From positions 1-42,369 of the forward strand of contig JAJXTN010000009.1 in NCBI GenBank assembly GCA_021783725.1: a DNA stretch of 42,369 nt, given 5' to 3'. The DNA is from a bacterium (GTDB lineage: Bacteria > Patescibacteriota > Saccharimonadia > Saccharimonadales > UBA4665). Every line of letters begins with the position of its first letter. Position 1 is the stretch's first letter. The notes under the pieces are model-generated. The model searched no databases and had not been told where the DNA came from. It was given only the letters and a program-made list of their open reading frames with translations. The translations under genes and the position numbers were made by a program. Below are positions 1 through 42,369 of this stretch, piece after piece.

Positions 1-642
1 GAGAATGTTAAAGAATTGCTAAGTGTGGCTCAAGAATATCAGGATGCTGGTTTGGCTGGATTCTTGGAAGAGGTGGCTCTAGTTAGTGATTTGGATGGGG
101 CTGATTTTGATGGTGATGCTGTCACGCTGATGACTCTGCACGCCGCCAAGGGTCTAGAGTTCCCGGTAGTTTTCATGACCGGTCTAGAAGAATCTATTTT
201 TCCGCACTCTAGAGCTTTGTATGATCAGTCTGAAATGGAGGAAGAACGTCGATTATGTTATGTCGGAATGACCCGAGCTCGCCAAGAATTATATATGATT
301 TATGCAAACAGTCGATTGCTATATGGCGGTATTCAGCATAATCCGCCGTCACGTTTTCTGTCAGAAATTGATAGCGAATTCCAAGCCTTAGTCGGCACCG
401 AGCCAACCTTTAACTTTTCGCCGGTCATGCCAACTTTGTCTAATAGTTTTCAACCATCAGCTACTAGTCTCCCCAAAGAACCGCGTTACGTTCCAGAATT
501 ATCTGAAGGCGATGGTGTTCGGCATCAACTTTTCGGTGTCGGTACGGTCATGGAGATTGAGGGCGAAACGGCCGTCATCTATTTCAAAGGTAAAGGTACT
601 CGCAAGCTGGACATCAGCTTTGCGCCCCTAGAAAAATTATGA
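1..642 (+). CDS. UvrD/PcrA-type ATP-dependent DNA helicase, C-terminal part
   Basis: Only the last 213 residues are inside the window; the reading frame is open at base 1, so the gene starts upstream. The piece holds the end of the second RecA-like domain of a superfamily 1A 3'-5' helicase. Visible are LHAAKGLEF (motif V region, about residue 47), LEESIFPH, and CYVGMTRAR (motif VI with its arginine finger, about residue 86). The last 50 residues (GDGVRHQLFGVGTVMEIEG...) match the Tudor-like tail of PcrA/UvrD, which contacts RNA polymerase in family members. The family unwinds DNA in nucleotide excision and mismatch repair and clears protein roadblocks. The stop codon overlaps the next start in ATGA, so translation is probably coupled. 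PcrA and UvrD cannot be told apart from this fragment. Confidence 0.93.
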   Translation, partial: ENVKELLSVAQEYQDAGLAGFLEEVALVSDLDGADFDGDAVTLMTLHAAKGLEFPVVFMTGLEESIFPHSRALYDQSEMEEERRLCYVGMTRARQELYMIYANSRLLYGGIQHNPPSRFLSEIDSEFQALVGTEPTFNFSPVMPTLSNSFQPSATSLPKEPRYVPELSEGDGVRHQLFGVGTVMEIEGETAVIYFKGKGTRKLDISFAPLEKL

Positions 643-1094
643 ACAAACTATGGCCATTTGTCGGCCGATTAGCTTTCTGGATTACTTGGCCGACTAACTG
701 GTTTTATCTACGCATCGGCAGTCGAACTAGAATAATAGTGACTTATCAAAACAGAGTACTAGTTGTTAAATCGTGGTTAGGTAATGGCAAATGGGGTTTA
801 CCCGGTGGTGGTCGGCATCGAGGCGAATCGGCGGTATCAGCTGTTCAACGTGAACTTTTGGAAGAAACGGGCATTAGTTTAGATCAATCAGCATTTAATT
901 TAATCGGTGATAGTGTGGGTTCATTTAATGGGCTTAACTACAAGTACAGTTTATTCATGGTCAATTTGGATAAACTGCCTGAGCTTAAACCTCCAGTTGG
1001 TGAAATCACGGCCATTCAATGGTTGAGTCGGGCTGAACTACTAGCTAATAGACCGACATCTGATCTGTTGGCGATGCTTGACCGATGGTCGTAA
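639..1094 (+). CDS. Nudix hydrolase
   Basis: A 151-residue protein with a complete Nudix box at residues 57-79 (G-x5-E-x7-REL-x-EE-x-GI), the metal-binding loop that hydrolyses nucleoside diphosphates linked to another group. The N-terminal 25 residues are hydrophobic and aromatic (WPFVGRLAFWITWP), perhaps a short amphipathic or membrane-associated segment. The substrate cannot be read from the sequence; members clean up oxidised nucleotides, ADP-ribose or coenzymes. The start overlaps the helicase stop by 4 nt (ATGA), which fixes the start and suggests one operon. Possible joint role in genome maintenance is inference from position only. Confidence 0.9.
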   Translation: MNKLWPFVGRLAFWITWPTNWFYLRIGSRTRIIVTYQNRVLVVKSWLGNGKWGLPGGGRHRGESAVSAVQRELLEETGISLDQSAFNLIGDSVGSFNGLNYKYSLFMVNLDKLPELKPPVGEITAIQWLSRAELLANRPTSDLLAMLDRWS

Positions 1095-1176
1095 CAGCTA
1101 GATTTTGCTACAATTAAGTAACAGATACAGCTAGCGGGTGTTACTGGTGGTTGAATAGCTGAAAAGTGGTTTATTG

Positions 1177-2466
1177 ATGCGTAGAAGATTTTTGAAACTA
1201 CAAGTTAGGCTGAAAAGGTTCCGTCGTGTCCGATTGCCACGTCATATTCGACGCTTCAAAATATTGAGTCGTCATCCGTATGCTGTGCCAATCATTACTT
1301 TTGCTGTACTTATCAGTCTGACGGCCGGTATTTACGCCATCGCCAAGCAGACCAATTCGTTGCCGACGGCATCAGGCTCGAACTTAGTAATTGTGGCCCA
1401 TGATCATATCGTTCAGACCGTACCGGCGCGCGCCAAAACCGTCGGTGAGCTGTTGAGTAAGATGCATATTCAACTTAGCCAGGGTGATGTCGTCGAGCCG
1501 GCTGTCACTACGCCCATCAATCAAGATCAATTCAGAATTAACGTTTACCGAGCGCTTCCAGTTGAAATTATTGATGGCGCTAATAAGACATTCACATTTA
1601 GCGCCGCCACGACTCCTCGGTCAATCGCCACTCAGGCTGGCAGTACTGTTTATCCCGAAGACACCGTTACTGATAATCCAACTCAAAATTTTCTGCTGAG
1701 CGGATCGATTGGTGAACAAGTAGTGATAAATCGCGCAACGCCAGTTAACCTGAATTTATACGGATCACCGCTAGCTATTCGTACGCATGCCGATACAGTC
1801 AAGGATTTGATTAAACAAAAGGGCATAGTACTGGCTCCTGATGATCAAGTTTCACCTAGCCAGGACACTCCATTGACGGCCAATATACAGGTTTTTATAT
1901 CTCGACATGGCACCAAGATTGAATCGGTGACTGAAACTATCGCCATGCCAATCCAGACGATTAATGATAATAGCTTGGCATACGGTACTAGTGCTGTTCG
2001 TCAGGTTGGATCTGCCGGTCAAAAAGTCACAACTTATCAGGATGAATTACGTAACGGCATTGTTGTCGGCCGGACGGTTATCCAATCAGTCGTTATCCAG
2101 CCAGCCGTGACTCAAATAGTCGTAATCGGTACTAGCTTGAGTGGTATTAAAGGCGATATGGCCTTGGCTGGTATTGCCCAAAGTGATTATGGCTATGTTG
2201 ATTATATCGTCAGTCATGAATCAGGCTGGTGCCCGACTAAGCCACAAGGAACATATGGCACCTGTCCACCGTACGCGGGCTATGTGCCCGCCACTGGTGG
2301 TTACGGACTGTGTCAATCGACTCCAGGTAGCAAAATGGCGACAGCTGGTGCCGACTGGGCGACTAACCCGATTACTCAATTGGAATGGTGCTCGGGCTAC
2401 GCCCAAGCCCGTTATGGTGGCTGGTATAACGCTTACACACACTGGTTGAGCTATCATAACTGGTAA
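1177..2466 (+). CDS. RpfB-like cell-wall hydrolase (DUF348, G5, lysozyme-like domain)
   Basis: A 429-residue protein with an Arg-rich cytoplasmic N-terminus, one membrane anchor (about residues 37-57, PIITFAVLISLTAGIYAIA) and a long extracellular part. After the anchor come DUF348-type repeats (VIVAHDHIVQTVPARAKTVGELLSK and a second copy near residue 200), a G5-like domain (about 245-315, ending VVIQPAVTQIVVIG) and a C-terminal lysozyme-like module (about 340-429) with SHESGW, two cysteines, YGLCQSTPGSKMA and W-rich motifs. This order equals that of RpfB-type resuscitation factors, muralytic enzymes that open peptidoglycan during growth. ATG 1177 was chosen; an adjacent TTG at 1174 is in frame. 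There is no good ribosome binding site. A TACAAT box at 1109-1114 may be the promoter. Confidence 0.85.
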   Translation: MRRRFLKLQVRLKRFRRVRLPRHIRRFKILSRHPYAVPIITFAVLISLTAGIYAIAKQTNSLPTASGSNLVIVAHDHIVQTVPARAKTVGELLSKMHIQLSQGDVVEPAVTTPINQDQFRINVYRALPVEIIDGANKTFTFSAATTPRSIATQAGSTVYPEDTVTDNPTQNFLLSGSIGEQVVINRATPVNLNLYGSPLAIRTHADTVKDLIKQKGIVLAPDDQVSPSQDTPLTANIQVFISRHGTKIESVTETIAMPIQTINDNSLAYGTSAVRQVGSAGQKVTTYQDELRNGIVVGRTVIQSVVIQPAVTQIVVIGTSLSGIKGDMALAGIAQSDYGYVDYIVSHESGWCPTKPQGTYGTCPPYAGYVPATGGYGLCQSTPGSKMATAGADWATNPITQLEWCSGYAQARYGGWYNAYTHWLSYHNW

Positions 2467-2473
2467 CATGAAT

Positions 2474-2533
2474 ACAGATAACAGATAACAGATAACAGAT
2501 AACAGATAACAGATAACAGATAACAGATAACAG
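2474..2533. repeat. 7-bp tandem repeat, about 8.6 copies of ACAGATA
   Basis: Eight perfect, uninterrupted ACAGATA units followed by a partial ACAG. It begins 7 nt after the RpfB-like stop codon and ends 10 nt before the -10 box of rsmA. The perfect identity of the units suggests slippage and variable copy number. Because it occupies the place of a -35 element, copy number could tune rsmA transcription; this is inference. Confidence 0.97.
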
Positions 2534-2542
2534 CTGAGCTGT

Positions 2543-2548
2543 TACAAT
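2543..2548 (+). promoter_or_regulatory. -10 box of rsmA (leaderless)
   Basis: TACAAT lies 7 nt before the rsmA ATG, so transcription would begin at about the start codon. No Shine-Dalgarno exists between them. The upstream region is the 7-bp tandem repeat. Confidence 0.6.
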
Positions 2549-2555
2549 TAGGGCA

Positions 2556-3350
2556 ATGGATAATTCACCCAAGAAGTCGCTTGGTCAGCACTGGTTGCAT
2601 GACCTTCAAGTCCTAGAAGACATTGCCGGCAGTGCCGATATCACACCGGCCGATACAGTCTTGGAAATTGGCTCGGGCTTGGGTACCTTAACCGCAGTGT
2701 TAGTCCAACAAGCCAAACAAGTTGTAGCCGTCGAGTTTGATGAACAATTAGCTCGGGAACTGCCTTCGCGGATTAGAGCTCAGAACCTAGAAGTAATTAA
2801 TCAAGATATCTTGCGTTTAGATTTCACGAAACTCCCAGCCGGCTACAAGATAGTTGCCAACATACCCTATTATTTGACTAGCAATTTGATCAGAGTAATT
2901 AGTGAAACGGCTAATCACCCGAGCATTGCCGTACTATTGGTCCAGAAAGAAGTCGCCGAAAGAGCCGCGGCCGAGCCTGGGGCAATGTCGATACTAAGTG
3001 TCACGGCTCAATATTTCTGGGAGGTTAGTCTTGGTAATGTTGTGCCGGCCAAGCTATTTACGCCTCCGCCTAAAGTTGATTCACAGGTATTGATATTGGT
3101 TAAGCGACCAAAGCTATTATTCAAAGCTGTTGATACGAAAATATTCTTCCAACTGGTTAAAGCTGGGTTTAGTCAGCGGCGCAAAACTTTATTGAACAGT
3201 TTGAGTGCTGGTTTGATGCTCGATAAAGAAGTAATCAAACAAATTTGTGAAACGGCCGGCATAGATACTGGTCGACGAGCTCAGTCTTTGAGTATCGAAG
3301 ATTGGCATAAATTGTACTTGGCTAACCTGAGTAGTCACATAGTTGAATAG
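2556..3350 (+). CDS. rsmA: 16S rRNA (adenine1518/1519-N6) dimethyltransferase RsmA/KsgA
   Basis: A 264-residue protein of normal family length. It uses S-adenosylmethionine to dimethylate two adjacent adenosines in the 3' terminal helix of 16S rRNA during late 30S assembly. Landmarks: KKSLGQHWL at the N-terminus, the SAM-binding EIGSGLGTLT (about 36-46), the acidic VEFD, and the catalytic NIPYYLTSNL motif (about 103). The C-terminal helical domain is present with FSQRRKTLLNSL. It stands alone, with a -10 box 7 nt upstream and no ribosome binding site. Confidence 0.96.
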   Translation: MDNSPKKSLGQHWLHDLQVLEDIAGSADITPADTVLEIGSGLGTLTAVLVQQAKQVVAVEFDEQLARELPSRIRAQNLEVINQDILRLDFTKLPAGYKIVANIPYYLTSNLIRVISETANHPSIAVLLVQKEVAERAAAEPGAMSILSVTAQYFWEVSLGNVVPAKLFTPPPKVDSQVLILVKRPKLLFKAVDTKIFFQLVKAGFSQRRKTLLNSLSAGLMLDKEVIKQICETAGIDTGRRAQSLSIEDWHKLYLANLSSHIVE

Positions 3351-3385
3351 TTTGATAGTCGGATAGTTAAGAGGGGTGGTCAGGG

Positions 3386-3419
3386 ACACTTGACTTGCTA
3401 AGTGTTGCAGGATTACACT
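3386..3419 (+). promoter_or_regulatory. marR promoter with an overlapping inverted repeat
   Basis: TTGACT (3390-3395) and TACACT (3414-3419) are 18 nt apart, a good sigma-70-like pair. ACACTT (3386-3391) and AAGTGT (3400-3405) form a dyad of 20 bp that covers the -35 box and half of the spacer, as expected for an autoregulatory MarR operator. The predicted transcription start falls on the second in-frame ATG at 3427. Confidence 0.5.
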
Positions 3420-3426
3420 AATGTTT

Positions 3427-3891
3427 ATGGGTCCAACCAATAATTTAACTTATCTTGTTGAACATCTTTCGGCGGTTATAGGTAAGCAGTCCGATCAAGT
3501 CTTGCAAGAGCAACTGGGCATCGGCTTGAGCCAATTTAAAATATTGATGGTGTTGGAATGGAATCCACGCGTCCAACAACAAACTATTGCCATGAGTCTT
3601 GGTCAGACAGAAGCTAGCATTAGCCGTCAGATTAAGCTCCTGGAATCGAAGGCTTTAGTGTCGGCTAGACCCGATCCACAGAATCGACGCAAGCATATTA
3701 CCGTGCCGACAACTTTGGGCATGCAAATAACCGAAGCGGCTAGTTCGATAATGCGACGCAGTTTTGGTCCAGAATATTCGTCGATTGGTGAAGATAAATT
3801 AATCCAGTTGATAGCTGGCCTACAGAATCTACACGACGTCGTTTGTCGACCGGGTAAACTCGGGGCTTGCGACCATCCGCTAGGTTTATAA
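3427..3891 (+). CDS. MarR family transcriptional regulator
   Basis: A winged helix-turn-helix protein of 154 residues. Helical dimerisation segments flank a DNA-binding core: LSQFKILMVLEWNPRVQQQTIAMSL, then the recognition helix QTEASISRQIKLLESKALV, and the wing with RPDPQNRRKHITVPTTLG, the characteristic D-x-R-x-R region. MarR proteins are dimeric regulators, usually repressors of their own operon, relieved by small ligands. An ATG at 3421 is also in frame, but the promoter places the transcript 5' end near 3427, so ATG 3427 is preferred as a leaderless start. Ligand and targets are unknown. It ends in LGACDHPLGL with two cysteines, which might sense redox state. Confidence 0.85.
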   Translation: MGPTNNLTYLVEHLSAVIGKQSDQVLQEQLGIGLSQFKILMVLEWNPRVQQQTIAMSLGQTEASISRQIKLLESKALVSARPDPQNRRKHITVPTTLGMQITEAASSIMRRSFGPEYSSIGEDKLIQLIAGLQNLHDVVCRPGKLGACDHPLGL

Positions 3892-3892
3892 A

Positions 3893-4144
3893 CTACTTCT
3901 CGCGATTTTTGATACTGTCGAGGTTTTCGTTGATAGCGTCTCGATAGTTTTCTAGGTCTTCAACCGTCATTAGGACAGCGCCGTTGATATCGATTTTATC
4001 TAAATGATCGCCGGTAGTTTTGCGGACTTGATAAAACAGTAAATTGACCATGCCGTTGGGGTTTATGGCCACCATCGTTCCATCGCAAGGTGCTAGCGGT
4101 ACTTGATAATTCATTTCAGTGTTGTCGTCGATTTGTATAGGCAT
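3893..4144 (-). CDS. Small conserved-looking hypothetical protein
   Basis: An 83-residue acidic protein on the minus strand whose stop lies 2 nt from the end of the marR gene (convergent). No family recognised. The sequence (MPIQIDDNTEMNYQVPLAPC...) has a beta-rich first half, a stretch NLLFYQVRKTTGDHLDKID and a C-terminal helix DLENYRDAINENLDSI, with no membrane segment. The start at 4144 is preferred over longer forms because TATAAT sits at 4156-4151 on the minus strand, 6 nt before the ATG, so the transcript should begin about there. A longer version would begin upstream of its own promoter. Confidence 0.6.
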   Translation of the reverse strand: MPIQIDDNTEMNYQVPLAPCDGTMVAINPNGMVNLLFYQVRKTTGDHLDKIDINGAVLMTVEDLENYRDAINENLDSIKNREK

Positions 4145-4150
4145 ACTTAT

Positions 4151-4156
4151 ATTATA
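4151..4156 (-). promoter_or_regulatory. -10 box TATAAT of the 83-residue gene
   Basis: A perfect TATAAT on the minus strand with its end 6 nt before the ATG at 4144. It is divergent from the ssrA promoter at 4191-4199, so the two promoters stand back to back within 50 bp. Confidence 0.55.
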
Positions 4157-4190
4157 CTCCCCACTAATACTGGTTATTCTTATCGAAAAG

Positions 4191-4199
4191 TGATATAAT
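4191..4199 (+). promoter_or_regulatory. Extended -10 promoter of the ssrA transcript
   Basis: TGATATAAT is a perfect extended -10 (TG-n-TATAAT). The -35 region is weak (TGGTTA about 4171). The predicted start near 4206 coincides with the first base of a 9-bp hairpin, supporting a structured RNA beginning there. Confidence 0.6.
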
Positions 4200-4205
4200 T
4201 GTTTT

Positions 4206-4350
4206 AATCGCAAGATACAACTTGCGATTCCTCAAAGTCACAATCCAAGGAGCGTTAAGCGACTGAATGTGACTTTGAGAGGAGAAACGTAGTTCTAGAT
4301 CGAAGCTTTTGCCGAAAGGCAAAACGAGATAGGAACGTACGTTTGGACGA
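4206..4350 (+). ncRNA. Structured RNA upstream of tmRNA (leader or separate small RNA)
   Basis: 145 nt between the promoter and ssrA with no coding capacity and three strong helices. H1: AATCGCAAG 4206-4214 with CTTGCGATT 4221-4229, 9 bp. H2: CTCAAAGTCACA 4231-4242 with TGTGACTTTGAG 4268-4279, 12 perfect pairs. H3: AAACGTA 4285-4291 with TACGTTT 4338-4344, continued by GTTC 4292-4295 with GAAC 4333-4336, and capped by TTTTGCC-GAAA-GGCAAAA (4307-4324), a GNRA tetraloop hairpin. It is not 5S, SRP, RNase P or 6S RNA by any motif I recognise. It may be a precursor leader removed from pre-tmRNA, or an independent RNA processed from the same transcript. Confidence 0.55.
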
Positions 4351-4912
4351 GGGGCTGACTTTTAAGCTCGACGTTGGACTTTATCGGTTAGATCAGCAGG
4401 TCGCTTGTCAGCGTGAGACCTACCTTAGGGTATTTTTTGTTAGCGAGCGCTCTAATTTATGTAACGAAAAGTTTTATTCGCAGAGAAGTATAGCGGTGCT
4501 ATACAGAACGAAGAATATAACTTTGGAGTCATAAATTTGAGTGCACAGCAATAAATAAATATCGTAAGGTAGGTCTCTAATAGGCAAAATTTGTAACTGC
4601 AAACGCTTTTACTCGCGCAATGAACAAGCTAGCCAGTGTTTTCACTGCTCCTAGCTATGCATTCGCAACAGCTTAAGTCTAAAACCTTAAGCCGCGCCGC
4701 GCATGACTTCAGATAGTGCAAAGGTGCGTCATATATTTCTGGACGCTCACGCTGAACTGTCCTAGCAGTGTGCTAAGACTTTAGGATTGCTACGACGAGA
4801 TGTTTGTTCGTTTCGATACTCGTCGTTTAAGACACCAAAACGAACTAAACCTGTAGATGACTAACCATCGATAAACCGACGGACGCGGGGGCGGTACCCG
4901 CCAGCTCCACCA
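4351..4912 (+). ncRNA. ssrA: tmRNA (transfer-messenger RNA)
   Basis: tmRNA rescues stalled ribosomes and tags the product for proteolysis, with SmpB and EF-Tu. The 5' end GGGGCTG (4351-4357) pairs with CAGCTCC (4902-4908) in a 7-bp acceptor stem that includes G3:U70, the alanine identity pair, followed by ACCA. The long P2 helix is seen as TTTATC/GATAAA and GGTTAG/CTAACC. The resume codon is GCA at 4599; 25 codons (ANAFTRAM...SYAFATA) run to TAA 4674-4676. Helix P5 (GCTTAAG 4671-4677 with CTTAAGC 4686-4692) spans the stop as in E. coli. The last pseudoknot is clear: CGACGAG 4793-4799 with CTCGTCG 4819-4825, loop GTTCGTTT 4806-4813 with AAACGAAC 4838-4845. Length 562 nt is long, with the tag starting at nt 249. 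The 3' end is the left attachment site of the integrated element. Confidence 0.93.
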
Positions 4913-6446
4913 TATTGCTAAAATTGACCTCATCGAGGTCTTTTTTATTTGTTCCTAATCTGTAGATTGAGCTCAATTTGAGGGGGTGAACACTTGCGGC
5001 ATTATCCATATAAATTTTTCCATTAAATAGAATTTGTTCACCCCTCTTCATGTTTTCCCAGCTTAGTTCCCACCATTTCTCCCGTAACCTATCTACGAAA
5101 TCAATAGCAAACCCAACGAATCCCTCTGACTCTAAGTCGACATCTTTTACTTGGTGGATTTGTAATTCCACTTCGCTCAGTTCATTGTTATAGTCTTTGA
5201 GTAGTTTGCCAAGATTGCCTTTAATAATATCGTCTTTCTCTGTAGCATATGATTCAGCTACACCCTTTATCTTTTTTTCGATTGCTGTCCGGTTAACTTC
5301 TAGCGTATTCAATCTCTGAGCCACTGAACCCCTCTGATTCTTCCAGACCTTTATAAGTGCATCCTTGAAGCTTTTTCGGTCAGGAATGAACTGTAGGCTG
5401 TCCATGTAGCTGGAGAAGGCGTTCTCTACAACCTCACGCCCCATGCGCTTTCTGCAGTCACGGCAGTCGTATACGGGTTGCGAGACTCTCTGCTTGCCAC
5501 TCGGACGCTTGCCTGGATTTCTGTGGTGACCACAAAACTTCTCATAGCCGCCAAGCCCTTCGCATTCTTTATGACGTAGTAAGTTGCCAAGCATAAACTC
5601 AGGGTTATGCTCGTATCTAAAACGTGGATTTCGTTTTTTCAGTATGGACACCAAGATGGCATGCTCGCGCTTTGATAGAAGCGGTACATGTAGCCCAGGT
5701 ATATTTTCTGGCCAGCCTGGCTTATTTATATTAATGATACCGCAGTAGTAGGTATCTACTATGAATTCACTATAGTGGTCAATATCTAGCTTATTGCCAC
5801 CCTTGGTTCTATAGCCATTTTCGTTCATCCAGGTGATAGCTTGTTCTGGTGTATGATTTTTGTAAATAATGAGATGACAGCCCTCTTTTAGAAGAGAAAA
5901 ACGCGGCTCATCCGGAATATGTAAACCATCTCTAGCGTCAGTTCTTTTATAGCCTGCATGGGGGTAGAACGGGTAGTAGCCAAGCCCGACACGATTCCGC
6001 ATACGTTCTGTTGCGAGGCTCGACTTTTCTTCATTTTCCATTTCTGCTTGTACGAGCTTCTCTACTCGTTTTAGGAAAGTCCCCGGGTCAGTTCCGTTAA
6101 GCTCTTGTTGGCTCGGGTCGCAAAAAATCAACCTAACTCCGTAATTAATCTGCAAATCAAGCATGTAATACGTTAGGTATTCTGCTTCACGTCCAAGCCG
6201 ATTGACTCTGTCGAACAGAATATACTTAATCTTCTTGTTAGTTCGACAGAGATTCTTGGCTTCTACTAGGTCCTTGCGTTTAAGGTTTTTGCCTTTCTTG
6301 CTGGAAGTATGGAGGGCCCATTTCTTGACAATAGGAACTCCCAGTTCCTCGGCCATTGCCTGCACGTTTACGCCTTGAATGTCGAGACTATTGCTTAACA
6401 GCTGCTCTTTAGATGAAACACGACAAAGTGCAAGGGCTTCATCCAT
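4845..6446 (-). CDS. Large serine recombinase (integrase)
   Basis: 533 residues. The N-terminal resolvase domain begins ALCRVSSKEQ, with the nucleophilic serine in the R-V-S-S motif, followed by the conserved arginine motif FDRVNRLGR (about 92-100). A recombinase domain (about 165-260; GYYPFYPHAGYKR, GYRTKGG) and a zinc ribbon (CEGLGGYEKFCGHH ... YDCRDC, about 320-355) follow, then a coiled-coil region (about 385-440). The family inserts circular DNA at an att site by double-strand cleavage through 5'-phosphoserine links. ATG 6446 is chosen because TTGAGG lies 6 nt upstream; a longer frame to 6494 has no ribosome binding site. The last 19 residues or so (after MVELAGT) are antisense to tmRNA and belong to the host side of attL, so the tail differs in the excised form. 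Confidence 0.93.
   Translation of the reverse strand: MDEALALCRVSSKEQLLSNSLDIQGVNVQAMAEELGVPIVKKWALHTSSKKGKNLKRKDLVEAKNLCRTNKKIKYILFDRVNRLGREAEYLTYYMLDLQINYGVRLIFCDPSQQELNGTDPGTFLKRVEKLVQAEMENEEKSSLATERMRNRVGLGYYPFYPHAGYKRTDARDGLHIPDEPRFSLLKEGCHLIIYKNHTPEQAITWMNENGYRTKGGNKLDIDHYSEFIVDTYYCGIININKPGWPENIPGLHVPLLSKREHAILVSILKKRNPRFRYEHNPEFMLGNLLRHKECEGLGGYEKFCGHHRNPGKRPSGKQRVSQPVYDCRDCRKRMGREVVENAFSSYMDSLQFIPDRKSFKDALIKVWKNQRGSVAQRLNTLEVNRTAIEKKIKGVAESYATEKDDIIKGNLGKLLKDYNNELSEVELQIHQVKDVDLESEGFVGFAIDFVDRLREKWWELSWENMKRGEQILFNGKIYMDNAASVHPLKLSSIYRLGTNKKDLDEVNFSNMVELAGTAPASVGLSMVSHLQV
4893..4908 (+). repeat. attL core (left direct repeat in ssrA)
   Basis: GGTACCCGCCAGCTCC, identical to 10939-10954. 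It contains the T-stem 3' strand and acceptor 3' strand of tmRNA and a GGTACC palindrome. Sequence to the left is host; sequence to the right (ACCATATTGC...) should be element-derived if crossover is inside the core. Confidence 0.88.
4926..4946 (+). terminator. Element-supplied terminator for ssrA
   Basis: GACCTC-ATC-GAGGTC followed by TTTTTT, 13 nt after the tmRNA CCA. It lies inside the element and inside the antisense coding region of the integrase, so the element brings a new terminator for the host tmRNA. Confidence 0.75.
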
Positions 6447-6452
6447 GATTTG

Positions 6453-6553
6453 CCTCAACAGTATAGACGGCAGCCCAAGGGTACGGCTCGGCATGAGCGT
6501 AGTCAGACCGCCGTCTATAAATTTGAGGTGTGTTCGTAAGTAGCATGCCGAGC
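6453..6553 (-). promoter_or_regulatory. Integrase mRNA leader with interlocked inverted repeats over the Shine-Dalgarno
   Basis: Inverted repeat 1: CCTCAAcagTATAGACGGC (6453-6471) with GCCGTCTATAaatTTGAGG (6510-6528), 16 pairs around 3 unpaired bases per side. On the minus-strand mRNA the 3' arm ends in TTGAGG, the ribosome binding site of the integrase, so this helix would hide it. Inverted repeat 2: GCTCGGCATG (6486-6495) with CATGCCGAGC (6544-6553), 10 perfect pairs. One arm of repeat 2 lies in the loop of repeat 1 and the other outside it, so the two make a pseudoknot or compete. Confidence 0.65.
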
Positions 6554-6677
6554 TTTCCCTTGTTGATTACCTAATTTGATTCTACAGTCGTTTCCTCGTA
6601 TATGCCATACAACCACAAGCAGAACTCCTCAAGGTCTGCTTGTTCAAAAGATTGGTTGCTACTCATAAATTTGCATA

Positions 6678-6704
6678 TAAAAAACCGCCTGCTGGCGCAA
6701 GCGG
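6678..6704 (-). terminator. Intrinsic terminator after the terminase-like gene
   Basis: On the minus strand CCGCTTG-cgccag-CAGGCGG (one G-U pair) is followed by a run of seven T. It ends transcription of the 145-residue gene before the integrase leader, so the two minus-strand genes are separate units. The remaining 6554-6820 holds an 8-bp hairpin (CAAGCAGA 6616-6623 with TCTGCTTG 6635-6642) and no gene that I can support. Confidence 0.7.
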
Positions 6705-6820
6705 CTGACGCTTTGAGGGTAGCATGCAAAAATGCTCTTGTCATTGGGCAGTATTTGTTAAGTTACAAAATACATAAAATGGCCTAATCTGTTGGTGATT
6801 TTAAAGGTTGTAAATAGTAC

Positions 6821-7258
6821 TTAGTTTTTGACCTGCTGGAGCATATTTATGTGCGTGCCTCCCTGCACGGGCATCAAGCCTGCGAGTTGGTCCATATACT
6901 TAATCGCTTTTAGCCGCGCATCCCAGTCGGCAACAAATATAAAGGTATTCTCATTACCATCAATACGTATATGGTGACAACGCTCAGTAACACTACCTAA
7001 TCTGAACGGCTTGTCCGCATACAGCATCTGCATTAGCATCTCAGCTCGAAATTTTATACGCGCAGAAGAATTTTCTATTACGGAAATATACTCATTGCGT
7101 ATTTGTGTGATTCTGTGTGATTCAGCCTTCGCAATACGTGCTGCAGTCTGGTTGCTGGTTATCGCTGTGCCTTCTATGGCTTGTCGCGTAGATTGGCCCT
7201 CAGCAAGTCGCTGTAGTACCGTCTCCTTGTCTGCTAATGGAATTGTTTTGTTTGCCAT
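6821..7258 (-). CDS. Terminase small subunit-like DNA-binding protein (tentative)
   Basis: 145 residues, soluble, basic N-terminus. A helix-turn-helix-like stretch (QRLAEGQSTRQAIEGTAITS, about 16-35) is followed by helices, and the end (DWDARLKAIKYMDQLAGLMP, about 110-130) resembles the tail of phage terminase small subunits, where a-R-l-k-A-l-x-x-l-x-x-l-x-G-l is common. The small subunit selects the DNA to be packaged in phage heads; in SaPI-type satellites it redirects packaging. No large subunit or portal is nearby. A strong Shine-Dalgarno (AGGAGGTG) fixes the start. An alternative role is an excision factor or transcriptional regulator of the integrase. The family call is from pattern only. 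Confidence 0.5.
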   Translation of the reverse strand: MANKTIPLADKETVLQRLAEGQSTRQAIEGTAITSNQTAARIAKAESHRITQIRNEYISVIENSSARIKFRAEMLMQMLYADKPFRLGSVTERCHHIRIDGNENTFIFVADWDARLKAIKYMDQLAGLMPVQGGTHINMLQQVKN

Positions 7259-7272
7259 TACACCTCCTATTT

Positions 7273-7304
7273 AAAACAAAAACAGCAGCCGCAAAGGGCT
7301 ACTG
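7273..7304 (-). terminator. Terminator-like hairpin in the leader of the terminase-like gene
   Basis: On the minus strand CAGTAGCC-ctttgc-GGCTGCTG (8 pairs, one G-U) is followed by TTTTTGTTTT, and only a few bases later by the AGGAGGTG ribosome binding site. A terminator in the leader implies attenuation, or the end of a short divergent RNA. Confidence 0.6.
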
Positions 7305-7362
7305 TGCCTAATCATACTATAGCACTTATTGCAGCAGGGGTCAGAAAAGGGTATGCTGAGTT

Positions 7363-7497
7363 TGCTTAAGCTAACAGCGGTTTTTTATTACCGGCACTTA
7401 TTTTCGTGCGGTTTTGCCCATCAACGGCATCTCGTACGAAAGCAGTCAGGGCAAAACCTGCTGTTGGCTTAAGCACCTAGTACGAGGTGCCTTTTTT
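7363..7497 (+). promoter_or_regulatory. Structured leader with terminator, riboswitch-like
   Basis: 135 nt of nested helices before the 186-residue gene. P1: 7363-7378 with 7460-7475, 16 pairs including one G-U. P3: GCAC 7394-7397 with GTGC 7406-7409. P4: GGTTTTGCCC 7410-7419 with GGGCAAAACC 7449-7458, 10 pairs. Terminator: GCACCT 7473-7478 with AGGTGC 7485-7490, then TTTTTT 7492-7497. P1 and the terminator share 7473-7475, and CTCGTAC (7431-7437) in the P4 loop can pair with GTACGAG (7480-7486) of the terminator loop. The ribosome binding site GGAG and ATG 7514 follow. The known riboswitch classes I can recall do not match. Confidence 0.65.
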
Positions 7498-7513
7498 AAT
7501 TGGAGAAAAATAG

Positions 7514-8074
7514 ATGGAAAAGCTATTTGACCTCGATGAGCTACATGCAGGTTATCGTAAGAAGAAGATAAGAAACTGGTTATTAATAATTCCAGTTATT
7601 ATTTTTGTTTTACTAGGCTTGGCCGGCCTTGCTTCGAATGGGCACAACTCGCACGCGGACGTTAATCTAACTGGTTCAACTGCCCCCATAAGTGGAGACG
7701 ACACTAACTCAAGCAAACCACTATCCACTACAGCACAACAATCTAGCAGTGATAGTGTAACTCAACCCCAGCAGTCTACTGGCAGCAGCTACTCTCCGAA
7801 TAGTTTGTATACATATACGCCAACTGCAACAACTAATAAATCGTCGACGGCTCCCAGTATTACCGCACCAGACCCTAGTAAATGCGCTGGAATTAGAGCG
7901 CAAGAGTCTGCGGCTACAGCTGACCTTGACGCTCAAGCGGCACAACTAAGGGAGCAAATAAAAACTGAACAAGACCCAACTCAAGACCGACAGAAGCTTA
8001 TCGCCATAGTCAACCAAATCACAGCCATAGACGAAACATTTATTCCGCAGCTAACTGCCAATATGTGTCCTTAA
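7514..8074 (+). CDS. Membrane-anchored Ser/Thr-rich protein of the element
   Basis: 186 residues, family not recognised. A short cytoplasmic N-terminus with a basic cluster (RKKKIRN) precedes one hydrophobic segment (about 23-42, WLLIIPVIIFVLLGLAGLA). Then comes a low-complexity Ser/Thr/Gln/Pro linker (about 45-118) and a small helical C-terminal domain (about 120-186) with two cysteines (SKCAGIR and the third residue from the end region NMCP), which could form a disulfide outside the cell. GGAG lies 8 nt before the ATG. It is probably displayed on the cell surface. A role in superinfection exclusion or adhesion is possible but unsupported. Confidence 0.75.
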   Translation: MEKLFDLDELHAGYRKKKIRNWLLIIPVIIFVLLGLAGLASNGHNSHADVNLTGSTAPISGDDTNSSKPLSTTAQQSSSDSVTQPQQSTGSSYSPNSLYTYTPTATTNKSSTAPSITAPDPSKCAGIRAQESAATADLDAQAAQLREQIKTEQDPTQDRQKLIAIVNQITAIDETFIPQLTANMCP

Positions 8075-8100
8075 TTAATAATCTGCGAAAGGGGGAAAGA

Positions 8101-8256
8101 ATGATTTGGATAATTCTTATAGTAATCTTCATTATTATTGATTTATATGTGCGTATCAATAATATGGGTAAATCAATAGTGCGAATTGCCAAAGTTGTCG
8201 ATGCTAAGGTAGAAGACCTCGAGCAACGCATTCAAGACCTTGAAACCCCGAATTAA
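8101..8256 (+). CDS. Small membrane protein with coiled coil
   Basis: 51 residues: MIWIILIVIFIIIDLYVRIN is one membrane helix, followed by a charged helix with heptad spacing (VDAKVEDLEQRIQDLE). ATG 8101 is preceded by GGGGGAAAG, a good ribosome binding site; a longer frame from 8065 would overlap the preceding gene and ignores this site. It lies 26 nt after the 186-residue gene and is probably co-transcribed, so the two may form one membrane complex. No known family. Confidence 0.7.
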   Translation: MIWIILIVIFIIIDLYVRINNMGKSIVRIAKVVDAKVEDLEQRIQDLETPN

Positions 8257-8277
8257 TATATAGAAAAGTGATTATTG

Positions 8278-8283
8278 TATAAT
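8278..8283 (+). promoter_or_regulatory. -10 box TATAAT before a structured RNA
   Basis: Perfect TATAAT with predicted start at about 8290, which falls at the first base of the helix at 8292. The -35 region is not convincing. Confidence 0.5.
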
Positions 8284-8289
8284 ATGCTT

Positions 8290-8366
8290 TTTAACAGGGG
8301 TGGGCTTTGTTACTTCATAATTTGACAAAGCTTGGTATTGCATAAAATTACAAGCTACCTCTGTTA
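8290..8366 (+). ncRNA. Candidate branched small RNA of the element
   Basis: TAACAGGGGT (8292-8301) pairs with ACCTCTGTTA (8357-8366), 10 pairs with one G-U. Inside are GCTTTGT 8304-8310 with ACAAAGC 8325-8331, and AGCTTG 8329-8334 with CAAGCT 8351-8356; the last two share three bases, so they may alternate. The size is near that of a tRNA but there is no T-loop or anticodon arm. No U-run terminator follows. A further imperfect hairpin lies at 8373-8398. Either a small RNA or a regulatory structure ahead of the 594-residue gene. The rest of 8367-8475 shows nothing else. Confidence 0.45.
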
Positions 8367-8475
8367 GGGGCTGTCCGACAACGTTCATTGTGCGACATAA
8401 AACCTCATCTCCTCGACTGCCAGATTAGCCATAACCAATATCGCTCGATTGCACTTTACTGTATAAATACTCACT

Positions 8476-10260
8476 ATGAGCAAGCGTAAACAGGTGACAC
8501 TGCTAATTATCATCGTTGCGATAGATGTGTTCTTGGTGTTCCTGAAGTTCAATCTAAAGCTGCCACACTACACTTTACCCGTGGCTAGTAATCCATACTT
8601 TACTTTAGGTGATGCCGTTGCTGCTCTCGCCCTTGTTTTTGCCGTTACACAGCTTGCAAATGATTCGTGGGGATTAACTTTGAGGATTAAGGGAAGAGTG
8701 AAAAGTAACATAGTTTGGTTACTGCTTGGATTGGGGTTAGCAGCTTCCCTAACCTCCGCACTCTTACCCCAACCCAGCAGTACAGCGATTAACGTTTATA
8801 AGAACCCCTTATTTTGGCAGATTGCTGCATTCTTTTGCTTTGCAAGCGCACCCTTTATGCTTCGACGCATAGGAACTTATAGAAGACGCCTGTTCAATAA
8901 ATCAACAGCACCTCGTTATTATCAGGTGCTGCTTGCTGCCTATTCAACCGGGGACAACAAACAGATTAAAGCAGCTACCGACATAATACTTGAAAGCCTT
9001 GATTCAATAGTGGAGTGTATTAAGCCAACACGCTTCAAGGTAACCTTACGAATGAGATTCTTATCTGAGATAAACAAAAATAAACTCGGTCAAAGATATA
9101 TTCTGTGGCTGAATAAGCGTCGTTTCGCTAAAGAAGAACGTAAGCGTAAAGAAAAGAAAGGAACATCGCCACAGCAATACGCCTACAGACTGTTCGACAC
9201 GGCGCTAACCGATACTGCAGTCAGTAGCTACATTGCTACCAAACGCATAGATTTTATATGGAACTTCACTAGCAGCATTACGAGTAAACGTTTAGAGGGT
9301 CGCCAGCTTAGGCGGGGCTTTAATAGTATTGTTTCCCAGCTGTTCACCAACGAAAACTCCTATTTGTACAGGCAGTCCAAATACAAAGGTACTGGTCAGT
9401 TCGCGCCTGTAAACGATTTAATATTCGGCTCCAAATACTTGGCTCAAAACTTTGAGCCTATACGTTCATGGCGCGAAGGAAGGTCTAGTACCAATATAAA
9501 GCCAGAGGATTACGTTGAAGTTTTCCTTCGCGCGCTCGAAAGTTCGATAAAAAATGACGCCTTTAACGACAGCCGAATTGCAGAATCAGTAGGGTTTATT
9601 ATGTATGAGCTTTCGGAGTATACGCGTGACCTGTTGTATAAATCGGAAGACTCCATTAACGAGTACCACATGGCATTTTGGCGCATAGAGCAATTCTTTA
9701 GTCGTACGTTTCTAGAGCTTTATAGCGAAGCTCTAAAAGCCAACAAGGTATCCGATAATGAAAAGACAGCGACCAAAGGTGAGCGTTATCGCCAGCAATG
9801 CCTGACAGCTACTTATGCTGAATGCTTCGTAGACTTTCTGGGTGAGCTATCAAGAGGCCCAAAGGATGGCATGAGTATGCATCAGCTTGTCGTTTTTGCA
9901 CTTAATGAGCTTTACGAAAAGAATGAATATAGTGCAATCAGAGATACATTTGCGCTCTATGCTTGGGAGGCGATTGATATGAGTGTTAAGCAAGGCTTCT
10001 ACCCAGCCTTTATAAAGATATACATTCGCTTAATGTACTTTATGAGCTCAAAGGACGGTGCATGGGTTAAGGCAGAGCGTGCTAAGCTCATGAAGCTAGT
10101 AAATGGTGACCTAAAAGCAAAGATAAAAGCTAGGGCAAAGATGAACAACAAGCGTGATTACATGGAAGATTATTTGTTGCCAAGCGAACTCAAGTATAAC
10201 AGGAAGAAAGATAAGTTTGAGTGGACGGACGCGGGTGATAATAAATCTGATTTTAACTAG
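8476..10260 (+). CDS. Large membrane protein with helical cytoplasmic domain, unknown function
   Basis: 594 residues. Four hydrophobic segments near 8-25, 43-62, 76-98 and 108-130 anchor it; the remaining 460 residues are soluble, mostly helical, rich in Arg/Lys and aromatic residues (RKRKEKKGTSPQQYAYRLFDTALTD, YVEVFLRALESSIKNDAFNDSRIAESVGF), and lie in the cytoplasm by the positive-inside rule. There is no P-loop, nuclease, TIR or other catalytic motif that I can see. It is the largest gene of the element and makes up the main cargo, so it may give the host a benefit such as phage resistance; this is inference from position. TATAAA lies 8 nt before the ATG, with no ribosome binding site. Confidence 0.75.
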   Translation: MSKRKQVTLLIIIVAIDVFLVFLKFNLKLPHYTLPVASNPYFTLGDAVAALALVFAVTQLANDSWGLTLRIKGRVKSNIVWLLLGLGLAASLTSALLPQPSSTAINVYKNPLFWQIAAFFCFASAPFMLRRIGTYRRRLFNKSTAPRYYQVLLAAYSTGDNKQIKAATDIILESLDSIVECIKPTRFKVTLRMRFLSEINKNKLGQRYILWLNKRRFAKEERKRKEKKGTSPQQYAYRLFDTALTDTAVSSYIATKRIDFIWNFTSSITSKRLEGRQLRRGFNSIVSQLFTNENSYLYRQSKYKGTGQFAPVNDLIFGSKYLAQNFEPIRSWREGRSSTNIKPEDYVEVFLRALESSIKNDAFNDSRIAESVGFIMYELSEYTRDLLYKSEDSINEYHMAFWRIEQFFSRTFLELYSEALKANKVSDNEKTATKGERYRQQCLTATYAECFVDFLGELSRGPKDGMSMHQLVVFALNELYEKNEYSAIRDTFALYAWEAIDMSVKQGFYPAFIKIYIRLMYFMSSKDGAWVKAERAKLMKLVNGDLKAKIKARAKMNNKRDYMEDYLLPSELKYNRKKDKFEWTDAGDNKSDFN

Positions 10261-10389
10261 ACTACTAGCTTAAAGGCACAAAGGTGTATACCGCTAGGGG
10301 ATAGGTAACCTCTTTCGCCGCCTCTGCTCTACTTGATGGTCCATCCAATCTTCCCAGAGTAAATCGCTCCATCTATGTATTTCTTCAAT

Positions 10390-10672
10390 GATGAGGGGTG
10401 AACTTTTTTGGAGGTGCTCCTCCATTCTTCGCTAAAGCTACGAATGGCAGGCCATTTCGATTGAGGTGGTTTGCAATATTTAGCTTTGTATTCCACAAAC
10501 TGCGAAGAATGCCCTTCATAGCTTCAGCGACGAAGGGCTGAAATGATAAACTTCGCCAAGGCTTCGTATGGCAGGCCAATGTCATTAGACATGGTTTGCC
10601 TTGCGGAGCTTAATTTATAATTAAAATGCGAAGTATGTCCTACGTAGCTTCAGCGTAGTAGGGCTAAAATTG
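10390..10672. repeat. Two diverged direct repeats of palindromic units before a GIY-YIG remnant
   Basis: Two units of about 125 bp follow each other. Shared blocks are TTCGCTAAAGCTACGAATGGCAGG (near 10428) against CTTCGCCAAGGCTTCGTATGGCAGG (near 10551), split here only in description, then GGTTTGC, then GCGAAGAATG (10502) against GCGAAGTATG (10628), and a hairpin CCTTC...GAAGG (10513-10536) against CCTACG...GTAGG (10639-10662). Such hairpins commonly precede small GIY-YIG nuclease genes, which suggests an earlier copy lost its gene. The stretch 10261-10389 shows nothing recognisable. Confidence 0.6.
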
Positions 10673-10675
10673 CAA

Positions 10676-10924
10676 CATGTTCTACGTTTACATTATTGAG
10701 AGTTTATCTAAAGGTGTCGTATATGTAGGATATACAACCGACTTACGTCAACGACTGCAGTACCACAATATTGGTAGAGCTCGATACACTTCTAAATACT
10801 GACCGTGGTCTGTGTGATGGTATTGCGCTTTTAATTACAAAACTACCGCATTACAGTTTGAGAAATATCTTAAAACCGGTTCTGGCAAAGCATTTTCGCG
10901 AAAGCATTTAATTAATGATAATTG
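10676..10924 (+). pseudogene. GIY-YIG endonuclease-like gene, interrupted by two stops
   Basis: Translation from ATG 10676 gives MFYVYIIES...GVVYVGYTTDLRQRL, the Y-V-Y-I and Y-V-G-Y catalytic motifs with the conserved arginine (R in LRQRL), then HNIGRARYTSKY, stop, PWSV, stop, WYCAF, then LQFEKYLKTGSGKAFSRKHL and a final stop. This is an entire URI/GIY-YIG single-domain protein of about 83 codons with two in-frame TGA codons. The first TGA is one transition from CGA, an arginine expected there. TGA is a normal stop elsewhere in the window, so decay is preferred over recoding. The gene ends 15 nt before the attR core. Confidence 0.8.
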
Positions 10925-10938
10925 AGCAAATACGAACG

Positions 10939-10954
10939 GGTACCCGCCAGCTCC
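10939..10954 (+). repeat. attR core (right direct repeat)
   Basis: GGTACCCGCCAGCTCC, identical to the attL core, followed by TCCA instead of ACCA. It is the displaced 3' piece of ssrA and joins directly to the original terminator. Confidence 0.88.
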
Positions 10955-10966
10955 TCCAAATAAAGT

Positions 10967-10989
10967 GCCCGACAGTAGTCGGGCTTTTT
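10967..10989 (+). terminator. Original ssrA terminator, now displaced
   Basis: GCCCGAC-agta-GTCGGGC followed by TTTTT, 9 nt after the CCA of the attR copy. Before integration it would have followed the tmRNA directly. Confidence 0.85.
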
Positions 10990-11038
10990 ATTTCATTAAA
11001 TAGTTGTATGACCGGTATATTAATTAATTTATTTTGTC

Positions 11039-11044
11039 TATAAT
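11039..11044 (+). promoter_or_regulatory. -10 box TATAAT, leaderless
   Basis: Perfect TATAAT 7 nt before ATG 11052. The next gene therefore probably has no leader. Confidence 0.65.
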
Positions 11045-11051
11045 CAACAAT

Positions 11052-11759
11052 ATGAGCAAGTCGATAGTTACATTAATCGGTTCTTACAGGAAAGATATTG
11101 TCAGTCTAAAAGTTGTCTTTGACCAACTTTCTAGTCACTACAATTTGATTAGTCCTAAAAGTGTTGATTTCGTAGATCAAACTGTAGAATTCGTTAAGTT
11201 AGCTAGTGAAATCAACGACAGTGTCAATGTTATAGAGGAGCGGGTTATCGACGCCATACAAAGATCAGATTTCGTTTGGTTGTTCGCGCCGAATGGCTAC
11301 GTTGGCATAAGTGCGGCATTTGAGATAGGCTTTGCGCATGCTATCGGCGTTCCGATATATACAGACAATGTGTTAGTCGATGAAATGTTGAACAGTATGG
11401 TTACTGGTGTATTGAATAGTCCCGCTAAAGTTCCAGTTGTAATACATCAGCCAGGTAAGGCAATATCTGGATTACAAAAATATTACCAGAAAGTTTCAAG
11501 TCGGCGAGGTTGGGACAAAGAAACCTCCAAAGACATCATGTTATTAATGATTGAAGAAATGGGTGAACTTGCTCGAGCTATTAGAAAATCACAGGGACTT
11601 AAAAGGCATAAAAGCTACGACGACGCTAATCTATCTGACGAATTAGCTGACGTACAACTGTACCTTATTCACTTGGCAAATAGTTTGAATGTAAAGTTAG
11701 ACGAAGCTGTGACCCAAAAAGAGATAAAGAACGCTGAAAGATTTAAAAAATCAAAGTGA
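11052..11759 (+). CDS. Deoxyribosyltransferase-like plus MazG-like fusion protein
   Basis: 235 residues with two parts. Residues 1-135 resemble nucleoside 2-deoxyribosyltransferase/SLOG-type Rossmann domains: VTLIGSYRKD at the start, then AIQRSDFVWLFAPNGYVGISAAFEIGFAHAIGVPIYTD, where a glutamate in the A-F-E-I-G-F-A motif is typical of the catalytic residue. Residues about 150-230 are a MazG-fold NTP pyrophosphatase: EEMGELARAIRK and LSDELADVQLYLIHL carry the E-E-x-x-E and E-x-x-D metal ligands. Together they suggest salvage or clean-up of nucleotides, with hydrolysis of a base-sugar bond and of a pyrophosphate. ATG 11052 is chosen because of the TATAAT 7 nt upstream. A separate MazG-like protein is at 19236. 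Confidence 0.75.
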   Translation: MSKSIVTLIGSYRKDIVSLKVVFDQLSSHYNLISPKSVDFVDQTVEFVKLASEINDSVNVIEERVIDAIQRSDFVWLFAPNGYVGISAAFEIGFAHAIGVPIYTDNVLVDEMLNSMVTGVLNSPAKVPVVIHQPGKAISGLQKYYQKVSSRRGWDKETSKDIMLLMIEEMGELARAIRKSQGLKRHKSYDDANLSDELADVQLYLIHLANSLNVKLDEAVTQKEIKNAERFKKSK

Positions 11760-11847
11760 ACTAATGTCTATGTGGGCACATGGATTAGAGCTAACGGCGT
11801 AACAGGAGTATAATAGGATTAAAGTTATATAAGTTAGGACGGGTGCG

Positions 11848-11907
11848 ATGTCAAAAGATCGAGGCCGAAAAGAAGTTAAGAAGCCCAAACAAGTCAAGGT
11901 TCCGTAA
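11848..11907 (+). CDS. 19-residue basic peptide, possible coupled small gene
   Basis: MSKDRGRKEVKKPKQVKVP, 19 residues, 9 of them Lys or Arg. AGGA lies 8 nt before the ATG, and TATATAA is further upstream. The stop overlaps the next start in TAATG, so it probably delivers ribosomes to the 85-residue gene. Short proteins with this Lys-rich start occur in many bacteria, but I cannot name a family. It may bind RNA or the ribosome. Confidence 0.5.
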   Translation: MSKDRGRKEVKKPKQVKVP

Positions 11908-12164
11908 TGAGTATCATGCACCAGCAAGGTCCGACCAAAACAGTTTTCATTACCGATGAAGCTATCCGTCAAGCCTTAGACGAAATGGAACAAGACCCTG
12001 GTCTGGACACCAAGTCACGTCCAGCCAAAGGCGTTAGTTTGGCTAGTGATTTGCCGTCATTTCGTGAAACGCATCTGTTGTATCTCAAAGAGCATCCCAA
12101 GGTCAATCCTGAGCATTACTTGTCGAATCTGAAGGCAATGATCAAAATTCGGTCTAGCCGGTAA
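11907..12164 (+). CDS. Small hypothetical protein
   Basis: 85 residues with no recognised family. MSIMHQQGPTKTVFITDEAIRQALDEMEQD looks like an acidic N-terminal helix, and the end (YLSNLKAMIKIRSSR) is basic. There are no cysteines and no membrane segment. The start overlaps the stop of the 19-codon gene by one base (TAATG), which supports the start and translational coupling. Confidence 0.6.
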   Translation: MSIMHQQGPTKTVFITDEAIRQALDEMEQDPGLDTKSRPAKGVSLASDLPSFRETHLLYLKEHPKVNPEHYLSNLKAMIKIRSSR

Positions 12165-12790
12165 TCACATAGTAGACGGTAGTAAGTAGACTGTAGTTAT
12201 GTCATCTCGAGCCAGTCGAGGGATCTTGAATAGTTAGATAGTTGTAATAGATCCCTCCACTACGGTCGGGATGACATCGCAGTAGACAAGTAGTACGTAG
12301 ACTGTAGTCCAGTCATTTCGTGCCCCACTCCTGTCATTCCAGACTCGATCTGGAATCCAATCTATAATTAATGGGCCCCAGTCGGAGTCTATTACAGCGA
12401 AAGCTGGGGCTGGGAAGATAGCCCGTCTCCCTGATGTCATCTCGAGCCAGTCGAGAGATCTATTTCATGCTAAACGGATCCTTCGACTTCGCTAGCGCTC
12501 CGCTCAGGATGACCATCAAATAGTAGACAGTAGCACGTAGACAGTAGCCATGCTATCTCGAGCCTCACCCCTGTCATTCCAGACTCGATCTGGAATCCAA
12601 TAAAATGTCTCTCAAGTGGAATATCATTATAGTTTGGATCCCAGCCCCAGATTTCACTAAGGTGACACTGAGTATTAACATTTAGCAAATTCCAAATTAC
12701 GATGAATTGGCAATTAGCGTTTAGCAATGATTGGCCAATTGATAATCGCTAATTCATTGGCATTTGCTTATGGCGAATTGCCAATTGTAT
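12165..12790. repeat. Gene-free region made of dispersed palindromic repeats
   Basis: 626 bp without a supportable gene. A 30-bp unit CTGTCATTCCAGACTCGATC + TGGAATCCAA occurs identically at 12331-12360 and 12571-12600. Units with GTCATCTCGAGCCAGTCGAG lie at 12198 and 12436, a truncated one at 12553, and opposite-facing partners at 12249-12277 and 12476-12514. An AGTAGAC...ACGTAGACAGTAG motif precedes three of them (12169, 12279, 12520). The last 130 bp are an AT-rich imperfect palindrome rich in AATTGGCAATTAGC-like words, similar to 29288-29420. Comparable repeats are in the alaS gene (31863-31925) and at 38455-38580. Confidence 0.8.
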
Positions 12791-13855
12791 TGTCCAGGTT
12801 CAGATACATCGAGGACGGTTCTAGAATAATTCTAGGAGGCCGTTTCAATGCAAGGTATGGGTTTGCGGAGCATAGCTCCGCTGCAGCTACGACAAGTAAA
12901 ACAAACTGTTCCGCTCACTAAGGCAGCCAAGCTCCGGTTAGCTTGGATGGATTACTATGCTGCCCACGGCAAGAATGCCGCTCTCACCGCCCGACACTTC
13001 GGTATCGCCAGGAGCTGTTTCTTTAAGTGGAGGCAGCGTTACGACAGGCTTGGACTGCGCGGTCTGCTTGATCATTCGAAGCGCCCGAACGCCACTCGTA
13101 AGCCACTGACACCACTGTCAGTCGTCGATGCCATTCGCACCCTTCGCAAAGCCAACCCAGAGTTTAGCAAGTACAAGCTAGCAGTGATTCTTAAGCGGGA
13201 TCATGACTACCAGGTCAGTGCCTCGACCGTTGGTTGGGTCATTGTCCGCTACCAGTTATTCTTTGCGCCACCTGTCCGACCCAAGAGCCATCCTTACCGT
13301 CGAACAAGCATCCAGCGCCTCCGTAAACCCAGCAGCCTCAAACCCAGCAGACCTGGTGACCTGGTAGAAGTTGACGTCAAACATCTACCTCACCTTGGCT
13401 CCAAACATTACGGCTTTGTGGCTATTGACGTCGTCAGCAAACAGGCCTGCGTACACGTGAGCTCTAGTATTAGCTCGAGGCAAGGCAGTATTGCTTGGCA
13501 GAAAGCTGTCCAGCAGCTGGGATTACCCCAAGCAGTGCTTACTGACAACGGCAGCGAGAACCTTGGAGCCTTTGCTAGCTTGCTAGCCAGCCAACCGACT
13601 AACCACTACTTTGCTCGACCACGAACCCCAAAAGACAAACCGCACGTTGAACGCTTTATTGGCACCATTGAGCGAGAGTTTATCCAGTGGGGCGGGGTAG
13701 CTCTTGATGTAGCCGACCAACAACAATTGGTCGATACCTGGCTCCAGAAATACCACAGCTACCGGCCACACCAAGCCCTGGGGTACTTGACGCCTGACGA
13801 ATACAGGAGCAAACTTAACACCTAAGAACCGTCCTCGATGTATTGGACCAGTACA
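12791..13855 (+). mobile_element. IS481-like insertion sequence, intact, with 4-bp target duplication
   Basis: 1,065 bp. The terminal inverted repeats (12791-12823 and 13823-13855) start TGT and share ATACATCGAGGACGGTTCT. GTAT flanks both ends (12787-12790 and 13856-13859) as a target duplication. One transposase gene fills it, and its stop codon is the first base triplet of the right repeat. The short, perfect duplication and intact gene suggest a recent insertion, here into the palindromic repeat region. Confidence 0.9.
12848..13825 (+). CDS. IS481-like DDE transposase
   Basis: 325 residues, full length. N-terminal helix-turn-helix (about 30-75: AALTARHFGIARSCFFKWRQ ... GLRGLLDHSKRP), a basic linker, then an rve-type integrase core from about 170. 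The catalytic triad is visible as D in DLVEVDVKH, D in VLTDNGSE and E in KPHVERFIGTIERE, followed by YRPHQALGYLTPDEY, the usual end of this family. AGGAGG 8 nt before the ATG supports the start. It cuts and joins the element ends. Codon choice is visibly richer in GC than the neighbouring genes. Confidence 0.92.
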   Translation: MQGMGLRSIAPLQLRQVKQTVPLTKAAKLRLAWMDYYAAHGKNAALTARHFGIARSCFFKWRQRYDRLGLRGLLDHSKRPNATRKPLTPLSVVDAIRTLRKANPEFSKYKLAVILKRDHDYQVSASTVGWVIVRYQLFFAPPVRPKSHPYRRTSIQRLRKPSSLKPSRPGDLVEVDVKHLPHLGSKHYGFVAIDVVSKQACVHVSSSISSRQGSIAWQKAVQQLGLPQAVLTDNGSENLGAFASLLASQPTNHYFARPRTPKDKPHVERFIGTIEREFIQWGGVALDVADQQQLVDTWLQKYHSYRPHQALGYLTPDEYRSKLNT

Positions 13856-13924
13856 GTATTTGACTTAGACCACATATCGTGCTAATGTATTAGTATTGTT
13901 ATAAATGAATCCGGGTTTGGTACC

Positions 13925-13965
13925 TAAATTACTCGATTTCATTACCGGCAATCGAGAATAATAAT
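13925..13965 (+). promoter_or_regulatory. Leader hairpin of the DEAD-box helicase gene
   Basis: In the 5' region before the helicase, CTCGATT (13933-13939) pairs with AATCGAG (13951-13957), 7 bp, followed by an AT-rich stretch and the weak ribosome binding site AAAGGA. Leaders of cold-induced helicases are often structured; whether this one is a sensor is not known. Confidence 0.35.
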
Positions 13966-13994
13966 TTAGTAATAACCAAAGGATTCATTTTTTT

Positions 13995-15185
13995 ATGTCT
14001 TCATACAAATATTCAGTATATAAATCTAGCAACCAAAGAGGTCGCCGCCCACAGGGTGGTAACCGAGGCAACAAACGCCGTGGCGAGTATATCGACCCAT
14101 CACGTTTTGTACGGGCCGCAACTATTCAACAGAAAGAAGAATATGTTGCTCAGCACCGTTTCGCCGATTTCGCTCTAGACGATTTACTTCAAACCAACTT
14201 AGCTACTAAAGGCTTTGATGTGCCTTCACCTATCCAAGACCAGACTATTGCTCTTGGCCTGGAAGGCAAAGATATTATCGGCATCGCCAGCACTGGCACC
14301 GGTAAAACCGCCGCTTTCGTACTACCAATCATGCAAGCGCTATTGTCTCGACAACAGACTAAAGCTTTGATAATTGCCCCAACCCGCGAACTGGCTCAAC
14401 AAATTGAGCAAGAGTGTCGTAGCCTAGGCAAGGGTAGTGGCGTTATGGGCGCTTTACTCATCGGTGGAACCAGCATGGGTCCTCAACTCCGTGACTTGCG
14501 AGCTAACCCTCGTTTAGTTATCGGTACGCCTGGTCGTATCAAAGACCACATGGAACGCGGTACAGTTAACCTCGAGCATTTCAACCTAGTCGTCTTAGAC
14601 GAAGTCGATCGCATGCTCGACATGGGCTTCATTATTGACGTTAGTCATATCTTGAAAGCCATGGCACCAGTGCGACAGTCATTCTTCTTCTCAGCAACTA
14701 TGGACCCTAAAGTTCAGAATTTAATCCAGACTTTCTCCCACGACCCAGTAACTATTTCGCTGAAAACCAGTGAAAGCAGCGAAAACGTCAATCAAGACAT
14801 CGTTCGCTTTATGTCACCTCACGACAAACTCGATAAGTTACATGATATTTTGCTCAAGCAAGATGTAGCTAAAGTGATCGTTTTCGATGAAACTCAACGC
14901 AGTGTTGAGAAATTGAGTAACGAACTAATCTCCCGTGGCTTTATAGCTGACGCTATTCACGGTGGTAAAACTCAAGGTCAACGTCAACGCGCTCTTGATA
15001 ACTTCAAAGCTAGTAAGACTAAGATCTTAGTGGCTACCGATGTGGCCGCTCGTGGTATTGATGTGGCTGATATTACGCACGTCATCAACTATACTCAGCC
15101 TCAATCTTACCAAGATTACATTCACCGTATCGGACGAGCCGGACGCGCTGGACGCATCGGTCACGCTTTGACTTTTGTCGGCTAG
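13995..15185 (+). CDS. DEAD-box ATP-dependent RNA helicase
   Basis: 396 residues. A 40-residue basic Gly/Arg/Asn-rich start (RGRRPQGGNRGNKRRGEY) precedes a complete helicase core: Q motif (FDVPSPIQDQTI), motif I ASTGTGKTA, Ia PTRELAQQ, Ib TPGR, II DEVD (instead of DEAD), III SAT, V ATDVAARGID, VI HRIGRAGRAG. It unwinds short RNA duplexes, in ribosome assembly or mRNA decay. It stops soon after motif VI, so it lacks the long C-terminal tails of DeaD or CsdA; the basic N-terminus may replace RNA binding. An RRM protein lies 1 kb downstream, and both may act in cold adaptation. Confidence 0.95.
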   Translation: MSSYKYSVYKSSNQRGRRPQGGNRGNKRRGEYIDPSRFVRAATIQQKEEYVAQHRFADFALDDLLQTNLATKGFDVPSPIQDQTIALGLEGKDIIGIASTGTGKTAAFVLPIMQALLSRQQTKALIIAPTRELAQQIEQECRSLGKGSGVMGALLIGGTSMGPQLRDLRANPRLVIGTPGRIKDHMERGTVNLEHFNLVVLDEVDRMLDMGFIIDVSHILKAMAPVRQSFFFSATMDPKVQNLIQTFSHDPVTISLKTSESSENVNQDIVRFMSPHDKLDKLHDILLKQDVAKVIVFDETQRSVEKLSNELISRGFIADAIHGGKTQGQRQRALDNFKASKTKILVATDVAARGIDVADITHVINYTQPQSYQDYIHRIGRAGRAGRIGHALTFVG

Positions 15186-15190
15186 TTGGC

Positions 15191-15464
15191 TTACGTAGAA
15201 CGGTACATTTCGGGCGAAAGTTTCTGCGCCTCACTGCGCCGTACCTTATAGTACGTCTCCGTTCGGTGCTCAACTTTCATCCCAAACTGCACCATTCTAC
15301 GTAACCCTAAACCTAAGTATTTAACTTATACATTTCGGGCGAAATTCTGCGCGCTTCACTGCGCCGTACTATGAAGTACGTCTCCGTTCGGTGCTCGGAT
15401 TTCATTCATCCTTCGTAGTTTACTACGGAGAACGGGTCCCAAACTGCACCACTCTATGAAACCC
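15191..15464. repeat. Two copies of a 100-bp hairpin repeat
   Basis: Copy 1 (15204-15307) and copy 2 (15329-15464) start TACATTTCGGGCGAAA and end CCCAAACTGCACCA..CT..G.AACCC. Copy 2 has an extra segment of about 30 bp (15406-15437) that is itself a hairpin (CCTTCGTAGtttaCTACGGAG). Copy 1 is bounded by TTACGTAGAA (15191-15200) and TTCTACGTAA (15295-15304), and inner blocks GGGCGAAAGT and ACTTTCatCCC also pair, so it folds into one long stem. A third, partial copy (GTACCATAAAGTACGTCTCC) is at 16061-16080. The first copy begins 5 nt after the helicase stop and may serve as its 3' structure. There is no gene in 15186-15526. Confidence 0.8.
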
Positions 15465-15526
15465 CCGAGACTTTTGAAGGTTCGTCTATGCTTGCTATCA
15501 AATGACCTGTCCACCATACTTAAAGC

Positions 15527-16027
15527 ATGAAAAGACCCGTACAATTTCGAGATCCTGATCTCGATACTTCTGGTGAAATAATTGGGTTCTATCCTCGTGA
15601 ATTTTATACGTTCGATAATTTTTCATCGTTCCAGGTAGATTATCGTGGGCGTAGATGGCCAACTTCAGAACATGCTTATCAAGCATCTCATTTCTATGAA
15701 ACCGCTCCAGAATTAGTAGAGGCGATATATGAAGCTCGCTCTGCACACGAAGCTTACAAAATAGCCAAAGCCAACGGCGATAAAGTTCCAGAAAATTGGA
15801 ATGAAATCAAAGTGAGTATCATGTACGAGATCTGTAAGCTTAAAATGCTACAAAATCCGTATGTTCTGGAAAAACTTTTGTTGAGTGGTGAATTAGATAT
15901 CGTAGAGGATTCAACAAAAGATGATTTCTGGGGTTGGGGTCCAAAACGCGATGGTCGAAACGAGCTAGGTAAGATTTGGATGCGACTTCGTAGTCAGTTG
16001 TGGTCCGGAGAAATAATATCTAGCTAA
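15527..16027 (+). CDS. NADAR family protein (YbiA-like N-glycosidase)
   Basis: 166 residues spanning the whole NADAR domain: FYTFDNFSSFQVDYRGRRWP, PTSEHAYQASHF, RSAHEAYKIAKANGDKVPENW, IMYEICKLKMLQNP, and the end DDFWGWGPKRDGRNELGKIWM. Members cleave N-glycosidic bonds: YbiA removes a reactive riboflavin precursor, and other members reverse ADP-ribosylation of DNA guanine. Which applies here cannot be told; no DarT-like toxin is next to it. No ribosome binding site is evident. Confidence 0.88.
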   Translation: MKRPVQFRDPDLDTSGEIIGFYPREFYTFDNFSSFQVDYRGRRWPTSEHAYQASHFYETAPELVEAIYEARSAHEAYKIAKANGDKVPENWNEIKVSIMYEICKLKMLQNPYVLEKLLLSGELDIVEDSTKDDFWGWGPKRDGRNELGKIWMRLRSQLWSGEIISS

Positions 16028-16118
16028 TCACAAAGTTGATTCTGACTGCGTTTAAAACGCTGTACCATAAAGTACGTCTCCATTTCTTAAATAGTTAAGA
16101 ATTGTCAAGGGTTGGCTA

Positions 16119-16147
16119 TTGTAGTATGGGGCAGTAGATGGTATACT
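16119..16147 (+). promoter_or_regulatory. Promoter of the RRM protein gene
   Basis: TTGTAG (16119-16124), 17-nt spacer, extended -10 TGGTATACT (16139-16147). The predicted start near 16154 gives a leader of about 110 nt that holds a hairpin (AACTGG-tttg-CCAGGTT near 16222). A long leader is unusual here, since most genes seem leaderless, and may mark cold or stress control. Confidence 0.5.
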
Positions 16148-16265
16148 GCCACCACTAGAAAAGCTGCTAATAACGTTTTGTTAGGTTCTAGATAATAATA
16201 AGAAGGTTCTTGAGGAGCAGCTAACTGGTTTGCCAGGTTACCTCTAAGAAGTTATAGGAGTATTA

Positions 16266-16592
16266 ATGGCAACCAAACTATTTGTCGGCTCACTGTCGTG
16301 GAACACGACTGACGACCAATTAAAAGACTTTTTCTCTACTGTAGGAACAGTCGTATCGGCCAGCGTTATCGTTGACCGAGACACCAACCGCAGTAAAGGC
16401 TTCGGCTTTGTAGAGATGTCTAGCGACGACGAGGCTAAAGCCGCTGTCGATCAGCTAAACAACAAAGAGTTAGACGGACGCACTATCGTCGTCAACGAAG
16501 CTCGCCCTCGCGAAGAGCGCCCACGTGGTTCTTTCGGTGGTGGCAACGGTGGCGGTTACGGTGGTGGTAACAACGACCGACAACGCTACTAA
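16266..16592 (+). CDS. Glycine-rich RNA-binding protein with one RRM
   Basis: 108 residues. RNP2 LFVGSLSW (about 4-11) and RNP1 KGFGFVEM (about 44-51) define a complete RNA recognition motif; the tail is Arg/Gly-rich (RPRGSFGGGNGGGYGGGNN). This is the architecture of bacterial Rbp proteins, single-stranded RNA binders often induced by cold. AGGAG lies 6 nt before the ATG. A strong terminator follows, so it is a single-gene unit. Confidence 0.95.
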   Translation: MATKLFVGSLSWNTTDDQLKDFFSTVGTVVSASVIVDRDTNRSKGFGFVEMSSDDEAKAAVDQLNNKELDGRTIVVNEARPREERPRGSFGGGNGGGYGGGNNDRQRY

Positions 16593-16611
16593 GATTAATC
16601 TTAGTTTGCAG

Positions 16612-16637
16612 AAGGCCCCTCGCTTGAGGGGCCTTTT
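16612..16637 (+). terminator. Intrinsic terminator of the RRM gene
   Basis: AGGCCCCTC-gctt-GAGGGGCCT followed by TTTTTT. It lies between convergent genes and mainly serves the plus strand. Confidence 0.9.
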
Positions 16638-16657
16638 TTATTGCCAGTTAATATTGA

Positions 16658-17437
16658 CTAAAGATCTTTGAGGGCTGAAACGATACTTTTAGCATCAAAA
16701 GCGGCGGTCATAATGTCGGTGTGGGCGGTCTTGAGTTGATCACGGTAAGCTTTGAGGATAGTGTGATCAGTGGTGTAGTCTTTAGGTTGCAAGGCTAAGA
16801 CACCAGTCTCAACTTTACTAGAAATGGCTTGAGCGGTGGTATTTTTGGCCATCATATCATTTAGTTGTGCTTGTAGCGAGGTAGTGTCTTTCTTGGCAAC
16901 GGTGGCGGTATTGATAGTTGATTGCAAGTTAATCGCTAAAGTCGCCAACTTAGTTTCAGTAACTTGTTGACGATCAGCGGCAACTATCAACTGGACTTTG
17001 GGAAAAATGAACGCGTACACCCGATAGTTGCTAATAATCTTTTGGGCATCGCCTTTAGCTTCGGTGAAGCTGGTATCGCTATTTATCGTAGTTTTGATGG
17101 TTGATAAGCCGGTGATTTGGGCATTAACTTCTGCGATTAGGGTGGCTTTATCGCTAGCAGTTAATTTGGTAGTGGCGTTAATCCTAGCGATTAATTCATT
17201 CAAACTGTTGAGCCGGCGCGTTATTTCATTCTCACCGCGTTGTCGGACGTTGGTCAGTCTCTGAATATCAGTAGTTGATTCTGTAGAAGTGGTTTGTTGG
17301 TGGGTGCTCGAGTTGGTCGTATCGCTAGTACCGAAAGAGTTACCATATATGGCGCTGACTGGAGCTACCAATAGCGCCGACAGGGCGGTGAGTGTCGTAA
17401 TCGAGATTACTAAACGTTTTAAAGTTGATTGGTGCAT
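16658..17437 (-). CDS. Secreted helical protein, unknown function
   Basis: 259 residues. A signal peptide is clear: STLKRLVISITTLTALSALLVAPVSAIYG, with a signal-peptidase-like A-x-A site (VSA|IYG). The mature part is helical and Ser/Thr/Gln-rich with many Lys/Asp heptads (TNVRQRGENEITRRLNSLNE, AEVNAQITGLSTIKTTINSD) and no cysteine. No family recognised. ATG 17437 is chosen because AAGGGG lies 7 nt upstream; an upstream ATG at 17455 is in frame but without a site. It is 29 nt after the pilin-like gene and is probably in one operon with it, so it may be an accessory of the surface filament. Confidence 0.75.
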   Translation of the reverse strand: MHQSTLKRLVISITTLTALSALLVAPVSAIYGNSFGTSDTTNSSTHQQTTSTESTTDIQRLTNVRQRGENEITRRLNSLNELIARINATTKLTASDKATLIAEVNAQITGLSTIKTTINSDTSFTEAKGDAQKIISNYRVYAFIFPKVQLIVAADRQQVTETKLATLAINLQSTINTATVAKKDTTSLQAQLNDMMAKNTTAQAISSKVETGVLALQPKDYTTDHTILKAYRDQLKTAHTDIMTAAFDAKSIVSALKDL

Positions 17438-17466
17438 GCTAAACCCCTTAATCATTATGTGAATTT

Positions 17467-17808
17467 CTATTGTGGCACTGAAGTGAACCCTGACTGGTCG
17501 TTGACGGCGTTGTTGGCATCATTGATGTCGCTAGTATTTTGGGAAACGCTCGAGGTGATGGAATTTAGGCTAGCCTGAAGAGCGACGGTATTAATTGCCG
17601 GTTTGCTGGATAGGCTTGACGTAGAGCTGGCCGGCGGGCTAGTTGGTTTTTTTGTCGGAGTGCTAGCGGTCGCCGAACTTAAGACTCTGTCAGTAGTCTG
17701 CTTGGCTTGATAGACATACAATCCAACTAGACTGATTGATCCAATGATTACTAGCAATAGGGCGATTTCAGCATGACTGAAACCATGTTCATGACTACGA
17801 AGACGCAT
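17467..17808 (-). CDS. Type IV prepilin-like protein
   Basis: 113 residues. The N-terminus HGFSHAEIALLLVIIGSISLVG carries the prepilin peptidase pattern, a glycine before the cleaved bond, then F at +1 and E at +5, followed by a hydrophobic helix. The rest is Ser/Thr/Pro-rich linker plus a short helical tail (ASLNSITSSVSQNTSDINDA). It is short for a major pilin and could be a minor pilin or pseudopilin. Type IV pili are known from Saccharibacteria. AAGGA lies 8 nt before the start. It is the first gene of a minus-strand pair. Confidence 0.7.
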   Translation of the reverse strand: MRLRSHEHGFSHAEIALLLVIIGSISLVGLYVYQAKQTTDRVLSSATASTPTKKPTSPPASSTSSLSSKPAINTVALQASLNSITSSVSQNTSDINDANNAVNDQSGFTSVPQ

Positions 17809-17922
17809 CTAGGATTCCTTTATTTTGTTAATGCTTAGTAGATTTTACGCTCATCAGACTAGTGAAGCAAGTTGGCTAAAAGTAAGCTTGACCTATATCA
17901 TAGCGGGCCGTAGGCTTAAGGC

Positions 17923-19203
17923 ATGTCTGCTATATACCGCGCTCGAAAACTACTGGTCGATGGTCTTGGTGTGTCATTCCGTCAAAGTGTTCAGTTGACG
18001 CCAGTAGATACTGCTGAGGCCCGGGCCTACATTAAAGATTACTGGAAGAAGATTGAACGCTTTCATCCTCAAGATGACGAGTCTTTGTTGGGTGTGCCTA
18101 ACACCTATCTGGTACCGTCGTTTCAAGAAGACACCGGATTTGACTACAACGAGCTGTATTACTGGGACAGCTATTTTATGGTCCAAGGATTATTAGACGA
18201 CGAACACCAATCGTTAGTTATCGGTATTTTGGATAATCTGGAATCGCTATTCGAGAGGTTTAAAGTCATACCGAACGCTTCAAGGACATATTTAATGGGT
18301 CGCTCACAGCCACCATTTCTAACTAGCTTTATATTCGACATTTATAATACTTATCATCAGGATCTCGATTGGCTAAGGTCGAATATTGAGATCGCCAAGC
18401 GAGAATACCAGACGGTGTGGCTTGGAGTTAAGAAACCTAATGAGCGACTCGTCTATCGTGGTTTAAGCCGTTATTACGACATTAACTACTTGCATGCTTT
18501 AGCTGAAGCCGAAAGTGGCTGGGATATGACTACCCGCTTTGAACACAAAGCCCTCAATTACTTGCCGGTTGATCTCAATGCTTTGCTTTATAAATACGAA
18601 ACAGACTTTGCCAAAGCCGCTCAATTGCTAGGTGATACTAAAGAGTCTAATGAATGGAAAATGGCCGCCGAAACCCGTAAGGCGGCGATGAACGAGCTGA
18701 TGTGGAGTAAAAGTCGAGGCCTGTATTACGACTATAATTACGCCAAGCAAAAGCGTGGCAGTGTCAGCAGTCTAGCTGGCTTTTTCCCGATGTGGGCCGG
18801 AATGGTCGATGATCAGCAAGCGGCGGCTTTAGTCCGTTCATTGCGTCGATTTGAGCATAAAGGTGGCCTTACGACTACCGATAACTTGCCTTTAAGCCAA
18901 CAAGTCTTTGGCTCAATGCCCACCCAGTGGGCTTATCCTAATGGCTGGGCACCACTGCACTTTATAGTTGTGCAAGCCTTAGAACGTTATGGCTATCACG
19001 CTGACGCTCGACGGATTGCCAGCAAGTGGTTGAAAACTAATTTAGCTTGGTTCGAAAACCACCAAATATTCCTAGAAAAGTATAATGTCGTGTCACCCGA
19101 GAAGCCGCCAGCCAAAGGTGTATACCCGTCGCAAACTGGTTTTGGCTGGACTAATGCTGTTTTTGAGCGCTTTTGCCAAGACTATGTCGACCAAACCGAA
19201 TAG
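17923..19203 (+). CDS. Trehalase-like glycoside hydrolase, GH37 family
   Basis: 426 residues without signal peptide, so cytoplasmic. Family signs in order: FDYNELYYWDSYFM (matching signature 1, with E, W-D and Y), SRSQPPF-like GRSQPPFLTS, ESGWDMTTRF containing the catalytic acid Asp, QWAYPNGWAPLHF (signature 2) and FLEKYNV with the catalytic base Glu. Trehalases split alpha,alpha-trehalose into two glucose units. Signature 1 starts differently from the usual P-G-G-R-F, so a related sugar is possible. It may be the only carbohydrate hydrolase of this window. No trehalose synthesis gene is nearby. Confidence 0.85.
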   Translation: MSAIYRARKLLVDGLGVSFRQSVQLTPVDTAEARAYIKDYWKKIERFHPQDDESLLGVPNTYLVPSFQEDTGFDYNELYYWDSYFMVQGLLDDEHQSLVIGILDNLESLFERFKVIPNASRTYLMGRSQPPFLTSFIFDIYNTYHQDLDWLRSNIEIAKREYQTVWLGVKKPNERLVYRGLSRYYDINYLHALAEAESGWDMTTRFEHKALNYLPVDLNALLYKYETDFAKAAQLLGDTKESNEWKMAAETRKAAMNELMWSKSRGLYYDYNYAKQKRGSVSSLAGFFPMWAGMVDDQQAAALVRSLRRFEHKGGLTTTDNLPLSQQVFGSMPTQWAYPNGWAPLHFIVVQALERYGYHADARRIASKWLKTNLAWFENHQIFLEKYNVVSPEKPPAKGVYPSQTGFGWTNAVFERFCQDYVDQTE

Positions 19204-19235
19204 CATTTCCGAGATCATTATTTCATACTAGTCAT

Positions 19236-19553
19236 ATGAAACAACTTTCTAACGATTCCAGTTTGGCCGATTACCAACAGCTTATTCGACAGTTAATAAT
19301 CGAACGCGGCTATGACAAGGAAACCATTTCCGAAGTATTTACGCTGCTAGTTGAAGAGGTTGGTGAGCTAGCCAAAGCTATTAGAAAGGTTAATGGTCAA
19401 AAAATCGGTGATCACTCCAAACAACATGAAATTGCTGAAGAAGCGGCTGATGTCTTTTGGCTACTTATCGACCTGTGTAACCGATTGGATGTTAATTTGG
19501 CTCAAGCTTTCCGTGACAAAGAAATCATCAATCAGTCCAGAAATTATAAATAA
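19236..19553 (+). CDS. MazG-like nucleotide pyrophosphatase
   Basis: 105 residues, a single MazG-fold unit: LLVEEVGELAKAIRK (E-E-x-x-E) and EIAEEAADVFWLLIDLCNRL (E-E-x-x-D), the four acidic ligands for magnesium. It hydrolyses a nucleoside triphosphate to monophosphate and pyrophosphate, probably to remove unwanted (d)NTPs. The sequence is like the C-terminal half of the fusion protein at 11052. ATG 19236 is chosen because CATACT lies 6 nt before it (leaderless pattern); a longer frame overlaps the trehalase gene. Confidence 0.82.
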   Translation: MKQLSNDSSLADYQQLIRQLIIERGYDKETISEVFTLLVEEVGELAKAIRKVNGQKIGDHSKQHEIAEEAADVFWLLIDLCNRLDVNLAQAFRDKEIINQSRNYK

Positions 19554-19577
19554 CCGTAATTTGTAGTTGTTAGGTTG

Positions 19578-19583
19578 TATAAT
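19578..19583 (+). promoter_or_regulatory. -10 box TATAAT upstream of metG
   Basis: TATAAT with predicted start near 19590, leaving about 110 nt of leader. A short hairpin GCCC-gatg-GGGC is at 19632-19643. No T-box motif is seen. Confidence 0.45.
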
Positions 19584-19700
19584 ATTTATCTGATGGCTTT
19601 ACGTTACTGCTACACATACAAGACTTTGATGCCCGATGGGGCTTAATATTCTTTTGACCAGACTTTTATTTACATCTAAACAACAGGTAGACTAAGACTT

Positions 19701-21137
19701 ATGAGCAATTATTACGTAACAACTTCAATTCCGTATGTTAATGGTGAGCCCCACTTGGGTCACGCTATGGAATTTGTGATGGCTGATGTCTTGGCCCGAC
19801 GAGCTCGTCAAGTCGGTGAAAACGTCCTGTACAGTACTGGCACCGATGAACACGGTGGTAAAATCGCCGAAAAAGCCGCTGAACAGGGCATCAAACCATT
19901 GGAACTAGCTGACCAGATGAGTGCTCGGTTTAGTGATCTCGCCAAAAAACTTGATATCAGTAACGATCGGTTCATTCGCACAACTTCAGCTGATCACGAA
20001 AGCCGGGCTAAATTAGCTTGGAAGGCCTTGGCCAAAGATATTTACAAGGATAAATATACTGGCTGGTATTGCACCGGTGATGAGGAGTTCTTCAATGAAC
20101 AAATCGTCAAAGCCAATAAGGGTGTTTGCCCGGACCATAATCGTCCATATGAGAAGATTGAGGAAGAGAACTATTTTTTTAAACTCAGCAAGTATTCTGA
20201 CCAAATATTGTCAGCCATCGAAAGTAATCAATTCCTGGTCATACCCGACACTCGACGTAATGAGATTCTAGCGGTTATCAAGGTTGGTCTTGACGATATT
20301 AGCATTAGTCGACCTAAGTCTAAGATTGATTGGGGTATTCCGGTTCCGGGCGATGATAAACAGGTGATGTATGTCTGGTTTGAAGCCCTGATGAACTATA
20401 TTACCGTCCTAGGTTATCCTGATAAGCCAGATTTTAAAGATTTTTGGCCAGCTCAAGTTCAAGTTGTCGGTAAAGGAATCTTGCGTTTTCATGCTGCCAT
20501 TTGGCCAGCGATGTTGCTGGCTTTGGGATTACCATTGCCCAAAAGTTTGTATGTACATGGTTATGTGACTGTCGACGATCAAAAAATGAGTAAAAGCTTA
20601 GGCAACTCGGTTTCGCCAGACGCCGTTATCGACAAATACGGTGCTGACGCTTTTCGTTACTATTTCTTACGTCATATTCCGAGTTATGGTGATGGCAATT
20701 TTAGTTGGCAGGCTTTTGAGGATGCTTACAACAATGAATTAGCCAACGAATTAGGTAACGCTGTCCAACGTACAGCCGCCATGATAGTCAAATACCAGAA
20801 TGGTTTGATAGGCGACATCCCGCCCGCTGAACATGACATCGCCCAGTACGAAATGGCTTTATCGGCTTGTAAATTTGACCGTGCCCTTGATGAAGTTTGG
20901 GAGCAAGTCCGCGGGCTTAATCAGTATATCGACGAAGAAAAGCCTTGGGTAATAGCCAAAGAAGATGACAAAGACCATTTGCGTGAAGTCCTGGCTTATC
21001 AAGCCAGCGCTTTGATTGAGATTGCAACTTTACTAGAACCTTTCCTGCCGACTTCAGCCGCCAAGATCAAAGCCGTCTTCGAAGAAGGCATCGTCCGACC
21101 AATTGACGGCAGTCTATTTCCTAAACAAGCAGTCTAA
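19701..21137 (+). CDS. metG: Methionyl-tRNA synthetase
   Basis: 478 residues, class I synthetase that charges tRNA-Met for initiation and elongation. HIGH motif as PHLGHAMEF (about 17-25), KMSKS as DDQKMSKSLGNS (about 293), the connective region TGWYCTGDEEFFNE, and the methionine-binding YVWFEALMNY. The C-terminal anticodon-binding helical domain is present (NNELANELGNAVQRT, DEEKPWVIAKED). The dimerisation tail (tRNA-binding EMAP-like) is missing, so it is the short form. It overlaps tatD by 1 nt (TAATG) and is the first gene of a small operon. Confidence 0.97.
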   Translation: MSNYYVTTSIPYVNGEPHLGHAMEFVMADVLARRARQVGENVLYSTGTDEHGGKIAEKAAEQGIKPLELADQMSARFSDLAKKLDISNDRFIRTTSADHESRAKLAWKALAKDIYKDKYTGWYCTGDEEFFNEQIVKANKGVCPDHNRPYEKIEEENYFFKLSKYSDQILSAIESNQFLVIPDTRRNEILAVIKVGLDDISISRPKSKIDWGIPVPGDDKQVMYVWFEALMNYITVLGYPDKPDFKDFWPAQVQVVGKGILRFHAAIWPAMLLALGLPLPKSLYVHGYVTVDDQKMSKSLGNSVSPDAVIDKYGADAFRYYFLRHIPSYGDGNFSWQAFEDAYNNELANELGNAVQRTAAMIVKYQNGLIGDIPPAEHDIAQYEMALSACKFDRALDEVWEQVRGLNQYIDEEKPWVIAKEDDKDHLREVLAYQASALIEIATLLEPFLPTSAAKIKAVFEEGIVRPIDGSLFPKQAV

Positions 21138-21961
21138 TGACCGAATTGATCGATACCCACTGTCACATACAGTCGATTGCGCTTGAAACTCACGATCAGG
21201 CTGAGCATTCGACGCGTGAATTGTGGGCCAAAGCCGACGCTTTGACGCCGGACGGGGTGGTTCAGGCGGCGATTGACAGTGGCGTGACCAAAATGATTTG
21301 CGTCGGTTGTGACATGCCGGATAGTCGTTTGGCGGTCGATTTTGTTCAGAATCGCCCAGCTTGTTGGGCTAGCATCGGCATTCACCCCCACGAAGCCGAT
21401 AGTTATGTAAACCAAGTCGACAAATTGGCCGATTTCAGCAATTTACTTTCTGGCTCCAAGATTGTGGCGATTGGAGAATGTGGTTTAGATTATTTCTATA
21501 ATCATTCTGACAAGTTAGCCCAACAAACAATCCTTAAGTTCCAGATAGAATTGGCGTTAAAGCATGATTTACCGATGATTTTTCATGTGCGCGATGCATT
21601 CGACGATTTTTGGCAAATCTATGATAGCTATCAAGCGGTTAGGGGAGTGGTGCACAGCTACACCGATAATCTAGCTAATTTACAAAAAGCTCTTGACCGA
21701 AAACTATTAATAGGCGTTAATGGTATAGTAACTTTCGCTAAGGATTTGGGGCAATTAGATGTCTATCGTTCGGTTCCACTAGATAGCCTGGTGTTGGAAA
21801 CCGACTCTCCCTTCTTGACACCTACCCCATATCGTGGTACTATAAATGAGCCCAAACGGGTGGTGAACATTGCTGATTTTGTGGCAGACCTTCGCGGCGA
21901 AGACCTCGAAAAATTGTCGGCCGTGACCACTAGCAATGCTCGCAACCTATTCGGCATTTAG
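21137..21961 (+). CDS. tatD: TatD family metal-dependent hydrolase/DNase
   Basis: 274 residues. The metal-binding residues are visible: IDTHCHIQ (H-x-H), IGECGLDYFY (Glu), MIFHVRDAF (His), GVVHSYTD (His) and LETDSPFLTP (Asp). TatD-type proteins are 3'-5' deoxyribonucleases or hydrolases in DNA repair or tRNA proofreading. Pairing with metG is very common across bacteria. Start overlaps the metG stop. It is slightly longer at about residues 20-40 (STRELWAKADALTPDGV) than typical. Confidence 0.93.
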   Translation: MTELIDTHCHIQSIALETHDQAEHSTRELWAKADALTPDGVVQAAIDSGVTKMICVGCDMPDSRLAVDFVQNRPACWASIGIHPHEADSYVNQVDKLADFSNLLSGSKIVAIGECGLDYFYNHSDKLAQQTILKFQIELALKHDLPMIFHVRDAFDDFWQIYDSYQAVRGVVHSYTDNLANLQKALDRKLLIGVNGIVTFAKDLGQLDVYRSVPLDSLVLETDSPFLTPTPYRGTINEPKRVVNIADFVADLRGEDLEKLSAVTTSNARNLFGI

Positions 21962-21978
21962 TCACAGGAGAATTAATC

Positions 21979-22380
21979 ATGATTACGCACAAACAATCTA
22001 TCTCGTTTTCGCCTGAGCGCGTGAGTAATGCTAATCGACTTGATGTAATCCGTATTGCCGCCGAAAACGCCAAAACTATGATAACCGCTCAAACCGACAA
22101 ATTAAAGGCTGACCAAGAAGCCCAGGCCTTAAGCGTTTTAGAGCAGTTGCAACGTGAGAAAGATAACTTAGATTTTCATTTACGTCCACAATTGAGGCGT
22201 GAAGACGAAGAAGACTCAGACCTGCAATCACGTCCACACAGTTATGATCCTATTCCGGTGCGCCATGAAACGCTTGAACCGGGAACCGTTATTCAGTCTC
22301 AAGTTGATGTCTACCAACAGGCGAAGGAACAGAGAATCGCTGAAGCCCGCAAGCTAACCGAACAAGCGGGGTTGAATTAG
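21979..22380 (+). CDS. Hypothetical helical protein
   Basis: 133 residues, highly charged and helical, no membrane segment, no recognised family. Residues about 30-65 (AENAKTMITAQTDKLKADQE, VLEQLQREKDNLDFHL) look like a coiled coil. AGGAG lies 8 nt before the ATG and the gene follows tatD by 17 nt. The next gene starts 2 nt after its stop. Likely part of the metG-tatD operon. Confidence 0.65.
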   Translation: MITHKQSISFSPERVSNANRLDVIRIAAENAKTMITAQTDKLKADQEAQALSVLEQLQREKDNLDFHLRPQLRREDEEDSDLQSRPHSYDPIPVRHETLEPGTVIQSQVDVYQQAKEQRIAEARKLTEQAGLN

Positions 22381-22382
22381 TC

Positions 22383-22745
22383 ATGGGTTTTTTGCCAAGG
22401 GTTTTTCGCAACGACGTCAGTCAGCAACAAGCTGAAGCTCATCGCAACCTCATCCGTCGTGAAGCCAAAATTGGTGGTGAGCTGTTTGGACCTATTCCAG
22501 AAGGACATCAACGCGAATTCTTTTGTTTAGATGAACATACTTGGGTGTGGCATGAGGGTTGGTTTGACGCCCAAGGCAAACAACAATCAGTTACTACTCG
22601 TTATGAAGTTCGTCCAACCGGTGTTTTGAAAATCCAAAACAATCGAGGCTACCAATCGCTTAGCTATGAAGAGGCCGTCAATCTATATCGGGCTGTTGAT
22701 CTGTATGAAAAAAAGGTCTCACCTTTATATTGGCAAACGGCTTAA
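22383..22745 (+). CDS. Hypothetical protein
   Basis: 120 residues, soluble, family not recognised. Trp and aromatic residues are concentrated in LDEHTWVWHEGWFDAQGK (about 52-70), followed by a beta-rich stretch (TTRYEVRPTGVLKIQNNRGYQSLSYEEAVNLYRAVDLY). The second gene of a coupled pair, 2 nt after the 133-residue gene, so the two products may interact. Confidence 0.65.
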   Translation: MGFLPRVFRNDVSQQQAEAHRNLIRREAKIGGELFGPIPEGHQREFFCLDEHTWVWHEGWFDAQGKQQSVTTRYEVRPTGVLKIQNNRGYQSLSYEEAVNLYRAVDLYEKKVSPLYWQTA

Positions 22746-22770
22746 TCGGCATTAGTTAAGCCCAAACAAG

Positions 22771-22776
22771 TATACT
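22771..22776 (+). promoter_or_regulatory. -10 box TATACT of the cysteine desulfurase gene
   Basis: TATACT ends 9 nt before ATG 22786 and 3 nt before an in-frame ATG at 22780; transcription from it would start close to 22783, favouring the second ATG. Confidence 0.45.
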
Positions 22777-22785
22777 TATATGGCA

Positions 22786-23940
22786 ATGTCCAAATCGATT
22801 ATATATCTAGATTATGCCGCCGCTACACCTCTGGATAGCGATGTTTTGACGGCTATGACGCCATATTTCAGCCAAAATTTTTATAATCCTTCGGCGGGTT
22901 ACACCTCGGCCCAACAAGTTCGCAAAGATCTAGATTTGGCTAGAGCGCAAGTGGCTCACTGGTTAGGTGCTCGCAGTAGTGAAATAATATTTATGGCCGG
23001 TGGCAGTGAAGCAAATAATTTAGCCATTCACGGTATAATGCGCCAATATCCCGAGGCCAACATCGTCGTCAGTGGTATTGAACATGAATCAGTCTTAGCC
23101 ACCGCCGAGCACTATGATTACCGTGAAGTTGCCGTTCGGGCCGACGGCACAGTTAATCTGGACGATTTGTTCAACAAAATTGATGACAATACCGTGATGG
23201 TTAGTATCATGTACGCTAATAATGAAGTCGGCACCATTGAACCAATTGGCGATATTAGCCGAAAAGTAGCCGAAGTCCGGACAGCGCGCACAGCCAAGGG
23301 CAATAGATTGCCAATATATCTACATACCGACGCTTGCCAAGCGGCTAATTATCTAGATTTACACGTCGCTCGCTTGGGTGTCGACTTGATGACTTTAAAT
23401 GGGGGTAAAATTTACGGTCCTAAACAGTCGGGCGCATTGTACATTAAGGGCGACATCAAATTATTGCCTCTGATAGATGGTGGCGGTCAGGAGCGTCGAT
23501 TACGCAGTGGCACCGAGAACGTTGCGGGGGCTATTGGCTTTAGTCGAGCTCTCGATATAGCTCAAAGTCTTCGACAGACTGAGGTCAAACGTTTGCGCGA
23601 GTTACAGCTTCAATTTTTTGAGTCCATCGAAGACCAATTGCCTCTGGCGGTAGTTAATGGTTCAAAGAAACAGCGTTTGCCGAACAATATTCATCTGTCC
23701 TTCCCGGGTATCGATAACGAACGTTTACTGATACAGCTTGACGAAGCTGGAGTTCAAGCCGCCGCTGGCTCAGCTTGTAGCGCTAGCGACGAAGAGCCAT
23801 CACATGTTTTGAAAGCTATTGGCCTGAGTGATGCCCAAGCCCAGAGCTCGATACGCTTGACTATGGGTCGGGCTACCGAATCAGCCAACATCTTAAAAAC
23901 GCTGAAGTTATTGACCGAATTTACCTCCACGGCTAAATAG
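22786..23940 (+). CDS. Cysteine desulfurase (IscS/NifS family)
   Basis: 384 residues, pyridoxal-phosphate enzyme that moves sulfur from cysteine to a persulfide. Seen: IYLDYAAATPLDSDVL, SGIEHESVLA with the His that stacks on PLP, TDACQAAN, the lysine in NGGKIYGPK, and the active cysteine in GSACSASDEEPSHVL. No iscU or suf gene is nearby, whereas mnmA follows 5.5 kb downstream; sulfur delivery to tRNA thiolation is a likely job. The second ATG is preferred from the -10 box. Confidence 0.93.
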   Translation: MSKSIIYLDYAAATPLDSDVLTAMTPYFSQNFYNPSAGYTSAQQVRKDLDLARAQVAHWLGARSSEIIFMAGGSEANNLAIHGIMRQYPEANIVVSGIEHESVLATAEHYDYREVAVRADGTVNLDDLFNKIDDNTVMVSIMYANNEVGTIEPIGDISRKVAEVRTARTAKGNRLPIYLHTDACQAANYLDLHVARLGVDLMTLNGGKIYGPKQSGALYIKGDIKLLPLIDGGGQERRLRSGTENVAGAIGFSRALDIAQSLRQTEVKRLRELQLQFFESIEDQLPLAVVNGSKKQRLPNNIHLSFPGIDNERLLIQLDEAGVQAAAGSACSASDEEPSHVLKAIGLSDAQAQSSIRLTMGRATESANILKTLKLLTEFTSTAK

Positions 23941-24107
23941 CTATTTTGGTGTTTTATTTGTCAGATAGTTTGAGCTATACTTACATCTGAAGCTTTAGCA
24001 CTTTGGAGTATCACGACTATACAGTAGTTTTATAACTATTTTGACGAGATAATCCGTAAGGTTCTATAGCCCTTAACGAGCGTATACCAAATGGTGGGAA
24101 TATAAAC

Positions 24108-24731
24108 ATGACAATCTGGTGGCTAATATTAATACTGGCGACTTTAGCTAGTATTGGTGTGGCTTTCATCTGGCTGATAGTCAAAATCAATGGTAACGGT
24201 CTAAACTCTAGCAAGTTTCAGAACGAATCATTGGGCGAAGCCGCCGAAGAAGATGTCGAGCACGTTTTCAACGAAAAGTTTCGTGAGGAACTGCGTAACC
24301 GAGGTCTACTACACTTCGAGAAGATCATTGGCGAGAACGCCATGTTCTTGCAACAGGATCTAAGGTTGACCACAGCTCAGCTTAACGATTACATGAAGAC
24401 TGAGATTAGCAGTAAGCTCAAAGAAGAGTTTGATAAGTATGAGCAGTCGATCATGGACGCCAAGCAGTTGGCGATTGAATCGATTCAGAAAACTAATACG
24501 GCCATCGATGAACAACGTAGTCTGATGAACCAACAACTGCAGTCCGAGATGGCTGCTGAAAAACAACAATTAGTTGAACGGTTTGAGAAAAACATGGCTG
24601 ATATCATTAATCACTACGTGTTAGAGGCGATTGGCGATCAGATCGACCTCAACGACCAGCTGGAATACATTTTGGCCGATCTGGAAGCCAACAAGAACGC
24701 CATTATTGAGGATATTCAGAGTGGAGCCTAA
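24108..24731 (+). CDS. ATP synthase b-like stalk subunit
   Basis: 207 residues: one N-terminal membrane helix (about 4-26, WLILILATLASIGVAFIWLIV), then a long charged coiled coil (about 60-170) and a C-terminal part (HYVLEAIGDQIDLNDQLEYI). No sequence match to b is strong, but the architecture and the position just before delta and alpha are those of the peripheral stalk. It stretches over the membrane to hold F1. The stop is 8 nt inside the delta gene. GGTGGGA is about 9 nt before the start. The upstream 23941-24107 has TATACT at 23976-23981 as possible promoter. Confidence 0.7.
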   Translation: MTIWWLILILATLASIGVAFIWLIVKINGNGLNSSKFQNESLGEAAEEDVEHVFNEKFREELRNRGLLHFEKIIGENAMFLQQDLRLTTAQLNDYMKTEISSKLKEEFDKYEQSIMDAKQLAIESIQKTNTAIDEQRSLMNQQLQSEMAAEKQQLVERFEKNMADIINHYVLEAIGDQIDLNDQLEYILADLEANKNAIIEDIQSGA

Positions 24732-25230
24732 AGCCGACATCAAATCTGTAATTTTGCCGCTGTTAGTAGTTGGACCGGTAGAAGTCGGCCGTTTGCTACG
24801 GGAATTATTAGAAATTGACAACATGATTGCCCAAGCCAAACTAACCAACAAACTCGAAACTTTCAAGTTACCCAAAACCTCGAGTATTATGGAAGAAACG
24901 ACTAGGCTCAATCAGTTTGATCTGTTGAAGACCGAAGATCGAAAAGTTCTGTTCGAAAGCTTAAAAGACATTGCCCTGAAAGCACCAGTCCTGCACATGA
25001 GCTTTAGCGCTGACCCATCACCAGCCTTTACCGCTAAACTGATGGATTGGTTGCGACGCGAAATTCACCCTCAAGTGTTGCTGACCATTGGCCTGCAGCC
25101 GAGTATTGGCGCCGGCTGTATTGTGCGCAGTACCAATAAATATTTTGATTTATCACTTCGTAAGGATTTGCTAAGTAAACAAGATTTATTGCGTAGTAAG
25201 ATCGTGAGCGTTATGGAGCCGGCTGTATGA
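24721..25230 (+). CDS. atpH: ATP synthase delta subunit
   Basis: 169 residues. The C-terminal half shows the OSCP/delta pattern: [41 protein letters not shown] and [22 protein letters not shown]. Delta sits on top of F1 and joins it to the b stalk. The GTG at 24721 is taken as the start since GAGGA is 8 nt before it and the frame further upstream is only an out-of-frame copy of the b gene. Overlaps the b-like gene by 11 nt and atpA by 4 nt (ATGA). It has no full N-terminal helical domain of the usual type, though a helical [10 protein letters not shown] segment is present. Confidence 0.8.
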
Positions 25231-26725
25231 GTAGCGGTAGCCAGCATTTCGATCGATTAATCGAATCCGGCAATCCAGTCGGCGAAGTCATAGCGGTTGA
25301 TAAATTCTTGATTAAAGCCAAGGGTCTACAGCCAGTGGCTATCCACTCATTAATCATGTTTGAAGATGGTAGCAAAGGTTTTGTTCATCAAATATTGAAT
25401 GACTATGTTTCGATTCTGCATCTAGGCACCGATAGTTTGCGCGTTGGCATGGTGGCGGTTGTCCAGCACAATGAGCTGGTTACCAAAGTCGGCAAAGATT
25501 TTATCGGACGTGTGGTGTCGGTTACCGGCGAACCACTTGATGGTAAAGGTCCGATTGCCGCTGATGGAGTTTGGCCAGTATTCAACACCGCTCCAACTAT
25601 TTATCAGCGTCGTTTACTCGAGGAACAGCTAGAAAGCGGCGTAATCGCCATTGATTCACTGTTTCCGATAGTTCGAGGTCAGCGTATGTCATTGCTGGGT
25701 GATAGCAAATCTGGCAAAAGCTCGCTAGTGACCCAGATGACAATCAATCAAAAAAACACCGATCAAGTGGTGGTCTATTGTCTTATAGCCAAGCGTCGTA
25801 GTGACATTGATATGCTGTTAACTCGGCTTAAAGACAATGGCGGTATGGATAAGGCTATAGTTGTGGTGTCGACGATATTTGAATCATTAATAATGAGTTA
25901 TATAGCACCGTATGTGGCTTGCTCAATGGCCGAATATTTGTGGCAAAAATGCGATCAAGACACTATCGTAATTTATGATGATTTAACCTCTCACGCTTAT
26001 GCTTACCGTGAAGTGGCACTTTTATCAGGCGTTAGTCCTGGCCGAGACTCTTATCCTGGCGATATGTTCTATGCCCACTCTAGTTTGCTAGAACGCGGTG
26101 GTCGTTTGGAAAGTAGTGGCAAAAGTTTAACGATAGTACCGCTGGTGCATGCGGCGGCTGGTGACATCACCGCCTATCTGCCGACGAACATCATGTCCAT
26201 AACTGATGGTCAATGGATACTGGATATGGATATCTTTCGATCGGGTATTCGTCCGGCTTTAAGTTTGGGACTAAGTGTCACTCGTGCCGGCGGTGCTGGA
26301 CATAATAAACGTCAAAAAGCGATTGCTGCTCGAACTTTAAAGGTCTTGGCCGATTATCGACAAGCTGAACAATTTTCGCATTTCGGATCAGAATTGGCCG
26401 TTCAGTCCGGCAAAGCTTTGGCGACCGGCCACCAAATACTGGAATTATTAACTCAAAGTCCGACCGATGTATATAGTCTTATGGCCCAACAGCTAATGCT
26501 TGATATTATTTTGAATTTAGGTGAAAACGAGAATCTTGACCTCAATGCTCTGAAACTGCACAGCCAGGAATTCGCCGACAAACTGACTAGTGACGACGAT
26601 TTCGATAATATCCGTGATCAGCTCAAGGCCGCCTGCTTGATTGAAATCAAAGGCGCCCATACTAAGCATCCAGTCGCTCCAGAAGCCAAACCAGAACTAG
26701 CCAAACCACCAGCTGAGGTAAAATC

Positions 26726-26729
<4 letters not shown>
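25227..26729 (+). CDS. atpA: F1 ATPase alpha subunit, divergent
   Basis: 500 residues. Beta-barrel N-terminus ([16 protein letters not shown]), [31 protein letters not shown]-loop [10 protein letters not shown] in place of the usual [49 protein letters not shown], and [18 protein letters not shown] with the arginine that completes the beta catalytic site. Non-catalytic nucleotide-binding subunit of F1. The P-loop and the C-terminal domain differ clearly from ordinary alpha, but the order of genes is canonical. Overlaps gamma by 4 nt. Confidence 0.93.
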
Positions 26730-28893
<2,164 letters not shown>

Positions 28894-28918
28894 TAAAAGT
28901 TAGCCAACTGGGGTAGTC

Positions 28919-29287
28919 ATGGATTCGAGTGTTGATGACCAGAAAGTCATAGGCGTAGACGATGCGACGCCAAAAACCGAGTTTGAAGCCGAACAAGATA
29001 AAGCCGCCGCTGACTTTAACGCCTCTACCAAAAATGCTAAATTGAGCATGGAAGTTAAGGTCCATTCACCGTTTCGTGATTATTACGATGGTCAAGCTTT
29101 TAGCATTAGTGCCGTTAACGCCACTGGACCGTTCGACATTTTACCCAAGCACCACAACTTCATATCATTACTAAGCGCTTGTGACCTTATCGTCCGAACC
29201 GTTAAAAGTGGCGATCAGAAAATTAGGATTGCCGGCGGGATCATGCATGTTAAAGCTGACAAGGTGATTGTTTTTCTCGACGTTTAG
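28919..29287 (+). CDS. atpC: F1 ATPase epsilon subunit, beta-sandwich only
   Basis: 122 residues. Residues about 45-122 fit the epsilon N-terminal sandwich (VKVHSPFRDYYDGQAFSISA, TGPFDILPKHHNFISLLSAC, IAGGIMHVKADKVIVFLDV). The C-terminal inhibitory helices are absent, so the usual brake on ATP hydrolysis is missing. Instead, an acidic 45-residue extension leads the protein (DDQKVIGVDDATPKTEFEAE). Last gene of the operon. Confidence 0.88.
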   Translation: MDSSVDDQKVIGVDDATPKTEFEAEQDKAAADFNASTKNAKLSMEVKVHSPFRDYYDGQAFSISAVNATGPFDILPKHHNFISLLSACDLIVRTVKSGDQKIRIAGGIMHVKADKVIVFLDV

Positions 29288-29420
29288 ACAATTAACAATT
29301 TCCGATTAGCCAATAGCAATGAATTAACCATTATCGATTAGCAATCCAACTGGCTAATAGCTAATTGTTAATACATTGTTATTTGGAATTTGCTAATGGC
29401 TAATTATTAGAGTTTGTGGC
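29288..29420. repeat. AT-rich imperfect palindrome
   Basis: AATTAACAATT, GATTAGCCAATAGCAATG, GGCTAATAGCTAATTGTTAA and GGAATTTGCTAATGGCTAATTA pair with one another over about 130 bp. A related block is at 12660-12790. It sits between the atp operon and mnmA and may act as a terminator-like or REP-like structure. Confidence 0.6.
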
Positions 29421-29457
29421 TGTATTTACTGGGCGATTTTGCTAAAATAGGATATAT

Positions 29458-30504
29458 ATGTCAAAAAATGTCTATGTCGGAATGTCCGGCGGAGTTGATT
29501 CGTCGGTAACGGCCGCTTTGCTCAAACAGCAAGGCTATCAAGTCACTGGTGTCTATATGAAGAATTGGAGCCAAGATTTACCAGGTTTTGTCTGCCCGTG
29601 GAAGGAAGATTTTCAGGATGCTAAAAGGGTAGCGGTTCAGCTAGGTATCGATTTCAAAATGTATGATTTCGAGACTGAATATCGTCAAAAAGTGGTGGAT
29701 TATATGGTTCGGGAATATCAAGCTGGTCGGACGCCGAACCCTGATGTGATGTGCAATCAAGAAGTTAAGTTTAAATTATTTTTGGAAACCGCCCTAGAGG
29801 ATGGTGCCGACATGATTGCTACGGGCCATTACGCTCGAATAACGGACGGTCATTTGCTGATTGGTTTAGACAAGGGGAAAGATCAATCGTACTTCCTATA
29901 TCGTGTTAATGAGTCTGCCCTAAAACGTAGCTTGATGCCAATTGGCGAACTCCAGAAAACCGAAGTCCGTAAACTGGCTAAACAATTTGGTCTAGCGACG
30001 GCTGACAAGAAAGATAGTCAGGGAATTTGTTTTGTTGGTAAGGTGGGCATCAAAGATTTTCTGTTGTCGGAAGTTGGTCCTCAGCCACACGGCGATATTA
30101 TTGACCAGAATGGAGTAAAAATTGGTGAGCACGACGGCGCACTTTTCTATACTATTGGTCAGCGCCACGGTTTACAGGTTGGTGGCGGTCTACCGTATTA
30201 CGTTACTGGCAAAGATGTTCAATCTAACCAGGTGTTTGTGACTACCGATTTGCAAGACGATCAGTTATGGAGCAAACAACTGAAACTAGCCGACATTCAT
30301 TGGATAAATGGTGAACCAGATTTGACTAAAGATTATGCTGTGCGAACCCGCTATCGAGCGCCTCTAGTGGCGGTTAATCGAATCTCTAAAACCAATAAGC
30401 ACTTAACGCTAGATTTAGCCGAAGATGTTCGAGCTGTGACCTCCGGTCAATCGGCTGTAATTTATGATGGCGACATCTGTCTCGGCGGCGGTATTGTCGT
30501 TTAG
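29458..30504 (+). CDS. mnmA: tRNA-specific 2-thiouridylase
   Basis: 348 residues. The ATP pyrophosphatase PP-loop is GMSGGVDSSV (about 8-17), the first active cysteine is in NPDVMCNQEVKF, and the second in SQGICFVGKVG. It activates U34 of tRNA-Lys, -Glu and -Gln and replaces the oxygen by sulfur. Sulfur probably comes from the desulfurase at 22786. A leaderless start is likely: TAAAAT (29443-29448) lies 9 nt before ATG. Confidence 0.96.
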   Translation: MSKNVYVGMSGGVDSSVTAALLKQQGYQVTGVYMKNWSQDLPGFVCPWKEDFQDAKRVAVQLGIDFKMYDFETEYRQKVVDYMVREYQAGRTPNPDVMCNQEVKFKLFLETALEDGADMIATGHYARITDGHLLIGLDKGKDQSYFLYRVNESALKRSLMPIGELQKTEVRKLAKQFGLATADKKDSQGICFVGKVGIKDFLLSEVGPQPHGDIIDQNGVKIGEHDGALFYTIGQRHGLQVGGGLPYYVTGKDVQSNQVFVTTDLQDDQLWSKQLKLADIHWINGEPDLTKDYAVRTRYRAPLVAVNRISKTNKHLTLDLAEDVRAVTSGQSAVIYDGDICLGGGIVV

Positions 30505-30644
30505 CAACTTTTGACAACCAACACCCTAATGGCATATTTAATGCGATTGATGAAATTGCCAATGGCTTGCATTATGCCATCGCCTTTTACAAATAATCGT
30601 CGATATCTGCCATTCGGTCAGCCAATTTGTTAGAATAGACAGAT

Positions 30645-32606
30645 ATGACAGCTCAAGAAATCCGTAGTGCATACTTTGAATTCTTCAAAGCCCGACAACA
30701 TCAGGTAATTTCCCGGGCACTTTTGGTGCCACTCAATGACCCCACGACACTGTTTACTGGCAGTGGTATGCAGCCACTGATTCCATATCTTCTGGGTGAA
30801 CCACACTCTGAAGGTAAGCGCCTGGTTGATAGTCAGACTTGTTTTCGAGCTCAAGACGTTGATGAAGTTGGCGATAATCGCCACACGACTTTTTTCGAAA
30901 TGTTGGGTAACTGGAGTTTGGGAGACTATTTCAAAGCTGAGCAATTACCATGGTTTTTTGAATTTTTGACAGATGTAGTTGGCCTCGATCCGACCAAAAT
31001 CTATGTTACTTGTTTCATTGGTGACGAAGCGAATGGCATTCCGCGCGATACTGAATCGGCCGACATTTGGACCAAGTTATTTGAGACCAAGGGCATCGAC
31101 GCTAAAAAAGTTGATATTGGTTCGGAAGCCAATGGCGGTAAAGTCGGCATGCAGGCTGGTCGGATTTTTTATTACGATGCCAGCAAAAACTGGTGGTGTC
31201 GAGCCGGTAAAATCGGTGATATGCCGGCCGGTGAGCCAGGTGGACCAGACAGTGAAGTGTTTTATGAATTTGATTTCATCGAACACGACGCCAAATATGG
31301 TGAGAATTGTCATCCGAATTGCGACTGCGGTCGTTATATGGAGATCGGCAATAGCGTGTTCATGGAATATATTAAGACCGAAACTGGTTTCGAGAAACTG
31401 CCAAAACAGAATGTCGATTTTGGTGGTGGACTAGAGCGTATCTCAGCTGCTCAACTCAATAGCCCGGATGTTTTCAAAATCAGCATTCTCAAGCCAATCA
31501 TCGATAAACTTGAAGCCATATCTGACAAAAGTTACGACAGCCATACCGAAAGTATGCGGGTAATCGCCGATCATTTGCGGGCCGCTACATTCCTAGCGGT
31601 CGATGGGGTCGTGCCCAGCAATAAGGAGCAAGGTTATGTTATGCGACGTTTACTGCGTCGGGCGATTCGTTACGCTTTCGACTTGGGTATTGAACAAAAC
31701 TTCCTTGAGCAAATTGTGCCAATTATTGCTGACTTATATCACGCCGATTTTCCAGAAGTGGCTGCCAGCCGAGACCGAATCGTCGAAACCTTAGTCAAAG
31801 AAGAGAAAGTTTTCCGCCAAACCTTGCGTCGCGGCCTTCGCGAATTCGAAAAACTATTCACCGTCATCCCGACCTCAGTGGAGGGAACTATTAAAGACGG
31901 ATCTTTCGACTCCGCTCAAGATGACAAGCAGACTAGTCAGCGTTCTCATGGGGAAGCGCTGTTCACGCTGTATGACACCTACGGTTTTCCGGTCGAACTG
32001 AGCGTCGAGGAGGCTTTCAAACAAAATGTTGAACTTGATGCTAATTGGCGTGAACAATTCGACGCCAAGATGGCCGAACAGAGACAGCGCAGTCAAACCG
32101 CCTCCAAGGGCGTTTTTAAGGGTGGTCTGGGCGGTCAGACCCTCCAGCACAGAAAATACCACACCGCCACCCATCTGATGTACCAGGCCCTGCGTGAGGT
32201 CCTAGGAGACCATGTTGTCCAACGCGGGTCAAATATCACCGAAGAACGTCTGCGTTTCGACTTCAGTCAGCCAGAGAAGGTTACCCCTGAACAGATTAAA
32301 CAAGTAGAGGACATCGTCAATCAGCAAATCGCCAATGATCTCAAAATCTCGTTCGAGGAATATCCGACCAAAGTTGCCGTCGAGGAAAAAGGCGCATTGG
32401 GTCAATTCGGCGACCGTTATGGCGAAACTGTCAAAGTCTATAAAATGATTGCCGATGGTGCCGACAAACCTTTTAGTTTCGAAATCTGTGGTGGTCCGCA
32501 CGTCGACCATACTGCCCAACTGGCCGAAGGTGGCAAACATTTCAAAATCACCAAAGAAGAATCAAGCTCAGCTGGTATCCGCCGTATCAAAGCTGTTTTA
32601 GTGTAG
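30645..32606 (+). CDS. alaS: Alanyl-tRNA synthetase, short form with in-frame repeat insertion
   Basis: 653 residues against about 870 in most bacteria. The class II catalytic core is present (EIRSAYFEFF, CFRAQDVDEVGDNRHTTFFEMLGNWS, GGGLERI), followed by the editing domain with H-T-A-T-H (about 507) and C-G-G-P-H motifs for removing Ser and Gly. The protein ends right after HFKITKEESSSAGIRRIKAVLV, so the C-Ala domain and oligomerisation tail are missing. Codons for TVIPTSVEG...SFDSAQDDK (31863-31925) come from a dispersed palindromic repeat. Charges tRNA-Ala and tmRNA. TAGAAT lies 8 nt before the ATG (leaderless). Confidence 0.96.
   Translation: MTAQEIRSAYFEFFKARQHQVISRALLVPLNDPTTLFTGSGMQPLIPYLLGEPHSEGKRLVDSQTCFRAQDVDEVGDNRHTTFFEMLGNWSLGDYFKAEQLPWFFEFLTDVVGLDPTKIYVTCFIGDEANGIPRDTESADIWTKLFETKGIDAKKVDIGSEANGGKVGMQAGRIFYYDASKNWWCRAGKIGDMPAGEPGGPDSEVFYEFDFIEHDAKYGENCHPNCDCGRYMEIGNSVFMEYIKTETGFEKLPKQNVDFGGGLERISAAQLNSPDVFKISILKPIIDKLEAISDKSYDSHTESMRVIADHLRAATFLAVDGVVPSNKEQGYVMRRLLRRAIRYAFDLGIEQNFLEQIVPIIADLYHADFPEVAASRDRIVETLVKEEKVFRQTLRRGLREFEKLFTVIPTSVEGTIKDGSFDSAQDDKQTSQRSHGEALFTLYDTYGFPVELSVEEAFKQNVELDANWREQFDAKMAEQRQRSQTASKGVFKGGLGGQTLQHRKYHTATHLMYQALREVLGDHVVQRGSNITEERLRFDFSQPEKVTPEQIKQVEDIVNQQIANDLKISFEEYPTKVAVEEKGALGQFGDRYGETVKVYKMIADGADKPFSFEICGGPHVDHTAQLAEGGKHFKITKEESSSAGIRRIKAVLV
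31863..31925 (+). repeat. Dispersed palindromic repeat inserted in frame in alaS
   Basis: GTCATCCCGACC...AGTGGAGGGA followed by GGATCTTTCGACTCCGCTCA and AGATGACA. These are the two arms of the repeats at 12249-12277 and 12476-12514. The insertion is 63 bp, exactly 21 codons, and adds a segment before the conserved LYDTYGFP motif. Confidence 0.75.
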
Positions 32607-32609
32607 TAC

Positions 32610-33647
32610 TTAGGCTAATTGATCAGGTAAATAAGCTGCATCAACTTCTAGCGGGGTGTCGTGATCGAGATGTTGATACTTCTTTAGTAATGGATTTAGG
32701 ACTGCCATTATTGACGTATTGGCGACCTCATAATTTAAGCCACCACTGCCTGGGTAAAAAATTACACTTGAACCATCAGACTCATCAATAACTTCAAAGT
32801 CGGCGCTGAAAGGTAATTCTTCCGGTTCAATATCGGTATGACACCTGTTGGCGTATCTAACCGACCAGTCGTTACCTTCGTCTATGTGTGAATTAATTCT
32901 GGTCGCCGCTTCATCGCCAAGTTGCCAAATCATCGAAAAATCGAGACTTAATTGCGAGTCAACTAGAGGCGCTTCAGTCTCCAACATTTTGACCAGTAAG
33001 CCTCGATTAGGGTTACCAGGTAAACCTAATGCATGCTCAGTATTATTCTGGCCGTCAACACCTTCGATATAAGCTTTGATGGTTGAGGTGTGCTTGCCTT
33101 TTAGATTGCCAATCGAACTAATCAGAGTGCGGATTTCTTCCTCGGCTACATCTTCGTCGTCAGATAGTTTGCCGGATACTGGAAAACCATTTTCCAGTAA
33201 AATTCCTCTGGCGATGGTTTGCAGAAAGCGCTTGGCAGTTGCCGGTACTAATGTATGTACAGCACTATTGCCAACATTATCGTAAGTATTACAGCTAGCT
33301 TTCTGCTCGTTAGCTGTCATGGTGTAGTTTTGGCCATTGACCCGATAAGTTGCGGTAAACAACCAAGTGGCATCAAAATCAGCAGTCTTTGGAAAACTTT
33401 CTAAAACAGCGTCCATGGCTTCAACTTTGAAGTCAGCTGGATAATTGTGCACTTCTATAAGTTCGGCCGGTACTAAAAATCGAGGAATACGTATTTCGTT
33501 TAAGACTAATCTGTCTTCTCGAGAAGTGTGGTTATCTAAAAGTACTTGTTCAAAAGCTTTGCTGTGACCGAGTAACTCGAAATCGGCCGACTGTCTAAGT
33601 ACGGCCTCAGCAAAGGGTGTTGAGACTAGCTCATGATCGCCGGACAT
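32610..33647 (-). CDS. Hypothetical protein
   Basis: 345 residues, soluble, acidic, no recognised family. Alternating beta-like and helical parts (YRVNGQNYTMTANEQKAS, VGNSAVHTLVPATAKRFLQT, DFSMIWQLGDEAATRINSHI) and no catalytic motif that I can identify. ATG 33647 is chosen: TATAAT on the minus strand (33660-33655) lies 7 nt before it. Convergent with alaS, whose stop is 4 nt away. Confidence 0.7.
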   Translation of the reverse strand: MSGDHELVSTPFAEAVLRQSADFELLGHSKAFEQVLLDNHTSREDRLVLNEIRIPRFLVPAELIEVHNYPADFKVEAMDAVLESFPKTADFDATWLFTATYRVNGQNYTMTANEQKASCNTYDNVGNSAVHTLVPATAKRFLQTIARGILLENGFPVSGKLSDDEDVAEEEIRTLISSIGNLKGKHTSTIKAYIEGVDGQNNTEHALGLPGNPNRGLLVKMLETEAPLVDSQLSLDFSMIWQLGDEAATRINSHIDEGNDWSVRYANRCHTDIEPEELPFSADFEVIDESDGSSVIFYPGSGGLNYEVANTSIMAVLNPLLKKYQHLDHDTPLEVDAAYLPDQLA

Positions 33648-33654
33648 ATTACAA

Positions 33655-33660
33655 ATTATA
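33655..33660 (-). promoter_or_regulatory. -10 box TATAAT, leaderless
   Basis: Perfect TATAAT on the minus strand, 7 nt before ATG 33647. Divergent from the ftsA-like promoter. Confidence 0.6.
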
Positions 33661-33772
33661 ACATCAATATGAAAATAATACAATATTCGGTAAATTAATT
33701 AAGACTTAAGGAATGCTGATAACAGATATAAATCGATTAGGTCATGGTCGCTGCTGTGCTAAAATAGTGGAT

Positions 33773-35101
33773 ATGCTTGAATCTATAAAAAGCGTGGGCA
33801 CTAAAGTCACGCGCCAAGCCCTTCACGGTGCCAGTATGGCCTCAGCTAAAGTCAAAGCTCGGGCTGGCAAGAAGTCCGATCAGTATCTGGTGGCTCTCGA
33901 TATTGGTACCGAATTCGTTAAGGCGTTGATTGGCAAAGTTGGTGAAGAAGGCAATATCGAAATAATTGGTGTTGGTCGAGCCCATCAAGGCCTAACCGAT
34001 ATGCAAGCCGGAGCGATTTCAGACATTGCTTCAGTAGTAGAGAATTGCGACAAAGCACTCAGCGAAGCCGAAGCCCAAGCTAGTGTTAGTGTCCGAACGG
34101 CCATCATCGGTATTGCTGGTGAGCTAGTCAAGGGCACAACCACCACTGTGAGAGTAGTGCGCAAACAATCGACTAATCCGATTGATATTGCCGAAATGGA
34201 GAAAATCATCAGTCTCGTCCAAGGCCGAGCCGAAGCTAAGGCCAAGCAACAATTGACATGGGAATTAGGTGGCAAAGAAGTCGATGTGCGGTTGGTCAAC
34301 AGCGCTTTAGTTAGTATCGAAATCGATGGTTATCCAGTCACTAACCCGATTGGTTTTCAGGGCAAGGACGTTGTCGTGCAGCTATATACGGCTTATGCGC
34401 CGATGATTCACATTGGTGCTCTCGAGAAAACGGCTCAAGAGTTAGATTTGGACTTGTTAGCCGTAGCCGCTGAACCATTTGCTGTTGCTCGGGCCGTTAT
34501 CGGTAACAATCCAAACCAAAGTTTGAGTGCCATTCTGATGGATGTCGGTGGTGGCACGACTGATATTGCCGTCGTCAATGATGGTGGAGTGCAGGGAACT
34601 AAAATGTTTGGTATCGGTGGCCGGGCTTATACCCGAGCCGTCGAACGTGATCTGGGCGTTGAATTTGATCAGGCTGAGGAGTTGAAGCTCGGTCTCAGTA
34701 CCAACAAAGTACCATCTCAAAAACGTCCAGCTATCGAAGCCGCATTAGCCAAAACAGCTGATGTCTGGATTGGTGGCATCGAGTTGGCTCTAGGTGAATT
34801 TACCAAACTCGATCATTTGCCTCACCGGATGTTTTTGTGTGGCGGTGGGGCGTCGCTTGATTTGTTGATGGACCGTTTAGAGCAAACCGAGTGGTATCGA
34901 GCTTTACCGTTTACTCGCAAGCCGAGTGTTCATTACATTCGACCAGAGCAAGTCGCCGGTATTAAAGATACGACCGGTGATGTCAACAACCACACTTTCA
35001 TCACGGCTATGGGCTTGCTCCGCGTCGGCATGGACACTATGCAGTTCACTAGTAATACGAGTAGTATTAAAGATAAGATAGATAAAATGTTAAGTGTATG
35101 A
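33773..35101 (+). CDS. ftsA: FtsA-like cell division ATPase
   Basis: 442 residues, actin-like fold. LVALDIGTEFVKALIG (phosphate 1), an SHS2-like middle part (RTAIIGIAGELVKGTTTTV, VTNPIGFQGKDVVVQLYTA), MDVGGGTTDIAVV (phosphate 2), HRMFLCGGGASL (adenosine motif). FtsA tethers FtsZ to the membrane through a C-terminal amphipathic helix; here the end SSIKDKIDKMLSV could be one. No ftsZ is adjacent, so PilM- or MreB-like roles remain possible. ATG 33773 is taken since TAAAAT lies 7 nt before it. Confidence 0.82.
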   Translation: MLESIKSVGTKVTRQALHGASMASAKVKARAGKKSDQYLVALDIGTEFVKALIGKVGEEGNIEIIGVGRAHQGLTDMQAGAISDIASVVENCDKALSEAEAQASVSVRTAIIGIAGELVKGTTTTVRVVRKQSTNPIDIAEMEKIISLVQGRAEAKAKQQLTWELGGKEVDVRLVNSALVSIEIDGYPVTNPIGFQGKDVVVQLYTAYAPMIHIGALEKTAQELDLDLLAVAAEPFAVARAVIGNNPNQSLSAILMDVGGGTTDIAVVNDGGVQGTKMFGIGGRAYTRAVERDLGVEFDQAEELKLGLSTNKVPSQKRPAIEAALAKTADVWIGGIELALGEFTKLDHLPHRMFLCGGGASLDLLMDRLEQTEWYRALPFTRKPSVHYIRPEQVAGIKDTTGDVNNHTFITAMGLLRVGMDTMQFTSNTSSIKDKIDKMLSV

Positions 35102-35230
35102 CAGAACAATTTCACATTTCACATATCTCATTTCTCAATTATTGTTCATTTACCAATGATCAATTTGTGATGATAAATAATTTGTTAAGTGATAAATGTG
35201 AATTGATAAATATGACTGCGGAGCGGGCAT
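35102..35230. repeat. AT-rich imperfect palindrome upstream of the surface protein gene
   Basis: CAATTTCACATTT at 35106 and AAATGTGAATTG near 35196 face each other across AT-rich sequence with further short pairings. Shorter than, but similar in style to, the block at 29288-29420. Confidence 0.5.
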
Positions 35231-35233
35231 AAC

Positions 35234-36940
35234 ATGGCAGTACCCTCCAAAGACACTATCTATATTGATATCGACGACGAAATCACTGGCATTATCGACA
35301 AAATGAATGCCAGTAAGAGTAAAATCGTGTCGTTGGTTTTACCTAAAAGAGCTACTGTCCTCCAGAGCATCGTTAACATGCGTTTGCTCAAACGAGCAGC
35401 CGACGAGTCCAAAAAAAATGTCGTCCTGATTACGTCAGAAGCCAGCCTAATGCCTTTAGCCGGCGCCGCCAAAATGTATGTAGCCAAAACCTTAAATAGT
35501 AAACCAGAGATTCCTACACCTCCATCAGCCGATGATGAGGAAGAAACTGTTCAAGAAGATTCAGGGCCGACTCATGATACCGAAATCACGGCCGCCACAG
35601 CCGGGGCGATAGCCGTCGGTGCGCTAGCCGGGTTGCCACCCAAGGACGATATGGAAACAGTCGAGTTAGAAGACGACGAATTGCCTGAGGCTATCAACGC
35701 CAAGGGAGCTGATGCTGGTACTTCAGACAAGCCACCCAAGAAGGACGATAAGCTCAAAGTGCCTAACTTTGACCGATTCCGCTTATTATTAATCGGTGGC
35801 GTCTGCTTATTAATTTTATTAATCGGTGGTTTTGTTGCGGCCAATAAGATTCTCCCCAAAGCCACGATTAAAGTCGGTACCAACGCCACGAACGTCAATG
35901 TGACAGCTAATATGACCATTGGAACGACGACCGCCAAACTCGATCCGACCACCAGCGCAGTCCCCGCCAAACAAGCCTCAATTCAGAAAACTTACACCCA
36001 GTCGGCCACCGCTACCGGTCAGCTGAATAATGGGCTAAAAGCCACTGGCTCAATTACTGTATCTGTTGTCTGTACGGCGCCAGTTAGTTCTATCCCGGCA
36101 GGTATTGGCGTTAGCTCAAACAAACTGACATATATAACAACAGATACATTAAAATTCGGTCCAGGATATCCAAGTGGCGGTCACTTTGTGTGTAGTGGGG
36201 ATGTGCCTATAAAAGCTCAACAGGGAGGTACACAATACAACTTGGCAGCCAATTCAACCTTTAGCGTTGCTGGCTACCCATCAATGACTGGAAACAACAG
36301 TTCAGCACTTAGTGGGGGAACTGACAATATAACTACAGTTGTCAGTCAGTCGGATATCGATGGCGCTAAAGCTAAGATTGTTACCGATGATGCGACCATT
36401 AAACAAACGTTATCAACTCAGCTCAGTCAAGCCGGCTGGTACCCAATAACCGGCACCTATAATGCTGGAGCACCGGTCGTTACTACTAGCGCCAACGCTG
36501 GTGACGCGGCGGCGAATGTGACTGTGACAGAAGTGATTACTTATACAATGCTGGGCGTTCATCAGGCTGATTTGAAAGTCTTGGTTGATAACAATGTCAA
36601 AACTCAGATTGATACGTCTAAGCAAAATATTCTCGACGAAGGTTTCAGTACAGCAACTTATAACGTTCAGAGTACTACCGATACATCGGCTGTCGTGACT
36701 ATGCAAACGGTGGCTGTCGTTGGTCCTCAACTAAATCCTGATGCCATAAAGACCGAAGTAGCCGGCAAGAAAACCGGTGACGTTAAGTCATTACTTCAAA
36801 CAAACCCAGACGTAACCAGTGTTGATGTTAGCTATAGCCCATTTTGGGTCACTAGCGTCCCCCACGACACTAGTAAAATCATTATCATCATCGCTAAACC
36901 AACCAAAACGACGACTACCAGCAATGGCACAAACCCTTAA
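35234..36940 (+). CDS. Large membrane-anchored surface protein, baseplate-J-like pattern
   Basis: 568 residues. A folded cytoplasmic N-domain (DTIYIDIDDEITGIIDKMNA, VLPKRATVLQSIVNMRLLKR), an acidic disordered linker (about 95-175), one membrane helix (about 182-203, LLLIGGVCLLILLIGGFVAA), then an outside part: ILPKATIKVGTNATNVN, ATGQLNNGLKATGSITV, SIPAGIGVSSNKLTYITTDT, AQQGGTQYNLAANSTF. The arrangement of K-A-T-G-x-I-x-V followed by I-P-A-G is that of CPR proteins commonly labelled baseplate J-like, but the function is unknown. It lies between ftsA and mltG, hinting at division or envelope work. GGAG precedes the ATG by about 10 nt. Confidence 0.7.
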   Translation: MAVPSKDTIYIDIDDEITGIIDKMNASKSKIVSLVLPKRATVLQSIVNMRLLKRAADESKKNVVLITSEASLMPLAGAAKMYVAKTLNSKPEIPTPPSADDEEETVQEDSGPTHDTEITAATAGAIAVGALAGLPPKDDMETVELEDDELPEAINAKGADAGTSDKPPKKDDKLKVPNFDRFRLLLIGGVCLLILLIGGFVAANKILPKATIKVGTNATNVNVTANMTIGTTTAKLDPTTSAVPAKQASIQKTYTQSATATGQLNNGLKATGSITVSVVCTAPVSSIPAGIGVSSNKLTYITTDTLKFGPGYPSGGHFVCSGDVPIKAQQGGTQYNLAANSTFSVAGYPSMTGNNSSALSGGTDNITTVVSQSDIDGAKAKIVTDDATIKQTLSTQLSQAGWYPITGTYNAGAPVVTTSANAGDAAANVTVTEVITYTMLGVHQADLKVLVDNNVKTQIDTSKQNILDEGFSTATYNVQSTTDTSAVVTMQTVAVVGPQLNPDAIKTEVAGKKTGDVKSLLQTNPDVTSVDVSYSPFWVTSVPHDTSKIIIIIAKPTKTTTTSNGTNP

Positions 36941-37367
36941 TCATATAGTCGCTCTAGACGTTGGTGATAAGCGTATTGGCTTAGCTCTGGCTTCAGTTGA
37001 GTCTCGACTACCACGACCACTAACTACCTTGGCTAATGATGATGACTTCATCCATAAATTGAATGACATCATTCAAACTGAAGCTGTTGGCGCGATAGTT
37101 GTTGGCTTGCCTAGAGGTATGGAAGGTCAACACACAATCCAAACGGTTGCGACTGAAAAATTCGTAGAACAGCTGAAACGAACCATCGATTTACCGATAA
37201 TATTTCAGGATGAGGCTTTGACATCGCAAAAAGCCGAAGCTGAACTTGAAGCCCGCCATCAAGTATATTCTAGAGCCGACGTTGATGCTCTGGCGGCTAG
37301 TTATATTCTGCAAGATTTTCTTATCGATTTTCATGATTTTACTAATGTCGCGGATTTGGCGGTTTGA
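36924..37367 (+). CDS. ruvX: Holliday junction resolvase-like/rRNA maturation nuclease RuvX (YqgF)
   Basis: 147 residues with the RNase H fold of the family: IVALDVGDKRIGLALAS, AIVVGLPRGMEGQHTIQT, PIIFQDEALTSQKAE, and ADVDALAASYILQDFL with the last acidic residue. YqgF proteins process the 5' end of 16S pre-rRNA. ATG 36924 overlaps the preceding gene by 17 nt. The stop overlaps the next ATG (TGATG), so mltG translation is coupled; ruvX-mltG is a common bacterial pair. Confidence 0.92.
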   Translation: MAQTLNHIVALDVGDKRIGLALASVESRLPRPLTTLANDDDFIHKLNDIIQTEAVGAIVVGLPRGMEGQHTIQTVATEKFVEQLKRTIDLPIIFQDEALTSQKAEAELEARHQVYSRADVDALAASYILQDFLIDFHDFTNVADLAV

Positions 37368-38419
37368 TGTTGACTTATTCGGCTTATAAAGGGGTTAAAT
37401 TGCAAATGTCCAAACGATTTGCCGTCCTAATAATAGCTACTGTTGTAATCCTGAGCGTCGGAATATTTGGGCTGATGTATGTCTATAATCGTGAACTAGG
37501 TCCGGTGAGCGATAGCCAGACTCGTCAAATATTTAGTGTTGCTACCGGTAGTTCGGTGACCGATATAGCCGACAATCTGGCTAAGCAGAAGTTGATTCGA
37601 AGCGCTTGGGCTATGCAAATCTATGTTCACACTCAGGTATTGGCTGGCAAGATGCAAGCTGGAACTTATGCATTTGCCCCGAGCCAAAGCACGCCGGATA
37701 TAGTTAAAACCCTGTCTCAAGGTGCAGTAGCCACCAAGCTAGTCACTATCTTGCCCGGTCGACGGATAGATCAGGTGCGAGCTGATTTGATTAACAGTGG
37801 TTTTTCGCCGGCTAGTGTCGATAGCGCCTTGCAGCCAGATCAGTATAAAGATTTACCCATTATGACGATTAAGCCAGCCGATGCTAATCTGGAAGGTTTG
37901 TTGTGGCCAGATTCATATCAAAAGACTCTCGATAGTAAACCAGCCTTGATCATTCGTGAATCGCTGATTGAGATGGAGCAACATCTGACTCCTGACGTGA
38001 AATCGGCTTTTGCTAGAGAGGGCTTGACTCCTTATCAGGGTTTAACTTTAGCATCAATCATCGTCCAGGAAGTTAATCGTCCATCAGATCAGGTTCAAGT
38101 GGCTCAAGTGTTTTTGTCGAGACTTAAGGCTGGTATGGTGCTTGGTTCAGATGTGACAGCCTATTATGGGGCGGTGGCCGCTGGCTTGGCGCCAAGTCTG
38201 AGTTACGATTCACCATATAACACTTTGATACATACTGGATTGCCACCGACACCAATCAGTACCGTTACGGCTAACGGTTTGCAAGCGGCTACACATCCAG
38301 CACCAACCAACTGGCTGTATTTTGTGGCTGGCGACAATGGCACAACCTACTTTTCGACCAATCTCAAAGACCACCAAGCGCTAACCGCCCAGTACTGCCA
38401 CAAACTCTGCTCCCAGTAA
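37367..38419 (+). CDS. mltG: Endolytic murein transglycosylase MltG
   Basis: 350 residues with one membrane anchor (about 19-38, FAVLIIATVVILSVGIFGLMY), a LysM-like region and the YceG catalytic domain: LEGLLWPDSYQ, LTLASIIVQEVNRP with catalytic glutamate, LGSDVTAYYG and SPYNTLIHTGLPPTPIS. It cuts growing glycan strands near the membrane and ends their extension. ATG 37367 overlaps the ruvX stop; a second in-frame ATG at 37406 has AAGGGG upstream and is a good alternative. Confidence 0.93.
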   Translation: MLTYSAYKGVKLQMSKRFAVLIIATVVILSVGIFGLMYVYNRELGPVSDSQTRQIFSVATGSSVTDIADNLAKQKLIRSAWAMQIYVHTQVLAGKMQAGTYAFAPSQSTPDIVKTLSQGAVATKLVTILPGRRIDQVRADLINSGFSPASVDSALQPDQYKDLPIMTIKPADANLEGLLWPDSYQKTLDSKPALIIRESLIEMEQHLTPDVKSAFAREGLTPYQGLTLASIIVQEVNRPSDQVQVAQVFLSRLKAGMVLGSDVTAYYGAVAAGLAPSLSYDSPYNTLIHTGLPPTPISTVTANGLQAATHPAPTNWLYFVAGDNGTTYFSTNLKDHQALTAQYCHKLCSQ

Positions 38420-38600
38420 CTCCCGTCATGTCGCCTCATCATCAAGCCACTAGTCTGTCATCCCAGGCTCGACCTGGGATCCAATCAACCTTTGCGCTCA
38501 GCACTCTAACTACATCTAGATTAGATTCCAGATCAAGTCTGGAACGACAAGAGGAGTCTGGAATGACAATATGGGGTTGGGGTGACAGAGGTGGAAAAGT
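38420..38600. repeat. Dispersed palindromic repeats after mltG
   Basis: CTGTCATCCCAGGCTCGACC + TGGGATCCAATC at 38455-38486 and, facing it, GATTCCAGATCAAGTCTGGA at 38523-38543 and AGTCTGGAATGACA near 38556. Same family as 12331-12360, with other stem bases but kept pairing. No gene is present between 38420 and the promoter at 38611. Confidence 0.75.
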
Positions 38601-38610
38601 CATTCAAGGG

Positions 38611-38638
38611 TTGAAAATACTATGATTTTTGGTATAAT
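38611..38638 (+). promoter_or_regulatory. Promoter of the LysM-CHAP gene
   Basis: TTGAAA (38611-38616), 16-nt spacer, TGGTATAAT extended -10 (38630-38638). One of the best promoters in the window; predicted start near 38645. Confidence 0.75.
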
Positions 38639-38644
38639 TGATCG

Positions 38645-38764
38645 GTAATCTTCATGAGATCGATAATATCGGAAATTCATGAGTTTTACAGCTTACATTC
38701 GATACTAGAACTTGCACCCATAGAGGTGATAAATCTGTTAATCTAAACGTCACTGTAAGCTTAT
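38645..38764 (+). promoter_or_regulatory. Structured leader of the LysM-CHAP gene
   Basis: 120 nt leader. TTCATGAG occurs twice (38651 and 38676, direct). GCTTACA near 38691 pairs with TGTAAGC (38754-38760), enclosing CACC-cataga-GGTG (38715-38728). No c-di-AMP riboswitch consensus is visible. A long structured leader in front of a cell-wall hydrolase suggests post-initiation control. Confidence 0.4.
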
Positions 38765-39916
38765 TTGTTCGAAAGAACACCCGGAGTACGTATTAGTAAT
38801 ATTACGCCAATAATAACCAGTCAGCGATTAGCCGTCACGAGACCGGCGAGATCGAACACCTGGTTACGCAAATTACAGTATCGTCTGCGTCGCCAGTCGG
38901 TTCGCCGTCGGGTATTACGCAGTGCCTTAGTTATCTCTAACGCCTTGTTGTTGGTGCTAATCCTGTTTTTTGTGCTTAAAAATCCAGCTACTGCTAGTGA
39001 TGTAAAACCGGCGACCGTTTCCAACGCTGTCGGTTCAACTCAACTAATCAATCCGGTTGACCAGCTGTCATCGGCCAATATTGCTTTGACGGTAGCTAGA
39101 ATGAACAGTCTCCCAGAAACCACCGCCATCACCAACCAAGCCCAGTCCCAAGCAGCGGACATGGCAATTATCTCAAATGGTGGTAGTGTTTTGAGTAAAC
39201 CTCAAGTTGTGGCAACGGCCCTCAAATCTCGTATCGATATCCAAAATTATGTAGCTAAATCCGGCGACACTATATCTGGTTTGGCAGCCCAATTTGGAGT
39301 GACTTCAGATAGCATTCGCTGGTCGAATAATTTGACCGGCAACAATTTGGCGGCCGGCACCAAGCTGGTCATCCCCCCAGTTAACGGAATTGTTTACACC
39401 GTTAAAGCCGGTGACACTCCCGATACTTTGGCGACCAAGTTCAAGGCCAATAAAGATCAGATTATTGCCTATAATGACGCTGAAATATCCGGTATTAAGG
39501 TTGGCGAACAAATTTTAATACCTAATGGTACGGTTACGGTTGTTAATCCAGTCAGCTACGGCTCGTATTCAACATGGGGTGGCGTATTTAGCGGCAATGG
39601 CTATGATTATGGATACTGTACTTGGTGGGTTGCGAGTCGTCGAATTCAAGTCGGCAAAACTCTACCTTCTACTTTAGGCAATGCTTCAAGATGGCCGTAC
39701 TGGGCCGGTCAATACGGCATATCGGAAGGCAATACTCCCAGAACTTACGCCGCCGCCGTCACTAGTACTAGAGGTGAAGGTCATGTAGTATTCGTGGAAG
39801 CGGTTAATTCTGACGGTAGTATTGTGATTACTGAGATGAATCACTTGGGTTGGGGAGTAGAAGACAGTCGAACTATATCTGCGAATGAAGCCAGCAGTTT
39901 TATCTACATCTACTAA
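38765..39916 (+). CDS. Secreted or membrane-anchored peptidoglycan hydrolase (two LysM, CHAP)
   Basis: 383 residues. Arg-rich start, one membrane segment (about 54-73, ALVISNALLLVLILFFVL), a linker, two LysM repeats (about 160-205, YVAKSGDTISGLAAQFGVTS; about 211-257, YTVKAGDTPDTLATKFKANK), and a CHAP-type amidase/endopeptidase domain at the end, with Cys in YDYGYCTWWVASRR and His in GEGHVVFVEAVN. It binds and cuts peptidoglycan. There is no ATG start; TTG 38765 is the first possible codon after an in-frame stop (38756) but has no ribosome binding site. GGAG 38783 precedes an in-frame ATT at 38792. Confidence 0.9.
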   Translation: MFERTPGVRISNITPIITSQRLAVTRPARSNTWLRKLQYRLRRQSVRRRVLRSALVISNALLLVLILFFVLKNPATASDVKPATVSNAVGSTQLINPVDQLSSANIALTVARMNSLPETTAITNQAQSQAADMAIISNGGSVLSKPQVVATALKSRIDIQNYVAKSGDTISGLAAQFGVTSDSIRWSNNLTGNNLAAGTKLVIPPVNGIVYTVKAGDTPDTLATKFKANKDQIIAYNDAEISGIKVGEQILIPNGTVTVVNPVSYGSYSTWGGVFSGNGYDYGYCTWWVASRRIQVGKTLPSTLGNASRWPYWAGQYGISEGNTPRTYAAAVTSTRGEGHVVFVEAVNSDGSIVITEMNHLGWGVEDSRTISANEASSFIYIY

Positions 39917-39961
39917 ATCCAACTTCGACATTTTGACATTTTTAAGCTATAGTGTTAAACA

Positions 39962-41236
39962 ATGAGTTTTGTAGATAAAGTAACAGTAACGTTGATTGCC
40001 GGCGACGGTGGTAATGGTAAGCTTAGTTTTCGCCAAGAAAAGTTCATCGATAAAGGTGGACCAGATGGTGGCGATGGTGGCGATGGTGGCGATATCATTC
40101 TATTGGCCAGTCGTAATCAGAATACCTTGGCAGCTTTTCGTTACCAAAAAGAAATTAAAGCTGATAACGGTAATCCTGGCGACAAAACTCGCAAACATGG
40201 ACGTAGTGCTAAAGATATGTTGGTGGCCGTGCCAGTTGGTACGATTGCCACTAATAGCGATGGTGTAGTTGTCGCCGATCTGGTTACTGATGGCCAGCAG
40301 GTGATAGTGGCGCATGGTGGTAAAGGCGGTTTCGGTAATGCCCACTTCGTTAGTTCTAGGCGTCAAACTCCTAAATTCGCCGAAAAGGGTGAACCAGGCG
40401 ACAAATTAGAGGTTGTGCTTGAGCTCAAACTTATAGCCGATGTTGGACTGGTTGGTTTACCAAATGCTGGTAAATCTACCTTGCTAGCAACAATCAGTAA
40501 TGCTCGACCAGAAATCGCCGACTACCCATTCACTACCCTGAAACCCAATCTTGGCGTAGTTGATATCGACAACGACAGTAGTTTGTTGATGGCTGATATC
40601 CCCGGGCTGATCGAAGGCGCCGCTGAGGGCAAAGGTCTGGGTCATGATTTCTTGCGTCACGTTGAACGCACAGCAGTTATCCTGCACCTAGTTGATGCCT
40701 ATCAAGAAGATGTCGCCTCGGCTTATCAAGCGGTCAGAAACGAATTAAAAGCCTACGACGCCAAACTGGCTAAGCGTCCAGAGATAGTCGCTTTGACGAA
40801 AACCGAAGGTTTGGATAGTGAAATAGTCGATGATTTACTAAATCAATTACGCAAATTGGTACCAGCTAAAACACAGCTAGTTTCTATCTCGTCGCAGTCT
40901 GGCCAAGGGCTTCAACAGCTAAAATATGACCTAAAAGCGATAGTCACTAAAGAGCGCAATAAACCATCAGCTAAACCCAAAGCTCCGACTATTCCAGTTC
41001 TCAAAATTACCGATACATCCGATGAATGGCAGGTAGTTTCGACTGACGGCCATTATGTGGTGACTGGTCAGCGGATTGAACGGTTCGCCAAGCGTACCGA
41101 TTTCGATAATCCCGAGTCGGTTCAACGTTTGCGCGACATTATGCGCAAAACTGGTATTACTCACGAACTGATTCGCCAAGGCATCAAGGCCGGTCAAGCG
41201 GTCGATTTTGCGACTTTCGGCCAACTCAAGTATTAG
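39962..41236 (+). CDS. obgE: Obg family GTPase
   Basis: 424 residues with all three domains: glycine-rich Obg fold (SFVDKVTVTLIAGDGGNGK ... KGGPDGGDGGDGGD), G domain (GLPNAGKSTLL, DYPFTTLKPNLGVV, ADIPGLIEGAAEGKGLG, ALTKTEGLD) and a C-terminal OCT domain (about 350-420). It acts in 50S assembly, stringent response and cell-cycle control. TATAGT (39948-39953) lies 8 nt before the ATG with TCGACA 17 nt upstream of it, again a leaderless unit. Confidence 0.96.
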   Translation: MSFVDKVTVTLIAGDGGNGKLSFRQEKFIDKGGPDGGDGGDGGDIILLASRNQNTLAAFRYQKEIKADNGNPGDKTRKHGRSAKDMLVAVPVGTIATNSDGVVVADLVTDGQQVIVAHGGKGGFGNAHFVSSRRQTPKFAEKGEPGDKLEVVLELKLIADVGLVGLPNAGKSTLLATISNARPEIADYPFTTLKPNLGVVDIDNDSSLLMADIPGLIEGAAEGKGLGHDFLRHVERTAVILHLVDAYQEDVASAYQAVRNELKAYDAKLAKRPEIVALTKTEGLDSEIVDDLLNQLRKLVPAKTQLVSISSQSGQGLQQLKYDLKAIVTKERNKPSAKPKAPTIPVLKITDTSDEWQVVSTDGHYVVTGQRIERFAKRTDFDNPESVQRLRDIMRKTGITHELIRQGIKAGQAVDFATFGQLKY

Positions 41237-41324
41237 ATTGAAGTAGTCGTTTATAACTGGGCTATTTGTGAATTATTGGTTAAATAACTAGGTTTAGCGA
41301 CCGAAAAGACATATTCTGGATGAT

Positions 41325-42369
41325 ATGACCTTCTATTTTTATGATTTAGAAACTACTGGCTTTGACCCACGCCGGGCTCGAATCATGCAATTTGCCGGCC
41401 AGCGTACTGACATGTCACTGAAACCTATCGGTGAACCGTTGAATACCCTAGTTAAATTAACGCCAGATGTTGTGCCCGATCCCTCGGCTATTATGGTGAC
41501 TGGTATAACTCCACAACAGACAATTGCCGAAGGTGTGACTGAAGCTGAATTTTTGGAAATGTTTTATCAACAGGCGGCTGTGCCCGACACGATTTTCGTC
41601 GGTTTTAACAGTATTCGCTTCGACGATGAGTTCATGCGTTTCACCAATTATCGTAATTTCTATGAGCCTTACGAATGGCAGTGGAAAGACGGTCGGAGTC
41701 GTTGGGACATGCTAGATGTTATCCGGATGACTCGGGCACTGCGACCAGACGGTATCGAGTGGCCGTTCGCACCTGATGGTAAACCGGCTAACCGATTGGA
41801 ATACTTGACTAAGGTCAACAAGCTGGAACATAGCCACGCCCACGATGCCTTAGGCGATGTGATGGCCACTATCGCCGTCGCCAAACTCATCAAAGATAAA
41901 CACTCTGACCTGTTTGATTATTTGTTGAATATGCGCGACAAGAAGAAAGTAGCCGAACTGGTTAGTTCTGGCGAGCCTTTCGTCTATACTTCTGGCCGTT
42001 ATTCAAGCGAATTTTTGCATACCAGTGTAGCTATATTGCTCGCCAGCCACACGGCTCAGGATGCCTTACTAGTTTATGATTTGCGTTACGACCCGACACA
42101 ATTTATCAAAATGTCAGTCGATGAATTGGCCAATACTTGGCAATATAACCCTGACCCTCTAGCTCTACGCCTGCCAGTTAAAACTATTAAATATAATCGA
42201 GCGCCAGCCGTAGCGCCGCTCGGTGTCATCAAAGATCCGGCTACCCAAACTCGGATAGGCTTAACACTCGAAACGATTAATCACAACTTAGCTTTACTGA
42301 AGCCACACCAAAAAGACTTCACCGATAAGCTAGTGCAGGTTATTGCTAGACTCGACCAAAAACGACAAG
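41325..42369 (+). CDS. sbcB: Exodeoxyribonuclease I (SbcB-like), 5' part
   Basis: 348 residues are visible and the gene runs off the window. It begins MTFYFYDLETTGFDPRRARI, the DEDD Exo I motif, then GFNSIRFDDEFMR (Exo II) and HSHAHDALGDVMATI (Exo III, with catalytic His and Asp). The middle part (AELVSSGEPFVYTSGRYSSE, DALLVYDLRYDP) matches the SH3-like and later domains of exonuclease I, a 3'-5' ssDNA exonuclease in repair and recombination. TATTCT (41312-41317) lies 7 nt before the ATG; no ribosome binding site. Confidence 0.92.
   Translation, partial: MTFYFYDLETTGFDPRRARIMQFAGQRTDMSLKPIGEPLNTLVKLTPDVVPDPSAIMVTGITPQQTIAEGVTEAEFLEMFYQQAAVPDTIFVGFNSIRFDDEFMRFTNYRNFYEPYEWQWKDGRSRWDMLDVIRMTRALRPDGIEWPFAPDGKPANRLEYLTKVNKLEHSHAHDALGDVMATIAVAKLIKDKHSDLFDYLLNMRDKKKVAELVSSGEPFVYTSGRYSSEFLHTSVAILLASHTAQDALLVYDLRYDPTQFIKMSVDELANTWQYNPDPLALRLPVKTIKYNRAPAVAPLGVIKDPATQTRIGLTLETINHNLALLKPHQKDFTDKLVQVIARLDQKRQ

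What the first reader, a model, noticed from the sequence alone, without database searches (positions are those of the whole stretch)
4893..10954. A 6-kb serine-recombinase island in ssrA with a terminase-small-like gene: possible CPR phage satellite
Seen: 16-bp direct repeats at both ends of the island, a serine integrase, a protein with terminase-small-subunit-like ends and three membrane proteins, but no replication, structural or transfer genes. Known: SaPI-type satellites are small, site-specifically integrated, and use their own small terminase to hijack packaging; most ssrA-integrated elements use tyrosine integrases. Inference: the island may be a minimal satellite or a cargo/defence island of Saccharibacteria-like hosts. 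The terminase link is the weakest part.
Basis: partly seen in the sequence, partly recalled or inferred. Interest (0 to 1): 0.8.

Follow-up and report, generated by a model that had tools for sequence, protein, structure and literature searches.

The report
Saccharibacterial satellite-like island in ssrA
A 6-kb piece of DNA inserted at the end of the tmRNA gene of an ultra-small Saccharibacteria-type bacterium belongs to a family of small islands that use a serine integrase to sit in tRNA or tmRNA genes; many of them carry phage-defence genes, and some carry a lone phage-packaging gene (small terminase), so at least part of the family are probably phage satellites, a kind of element for which I found no report in these bacteria.

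Summary
The island is real: 4893-10954 is bounded by exact 16-bp repeats, the left one being the 3' end of ssrA (4351-4912). ARAGORN and Rfam miss this ssrA, but it aligns in most relatives, and several relatives have it uninterrupted. The integrase is a large serine recombinase (LSR). Across the order, related LSRs sit in tRNA or tmRNA genes (32 of 37 checked), and the four relatives with clear repeats span 4.6-8.2 kb. Orphan small terminases (TerS) are strongly linked to such islands: 9 of 11 Terminase_2-type genes lie within about 5 kb of an LSR, none has a large terminase nearby, and a true prophage carries the same TerS family next to its large terminase. Three other ssrA islands carry TerS-type genes. 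The window's own 145-aa protein has only weak TerS similarity, at both ends, and a 46%-identical relative beside an LSR in a tRNA-Met island. The 594-aa membrane protein's only relative lies between a type II restriction-modification system and an ApeA-like gene, so it is probably defence cargo. A conserved micro-ORF lies just upstream of the integrases. Best reading: a minimal LSR-based, satellite-like defence island. The satellite function of this copy is inferred, not shown.

The parts
4351..4912 (+). ssrA (tmRNA) gene, integration target; tag reading frame ANAFTRAMNKLASVFTAPSYAFATA*
   Evidence: GGGGCTGACTTTTAAGCTCGACG 5' end and GGTACCCGCCAGCTCCACCA 3' end align with ssrA of relatives; weak hits to RF01849/RF04321; tag read by eye
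4893..4908 (+). left direct repeat (attL core)
10939..10954 (+). right direct repeat (attR core), followed by the displaced TCCA and terminator of the original ssrA
   Evidence: TCCA + terminator also follows ssrA in uninterrupted relatives
4845..6494 (-). large serine recombinase (integrase), 549 aa; its last codons are encoded by the ssrA 3' end
   Evidence: Pfam Resolvase 1.8e-9, phrog_95 2.7e-30; 50% identical to G010 integrase in ssrA; circular form would end ..MVELAGTRSYLLNYH (542 aa) instead of ..MVELAGTAPASVGLSMVSHLQV
6571..6666 (-). conserved micro-ORF (31 aa from ATG at 6666, or 57 aa from 6744) just upstream of the integrase; candidate directionality factor or integrase regulator
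   Evidence: motif DLEEFCLWLYGIYE; profile finds relatives almost only directly upstream of LSRs
6821..7258 (-). 145-aa TerS-like protein (p145)
   Evidence: Sf6_terminase E 0.052, phrog_1482 TerS 0.13; homologue next to an LSR in G056; both ends align weakly to TerS profiles
7350..7500 (+). strongly folding intergenic segment with terminator-like hairpin
   Evidence: -57.7 kcal/mol, z = -4.2
7514..8074 (+). 186-aa membrane-anchored Ser/Thr-rich protein; N-terminus shared with the protein in the same slot of the G010 ssrA island
   Evidence: 38% over first 39 aa, E 5e-4
8065..8256 (+). 63-aa small membrane protein (true start probably the ATG at 8101)
   Evidence: ORF list
8476..10260 (+). 594-aa membrane protein, about four N-terminal hydrophobic segments and a large helical soluble domain; probable defence cargo
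   Evidence: only relative in the genomes searched (G087) lies between type II R-M genes and an ApeA/PDC-S58 gene
10427..10935 (+). imperfect repeats and a truncated GIY-YIG-type ORF (decayed insert)
   Evidence: repeats D1/D2; reading frame MFYVYIIESLSKGVVYVGYTTDLRQRL.. interrupted, read by eye

Best explanation
The segment is an integrated hitchhiker island of a Saccharibacteria-type host. Its serine integrase recombined a circular form into the 3' end of ssrA; the element restores the tmRNA end, swapping TCCA for ACCA, and supplies a new terminator. It has no replication, structural or transfer genes, so it most likely spreads as a phage satellite. On infection by a helper phage it would excise (perhaps with the micro-ORF product or a phage factor as directionality factor), and its TerS-like protein would mark its DNA for the helper's large terminase. 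Between helpers it earns its keep with a membrane-bound defence gene (594 aa). Shown: island boundaries, integrase class, use of ssrA/tRNA sites by the family, orphan TerS genes in sister islands. Inferred: excision, packaging, TerS function of p145, defence function of the 594-aa protein.
For: Exact 16-bp repeats and uninterrupted ssrA in relatives. LSR 3' ends overlap or adjoin tRNA/tmRNA genes in 32 of 37 cases checked; four bounded relatives span 4.55, 7.05, 7.47 and 8.17 kb. Terminase_2-type TerS genes lie within about 5 kb of an LSR in G134, G353, G103, G055, G363, G014, G065, G069 and G114: 9 of 11, the other two being close to contig ends. No phrog_2 large terminase in G000, G010, G056, G103, G134, G353, G055 or G363, and none by a home-made large-terminase profile in the regions around the G014, G065, G069, G114 and G381 genes. 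The same TerS family sits directly upstream of a large terminase in the G349 prophage. ssrA islands carry a TerS-type gene in G066 (phrog_4102, 8.7e-9), G103 (PF03592 above cut-off) and G010 (DUF5681-like). The DUF5681-like family profile weakly matches the gene just upstream of the large terminase in the G300 prophage (E 0.0028). p145 relative beside an LSR in G056. Defence context of the 594-aa homologue. Terminase genes in mobile elements are read as a sign of phage mobilisation (PMC11389934); PLE satellites use an LSR (PMC7145576).
Against: p145 is not a significant match to any TerS family (E >= 0.05), a TerS C-terminal profile ranks it only 11th among 5,494 ORFs, no PDB relative at E < 0.5, and its model is poor (pLDDT 52.6). 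No helper or prophage large terminase in this genome. No relatives of p145, the integrase or the island TerS in viral contigs, nor of p145, the 594-aa protein, one island TerS or one island DUF5681 protein in phage records. Only a minority of the family's islands carry a recognisable TerS. No replication gene. No excised form could be looked for.
Confidence: 0.55

Rival explanations
1. An ordinary LSR-integrated cargo/defence island, moved by transformation or accidental transduction. p145 is a DNA-binding regulator or directionality factor co-transcribed with the integrase, not a terminase subunit.
For: p145 lies in the integrase operon like a regulator; its TerS similarity is weak; most LSR islands of the family show R-M or other defence genes, or unknown genes, and no recognisable TerS.
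Against: In sister ssrA islands genes of TerS type are found beside the integrase (G010 DUF5681-like, G066 phrog_4102, G103 Terminase_2). A separate conserved micro-ORF already occupies the likely regulator position. N- and C-terminal ends of p145 both resemble TerS.
Confidence: 0.32
2. A decayed prophage that has lost everything but integrase, TerS and cargo.
For: No large terminase or structural genes; the right end holds a broken GIY-YIG gene.
Against: Intact integrase, micro-ORF, p145 and cargo; the bounded relatives are all 4.6-8.2 kb and none of their ORFs read as structural genes, although decay should leave variable remnants; the order integrase, micro-ORF, TerS-like gene recurs in different islands.
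Confidence: 0.08
3. An integrative mobilisable element that uses conjugation.
For: LSRs are common in integrative conjugative elements (general knowledge).
Against: No relaxase or coupling-type protein among the island ORFs.
Confidence: 0.03

Closest known systems
PICI/SaPI satellites
   Same: Small, site-specifically integrated islands that carry their own TerS and accessory genes (general knowledge)
   Different: Those use tyrosine integrases and carry replication and regulatory modules; here the integrase is an LSR and no replication module was found
PLE satellites of Vibrio cholerae
   Same: Integrase is a large serine recombinase; satellite lifestyle (PMC7145576)
   Different: PLEs encode a RepA_N initiator (PMC7145576); no such gene here
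PICMI minimalist islands of Vibrionaceae
   Same: Very small, few genes, frequent defence cargo, no capsid genes (PMC10803314)
   Different: PICMI model requires integrase, AlpA, primase and Fis; no AlpA or primase matched here, and the target is ssrA/tRNA instead of the fis region
tRNA/tmRNA genomic islands (Islander type)
   Same: Insertion in tmRNA 3' end with regeneration of the gene and a displaced fragment
   Different: Islander describes tyrosine integrases as the usual enzyme (PMC4383910 abstract); here a serine integrase whose C-terminal codons are the target gene itself

Membership tests
LSR-integrated genomic island | serine recombinase catalytic domain | tested here: met
   Pfam Resolvase 1.8e-9, phrog_95 2.7e-30
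LSR-integrated genomic island | direct repeats at both ends and an uninterrupted target in relatives | tested here: met
Phage satellite (general) | no own capsid or large terminase | tested here: met
   island ORFs; no phrog_2 match in genome
Phage satellite (general) | packaging signal or packaging-redirecting gene such as TerS | tested here: inconclusive
   p145 only weakly TerS-like; TerS-type genes in sister islands; cos/pac not testable
Phage satellite (general) | induced and packaged by a helper phage | not testable with these tools
   needs culture or reads; no helper prophage found
PICI/SaPI | tyrosine integrase | tested here: not met
   integrase is an LSR
PICI/SaPI | replication module (pri/rep) | tested here: not met
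   no replication gene among the main ORFs
PICMI | AlpA and primase genes | tested here: not met
   no Pfam/PHROG match; definition from PMC10803314
PLE | LSR integrase | tested here: met
   PMC7145576
PLE | RepA_N initiator | tested here: not met
   no such match

The most novel reading that the evidence does not exclude
Saccharibacteria-type bacteria host an undescribed superfamily of minimal phage satellites: LSR islands in tRNA/tmRNA genes, with a conserved integrase-upstream micro-ORF as control peptide, in which unrelated small terminases (Terminase_2, DUF5681-like, phrog_4102-like, p145) are exchanged, plus defence cargo such as the 594-aa membrane protein.
Probability: 0.45. Interest if true: 0.75.

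Novelty: new variant of a known kind. Interest (0 to 1): 0.62.

Why it matters
Phage biology of the Candidate Phyla Radiation is largely unknown, and a search of the open literature found no paper joining Saccharibacteria and phage satellites. If true, even hosts with genomes under 1 Mb carry satellites, probably with new defence genes, and the sister islands' orphan TerS genes give a direct handle for finding helper phages. The integrase-tRNA overlap also gives a simple signature for finding more such islands, and shows that ssrA in this group is missed by the ARAGORN and Rfam gathering searches run here.

Tried and rejected
AlphaFold2 of p145 (pLDDT 52.6) and of the 594-aa protein (pLDDT 52.9; Foldseek PDB no match at E <= 0.001) were uninformative. 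Viral-contig scans with p145, the integrase and island TerS found no relatives; phage records none for p145, the 594-aa protein, one island TerS and one DUF5681 protein. The only genome-contig scan with the p145 pair returned only the G056 relative. PDB sequence search with p145: nothing meaningful. Apparent p145 relatives in G267 and G384 align only by chance-like stretches and were dropped. p145 versus DUF5681: no profile similarity. Class-level search for the 594-aa protein: no further relatives. A shared hairpin in the G010 intergenic region was looked for by eye and not seen.
Full report
OBSERVATION. The window contains a complete ssrA gene at 4351-4912, which ARAGORN and Rfam at gathering threshold do not call (weak Rfam hit to alpha and permuted tmRNA). 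In a search of 60 genomes (the window's own among them) 54 had some match to the ssrA region, although some of those matches are only short repeats; the conserved 5' block and 3' end are clearly recognisable in most. The exact 16-bp repeat GGTACCCGCCAGCTCC is the ssrA 3' end at 4893-4908 and recurs once, at 10939-10954; no other copy with up to 2 mismatches exists and none arises in 100 shuffles. The distance between copies is 6,046 bp.

EMPTY SITES. In G003, G009 and G017 the ssrA gene ends ..CCAGCTCC-TCCA followed directly by a terminator hairpin. The same holds in G014, which shares the left-flank genes and, several kb to the right, the DEAD helicase. In the window that TCCA plus terminator stands after the right repeat, and the left copy has ACCA and a different terminator brought by the element. 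This is what site-specific insertion with regeneration of the target gives.

INTEGRASE FAMILY. The 549-aa integrase is a large serine recombinase. Its reading frame runs antisense through the element's terminator into ssrA, so its last codons belong to the host gene; in the circular form the tail would be ..MVELAGTRSYLLNYH instead of ..MVELAGTAPASVGLSMVSHLQV. A search of 393 genomes of the order found relatives in 50. Of 37 examined, 32 end inside or next to a tRNA or tmRNA gene (31: Gly, Lys, Glu, Arg, Met, Leu, tmRNA; plus G010 seen by eye). Four relatives with clear terminal repeats span 4,552, 7,049, 7,467 and 8,171 bp, and G066's ssrA element has a 14-bp imperfect repeat at about 4.0 kb. 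This is therefore a family of small tDNA islands.

TERMINASE LINK. Four ssrA islands can be compared: the window (p145), G010 (integrase 50% identical; DUF5681-like gene), G066 (79-aa gene, phrog_4102 terminase small subunit, 8.7e-9) and G103 (Terminase_2 above cut-off, but with an in-frame stop and a broken integrase). Order-wide, Terminase_2-type TerS genes of the island type lie within about 5 kb of an LSR in G134, G353, G103, G055, G363, G014, G065, G069 and G114, 9 of 11; the other two are close to contig ends. No large terminase was found in the first five of those genomes (phrog_2 search) or in the regions around the other TerS genes (home-made profile). Caveat: five of the nine came first from genomes already chosen for having such an LSR; the other four came from an order-wide search made without regard to LSRs. 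G055 holds two TerS genes 82% identical overall, with nearly identical C-terminal halves. In the G349 prophage the gene directly upstream of the large terminase belongs to the same TerS family (E 8.6e-15 to the island profile). In the G300 prophage the gene directly upstream of the large terminase weakly matches the island DUF5681 profile (E 0.0028). So orphan TerS genes in LSR islands are a real and recurrent feature of this order.

THE WINDOW'S OWN p145 is the weak point. Its best Pfam and PHROG hits of interest are TerS (E 0.052 and 0.13; its G056 relative 0.054 and 0.056). Profile alignment matches its N-terminus to the Sf6 TerS family and its C-terminus (ARLKAIKYMDQLAGLMP..) to the island TerS C-terminus, each score reached by 1 of 150 shuffled profiles, while DUF5681 gives nothing. 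A TerS C-terminal profile ranks it only 11th of 5,494 ORFs, and the structure model is poor. Its only relative, 46% identical, lies beside a distant LSR in a 4.55-kb tRNA-Met island of a Saccharibacteria MAG. I call it TerS-like, not TerS.

CARGO. The 594-aa protein has one relative in the genomes searched, in G087, between type II methyltransferase/restriction genes and an ApeA/PDC-S58 gene. Sister islands carry SIR2-like and kinase genes, NYN and HNH proteins and genes that read as restriction-modification systems (by eye). The defence function is inferred.

MICRO-ORF. Directly upstream of the integrase is a 31-57-aa ORF (6571-6666/6744) with motif DLEEFCLWLYGIYE. A profile built from 13 such ORFs, run on 10,956 small ORFs, finds further relatives almost exclusively just upstream of LSRs (for example G110 2.7e-6, G157 0.002); a simple motif occurs upstream of 19 of 453 control genes against 13 of 35 integrases, the integrase search having looked somewhat further upstream. 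It is a candidate directionality factor or control peptide; this is inference.

VERDICT. The satellite reading is supported for the family and plausible, not shown, for this copy. It fails the membership tests for PICI/SaPI and PICMI and shares with PLE only the LSR, so it is best filed as a new, minimal, LSR-based variant of satellite-like island. Literature searches found no paper that joins Saccharibacteria with phage satellites, within an open-access library only.

Noticed in passing
4415-4579: About 165-nt insert forming one long hairpin (z = -9.9) inside the ssrA gene, absent from the aligned relatives; it looks like an intervening sequence that might be cut out of the tmRNA.
   Followed up: partly
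4351-4912 and ssrA of relatives: tmRNA of this group has T-loop GGCGGUA or similar; ARAGORN missed it in every relative locus scanned, and Rfam gathering missed it in the window.
   Followed up: partly
4301-4354: Leader segment just upstream of ssrA is a repeat found elsewhere in this genome and in many copies in relatives.
   Followed up: no
6571-6666: Conserved micro-ORF upstream of LSR integrases across the order.
   Followed up: partly
7350-7500: Strong hairpin between p145 and the 186-aa gene, z = -4.2; could be a regulatory RNA, terminator or packaging site.
   Followed up: partly
10427-10935: Imperfect repeats followed by a broken GIY-YIG-type reading frame, a decayed insert at the right end of the island.
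   Followed up: no
L060:13644-14204 and L124:18046-18633 (G055): Two TerS genes 82% identical in one genome, one in an LSR island, one at a contig end.
   Followed up: partly
L033 (G030): A second copy of the ssrA 3' end 181 bp downstream of the first, perhaps a scar of a lost island.
   Followed up: no
L055:8647-14571 (G087): Cluster of type II R-M genes, a 190-aa unknown, the 594-aa homologue and an ApeA/PDC-S58 gene.
   Followed up: partly
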